In this document: one piece after another, positions 1 to 20,366 of the stretch
Layout of the letters: the number at the start of each line of letters is the position of its first letter
How positions within the stretch are numbered: the stretch's first letter is position 1
DNA from: a virus
Virus record (IMG/VR): IMGVR_UViG_3300034518_000133
Span: 1-20,366 of that record
Strand: one strand, 5' to 3'
Length of the DNA: 20,366 bases
The notes under the pieces: generated by a model
The model's database searches: none
What the model was told of the DNA's origin: nothing
What the model saw: only the letters and a program-made list of their open reading frames with translations
Made by a program: the position numbers and the translations under genes

Positions 1-246
1 TATATCATAATCAGGTTTTAAATCTCTTTCATCTCTCTGAATTGTAATTTCACCACTTTGCCAGTTTTCATTACCATCTTCATCAAGCATTGATAATCTA
101 TATCTATCATCTTGATATATAGGTGAGGATAAATTAAATCCGGCATATATGGTCGAATATTTAAAGAAGTTAGTAAACACTCCTTCTATTTGACCGAATA
201 ATTGTGTTGATAAAAGCATCCCTATCAACACTAATCTTTTAAACAT
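1..246 (-). CDS. Secreted protein with signal peptide, partial (C-terminus beyond left edge)
   Basis: The reading frame starts with ATG at 246 and stays open for 82 codons to the window edge, so only the N-terminus is seen. A GGAG Shine-Dalgarno lies 8 bases before the ATG. Residues 1-19 look like a signal peptide: a Lys-Arg pair, then the hydrophobic run LVLIGMLL, then a small/polar LFGQ segment where cleavage is likely. The rest (about residues 20-82) is rich in aromatic and acidic residues with alternating polarity, ending in ERDLKPDYDI. This would fit a beta-rich secreted or outer-membrane protein, but that is inference. It is the last visible gene of the tail operon, 51 bases after the preceding gene. 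I do not recognise the family. The FGQ ending resembles signal peptides common in Bacteroidota, a weak hint only. Confidence 0.72.
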   Translation of the reverse strand, partial: MFKRLVLIGMLLSTQLFGQIEGVFTNFFKYSTIYAGFNLSSPIYQDDRYRLSMLDEDGNENWQSGEITIQRDERDLKPDYDI

Positions 247-297
247 TTTGTTTCTCCAAAGTAATTAGTTTCTTACAACTATAAATATAAAACTTAC

Positions 298-1410
298 TTA
301 TAAATCAAACCGAATTGTGAACGCCATATCATATTTTTTTGATTTTTTTATTGGTTTTGCCAACTTAGAAACTGCCAATAACTCATCATTATCGTTATAT
401 AACCCTATTGAAGTTACATAAGTATGAAAATCTGAATGTGATACAAAATTTTCTAACTTATATGTAGGTTGTACCAAAGTATTTTCTTGGTATTCTTCGT
501 ATTTTGTATAATGTCCAATTGCTGGATATGCACTAGTTGTTTCTTCTACACCTTCTCTAACTACTGGAAAATATTCTAAATTAGAACCTACCCAATCAGA
601 CCCAGAACCTTCAAAAGTTGCACTTTTATTTGTTGGTATATTAAATTCATTTTTCTTTGCTATAACTAAATATTCGTGTTCGTATATTGTTTGAGTATTT
701 TCAAATTCTATTTCCCAACCATCAGAACCAGAACCTAACCCAACATCAGTATAACTTCCTGTATCTGTTATACAAACCAATCCATGTTGATAAAATACAT
801 TACCAACTGAACTTCCACTATTATTACTGTCTGGTGTTCCTGCCGCATAACTTGAACTAAATGCAGTATCATACATATTACCATAACCGTCATCAACTAA
901 CACAAGTGTTTGTGATGTACTATTATCAATTATTCTTACACTACCTGGATATATTTCTTCCCCAAAAAATTTACGAGGAACATTAAATACATTTACTGAA
1001 TGGTGTAATTGTCGTCTACGAGGTGTAGAAAGAGTTGTTTCATTAGGTCTTGGCCAAGCAAGTTCTAAATCATCAAAAGTTTTATCGGGTTGTGGACAAC
1101 TGACTGACCAAGGATTGGGTGTTTCTTCACCTTTTACATATAAATGATGAATTGATCTCCATACTGGTTTATGATACCAAGTACCAACACTATACCATTC
1201 ATCTTTACCGTGTCCTAAAGATTTAGATTCTTCACTAAACGCACCAATAGATTGTGAAGCGGCACTGGCAGAGTTAAAGCCCAATACACTTCCACTATGT
1301 CCCTCAAGAACAAAGACACCACTTCCAGAATCAACTTCTGTAAAGGAATATGCCTTATGAACCTTAAAGGGTGTGAATTTAAAATCCCCAACACCAAGGT
1401 TCTTAAACAT
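298..1410 (-). CDS. Phage tail/baseplate structural protein with C-terminal GLYND-type domain
   Basis: This 370-residue protein has no signal peptide or membrane segment and is rich in Ser, Gly and Tyr. Its last 45 residues (VTSIGLYND..ELLAVSKLAKPIKKS...FTIRFDL) match the C-terminus of the gene just upstream at 1423-2496, so the two share a terminal domain. A middle segment around residues 150-225 (PGSVRIIDNS, DDGYGNMYD, GNVFYQHGLVCIT) is a pattern I associate with structural proteins of large tailed phages. That is from memory, not a search. The start is supported by GGGAGA about 7 bases before the ATG. That Shine-Dalgarno lies next to the stop codon of the previous gene, which suggests translational coupling. 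Probable role: tail, baseplate or fibre component; exact position in the virion unknown. Confidence 0.8.
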   Translation of the reverse strand: MFKNLGVGDFKFTPFKVHKAYSFTEVDSGSGVFVLEGHSGSVLGFNSASAASQSIGAFSEESKSLGHGKDEWYSVGTWYHKPVWRSIHHLYVKGEETPNPWSVSCPQPDKTFDDLELAWPRPNETTLSTPRRRQLHHSVNVFNVPRKFFGEEIYPGSVRIIDNSTSQTLVLVDDGYGNMYDTAFSSSYAAGTPDSNNSGSSVGNVFYQHGLVCITDTGSYTDVGLGSGSDGWEIEFENTQTIYEHEYLVIAKKNEFNIPTNKSATFEGSGSDWVGSNLEYFPVVREGVEETTSAYPAIGHYTKYEEYQENTLVQPTYKLENFVSHSDFHTYVTSIGLYNDNDELLAVSKLAKPIKKSKKYDMAFTIRFDL

Positions 1411-1422
1411 ACGCTTTCTCCC

Positions 1423-2496
1423 TTAGAAGTCTAATCTGACTTTTATAGTTGCTTCTCTGGAAGGCGTTTTTAAGAACGGTTTGGAAATTTTAGCGACTGC
1501 CAATAATTCATCTGTACCATTATACAAACCAACTGTAGTAATATAAGAACGAGGATCCGTTAAGAAATTAGGATTAGTTAAATCTCCATTACTTCCTGTA
1601 AAATATGTTGGGTTTTGACTATAATTAAACATATTGTTTTTAACTCTACAGAAATAATGTGTTGATTTAATTTCTTCTTCACGTCTTGCTTGAAAATATC
1701 CCGTACCAGATGCATCTGATTTAAATGCTTTAAACAACTTACTATGATTAAAGTCGTCCGCGTTAGCTGAACCACCACTTCCTAAACTTATACCACTTGT
1801 TGACCCCTGTGTTTCGTTGGGTGCGGTGTCTAAGATTGTCTTATCAAGATAGATTACACCTAAATATGGATAAAATCTACCATAATATTTCTTAGTAGTT
1901 CCAGTACTATATCGGTATGCGGATGTTCCACCTTGAATTGAACCAGACACTACATTAAAATATGTAGATGCTTTTCCAGTTTCAGGGTTTGTAGTAGCAT
2001 CACTATCATCAATTAGACTTACTCCCTCGGCTCCATTAATAGTTTGTAAATCTATTTGCCAATTACCTGGATCCATTTTTTCTCTCATCCGTGCTCTAGC
2101 CACACTAATGAAATATCCATCTGGTGAATTTGATTCTGCTCCCGTTGCCCCAATTTTAAAATATGTTTGGGATGGGGGAAGTATCAGATTCTTAAATTGT
2201 CTATAAATTGCCTGACTTGGATTATTACCTGATTGAGCATTCTTTGAACCACTTCCTGCGAAGTGTCCGTAAGCAATACTAAATTGTACTTCTGATGTAG
2301 TTGAGGATGTTACTTCGTTGTGAACATCTAAATAATATTCACCACTACTACCACTTTGCAAAGATGAAGTAAACATCCCTGCCGTTGTAGATGTAGCATC
2401 TAATTTAATTGCTCCACCAGACCACATTCCAGTAGATACCGTTGATGTTGTTTCTTGTACATCACTTTGGCCATCGAATTCAACAAATACTGCCAT
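1423..2496 (-). CDS. Phage structural protein, C-terminal paralogue of the next gene
   Basis: A 357-residue Ser/Gly/Thr-rich protein beginning MAVFVEFDGQSD. The C-terminal block at about residues 280-357 contains HYFCRVKNNMFNYSQNP, then SYITTVGLYNGTDELLAVAKISKPFLK and a final KVRLDF. The last part is clearly related to the end of the 298-1410 product (GLYN..DELLAV.K..KP). The N-terminal two thirds of the two proteins do not look alike, which suggests different variable regions on a common attachment domain. AGGAG lies 6 bases upstream of the ATG. Likely a late virion protein of the tail or baseplate periphery; I infer this from position and composition. Confidence 0.8.
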   Translation of the reverse strand: MAVFVEFDGQSDVQETTSTVSTGMWSGGAIKLDATSTTAGMFTSSLQSGSSGEYYLDVHNEVTSSTTSEVQFSIAYGHFAGSGSKNAQSGNNPSQAIYRQFKNLILPPSQTYFKIGATGAESNSPDGYFISVARARMREKMDPGNWQIDLQTINGAEGVSLIDDSDATTNPETGKASTYFNVVSGSIQGGTSAYRYSTGTTKKYYGRFYPYLGVIYLDKTILDTAPNETQGSTSGISLGSGGSANADDFNHSKLFKAFKSDASGTGYFQARREEEIKSTHYFCRVKNNMFNYSQNPTYFTGSNGDLTNPNFLTDPRSYITTVGLYNGTDELLAVAKISKPFLKTPSREATIKVRLDF

Positions 2497-2533
2497 TTTT
2501 AACTCCTGTTATAATAATTTAAATTTTTCTTCA

Positions 2534-3244
2534 TTAGGGCCCTTGGCGTCGTCCGCCTCGTTTACCCGATTTTTTACCCGATTTTTTACCAATTCCTTTA
2601 TTAGCTAATTTATCTGCAAGTGCTGCTGCTTTCTTTGCCGCGGCGGCTTTGGCTGCGGCGGCTTTTGCTGCGGTTACCACGGCTGCTGTCGATGGGAGTG
2701 CCTTTTTCTTTTTCTTTGGTGCAGGATCCTTACCTAGTCCGAGGTTTAGCTTGCCTAAATTACCCAACTTACCCAAATTACCTATCATGGGATGCCCCGA
2801 TTTAGCTAACTTCTCTAATGCGTCTTCATTTACCATACCACTAAATTGACCAGGTTTTATGCCCGTACCTGCTAATGGGTCTGGCTCCACTTCTTCCATT
2901 ATATCTGGAATATCCTCCAGAATTTTTTCTTCTTCTATTAAGTCAAGTTTTTCTATAATTTTTTCTTCTTTTATTATTTCTTTAATTTCTTCAGGTAATT
3001 GTTCTGGGTTAAAAGTTTCTACAATCTGTCCACTTTCACTTAATGTAACCGCCCCACTACTACTTTGTATTGGTGCGTGTCTCCTACCAGCATTAATTTT
3101 TAATTTAACTTTTGTTTCTTTACCAGTTTTTGAACCTTGTAAAGTTACATATACTTCTCTTTCAACAAAAGAATTTTTATCTGTTGGAACATTCGGTTTA
3201 AGAAATATTCCTATTTTTCTTCCTTGTTTTACTGCTAATGGCAT
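2534..3244 (-). CDS. Hypothetical structural protein with acidic middle and histone-H1-like Lys/Ala tail
   Basis: A 236-residue protein with three compositional zones. Residues 1-75 are a mixed, probably folded region (VEREVYVTLQGSKTGKETKVKLKI). Residues 75-125 are strongly acidic and helical, with repeated EEIKEIIKEEK and IEEEK. Residues 155-172 contain GNLGKL twice. Residues 176-236 are almost only Lys, Ala, Gly and Arg (KKKKK, AAAAKAAAAKK, KKSGKKSGKRGGRR), like an H1-type or polycationic nucleic-acid-binding tail. The Ala stretch makes the DNA locally GC-rich around 2635-2690, unlike its surroundings. An AGGAGG Shine-Dalgarno is present 11 bases before the ATG. It sits among tail genes. 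Family not recognised; binding of the tail to DNA, or to a negatively charged surface, is inference. Confidence 0.78.
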   Translation of the reverse strand: MPLAVKQGRKIGIFLKPNVPTDKNSFVEREVYVTLQGSKTGKETKVKLKINAGRRHAPIQSSSGAVTLSESGQIVETFNPEQLPEEIKEIIKEEKIIEKLDLIEEEKILEDIPDIMEEVEPDPLAGTGIKPGQFSGMVNEDALEKLAKSGHPMIGNLGKLGNLGKLNLGLGKDPAPKKKKKALPSTAAVVTAAKAAAAKAAAAKKAAALADKLANKGIGKKSGKKSGKRGGRRQGP

Positions 3245-3259
3245 TTTATTATTGTCCTC

Positions 3260-3757
3260 CTAAGTAGGCCTTTTCTCGGATCGTACATACGGTGATGCTA
3301 TCGTATCTCCTTCAACAAATATATCAACAAAAGAATCATCACTCAAAGTTATTGTATAGTTTTCATTTCCACCTAAATTTAATGTTTCGGGTGAAAGAAC
3401 TATATTTGATAATGCACCTTCTAAATTTAATACTTCGGGCAATCCAGTAATTTCTTGTTCAAATCTACTCGTATTCAATTCACTTGTTAAAAGTGTTTTC
3501 ATCACAGAACTCGTTCCATCTTCAGAAGCGGCAGCTGTTCTTGTAAATGCTTCTAATACTGGCATTCCTAAAATAGTAGCATCAAAATAATCTGGACCCC
3601 GTGTATCAGTAACATCAAAATTACTATAATCCACACCATCATCGGATAGTGCAAATTTAATTATATTTAAATTCTCACCTTTGGATAATAGTTGTCTACC
3701 TCTATCAGTTAATACGGCGTCTACAAATATTGCTTGGGATTTATCTAAAAAACTCAT
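3260..3757 (-). CDS. Phage structural protein, paralogue of the upstream gene (short copy)
   Basis: A 165-residue protein whose first 75 residues align without large gaps to those of the 3764-4459 product. Shared elements are DA.LT..GR.LL.KG, the block N..KFAL.DD..DY, the pair DY, and MPVLEA. This N-terminal motif set is a phage structural family I have seen in marine and large tailed phages; the molecular role is not established to my knowledge. The C-terminal half diverges and is predicted to be beta-rich, ending in SPYVRSEKRPT. The stop lies 15 bases before the next gene. Together with its neighbour it looks like a tandem duplication with diversification of the outer half. Confidence 0.8.
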   Translation of the reverse strand: MSFLDKSQAIFVDAVLTDRGRQLLSKGENLNIIKFALSDDGVDYSNFDVTDTRGPDYFDATILGMPVLEAFTRTAAASEDGTSSVMKTLLTSELNTSRFEQEITGLPEVLNLEGALSNIVLSPETLNLGGNENYTITLSDDSFVDIFVEGDTIASPYVRSEKRPT

Positions 3758-3763
3758 ATATTA

Positions 3764-4459
3764 TTAACTCGCTGACGTTACTGTTACGGTTATACTGGCT
3801 GTTGCACCACTTGTTCTACCTCTAACTATCAATGTAGTTTTAGCGGGTGAAATAGTAGAACTAATTGCTTTACACTTAATATTCACGGTATCACCTGAAT
3901 TTCTGGTAGTAATAGTTTGAGAACTTCTAAACTTTGTTCTTGACTCACTATTAAATCCTCCTGAATCCGTTTCGTCTCCATTAAGATATAAAAATGCTAT
4001 ATTGGTATTCAATAAAGTATAAGAATAAGTTTCAGACTGTTTTAAATTTTCAGTCGTTGGATTTACAGTAACTGCTGTTCTTGTTCCTCTACCGTCATTA
4101 CCTGTTTGGTTAAATGATAATGAAATACCATTTTTTACTTGATCATCAATACCAGTCAAATATGCCATTTGAGTTGGATCTGGTGAACCTTGTAAATGTG
4201 TAGTATCTGCAAGAATTTTAAACTTCATAACTGACGCTTCGTTAGTTACGGCCTCTAAAACTGGCATGTTTTCTAATACTGCTCCATAATAATCTGAACC
4301 AGATGGGTGTCCTGGATTCCATAAGGTATAATCTATTTCATCATCACCTAATGCGAATTTTGTTATATTGAAGCTACCATCACCCTTTGCTAACAACTCA
4401 CGACCTTTTGTTGTTAGAATAGCATCTAATACTTGCGTTGTTTTATTTAAATATCCCAT
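3764..4459 (-). CDS. Phage structural protein, paralogue of the downstream gene (long copy)
   Basis: A 231-residue protein starting MGYLNKTTQVLDAILTTKGR, with the same N-terminal domain as the 3260-3757 product (GRELLAKG, ITKFALGDDEIDYT, ENMPVLEA). The C-terminal 90 residues are Thr/Ser-rich and strongly beta (IKCKAISST, TTLIVRGRTSGATASITVTVTSAS), resembling an Ig-like or fibre-type domain. AGGA lies 8 bases before the ATG. The gene ends 6 bases before its paralogue. Probably an exposed tail or baseplate component; inference from composition and context. Confidence 0.8.
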   Translation of the reverse strand: MGYLNKTTQVLDAILTTKGRELLAKGDGSFNITKFALGDDEIDYTLWNPGHPSGSDYYGAVLENMPVLEAVTNEASVMKFKILADTTHLQGSPDPTQMAYLTGIDDQVKNGISLSFNQTGNDGRGTRTAVTVNPTTENLKQSETYSYTLLNTNIAFLYLNGDETDSGGFNSESRTKFRSSQTITTRNSGDTVNIKCKAISSTISPAKTTLIVRGRTSGATASITVTVTSAS

Positions 4460-4462
4460 ATA

Positions 4463-4579
4463 TTAATTCCTGATTTTTCTGTTTATTTCCATAGAAATAC
4501 TTGAAATGTCAAACTGAAACCTCTTATTAAAAGTTAATCCTTCAAGTATAAATATAAAGTTTTTAATTAATTTAGTCAT
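4463..4579 (-). CDS. Probable 38-residue small protein filling the gap between structural genes
   Basis: The 126-base gap between the genes at 3764-4459 and 4586-5728 is almost exactly filled by a minus-strand frame from an ATG at 4579 to a TAA at 4463. The product begins MTKLIKNFIFILEG and ends SMEINRKIRN. It is basic, with a hydrophobic N-terminal stretch. It begins 6 bases after the upstream stop and ends 3 bases before the next ATG, the tight spacing seen elsewhere in this operon. A purine-rich GAAGAAG precedes the ATG, but there is no strong Shine-Dalgarno. Short open frames are common in AT-rich DNA, so this is only plausible; no function can be given. Confidence 0.42.
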   Translation of the reverse strand: MTKLIKNFIFILEGLTFNKRFQFDISSISMEINRKIRN

Positions 4580-4585
4580 CTTCTT

Positions 4586-5728
4586 CTATTTGTCTTTCTC
4601 TCTCAATACATCTGGTCCTGTATCTAATTCGGTTGTTAATTTAACATTTGCTGAATCAAAGGTAGTGGCAACATATGGATTGGTTAATACCATAGTGACT
4701 GCATCATAGACAATTTGACCACTTAAATCCTTAGAAGGTAATGCAGTATCTTTAGTGTTTCTACATCCATTGAATTGTACTCGTTCTAGTGCTAAAACAT
4801 CGTCTGCCTGATTCTCATAACTTGATGAATTAAACGATACTCCACTTGCATTTCCTTGATAATAGTTTTCTCTAGTACTATAAGTAAATACTTTCTCTTT
4901 ATTAAATTTAGATGTTCTTTGTTCGTCAATCATAGCAATACTTTCAGTAAATATTGAACTAACTCCACCTTGACTCACATAACTTCCCGAATAATCACTT
5001 CCATACCCTCTTGTCATATGTCCAAAATTCATTATTGAACCAAAGTGAGTTGTTTTTCTCTCTATATAATCCTCATAATATTTTAATTCAGCTAAATTAT
5101 CACCACTCAATATACCCATATATTCTATTTCATTCTCTATTACAGGATTTTCTGCATGTAATTCAAATACATCACTACCACTATTTCTTAATTTAGTTAA
5201 TGTATCTTCAAATACTGGATATTCTCTAAAAGTTGTTTCTCGTGGAATTTTATTTCGTTCTAATATATTATTTTCAATCAATACACCTACGGTTGCTTTA
5301 GCTCTAGCAGGTATCAATTTCTTAACTTGACTGAAAACACTATGGTCGAAATAATTTATTAATCTCAAATAATCCCAAAAGTTATTACTTCCGTTATATT
5401 TTCTCCAATACTTATCTGCAGTTTGTTTCAATCCACCATACTTATCATAGGTTTCTCTTGCATTATCTCTTGGATCACCTAATTTATCTTCTAAATCTAA
5501 ATCAGATAAAGTAAAAATAATATCTTCATTAATAACATCAACTGGAGAGAAATATATTCCTAATCTTTCTGAATCTTTTGTCTCTATCGAACCTATATTT
5601 TTCTCAACTCTATATTTTGTTGATAAATTCAAACTACCTTTAAACTCATCTTTTAATTGTCGTGGTGAAATTCTTGCTTTATTTGCACTTCGTCTGATTC
5701 CACCAATTGATGGTAATGGCTTTTTCAA
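4586..5728 (-). CDS. Phage structural protein following the giant wedge protein; unusual TTG start
   Basis: The open frame is 380 codons counted from a TTG at 5728. Recognisable blocks are LGIYFSPVDVINEDI, DLEDKLGDPRDNARETY, FWDYLRLINYFDHSVF, VKKLIPARAKATVGVLIE and NNILERNKI. I recall this series from structural proteins of marine and Bacteroidota phages, but its function is unknown to me. The frame is the same as that of the upstream 1436-residue gene and is separated from it by one TAA and 11 sense codons (ENNYSNVVDR...). There is no in-frame ATG or GTG before the conserved region; the first Met is near residue 204. The start is therefore either this TTG, without a clear Shine-Dalgarno, or the segment is made by readthrough of the TAA. 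Baseplate or tail component by context. Confidence 0.8.
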   Translation of the reverse strand: MKKPLPSIGGIRRSANKARISPRQLKDEFKGSLNLSTKYRVEKNIGSIETKDSERLGIYFSPVDVINEDIIFTLSDLDLEDKLGDPRDNARETYDKYGGLKQTADKYWRKYNGSNNFWDYLRLINYFDHSVFSQVKKLIPARAKATVGVLIENNILERNKIPRETTFREYPVFEDTLTKLRNSGSDVFELHAENPVIENEIEYMGILSGDNLAELKYYEDYIERKTTHFGSIMNFGHMTRGYGSDYSGSYVSQGGVSSIFTESIAMIDEQRTSKFNKEKVFTYSTRENYYQGNASGVSFNSSSYENQADDVLALERVQFNGCRNTKDTALPSKDLSGQIVYDAVTMVLTNPYVATTFDSANVKLTTELDTGPDVLREKDK

Positions 5729-5761
5729 TCTATCTACTACATTTGAATAATTGTTCTCGTC

Positions 5762-8700
5762 TTAAAAATTCTTGGCAAACCCCGTATATGTATAATTAGA
5801 AGTTGCTGCCGTATTTCTAATAGATTTCTCACTATCTGCTCCCGTACCATGATTTGTATCTTCATTAAAAGATAATCGTTGTACTAATTCATTCATAGAA
5901 CCTGTAAAATTGTTTCCTACAAAAGATTGTGGTGTTTCCACGTGTGTATCAAAATGTTGCTCATCCAATGGTGTGCTCCACAATCTAAATTCCATCATTG
6001 AACCACTAAATCGCATATTATCACTCGGCACTTCATGTACTGAGCCTGATACAAATCCTCCGTGAGAAACATCTCCACCACCAACATATAAATCTCCATC
6101 TTGTTCCCAACTACCAGAATAAGATGCAGATGCTGCGTTTGACAATCCATCAATAATAAGTGATTCACGAGTTTGGTATTGAATAACATCTCTACCCGCA
6201 TCAAATTGTTTAGCAATTATATCAAACTTTAATGCTCCAGTTCCTATTTGTCTCAACTCTCCTTTATCGAAATATATTGTTTGTCCGTTTGTTTCATTAT
6301 CTAATCTCACACCAATAAATTTTGTTTGTGGGTGTGATATTTTTGCCCTAACGGTATATTTTTCCCACTTAGTTCCTATACCATACATTGCTGGATGTAA
6401 TGCTCCATATCCCCAATTTTTCTTTTGAGATGGATAATATGTATAACTTTCTTCTAATATATTTCCTTTTTCACCCAACTCCATAATCCACATTTGCATA
6501 TTAGCACCACCAGTTTTAGACCGTGCATAAACACTAAAATCAAATTCCTCGGCAAATGATGCAGATGCTACTCTTGCATCTCCATAAGTACTTACATTAG
6601 TACCATCATCATTATTTGTAAATGGATAAGTGTATGCTTCTCCACTTGACTTTGTATTTTTAAATCCTAAACTATAACTACCATCAAAAATATAAGAACT
6701 TTGTGAAACAACTTCTAGTGTTCCACCAGCACCAACGGATTCAAATGGTGTTTGTAAACTTCCTGTTTCAAAATTATGTGAGCCTATTACCGTCCCTGCA
6801 GAACCAGAATGTAGTCTTGTAGAAAATATCTCATCATTAACCAATTCTTTCCGTAACATCACCGACCAAAAATCTCCATTAAAGAATGGTAATAACGAAC
6901 TTGTAACTTCTTTAATTTCTTCAGCTGGTGAGCCAGATGCCTGAGAGCCACTAATTGAAAACGCTATTGAGGCCATATTATCAACTGAACCATTATCTTT
7001 TAAATGTATTCCCCATCCAACTTCTTGGGGGCCTCTATCCATATGAACCAACTGCATATTAGAACTTGATACTGCCTTAAATCTAAACTCAACCGTTTTG
7101 GGTTTCATACCAGTATCTGCAGAATCCTTCCAAAGTGTATGAACATATTGAGCTTGTTTAAAATCTAACGCCTTTGAAAATCTACGAACTGCCTCATAAT
7201 TAGGATTTACTTCATTCTTAGTTGGGCCACCATATTCTCTAACTCTCAATATTGTAGATGGAATACCATAACAAGTTATCAATCCTTTTAATGCCTTTAA
7301 TGTTCCTTTAGCCTTTAAAAACAATGGCATATTTGTTAATATTCGTTTCCATACTTCTTTACTAACATCTCCCAATGGTACTGATGAAGAGGATGTTATA
7401 GTATTATCTTGTGCAACTAATTTACCAGTTGTATATTCATCTAACTGTACCAAATCATGCCCGTCATATAATTGCCAACCAAGAGATTTAGCCACCGTAG
7501 AAGCTAACTGTTTAGGTAATCCTTCAGTTAAAGATTCTTCTCTATCATAAACAGAAGGTAATTCATCTATATAATTTTTAATGTTATCAAAATGTTGTCC
7601 TAACATTTTTACTAATCGTAAAAATACTTCATTTTCACTATCTCGTGATATATGGTCGGGCAAATGATAAATTAAATAATCCCTATTATAATAATCATAA
7701 TTTGATGCACTTACTTTTTGATTTTCATACCAAGTATCTGCTACAGATTGTGTAGAATGATATAACACATATGGTTTTGAAGTATTCTGTTTTGGCCAAG
7801 TAGACTCATAATGAATTCCAAAACTACTTGTGGTAAAAGAAGAACTTTCATAATAAAGATATTTCTCATACCCATCAAAGTTATTCTTCACTTCATCTAT
7901 TTTTAATTCTAAAGAATCTAATTTAGCTTGTGATCCAGTCACTACCGTGTTGGGATCATTTCCTAAAGCTCCCGAGCCTGTATATAATCCAGCAATAGAA
8001 GAACTTTCTTGTTCATATCCTTCAAGTTTTTCCAACTTATATTTAAAATTTGATAATCTTTTTTCTGCCGAACTAAAATGCACAAAATTATCATACATAG
8101 AATAATCAACATTTAATTCTGTTTCATTTATACTACCACTTATTACCTTATTTATAATATCCCTATAAAGAGAACTACTTTGAAAAGATAATTCAGCCCA
8201 ATTTTTATATTCAGTTGTGACTGGCTGTATTTGTTCTGATACTCCATCCGAAGTAGGGGGCAATAATATAGTTGAGGGTAATGGAGTCTCTATCCAAGGA
8301 ATTAACTCTACACCAAAACTCTTATTAGGTATTACTTCTTCTACTATTTGACACGTACTTCCTATATCATATTTTTCTGGTAAAGGGTTATATAATTTAA
8401 AAATTCCAGAATTTCCACCATTTTTATTATTAACTATTAAACTTCTATAACCATCCCTAAAATACATATATGTTCTAAGATTACTTACAGTAGATTTATT
8501 TGTTCTAAAAAACATAGGTTTATCTACATAAAGTGTATCATTGGTTGGTTCTTCGTATAAAAATAAACCAGTTCTTTCAGCGTATTCTTTTGGTGTTTCT
8601 TCTAATACTATTCTATTAAGAAACTCTCCATCATAACCAACACTCGAAATTTTTCCTACATAATCAGCGTATCTTTTTACTTCTTCAAAAGTTGTTACTG

Positions 8701-10072
8701 TGTCTTGTCTTGCTTGTAAATCTCCTAAATCATACTCATCAGTTATATAAAAATAACCTGCTAAATCATTTACAGTACCATCTAAATCACCCCAATCACT
8801 AATATAATTCCCAATCTGGGTGCTTGTTATTGTATAAGCGGAACTGGCTAAGATACCATAATCATCCCAATTCATAGTCAGACCATTAATATCTTTAAAG
8901 TTTCTTAATACGTCTCTATTTTTAACCCACCACTCTTGAGCCATATTATGATATTCTACCTCTACGGAGTTATCATGATCCCTTGCTAGGTGCTGCAATT
9001 CTTCCCACATATCAATGATAGGAGTTATATGGTTCTGTTGAATTGCCTGTTTTAAAGACATTCCAACCACCAAATCATTAACTATAAACACCCCACTTGC
9101 ATCTCGTTGTAATACACCAAGATTAGGAAGCCAAGAATCTGCAGTTCCATCATATATCCATTGTGCCAAATCACTAATTGTTCCTGTTTGAGATCCCACG
9201 GGTGGTATGAGTGGTCTTGCCTCTACTTCAGTTTTCGTTACAATTTCTGTCTTTGGTACTTGTTCAACTGTAGTAACAAACATATCCCTTAATATAACAC
9301 TTGTAGTTCCTTCAACATAAGATTTATCAAATTGTTCTCGTGTAACTACGTTAGTGGGGGAAGCCGTACCAAACTCTATAGAATTATCTCCATGTGCTAT
9401 TTGTCCAGATTTTACTCCTATTCCAGATGAACCAAAGTTTTGTTCTGTTATTAGGTCTATATCGTCTATCTTCTGAGATAACGGACTTTCAGTTCTTAAA
9501 TAATATGTATAAGTTGGATTAAATAATATTTCTGTTTCTTCTAAATACTTTTCATTAGTAATATCTATATTTGGTGATATAATAATCTCATCTCTAAGTG
9601 TATTAATATTATTAATCTCTAATCCCGCATCAACCGAACCCAATATGGTGGTCTCATCTAACACATCCTTATATATATTACCATCTTCTGTAGTTGTAGT
9701 GGGGCCAGAATAAAATTCACCGCTTAGATCAATTGAACGAGCACCTGGTAATCCACTTTTTCTTCTTAAAAATTCATATTGAACATTATAAGTTCCTTGA
9801 TCGAATCCCAATCCTCTCAATTGATTTCCAATATTAAAGATGACTTTACCATCTGAATCTAAATCAAAAGTATTCGAATTTAAAAATTGTGATATTAAAA
9901 CATTTCCGCCCGCATCGGTTACTGTAATTTTTGCAAAATCATTTGAAATGGGTGGTGTGTTAACTGGTATATTTAAATCAGTAAAAGAGGCACCAAACCC
10001 CGTTGAGACACTCGACTTAAGTTTACCTTGGGATAAATTTTGAAGATCTTCTTGTAATAAAATACTTGACAT
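5762..10072 (-). CDS. Giant baseplate wedge/adhesion protein: tail-protein-I-like core plus lectin-like C-terminus
   Basis: This 1436-residue protein is the largest in the window. Residues about 660-740 hold a helical segment (EKRLSNFKYKLEKLEGYE). Residues about 790-950 hold VFLRLVKMLGQHFDNIKNYIDEL and then KRILTNMPLFLKAKGTLKALKGLI, CYGIP and VREYGG. The latter resembles the KGT region of phage tail protein I (P2 gpI), counterpart of T4 gp7 in the wedge. Residues about 985-1085 and 1280-1380 together look like one LamG/concanavalin-A-like lectin fold (FNGDFWSVMLRKEL; DLYVGGG; FSGSMMEFRLWSTPLD). Between them, about 1090-1275, lies a carbohydrate-binding-module-like jelly roll (KWEKYTVRA, IYFDKGELRQI). 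Its place after gp25 and gp6 matches the W-J-I order. The ATG overlaps the previous stop as TAATG. Wedge scaffold plus glycan binding is inferred. Confidence 0.85.
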   Translation of the reverse strand: MSSILLQEDLQNLSQGKLKSSVSTGFGASFTDLNIPVNTPPISNDFAKITVTDAGGNVLISQFLNSNTFDLDSDGKVIFNIGNQLRGLGFDQGTYNVQYEFLRRKSGLPGARSIDLSGEFYSGPTTTTEDGNIYKDVLDETTILGSVDAGLEINNINTLRDEIIISPNIDITNEKYLEETEILFNPTYTYYLRTESPLSQKIDDIDLITEQNFGSSGIGVKSGQIAHGDNSIEFGTASPTNVVTREQFDKSYVEGTTSVILRDMFVTTVEQVPKTEIVTKTEVEARPLIPPVGSQTGTISDLAQWIYDGTADSWLPNLGVLQRDASGVFIVNDLVVGMSLKQAIQQNHITPIIDMWEELQHLARDHDNSVEVEYHNMAQEWWVKNRDVLRNFKDINGLTMNWDDYGILASSAYTITSTQIGNYISDWGDLDGTVNDLAGYFYITDEYDLGDLQARQDTVTTFEEVKRYADYVGKISSVGYDGEFLNRIVLEETPKEYAERTGLFLYEEPTNDTLYVDKPMFFRTNKSTVSNLRTYMYFRDGYRSLIVNNKNGGNSGIFKLYNPLPEKYDIGSTCQIVEEVIPNKSFGVELIPWIETPLPSTILLPPTSDGVSEQIQPVTTEYKNWAELSFQSSSLYRDIINKVISGSINETELNVDYSMYDNFVHFSSAEKRLSNFKYKLEKLEGYEQESSSIAGLYTGSGALGNDPNTVVTGSQAKLDSLELKIDEVKNNFDGYEKYLYYESSSFTTSSFGIHYESTWPKQNTSKPYVLYHSTQSVADTWYENQKVSASNYDYYNRDYLIYHLPDHISRDSENEVFLRLVKMLGQHFDNIKNYIDELPSVYDREESLTEGLPKQLASTVAKSLGWQLYDGHDLVQLDEYTTGKLVAQDNTITSSSSVPLGDVSKEVWKRILTNMPLFLKAKGTLKALKGLITCYGIPSTILRVREYGGPTKNEVNPNYEAVRRFSKALDFKQAQYVHTLWKDSADTGMKPKTVEFRFKAVSSSNMQLVHMDRGPQEVGWGIHLKDNGSVDNMASIAFSISGSQASGSPAEEIKEVTSSLLPFFNGDFWSVMLRKELVNDEIFSTRLHSGSAGTVIGSHNFETGSLQTPFESVGAGGTLEVVSQSSYIFDGSYSLGFKNTKSSGEAYTYPFTNNDDGTNVSTYGDARVASASFAEEFDFSVYARSKTGGANMQMWIMELGEKGNILEESYTYYPSQKKNWGYGALHPAMYGIGTKWEKYTVRAKISHPQTKFIGVRLDNETNGQTIYFDKGELRQIGTGALKFDIIAKQFDAGRDVIQYQTRESLIIDGLSNAASASYSGSWEQDGDLYVGGGDVSHGGFVSGSVHEVPSDNMRFSGSMMEFRLWSTPLDEQHFDTHVETPQSFVGNNFTGSMNELVQRLSFNEDTNHGTGADSEKSIRNTAATSNYTYTGFAKNF

Positions 10073-10374
10073 TAGAAGTTTTCGAAGGTTATATTAATAT
10101 ATAATGGTATTAAATCTTCATCTATATCTGGTATAGTGTTTGGAACTACAACCTTTTGCCAATTTGTATCAAAATTTTCCCCACTTCCAGAACCAAAACA
10201 TAATAATTGTCCTGAATCATTTTCTATCGTGGGATAATGAGTATCTTGTTGGCCAGTTTCTTCTATATAGTTATCAACATACGTCATCATTTTATCAAAA
10301 TTATCTGAAAATTGTTTTTGTTTTAATGAACTATATAAAGGAACATTAGGTAATTCACTTTGTTTATATGGCAT
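10072..10374 (-). CDS. Small hypothetical protein (100 residues), baseplate operon
   Basis: I place the start at the ATG at 10374 (MPYKQSELPNVPLYSSLK), although the frame is open from an ATG at 10422. The internal ATG has a GGGAGAG Shine-Dalgarno 8 bases upstream and overlaps the stop of the previous gene as TAATG. The longer version would overlap that gene by about 48 bases. The protein is acidic, has a short helical region (FDKMMTYVDNYIEE, residues about 24-37) and ends DLIPLYINITFENF, probably a beta strand. Family not recognised. Sitting between the DNRLRE-domain gene and the giant wedge protein, it may be a small wedge or linker component, which is inference. Confidence 0.7.
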   Translation of the reverse strand: MPYKQSELPNVPLYSSLKQKQFSDNFDKMMTYVDNYIEETGQQDTHYPTIENDSGQLLCFGSGSGENFDTNWQKVVVPNTIPDIDEDLIPLYINITFENF

Positions 10375-10580
10375 TATCTTACTCTCCCTGATTTGAACAG
10401 CCACGTTGTAAATCCAATCCAAAAGTCCACTTTCTTGACGCCCGATTGCAATGCAAATCTATAATCATCGGGGTTCTCCTTTTGCCATATTTTGGTATAT
10501 TTACCAAAAGTTTGTCGTATAAACTTCTCTTGATTTCGCTGTCTGGTTTGCCAGGCTTTTTTTCCTTTACTTAACGGCAT
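10374..10580 (-). CDS. Small basic hypothetical protein (68 residues)
   Basis: A short, strongly basic protein (MPLSKGKKAWQTRQRNQEKF at the N-terminus, WLFKSGRVR at the C-terminus) with several Trp and Phe residues. Both ends are fused to neighbours: its ATG shares the A of the previous stop and its stop shares the A of the next ATG, each reading TAATG. This coupling argues that it is a real gene despite its size. No domain recognised. A structural linker or assembly factor in the baseplate is possible but unproven. Confidence 0.66.
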   Translation of the reverse strand: MPLSKGKKAWQTRQRNQEKFIRQTFGKYTKIWQKENPDDYRFALQSGVKKVDFWIGFTTWLFKSGRVR

Positions 10581-11728
10581 TATTTTTCAACCTTGAATGT
10601 AAAGTCATTATCATGAATATCATTAATCTCATTAGCAGTTCCACTACCACTTACAAATTTATATAATAGTTTATAATATCTCTCTGCCTGTAATCCATTT
10701 AACCAAAGATTAAAATAATGTCCAGATGAATCACAACTCACAGCAGAGTATTGGTCAAATGGTATTACGGTTTCTTCAGTTAATGCATCTTTAACAGAAT
10801 AAAATAGAGTTCCACTTGGGAATGCATTTACTTGTAATGCTCGAGGTGTAGTTTCATAAGTTTTAGCAGGATATCTTTGTCTACCAACTAATTTAAATTT
10901 TATTTTTGAATTTTCTTTATATGAATCTCTCATACCTTTCATATAAAAAACTATATCGTCTAATTGAGAACCACTTAATGTATTTAAAGAACCTACATTA
11001 TATGAAAAATCTTTCCAAACTATTTCTAACTTTGGTTGATAGATTGTATTTGTATCTCTTGAAAAGAATTTAAATTGTCCATATTCAGATGAATCTCCTT
11101 CGGGACAATTTGAATCATCATTACCAACACTTCCACTTCTTTTTATAATAAACCCTTCATTTGAATAAGCTGAACTTGAAGCAAGTAATATACTAATAGG
11201 TTCAGTAACATTCATTCTCATATCATATCTATCATAATCAAAAGATTGAGATGCAAATCTTAAACGTCCAGCACTTCCACTATACCAAGTTCCACCTGTA
11301 TTATTGCTACCACTTATCCATTGAGTGGCATCATTCTGTCCAACTCTATATCTCCAACTAACACCCTCGGTTGTTTCTGGGTCATCGTGAAATGTTCCTT
11401 CACCTGCTGTCCAAGATTGTGAAACAATGTGTGCATATAAAAGTTGTGAAGTTGAAGTTAATCCCGTAGAACCAGCATCATATAGATTTAAAAAATATGA
11501 AGCACTTGGTTCAGGTTTATTATTACTTGGAATTAATCCATCTACTATTGAGCTTGAAATTTCTGTTAAATCAAATTTAATTAATGCTCGAGATACATTG
11601 ATAACCGAAGCGTTATCATTCATATCTTTACGAACTTCTAATATTTCATCTAATCCAGTATTTCTACTTTGTGTTGCACTACCCTCATAAAGTGTAGCGT
11701 CTGCATCTGCGTATATAAAATAATGCAT
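10580..11728 (-). CDS. DNRLRE-domain structural protein of the tail operon
   Basis: A 382-residue protein. The N-terminal 60 residues (ADADATLYEGSA, NTGLDEILEVRKD, SRALIKFDLTEI) fit the DNRLRE domain. In that beta-sandwich fold, found in bacterial and phage surface proteins, an 'SRALIKFDL' strand follows a DAT-type strand. Further strands typical of the same fold are SWTAGEG..DDPETTEGVSWRYR and YQPKLEIVWKD (about residue 240). The remaining 140 residues (FKLVGRQRYPAKTYE; WLNGLQAERYYKLLYKFV) form a second region not recognised. It lies between gp6 and the giant wedge protein and is coupled by TAATG to the next gene, so it is probably a baseplate or fibre-attachment component. Confidence 0.8.
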   Translation of the reverse strand: MHYFIYADADATLYEGSATQSRNTGLDEILEVRKDMNDNASVINVSRALIKFDLTEISSSIVDGLIPSNNKPEPSASYFLNLYDAGSTGLTSTSQLLYAHIVSQSWTAGEGTFHDDPETTEGVSWRYRVGQNDATQWISGSNNTGGTWYSGSAGRLRFASQSFDYDRYDMRMNVTEPISILLASSSAYSNEGFIIKRSGSVGNDDSNCPEGDSSEYGQFKFFSRDTNTIYQPKLEIVWKDFSYNVGSLNTLSGSQLDDIVFYMKGMRDSYKENSKIKFKLVGRQRYPAKTYETTPRALQVNAFPSGTLFYSVKDALTEETVIPFDQYSAVSCDSSGHYFNLWLNGLQAERYYKLLYKFVSGSGTANEINDIHDNDFTFKVEK

Positions 11729-11739
11729 TTAATTATCTC

Positions 11740-13647
11740 CTAATATACATCACCAACTATTTTGCCCTCAATATCTACATTTGGAAATCTAATTTCAAAT
11801 ATTGATGGGTCTTTAGCTGGATATATTACTCCATTTTTAACTACCGTAGGATCAGTAAAATCATATAATACTTCATTATATCCTTTAGCAGCATTCCATT
11901 TATTTTCTATAATAATTGGTAGATTAAATGGGTTGTCGGTCTTTGGTGGTACAACTCCGGCAACACCGTCTACATCACTTATAAGATTTGCTATATCGGT
12001 TGTTACTATTGGTTGATTGATTTGCCATTTCTCAATTCTAAAATGGTCTTGTATAGCCTTTGTTGCCCGTAATAATACTTCAGATTTATTAAAATTTCTA
12101 TTAACTAATATAGAATATTTTACTCCTATGTTAATAATATAAGCATCTTTAATATTAATAGCATCAGTCAAAACTCTTGTTTCTCCAAGATATCTCGATA
12201 AATTTTGTTTAACCAAATTATTACAAAGAGTTAATTTATTTGTGGCCGTGTATCCAAGAACATACATATTTAATGCTAATGGATTAGCTTCTGTGTTGTT
12301 ACCAATATCTAATAAATCATTCTGTACCACATATGCTTTAGCAATAGAACCATATTTAGGTGGAAGTGTATATGCTCTAATCACATAATCTTCTTTTGTT
12401 ACTGACCTACTTTGTGCTTGAAAGAATGCTAATGTATTATTTCTAATTTCCTCAATAGATTCTTCACTCTGGCCTCCAGTAGCCTGACTCGGATTGGTTA
12501 CAGTTAATGATTCTTTAGCAGTAGTAACTTCTGATGTGGTTAATGTAGAATCTACTGCCGCGTATACCAAATTAGACCACGCATTTAAATCTCTTACTTT
12601 AGCATTATGTCCTACACCACCACCATGTGCATATGTGACTGTCAATACAGTATTGGAAGGTGCTTCTCCATATGCTCTCGTGTTGGTAAAATTCAATGGG
12701 TCAAAAGTAATTCCTAATTTAGTTGGTGAACCTGATATATTACTACCTACTGAAGTTGGGTTTGGTACTATTTCTTCGTCGGGTGCAACCAATATTCCTG
12801 CACCAAATCTTAATTCTGTTTTTTTATCGGGTCTACGAAATGTTACATATCGTTTAGAAGTTTTTAATAATTTTAAAACATATGGTGCTGTACCTGCAAA
12901 TTGTACTAAATTTTTATCATTGTCTATATTATTCTCAAAATCACTCAATACAGTATCTTGAGCTAAGAATGGAACTTCATACCAAGTATTTCCGTCACTA
13001 TCTGTTATTGAAATTACTTCTGTGATATTAGTTTTACCTAATAAAATACTATCATACTTTGTAGCTGCACCAAATGGGAATGTTTCCGAAGTAACCTCTC
13101 CACTAATTGCCTTAACTCGTTTTGTTATTTTATATCGGGTTGGAGTTCCAGTGCTATCTGTTAATGATACTTCATAAGTTCTTGGACTCGAAGAACTATT
13201 TACTTTAAAATTACAATCTTCCAATAATCTATAATCCACTCCAGTAGTATCACTTGAAACACGAGAATTATATCTAATATTAAGTGCATAATCCCAATCT
13301 GGTTCTAAATTATCGTCTGTACTGGCAGGTGCCGTATGTGTTAAAGTTAATTCTACTATTGCTGGTGAAATAAATCTTGGTTTATATCCTAAAGACTGTG
13401 CTATATTATAAATTGTATTTTTTTCTTGTGCAAATGGTAATAAACTTTCTTTAAAAGTATCATCAATATAATAATTTAATACATCTCCTACATATGCTGC
13501 CATTTCCACCATCATCATTGCAGGTGAAGTTTCATTAAAATCATTATAAACGGTAGGATAGTATGTTTTTGCAAACTCTATTAAATTGTTACGTAACGTA
13601 CCAAAATCTTTTCCTAAATATTTTACTTGTTTATCAAACTCTGCCAT
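11740..13647 (-). CDS. 6: Baseplate wedge protein, T4 gp6-like (J family)
   Basis: The 635-residue length is close to T4 gp6 (660). The N-terminus has the family pattern of gp6/baseplate J proteins: LRNNLIEFAKTYYP, then DFNETSPAMMMVEMAAYVGDVLNYYID, followed by NIAQSLGYKPR. The middle is beta-rich (RPDKKTELRFGAGI). The region at about 400-480 (EEIRNNTLAFFQAQSRSVTKEDY) is the strongly conserved J-type block that precedes the C-terminal domain. In T4, gp6 forms the continuous ring of the wedges around the hub and binds gp7, gp25 and gp53. The gene begins 4 bases after the gp25 stop, the same adjacency as in other contractile tails. Identification is confident. Confidence 0.93.
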   Translation of the reverse strand: MAEFDKQVKYLGKDFGTLRNNLIEFAKTYYPTVYNDFNETSPAMMMVEMAAYVGDVLNYYIDDTFKESLLPFAQEKNTIYNIAQSLGYKPRFISPAIVELTLTHTAPASTDDNLEPDWDYALNIRYNSRVSSDTTGVDYRLLEDCNFKVNSSSSPRTYEVSLTDSTGTPTRYKITKRVKAISGEVTSETFPFGAATKYDSILLGKTNITEVISITDSDGNTWYEVPFLAQDTVLSDFENNIDNDKNLVQFAGTAPYVLKLLKTSKRYVTFRRPDKKTELRFGAGILVAPDEEIVPNPTSVGSNISGSPTKLGITFDPLNFTNTRAYGEAPSNTVLTVTYAHGGGVGHNAKVRDLNAWSNLVYAAVDSTLTTSEVTTAKESLTVTNPSQATGGQSEESIEEIRNNTLAFFQAQSRSVTKEDYVIRAYTLPPKYGSIAKAYVVQNDLLDIGNNTEANPLALNMYVLGYTATNKLTLCNNLVKQNLSRYLGETRVLTDAINIKDAYIINIGVKYSILVNRNFNKSEVLLRATKAIQDHFRIEKWQINQPIVTTDIANLISDVDGVAGVVPPKTDNPFNLPIIIENKWNAAKGYNEVLYDFTDPTVVKNGVIYPAKDPSIFEIRFPNVDIEGKIVGDVY

Positions 13648-13651
13648 AATT

Positions 13652-14062
13652 TTACTCCGTTATGTCGTAGAATACATCTAAAACTTCTTCAAATCCTGTT
13701 AGATCATTTTTTAAACTAAAATGTACATCAACATTTAATCTATTATCAACTTGTACAGTAACCGTTTTGCCTATTTTAAGATAGGGTAGCCAAGTATCAA
13801 CTGATTCTTTAATCATTTCTTCAATAGTATCATTTATATCATCACCTATTTGTTCAAATAATAAGTTATGAATCTCACATCCAAATTCTGGATGTCCCAA
13901 TCTCTCACCTTTCATAGTTAATAAAAGATTTCTTAAATTATATCTTGCCTGTTCCAAAGTAGTTTTAGTTTTTCTAAAAATACCATCATTTGCAAATCCT
14001 AATGGAAATGCTAAACCTATAAAGATATCTGGATCTTGGTCTTTTTCTCTTGAACTCGGCAT
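13652..14062 (-). CDS. 25: Baseplate wedge protein, T4 gp25-like (W family)
   Basis: A 136-residue protein, the size of T4 gp25 (132). Residues 26-62 carry the family core: DGIFRKTKTTLEQARYNLRNLLLTMKGER followed by HPEFG, corresponding to the conserved 'kGER...P.fG' loop that contacts gp6 and the sheath initiation site. The C-terminal half (DTIEEMIKESVDTWLPYL, then V.VDNRLNVDVHFSL) matches the alpha-beta end of the fold. It starts 1 base after the upstream stop and is followed directly by gp6. gp25 links the wedge to the first sheath ring. High confidence. Confidence 0.93.
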   Translation of the reverse strand: MPSSREKDQDPDIFIGLAFPLGFANDGIFRKTKTTLEQARYNLRNLLLTMKGERLGHPEFGCEIHNLLFEQIGDDINDTIEEMIKESVDTWLPYLKIGKTVTVQVDNRLNVDVHFSLKNDLTGFEEVLDVFYDITE

Positions 14063-14063
14063 T

Positions 14064-14540
14064 TTATTTATTTTTCTTATCCATTGCTTTTATTAAAGAA
14101 CTATAATCTCGTGTTAGTGCATCTTGTGTTGCTTGAGGTACATCTTCTACTTTAACACCTGGTACACTTTTAATGGTTTGAACTGCTCCAATTTCTCTCT
14201 TTTGTTCATTACTACCTGCACCACGAACATCACCATATCCTAATAATTCTGCTGTTCTTGATGAATCAAAAGTTTCTCCACTTAGAGTAGGATAATCTTC
14301 AAAACCTTCTTTTGGTTTTTGTTTAAATCCCGCGGTTTCATTTAAAATTTTATTAAGAGTTTTATCTTTAGAATAAACTGTATGTTCTTCCGTAACTTTA
14401 GATTTTGAAACTGTCTTTGGCTTTGGTTTCGTCTTGAGTTTAATAGATTTACCTTCAGTAATAAATATTTTATTTATTTCTTTTTGTACTTCTTCTCGTA
14501 CAGTTTTAGCTATATATTTTTTAAGTCCTTCTAACTTCAT
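14064..14540 (-). CDS. Hypothetical basic protein (158 residues) of the baseplate operon
   Basis: The N-terminus MKLEGLKKYIAKTVREEVQKEINKI is a clear amphipathic helix. Residues about 32-50 form a Lys/Pro-rich linker (KLKTKPKPKTVSKSK), and the rest is polar and probably flexible (LLGYGDVRGAGSNEQKREIG; DALTRDYSSLIKAM). Proteins with this type of helical N-terminus and low-complexity body occur near gp25 in marine T4-like phages as far as I recall, without assigned function. It lies between a helical protein and gp25, 23 bases after the first. Possibly a tail-assembly or chaperone-type protein; not established. Confidence 0.7.
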   Translation of the reverse strand: MKLEGLKKYIAKTVREEVQKEINKIFITEGKSIKLKTKPKPKTVSKSKVTEEHTVYSKDKTLNKILNETAGFKQKPKEGFEDYPTLSGETFDSSRTAELLGYGDVRGAGSNEQKREIGAVQTIKSVPGVKVEDVPQATQDALTRDYSSLIKAMDKKNK

Positions 14541-14563
14541 TTTATCATCTCCTAGTTTGTAAC

Positions 14564-14992
14564 TTACTTTTTACCTATATTATTTAATGCTTCTCTTGCA
14601 TTTTTTAATCCATCTAATGCCTGTTTGATTGCACTTTTACCTTGTTCTTTAATTACTTCTGAAAGATCATCAGATACTTCTTTAGATTTTTCTCTTAGTA
14701 AAAGTGCCGCTGCTGATGGCCCTCCTGTTGGATTAGCTACTGCTATACCCTCTTGTACTTTTATTGTGGTATCCGCCACATCAATAGTAACTTCATAAGA
14801 CTCTAAAGTTGTATTCATATCGTCCAAATCTTTAGTTTTATTATTTAATTTTTTTCTTAATTTTTCAACATCTTCCCTCGTAAGAGTACCTTCATATTCT
14901 CCTATACTAATTTCTGCCTCTAACGCATATATACTATCTATCTTTTTTTGTAAAAATTTTTCTAATGCTTTACCTACTGATGTTTTTGCCAT
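14564..14992 (-). CDS. Hypothetical coiled-coil protein (142 residues)
   Basis: Almost the whole sequence is predicted helical with heptad-like spacing: residues 5-30 (VGKALEKFLQKKIDSIYALEAEI), 37-65 (LTREDVEKLRKKLNNKTKDLDDMNTTLES) and 98-140 (LREKSKEVSDDLSEVIKEQGKSAIKQALDGLKNAREAL). A Gly/Pro-containing break (NPTGGPSAAA) sits near residue 88. There is no signal peptide or membrane segment. Position among baseplate genes suggests a structural or assembly role, but no family is recognised. Confidence 0.7.
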   Translation of the reverse strand: MAKTSVGKALEKFLQKKIDSIYALEAEISIGEYEGTLTREDVEKLRKKLNNKTKDLDDMNTTLESYEVTIDVADTTIKVQEGIAVANPTGGPSAAALLLREKSKEVSDDLSEVIKEQGKSAIKQALDGLKNAREALNNIGKK

Positions 14993-14999
14993 AATTAAC

Positions 15000-15452
15000 C
15001 TATCCGTAAATAGCTGCTACTGCTGTTGGTAGTCGTTTCTTTCCTATTGGTTTATCAGTAAAAGCAGTTTCAAATGATTCATATAAATTTCCATCCTTAT
15101 ATTGTGCTATTCCATAATTTCTAGCAGCTTCTTTTAAATTAGCTGATGTGATTACAAACTCCGATTGTTCTCCTATTCTAACAATCCATTTTTCTCCAAC
15201 TTCTCCACCACTTGGTATTTTAATTTCCACTCTTGATTTAGATCCAGTTTTAACTATATCACCATTGTATAATTTATGTTTAGGCATGCCTCTTTTATCA
15301 TTTACAAATACTTTACCCAATGGTAATGTAATGATTCCTAATGGACTCAATAGTATTTCTATTAGATTTTCATCAACTATTTTTGTTTCCCAGTTTGTAT
15401 GTCGCTTACCTGAATCATCCGTTGTTATTATTTTTACTATCTTTTCTGGCAT
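15000..15452 (-). CDS. FecR-like domain protein in the baseplate cluster
   Basis: A 150-residue protein. Residues 44-78 (LGKVFVNDKRGMPKHKLYNG, then DIVKTGSKSRVEIKI) match the core of the FecR domain: a short beta element, '..L..GD.I.TG..SRVE.', and a following strand. In bacteria this domain is usually periplasmic and senses or binds other proteins; here there is no signal peptide or membrane helix. The C-terminus (NLKEAARNYGIAQYKDGNLYESF) is helical. It starts 1 base after the gp5-like gene. Its place beside the hub protein suggests a small structural partner rather than signalling; that is inference. Confidence 0.75.
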   Translation of the reverse strand: MPEKIVKIITTDDSGKRHTNWETKIVDENLIEILLSPLGIITLPLGKVFVNDKRGMPKHKLYNGDIVKTGSKSRVEIKIPSGGEVGEKWIVRIGEQSEFVITSANLKEAARNYGIAQYKDGNLYESFETAFTDKPIGKKRLPTAVAAIYG

Positions 15453-15453
15453 C

Positions 15454-16551
15454 TTAATATCCTGAATTGGTTATATAGTCGTTAAGTTCTTCAATAGATT
15501 TCTTCGTGGGTGGTTTACCTTCTGGATTTGTTTCATTTTTATATTTAGAATTAAATATTTGTCGTTGTATACTTTTTAAAATTGTTGTCTCTTTCATGAA
15601 AACGGCTCCCTGGACAGGCCCTCCTGATACAGTCATGACCTGGCCGCCACTAACAAATTTATCCATTATACTAACGAGTTGATCCACTAAATCTTTTATA
15701 AAATTTCCATGAACATAAGGTTGTCCATTAATAAGTATTTCAGGAGAATTAATAGAGACTTTTTTAAACCCATTGATAAATATTTCTTCTTTTTTAGATT
15801 GAAAAATCAACCTATCACTTTCTATTACAATTTGGTCTCCAGTTAATTCTGGAAATTCATCTGCCCCTTTAACTCTTTCTTTTAAATCTAAAGGTATTCT
15901 ACTACCTTCTAAATAAATAACACTTCCTTCATTATCGAAATATGGTGTAAATAAACCATCCTCATTAAATTTATTCGTATTATTTGTTATTCTCAAACAA
16001 GGCTGGGTTTCATTCTTACTGGTAAATTGTATAGTTTGACCAAATCTACCTTGAATAAACTTATCTCCATCTTTATATCTTGGTAATGGTACAATCTTTT
16101 TAACTTTTTTATTTACAACTTCTGAGGCCCTATTAACTTCTGACTCTATTGGTAAACCAGATTTACCAAAATTTGAAATATTATAATTTAATTTTCTATC
16201 AATAGAAAAATCTCTAATATAATATAACGTTTCATTTGGTGTGAGTCCAAATTCAAATACCATTACATATTCATTCTCAGAAGGTAGCTCAAAATCCCTC
16301 AATGAAAATGGTTGAATCCACCTATTTTCTAATATTTTATTATATTCAGTAGTTACTAATCTTCCTTGAATTGCACCATATAACTCACCACTTTCTACAC
16401 TTGTATGTACCTTCTTAACCTCACATACATCAAACTGTAAATAGCGATATGCATCTGAATACTTTCTTATCATATGATAAGCCTGTGCCTCAGTTACAAA
16501 ACCATCCTTTTTTCCTTCTCTAATAACTTTGGTTCTATCAATTGTCGGCAT
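15454..16551 (-). CDS. Baseplate hub/central-spike protein, gp5-like without lysozyme domain
   Basis: A 365-residue protein. Residues 38-115 (LQFDVCEVKKVHTSV; GAIQGRLV; NEYVMVFEFGL; TLYYIRDFSI) fit an OB-fold, the N-terminal fold of T4 gp5 and other tail-spike hubs. Residues about 160-285 carry the repeated polar beta strands typical of the gp5 C-terminal part in marine T4-like phages: GRFGQTIQFTSKN, EGSVIYLEGSRIPL, TGDQIVIESDRLIFQSKKEEI and NGFKKVSINSPEILING. No T4-type muramidase segment is seen between them. The C-terminus is helical (FIKDLVDQLVSIMDKF) and includes SGGQVMTVSGGPVQGAV. AGGAAAG precedes the ATG. Role: hub closing the tail tube and carrying the membrane-piercing tip. Confidence 0.82.
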   Translation of the reverse strand: MPTIDRTKVIREGKKDGFVTEAQAYHMIRKYSDAYRYLQFDVCEVKKVHTSVESGELYGAIQGRLVTTEYNKILENRWIQPFSLRDFELPSENEYVMVFEFGLTPNETLYYIRDFSIDRKLNYNISNFGKSGLPIESEVNRASEVVNKKVKKIVPLPRYKDGDKFIQGRFGQTIQFTSKNETQPCLRITNNTNKFNEDGLFTPYFDNEGSVIYLEGSRIPLDLKERVKGADEFPELTGDQIVIESDRLIFQSKKEEIFINGFKKVSINSPEILINGQPYVHGNFIKDLVDQLVSIMDKFVSGGQVMTVSGGPVQGAVFMKETTILKSIQRQIFNSKYKNETNPEGKPPTKKSIEELNDYITNSGY

Positions 16552-16924
16552 TTATTTTCACTTTCCTATTCACTTCATCTGTATAATCTTGAGCTTCTTG
16601 TGCAACCTTTTCTATTGAACCTACTAATTGTTCTTTTTCTTTTTCAGATAGTCCAAATTCTGACTCCGAACCCTTGCTTTCAGAACTAACTAATCGTTGA
16701 ACTATTGATGCCATCTTTACCAATTGCTCATCATTTTTTACTTTAATTTCTAAATATTCTTTGATAGCAGGTATTAATTGTACTGCAGTATCACCATCTT
16801 TGATGAATCCCACAATCTCTTTTATAAGAATATCTAACTGTTTTTTATTATCTGATGAATTGTTGTAAATATCTTCAAATACATCGGATAACGATTTTTC
16901 TTTAAATACTTTAAAATCTGACAT
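16538..16924 (-). CDS. Hypothetical protein at the head of the tail operon (128 residues)
   Basis: A mostly helical, acidic protein: MSDFKVFKEKSLSDVFEDIY at the N-terminus, then KKQLDILIKEIVGFIKD, a middle LIPAIKEYLEIKVKNDEQLVKMASIVQRLV, and a C-terminal LSEKEKEQLVGSIEKVAQEA. Its end overlaps the gp5-like gene by 14 bases, so the two are probably translated together. It is the first gene of the leftward tail operon; only a weak GAG is seen before the ATG. I recall similar small proteins next to gp5 in marine T4-like phages but no function. Confidence 0.72.
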   Translation of the reverse strand: MSDFKVFKEKSLSDVFEDIYNNSSDNKKQLDILIKEIVGFIKDGDTAVQLIPAIKEYLEIKVKNDEQLVKMASIVQRLVSSESKGSESEFGLSEKEKEQLVGSIEKVAQEAQDYTDEVNRKVKINADN

Positions 16925-16961
16925 TTTTGTTCTCGTGTTGTTTGATATAGATTGACTCTAA

Positions 16962-17034
16962 TATAAATATAACATTAAATTTATTCCGTTTTATATAAAT
17001 ATATACTAAAAAATTAAATTCTTTTATATAAATA
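16962..17034 (+). promoter_or_regulatory. Three tandem T4-type late promoter boxes (TATAAATA)
   Basis: Exact TATAAATA boxes occur on the plus strand at 16962-16969, 16994-17001 and 17027-17034, starting 32 and 33 bases apart, about three helical turns. TATAAATA is the known T4 late consensus read by gp55, and a gp55-like gene lies just to the right. The second and third copies are part of a longer imperfect repeat (ATTAAATT, a short spacer, then TTTTATATAAATA). All lie upstream of the plus-strand 73-residue gene. The region is also upstream of the minus-strand tail operon and very AT-rich, so chance contributes to the matches. Confidence 0.6.
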
Positions 17035-17044
17035 GTTATATAAG

Positions 17045-17062
17045 AGGACTTTTTATAGTCCT
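17045..17062 (+). promoter_or_regulatory. Hairpin near the predicted 5' end of the 73-residue gene's mRNA
   Basis: AGGACT (17045-17050) and AGTCCT (17057-17062) form a perfect 6-bp stem with a 6-base loop TTTTAT. With transcription starting a few bases after the last TATAAATA box, this hairpin would sit at the very 5' end of the transcript. It is 24 bases before the Shine-Dalgarno GGAG (17087-17090). A 5' stem can protect mRNA from decay; that role here is inferred. Confidence 0.5.
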
Positions 17063-17098
17063 AATTGATGCAATACTAAACTAACTGGAGAAAAACCA

Positions 17099-17320
17099 AT
17101 GAGGGAAGTAGTAACAATGGTCGGAGGATGGATAGATGACATAGCGTCTCTATTGTTATCCTTTGTAGCCATCGGAGCCATAGGCGAAGTATTATTCGGC
17201 AGTGGTTTCTTTGGTGTTAATGTTATTAGTAACCTAACATCTATTATAAATGGTTTCGGTGAATCTGGCTTTGCTGGATTAGTCGCACTATTGGTGTTGG
17301 TGGGTTTATTTCGCAAATAA
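17099..17320 (+). CDS. Small hydrophobic membrane protein (73 residues), isolated late gene
   Basis: The only plus-strand gene in the window. GGAG at 17087-17090 lies 8 bases before the ATG, a near-ideal spacing. The protein has a hydrophobic segment at about residues 15-34 (IASLLLSFVAIGAIGEVLFG), a Gly/Asn-containing middle with hydrophobic residues (FFGVNVISNLTSIINGFG) and a second hydrophobic segment at about 57-71 (GFAGLVALLVLVGLF), ending FRK. Two membrane helices are likely, with few charged residues. It has its own promoter boxes, hairpins and terminator, which suggests strong late expression. Size and topology would suit a holin or a membrane-inserted virion or lysis accessory protein, but no family is recognised and I do not assign one. 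Confidence 0.8.
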   Translation: MREVVTMVGGWIDDIASLLLSFVAIGAIGEVLFGSGFFGVNVISNLTSIINGFGESGFAGLVALLVLVGLFRK

Positions 17321-17345
17321 GATGTGACGTCCCGTCACTCACATC
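17321..17345 (+). other. Stem-loop immediately after the stop codon, two alternative pairings
   Basis: Directly after the TAA of the 73-residue gene, GATGTGA (17321-17327) pairs perfectly with TCACATC (17339-17345) around an 11-base loop. Alternatively GTGACG (17324-17329) pairs with CGTCAC (17333-17338) around a 3-base loop. The two pairings exclude each other. There is no T tract here, so it is not itself a terminator. It may shield the mRNA 3' end or cover the stop codon. Confidence 0.5.
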
Positions 17346-17352
17346 TGTGCAT

Positions 17353-17383
17353 AAAAAAACCCCGATTTAGTCGGGGTTTTTTT
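17353..17383. terminator. Strong bidirectional intrinsic terminator
   Basis: CCCCGA (17360-17365), loop TTTAG, TCGGGG (17371-17376) forms a GC-rich 6-bp stem, which flanking A7 (17353-17359) and T7 (17377-17383) can extend. On the plus strand the T tract ends the 73-residue gene transcript. On the minus strand the complement of the A tract ends the transcript of the gp55-like gene, whose stop is at 17405. It therefore serves two convergent units and insulates the right module from the tail operon. Confidence 0.9.
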
Positions 17384-17404
17384 GTTTTTATAAGTTAAAT
17401 ATAA

Positions 17405-18124
17405 TTAGGCGTTAAATATAGAACCTGTATTGGTTGTGTCTATTTGTCCTAAATTTTGATAATCATATATCATATCCTTATAATGTTTTTTCATAACATT
17501 AATAACTCTAGTAATATGTTGAGTATTAGAACCTGTCATTTCACGAATCAGAATGTATAATGCCTTCTTATTGAAATTCTCTACATTTCGTCGTTTCCTA
17601 AATAATTCTATAACAGAATCTGCAACCAATATATCTTTTTGTCTACGGAATATGTTTCGAATATTATTATCCCAAAACTCTAACATTTGTTCTATAAATT
17701 CGTTATAGGTTTCTTTAGATTCCCGTTCACTTTCTTCAGAACTTAGATTTCTATTAAAATCTAAAACATCTAATGATTTAGTTATTTTCATTTTTTTATA
17801 ATTGTTGTTATTATGAAGAATTAAATAATTCTTTCCAACAATACTGAAATAACTAAATGCCTTTCCCTTACCTTCTTTAAACTTATGTATATTCATTATC
17901 AAATAAGACACTACTTCATTTTTTACTTCAGTTAATGGTATATCAAAATAATAAAATTTAAAAGTATGTATCAAATTTTCTGCTAATTTATCAAACGCAT
18001 AACCAATTTCAGCTACATATAAGTCGTTTTTCAACATCCTATCATCAGTATTATTATACTGAATAATAGCATCTTCTGTATCTTGTGTGAAATACATTCT
18101 TGACTTTGCTTTTTTACGCGGCAT
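17405..18124 (-). CDS. 55: Late transcription sigma factor, T4 gp55-like
   Basis: A 239-residue protein that fits T4-type gp55. The N-terminal YFTQDTEDAIIQYNN (about residues 11-25), the region AEIGYAFDKLAENLIHTFKFYY, and KGKAFSYFSIVGKNYLILHNNNNYKK (about 85-110) match the conserved sigma region-2-like part that binds RNA polymerase and reads the late -10 box. The C-terminus contains KKALYILIREMTGSNTQHITRVI, probably a helix-turn-helix-like segment. It ends with a short hydrophobic GSIFNA tail; in T4 the gp55 C-terminus contacts the sliding clamp gp45. TATAAATA boxes nearby are its expected targets. It overlaps the preceding small gene by 11 bases. Confidence 0.88.
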   Translation of the reverse strand: MPRKKAKSRMYFTQDTEDAIIQYNNTDDRMLKNDLYVAEIGYAFDKLAENLIHTFKFYYFDIPLTEVKNEVVSYLIMNIHKFKEGKGKAFSYFSIVGKNYLILHNNNNYKKMKITKSLDVLDFNRNLSSEESERESKETYNEFIEQMLEFWDNNIRNIFRRQKDILVADSVIELFRKRRNVENFNKKALYILIREMTGSNTQHITRVINVMKKHYKDMIYDYQNLGQIDTTNTGSIFNA

Positions 18125-18374
18125 CTACTTCTTCTCCTTCTAATTCCTGTAGTTCGTCTACAGTTTCTTTAATGAGTTTAAATGTTGTTCCTACTTCATC
18201 ATCAGCTTCAAAATGTCCTTGATGATCGATTTCTTGTAAGTTATCTCTAACTTGTGTTATCTTTTCAGAAAATGTTTCCACCCAAGTTTCCAACATTTCT
18301 GTTTTTTTTGTTAAATTCCAAATCACATATCCTTCTCCAAGAACAAGTAATCCTAATAATATTTCTAATACCAT
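18114..18374 (-). CDS. Small membrane-anchored hypothetical protein (86 residues)
   Basis: Residues 2-20 (VLEILLGLLVLGEGYVIWN) form one likely membrane helix. Residues 22-50 are a helical, coiled-coil-like stretch (KKTEMLETWVETFSEKITQVRDNLQEI), and then HFEADDEVGTTFKLIKETVDELQ. I recall the HFEADDE.G..FK pattern from marine T4-like phages, always unassigned. It overlaps the methyltransferase stop by 10 bases and the sigma-factor start by 11. Probably anchored in the host inner membrane with a cytoplasmic coiled coil; function unknown. Confidence 0.76.
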   Translation of the reverse strand: MVLEILLGLLVLGEGYVIWNLTKKTEMLETWVETFSEKITQVRDNLQEIDHQGHFEADDEVGTTFKLIKETVDELQELEGEEVDAA

Positions 18375-19036
18375 TTTTGATTTCCTTCGTATTTATCTAT
18401 TCTATTCATACATAACTCATATGTTTTCGGGTCTATTTCACTACCCATATAAAACCTATCTGAATTAATACATGCAATAGCAGTAGTGCCTACACCCATA
18501 AACGGGTCATAGACTACTTCACTCACATTAGTAAAATTCTCTATACACTTTTGTGCTATTTCTATTGGCATATTATATGAATAACCTTCATAGTTTTGAT
18601 GTTTATGATCCCACACATCTATTTTAAAATCTTTCTTATAATGTTGTTTACATTTCTGTTTAGCAAATGATAAAACAAATGCATAGTTTAATCTATATAA
18701 ATTTATACTTGGTGATTTTCTCCAAATTTTTTGTGATACTAACTTATATCCTAAATCAAACATCATATCTATAACCATTTTATGTTTAGGTATAATAGTT
18801 GAATTGAATTTCCTATCACTAATAACTACCGTAACTACGTGTTTAGTCGGATTTAATTTTTTCAATACATTACTAACAAAACTAAAATATTCTTCTGAAT
18901 CACTTTTTGGATTCATATTAATTTCATCATAATCTGGAGGTGAGAAAAATGCATAATCATAACTAGATTCTTTATTCAATCTATCCATACAATCTTCTAA
19001 AAATATATTATTTATCTTATTCACCAAATAGCTCAT
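18365..19036 (-). CDS. DNA methyltransferase (amino-methylating, motif IV before motif I)
   Basis: A 223-residue protein with the order of beta-type N6-adenine/N4-cytosine methyltransferases: catalytic motif IV early (FFSPPDYDE, residues 30-38) and the AdoMet-binding motif I late (DPFMGVGTTAIAC, residues 177-189), followed by GSEID, the acidic motif II. NIFLEDCMDRL at residues 10-20 corresponds to the usual 'GDC...L' N-terminal element. The usual DPPY/SPPY is here SPPD followed by Tyr, so the aromatic residue is displaced. No restriction enzyme gene is seen, so it is an orphan enzyme, perhaps protecting phage DNA. The ATG overlaps the HD gene by 20 bases; a GTG at 19024 is an alternative start. 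Confidence 0.84.
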   Translation of the reverse strand: MSYLVNKINNIFLEDCMDRLNKESSYDYAFFSPPDYDEINMNPKSDSEEYFSFVSNVLKKLNPTKHVVTVVISDRKFNSTIIPKHKMVIDMMFDLGYKLVSQKIWRKSPSINLYRLNYAFVLSFAKQKCKQHYKKDFKIDVWDHKHQNYEGYSYNMPIEIAQKCIENFTNVSEVVYDPFMGVGTTAIACINSDRFYMGSEIDPKTYELCMNRIDKYEGNQKWY

Positions 19037-19802
19037 TAAACAAATCTTTTGCTGATGCTGTGGGTTCTGGGTCGGCCTCTATCTTTTTTACTTCTTTAGC
19101 AACTTGAGTTGATACACTTTCTTGAACTCTATCTCTAATACCAGCATTCTCATATTCTTCTTCATACTTCCATTCTGTATATTCTGCTCTTGTTGCCATA
19201 TGGTCGGCCCAATGTATTAAGTAAGGTAAACTTGAATGAAAACTATTCTCTGGTTTAAATGTTTTCAAATATTGTTTATTTGAATCATCATACATACCAT
19301 CACTTACCTTTATTGCTAAATATTCTAATTGTGAAATTTTAACATCAAAATGTTGTAATAACCATAATGCCCTATCTGTAACACTCATATATTGTAACTC
19401 TGGATTATGAGTAAACCACTCATTTAATTTCTTTCTTCTCCAATCATCATCTTGTGGTAAATAATATTCATGGTCTAAATCACCTACTTTACCTAAGTCG
19501 TGGTGTAGTGCACTAAATACAAGTTCTTCTTCATTAAAATCAATCACTGCACCAATCTCTTGATAGACTTTCATTAATTTCTTTGCCGTTTCCACTACGT
19601 GTAATACGTGTTCTGTATAACCACCAATATGACAATAATGATAATTTGGTTTACCACTAGCTGGTGCTACACACATTCTATCCTCAAAGTATTCATACAT
19701 CTTCAAGAGATTTTCTTTTCTCTCTCCTTCAAATGTATCCTCTACTAATTGGATTAACTTATTCCAATTCTCTTGGATTTGTTCTGGAGTTAATTCTTTC
19801 AT
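19017..19802 (-). CDS. HD-domain phosphohydrolase
   Basis: A protein of 261 residues from the ATG at 19802, 1 base after the preceding stop. A frame-matched ATG at 19814 would add four residues and overlap that gene. The HD signature is visible (numbering from 19814): H69 in GGYTEHVLHVVETA, the HD pair in SALHHDLGKVGDLDHEYY (about 101-118) and D204 in HWADHMATR. These residues bind a divalent metal and act on phosphoester bonds. HD proteins of marine T4-like phages are usually assigned nucleotidase or dNTP-related activity without proof. The C-terminus (ADPEPTASAKDLFNELFGE) is a flexible linker ending in a hydrophobic-acidic motif that could bind a partner such as a sliding clamp (inference). 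Confidence 0.84.
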   Translation of the reverse strand: MKELTPEQIQENWNKLIQLVEDTFEGERKENLLKMYEYFEDRMCVAPASGKPNYHYCHIGGYTEHVLHVVETAKKLMKVYQEIGAVIDFNEEELVFSALHHDLGKVGDLDHEYYLPQDDDWRRKKLNEWFTHNPELQYMSVTDRALWLLQHFDVKISQLEYLAIKVSDGMYDDSNKQYLKTFKPENSFHSSLPYLIHWADHMATRAEYTEWKYEEEYENAGIRDRVQESVSTQVAKEVKKIEADPEPTASAKDLFNELFGE

Positions 19803-19803
19803 T

Positions 19804-20124
19804 TTATTTTTCATTCCTTATTTTTGTTCCGCTAATTTCTTTAATTTCTGGTGGTGGAAAATGTTCTATAACATCATAACCAACATCTCTACCATAGTTT
19901 ATAGATTCTATATCTGGTATAATCATAATTTTAATCAAACCCTCATCTATAAATCCTTTGAATTTCACTTGTAGATTATCATAAACTTCTTCACAAGTAT
20001 ATGGATTATTTTCATCGGGTAACATATCACGAATACAAATCAAAACATTCTTACCCTCTTTGAGTCTTTGGTCAATCAACCATTGATGACCGTTATGCCA
20101 CGGTTGCCATCTGCCGATAAACAT
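19804..20124 (-). CDS. Small HxGH-motif nucleotidyltransferase
   Basis: A 106-residue protein with both hallmarks of the nucleotidylyltransferase fold that includes cytidylyltransferases, NMN adenylyltransferases and ATP sulfurylase: the N-terminal nucleotide-binding site FIGRWQPWHNGH (H10, H13) and the C-terminal ISGTKIR (residues 97-103), which binds the triphosphate. It is short for the family, which usually has 130 or more residues. The ATG lies inside the end of the APS-kinase-like gene, which is in another frame, with 32 bases of overlap; a TAG closes this frame just upstream. The neighbouring APS kinase-like gene suggests a joint sulfate-activation or nucleotide-transfer role. The substrate cannot be read from the sequence. 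Confidence 0.8.
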   Translation of the reverse strand: MFIGRWQPWHNGHQWLIDQRLKEGKNVLICIRDMLPDENNPYTCEEVYDNLQVKFKGFIDEGLIKIMIIPDIESINYGRDVGYDVIEHFPPPEIKEISGTKIRNEK

Positions 20125-20366
20125 CGAGTATTTCAGCTATACACTCCTCTATTGGTTTGTTTGTATCTATATCTGTAAAATTATGTAATGGTGGTTCGTA
20201 ATCTTCTACAAAATAATCTTCTTTACCTCGTATATCCGTCGTGTGAAGATAGAACTCTGTTATGTTTCTATTTGATTTTAGTTTTTCTCTCATATCTCTA
20301 TAAGGTGAAACTAATGATACCAATACTAAATAACCTTTATCATCCATTACTTTTGCCATATCGATA
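20093..20366 (-). CDS. APS kinase-like protein, partial (N-terminus beyond right edge)
   Basis: The visible C-terminal 90 or so residues fit adenylylsulfate kinase (CysC type). The segment IDMAKVMDDKGYLVLVSLVSPYRDMRE corresponds to the '..AKL..D.G..VL...ISP.R..R' block. FYLHTT...KEDYF then corresponds to the 'C..RD..GLY' region, although the usual Arg-Asp-Pro-Lys is altered. NFTDIDTNKPIEECIAEILDVY corresponds to the C-terminal '.ID....s.EE.v..I...l'. The Met at 20359 is internal because the frame is open to the window edge, so the ATP-binding P-loop lies outside. APS kinase phosphorylates APS to PAPS. Related P-loop kinases of phages act on other substrates, so the substrate is uncertain. Confidence 0.74.
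   Translation of the reverse strand, partial: IDMAKVMDDKGYLVLVSLVSPYRDMREKLKSNRNITEFYLHTTDIRGKEDYFVEDYEPPLHNFTDIDTNKPIEECIAEILDVYRQMATVA

Follow-up and report, generated by a model that had tools for sequence, protein, structure and literature searches.

Cyanophage psbA and hli are host-derived phage genes for subunits of a membrane complex, the photosystem, and lambdoid morons are extra genes that come with their own promoter and terminator. The locus analyzed here recalls both. It lies in a window of 20,366 nucleotides, positions 1 to 20,366 of IMG/VR virus record IMGVR_UViG_3300034518_000133, and it holds a small plus-strand gene, P73. A first-pass annotation, made from the letters of the window, had called this the sole plus-strand gene, and the window indeed contains no other convincing one.

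A conserved membrane protein on the opposite strand

The P73 ORF (window 17099-17320, +) encodes 73 amino acids with two transmembrane (TM) helices predicted from hydropathy, and the hydrophobic product of 73 residues proposed earlier is thus real. IMG/VR contains at least 434 relatives, which are viral and, in all that were read, 73 residues long. Forty distinct sequences align without gaps over this length, with 40 of the 73 columns invariant, and remoter members, with identities down to 62%, likewise have 73 residues. From its two TM segments and short basic C-terminus, P73 probably forms a helical hairpin with both ends in the cytoplasm. Searched alone, P73 returned nothing from Pfam, PHROGs, NCBIfam, INPHARED or the PDB, and for these resources the statement that no family is assigned was right. 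A search of 50,697 phage records retrieved no relative, and literature searches yielded no description of the gene or of Fidelibacterota phages.

The reading frame, on whose conservation the earlier interpretation had been made to depend, is under strong purifying selection (dN/dS ∼0.09). Of the 17 genome-to-genome comparisons in which P73 was reported, 15 rank it first among all proteins for conservation, one fourth and one sixth. The median identity of P73 over nine genomes is 86%, compared with 64% for p128, 60% for a sigma-like protein and 53% for gp6; in the two records with a capsid gene, the major capsid protein is 63% and P73 85% identical. The pN of P73 is far below that of its neighbors (0.09 versus 0.24–0.32), and its pS is near theirs (0.55 versus 0.59–0.70); constraint therefore accounts for most of the conservation. 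Recent horizontal spread was rejected as the main cause, the pS being just slightly under that of the neighbors.

In a 216-kb relative, ORFs on the main strand cover 204 kb versus 2.4 kb on the opposite strand, which consist of P73 and mostly of ORFs in gaps, P73 being the lone convincing gene among them. The 120-kb phage record G001 carries a second credible gene on the opposite strand, which is MscS-like and encodes 110 residues. This short membrane protein, with a mechanosensitive channel beta-domain, is conserved between phages (L092:10582-10914 and L097:7432-7779). Loci long enough to display the gene order share the arrangement gp25 - p158 - (variable) - p365 - p128 - P73(+) - variable insert - sigma-like - p86 - HD, and P73 is alone on its strand there. 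Its constant neighbor p128 (16538..16924, −) is the first gene of a divergent tail/baseplate operon. The interval between P73 and the sigma-like gene is an insertion hot spot, the gene sets of which vary by lineage (e.g. L045, L052 and L036). The window further encodes an N6/N4 DNA methyltransferase (18365-19036, −), present at that position in some members and not in all, and, at the contig end, the C-terminal portion of a protein resembling adenylylsulfate kinase (CysC) (20093-20365, −), adjoined by a nucleotidyltransferase-like ORF (19804-20124). Elsewhere in the group, L105:13247-14244 is a possible lysis cassette, in which a two-TM protein is immediately followed by a TM-anchored protein similar to a 3D-domain lytic enzyme.

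The phage group is T4-like, with gp23 identified by Pfam search in two long records; capsid genes of Immuto used as queries matched no capsid genes in the fragment records. The gp6-like baseplate protein of the group is related to those of Immutovirus and Microcystis phage Mel-JY01. In these two relatives the p128 gene directly adjoins the sigma-like gene, P73 being absent from the junction, and profile searches of their complete records and that of LR756508, including the syntenic tail region, found no P73.

Promoters, leader and the sigma-like neighbor

Three TATAAATA 8-mers are located at 16962, 16994 and 17027 in a gap of 174 nt with 21% GC, where 0.12 would be expected by chance (P(three or more) = 2.5e-4). 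The boxes noted in the first-pass annotation thus exist, but most of them face away from P73, and TATAAATA was rejected as the promoter of P73 on its orientation, on an unbiased motif count and on its absence from whole lineages. TATAAATA is missing upstream of P73 in, for example, all of L017 and L044, and a T4-type -10 box of this sequence that faces P73 and is kept in relatives was not found. Counting 8-mers in 202 intergenic regions of related phages, with the P73 region excluded, we found the late motif ATATTTAT/TATTTATA enriched upstream of genes (49 and 39 regions, respectively, versus ∼4.5 expected), whereas TATAAATA, the reverse complement of this motif, barely departs from background (8 regions). 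A second set enriched in the same regions consists of an early -35-like ACTTGACT with TATTAAGG. Judged from these counts, the late promoter of the phage group is TATTTATA, which corrects the rule for this group.

A late-promoter weight matrix built from 45 late sites (training median 13.1) yields median scores of 14.4 toward p128 and 8.5 toward P73. Because the enriched late motif is TATTTATA and the matrix scores favor the p128 direction, boxes 1 and 2 most probably represent tail-operon late promoters viewed from the wrong strand. On the minus strand, box 1 would serve as the late promoter for the divergent p128/tail operon (16955..16971, −; score 14.6), and box 2 a second late-promoter-like site of that operon (16987..17003, −; 12.9). 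The conserved promoter of P73 itself is assigned to AATAGTTATATAAGAGG (17031..17047, +; 8.5), a variant, ATAGTTAT-n-G, of the phage late promoter. The corresponding site, ATA[GAT]TTAT, ends a few bases before the 5' hairpin in 68 of 70 P73 leaders and overlaps box 3 in the window.

The control elements described earlier around P73 are all present. A 5'-terminal mRNA hairpin, GAGGAC...GTCCT (17044..17062, +), keeps its position and differs in sequence between lineages; the Shine-Dalgarno GGAG follows at 17087..17090 (+), a further hairpin is located immediately 3' of the stop codon (17321..17345, +), and an intrinsic terminator with a symmetric A-tract/stem/T-tract (17353..17383, +) has the form of a terminator on either strand. 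Pairing in the 5' hairpin is retained across leaders despite sequence change (mean z is -2.6, and 87% fall below -1, relative to mononucleotide shuffles only), and the hairpin probably stabilizes the P73 mRNA. A terminator-like hairpin with a T-run is found downstream of P73 in nearly all of the leaders' loci examined. The proposed self-contained opposite-strand unit is borne out: a small conserved two-helix protein is encoded behind a late-type promoter, 5' hairpin and good Shine-Dalgarno and ahead of a terminator. The leader and terminator make the very high late expression suggested for it plausible.

The sigma-factor-like protein encoded nearby (17405..18124, −) is a candidate late sigma of the gp55 type, with weak to moderate profile and fold support. 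Its match to gp55 is weak (hhalign 16.7%, E 0.0015); the predicted fold is all-helical and retrieves many sigma factors in Foldseek, none of the matches having an E of 0.1 or below. The protein is a plausible candidate for reading the TATTTATA promoters. The arrangement resembles T4 late transcription in having an AT-rich, -10-only late motif with a sigma-like protein encoded next door. It differs from T4 in that the motif of the phage group is TATTTATA-n4-G and not TATAAATA, and in that the sigma-like protein matches gp55 marginally.

Cellular homologs and the origin of P73

The MAG TMED198 contains a P73 phage contig and, on a separate contig, a 70-residue homolog (profile search, E 2.7e-14). 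In the phylum of TMED198, the phage profile matches 85 of 199 genomes (E down to 3e-14) and a host profile 110 of 199, with the copies nearly always in adjacent pairs; among 200 genomes from the phylum of a second MAG, the sole match was the phage contig itself. The host genes form a tandem of A (upstream) and B (downstream), which encode membrane proteins of ∼70 residues with no family in Pfam or NCBIfam. A and B are paralogs (hhalign 99.0%, E 4e-18), and P73 aligns with host B (hhalign 99.2%, E 2.8e-19). In the tree, the phage sequences are monophyletic (100/99), host A forms its own clade (100/100), and P73 branches on the B side of the division between A and B. A was sought in 20 phage records and in IMG/VR and is absent from them. 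P73 shares with the host A/B family a full-length profile similarity, two TM segments and a length of ∼70 residues; the phages have a single copy in place of the adjacent pair, and P73 is classed as a B homolog and not as a pair. Cellular homologs in the host lineage, a single capture and absence from related phages mark P73 as a phage gene of host origin. On this sequence evidence P73 is host-derived, by one capture from the B side, the direction of transfer being read from the distribution.

MAG G016 contains both a P73 phage contig and a host pair. G001 encodes a complete TonB-dependent receptor with Plug and carboxypeptidase-regulatory domains (L095:5267-8056), which is 68% identical to cellular copies in the TMED198 phylum; these occur in 121 of 149 genomes there, versus 0 of 150 in the other phylum, and the match therefore provides independent support for the TMED198 phylum as host. 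Genomes of this phylum are 0.7–4.7 Mb in size and of marine origin, and we infer that it is probably Marinimicrobia/Fidelibacterota.

Hairpin-Shine-Dalgarno leaders are found upstream of host B too, and to a lesser degree upstream of host A; the order hairpin, short spacer, Shine-Dalgarno and ATG is common to host and phage genes. Genes for glycosyltransferases, a muramoyl amidase, and MurI-like and FolC-like proteins recur around the host pair, with no fixed operon. VirB2/TrbC pilins (PF04956) are likewise small two-TM hairpins, and weak matches to them occur for 7 of the 25 host A proteins (best E 2.8e-4), but no per-protein match among those listed reaches the Pfam cut-off, and P73 itself is unmatched. 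No type IV secretion genes were recognized near host A/B, and a pilin identity was rejected on the PF04956 gathering score and on the T4SS context. A phage type IV pilin-like protein with an N-methylation motif is encoded at L095:17057-17491, with a pilin-like ORF nearby (L095:17527-18171).

Possible roles of P73 and relation to known systems

The homology to a host pair shifts the question from a new holin or virion protein to why a phage carries a host membrane subunit. The reading that we favor, and to which we assign an even chance of being correct, is that P73 is a phage form of subunit B, made late, which enters the complex beside host B or in its place; it is favored because the phage carries B alone and keeps B nearly invariant. 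P73 would be transcribed from its own late-type unit, with the variant promoter, 5'-terminal hairpin, good Shine-Dalgarno and terminator, and its product would insert in the inner membrane as a helical hairpin. Late in infection, P73 would join or replace host B in a putative complex with host A, and may keep or retune this membrane complex while host transcription is off, as photosystem subunits encoded by cyanophages do. Counting against a subunit role are the ∼45% identity of P73 to the sampled host B proteins with 2–3 extra loop residues, the presence of the A/B pair in roughly half of the phylum's sampled genomes, and the AlphaFold model of P73, which has two helices at low confidence (pTM 0.30) and gave no usable fold match as a query.

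A captured B could instead have turned into a holin or pinholin, whose late build-up permeabilizes the membrane and triggers a membrane-anchored endolysin. In its 73 residues, its two TM segments, its probable topology with both ends inside and its late-type promoter, P73 resembles class II holins and pinholins, and related genomes encode a TM-anchored protein that by eye resembles a 3D-domain lytic enzyme (L105:13648-14244). Yet a different two-TM protein is encoded directly upstream of this lytic candidate, no recognized lysis gene adjoins P73, and P73 matches no known holin family. Holins usually evolve fast, whereas P73 is hyperconserved, with its 40 invariant columns in 40 sequences; its cellular relatives, moreover, are ordinary chromosomal genes. 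We consider this role unlikely.

T4 Imm is one example of a small membrane protein that acts in exclusion, and P73 might act in superinfection exclusion or receptor masking if phages used the A/B complex at the inner membrane and a phage variant of B blocked later infection. A stand-alone expression unit and conservation across many phages fit such a common host target, but the promoter is late-type and not early, and we rate exclusion as slightly less probable still than lysis. A place in the virion, or in anchoring head or baseplate assembly to the membrane, would agree with the late-type promoter, with an identity above that of the capsid protein and with a position that throughout adjoins the tail/baseplate operon. 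P73 is host-derived with cellular homologs, however, and Immutovirus, Mel-JY01 and LR756508 assemble without it; we rate a structural role as the least probable of these.

Returning to the subunit reading, a protein taken from the host and conserved beyond the capsid and baseplate of the phage points to a host membrane function that these phages appear to need. In its broader form, which seems to us equally balanced between right and wrong, an undescribed membrane assembly of two components would be specific to one marine/subsurface phylum, probably Marinimicrobia/Fidelibacterota, and P73 would be the phage counterpart of one of its subunits; the T4-like phages of that phylum would depend on P73 so strongly that none of their proteins is more conserved. 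P73 provides a handle on an unannotated protein pair that roughly half of the genomes sampled from one phylum encode, and a marker gene for the T4-like phages of that phylum, and in these uncultured marine viruses it points to an unstudied part of the host bacteria.

P73 resembles the host A/B pair in length, in its two TM segments, in a G-[LF]-A-G-L-[VL]-A-L motif in TM2, in its basic C-terminus and in the hairpin-plus-Shine-Dalgarno leader; unlike the pair, the phage has B alone, with 2–3 extra loop residues, a phage-type promoter and an orientation opposite to all other genes. As with cyanophage psbA and hli, P73 is host-derived, hyperconserved relative to backbone genes and, by analogy, probably serves a host membrane complex, but the host of the P73 phages is not a cyanobacterium. 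Like a lambdoid moron, the P73 unit is located between conserved phage genes and is missing at the same site in relatives; it differs from morons in being core and near-invariant, in its opposite strand and in a promoter of the phage late type rather than of the host.
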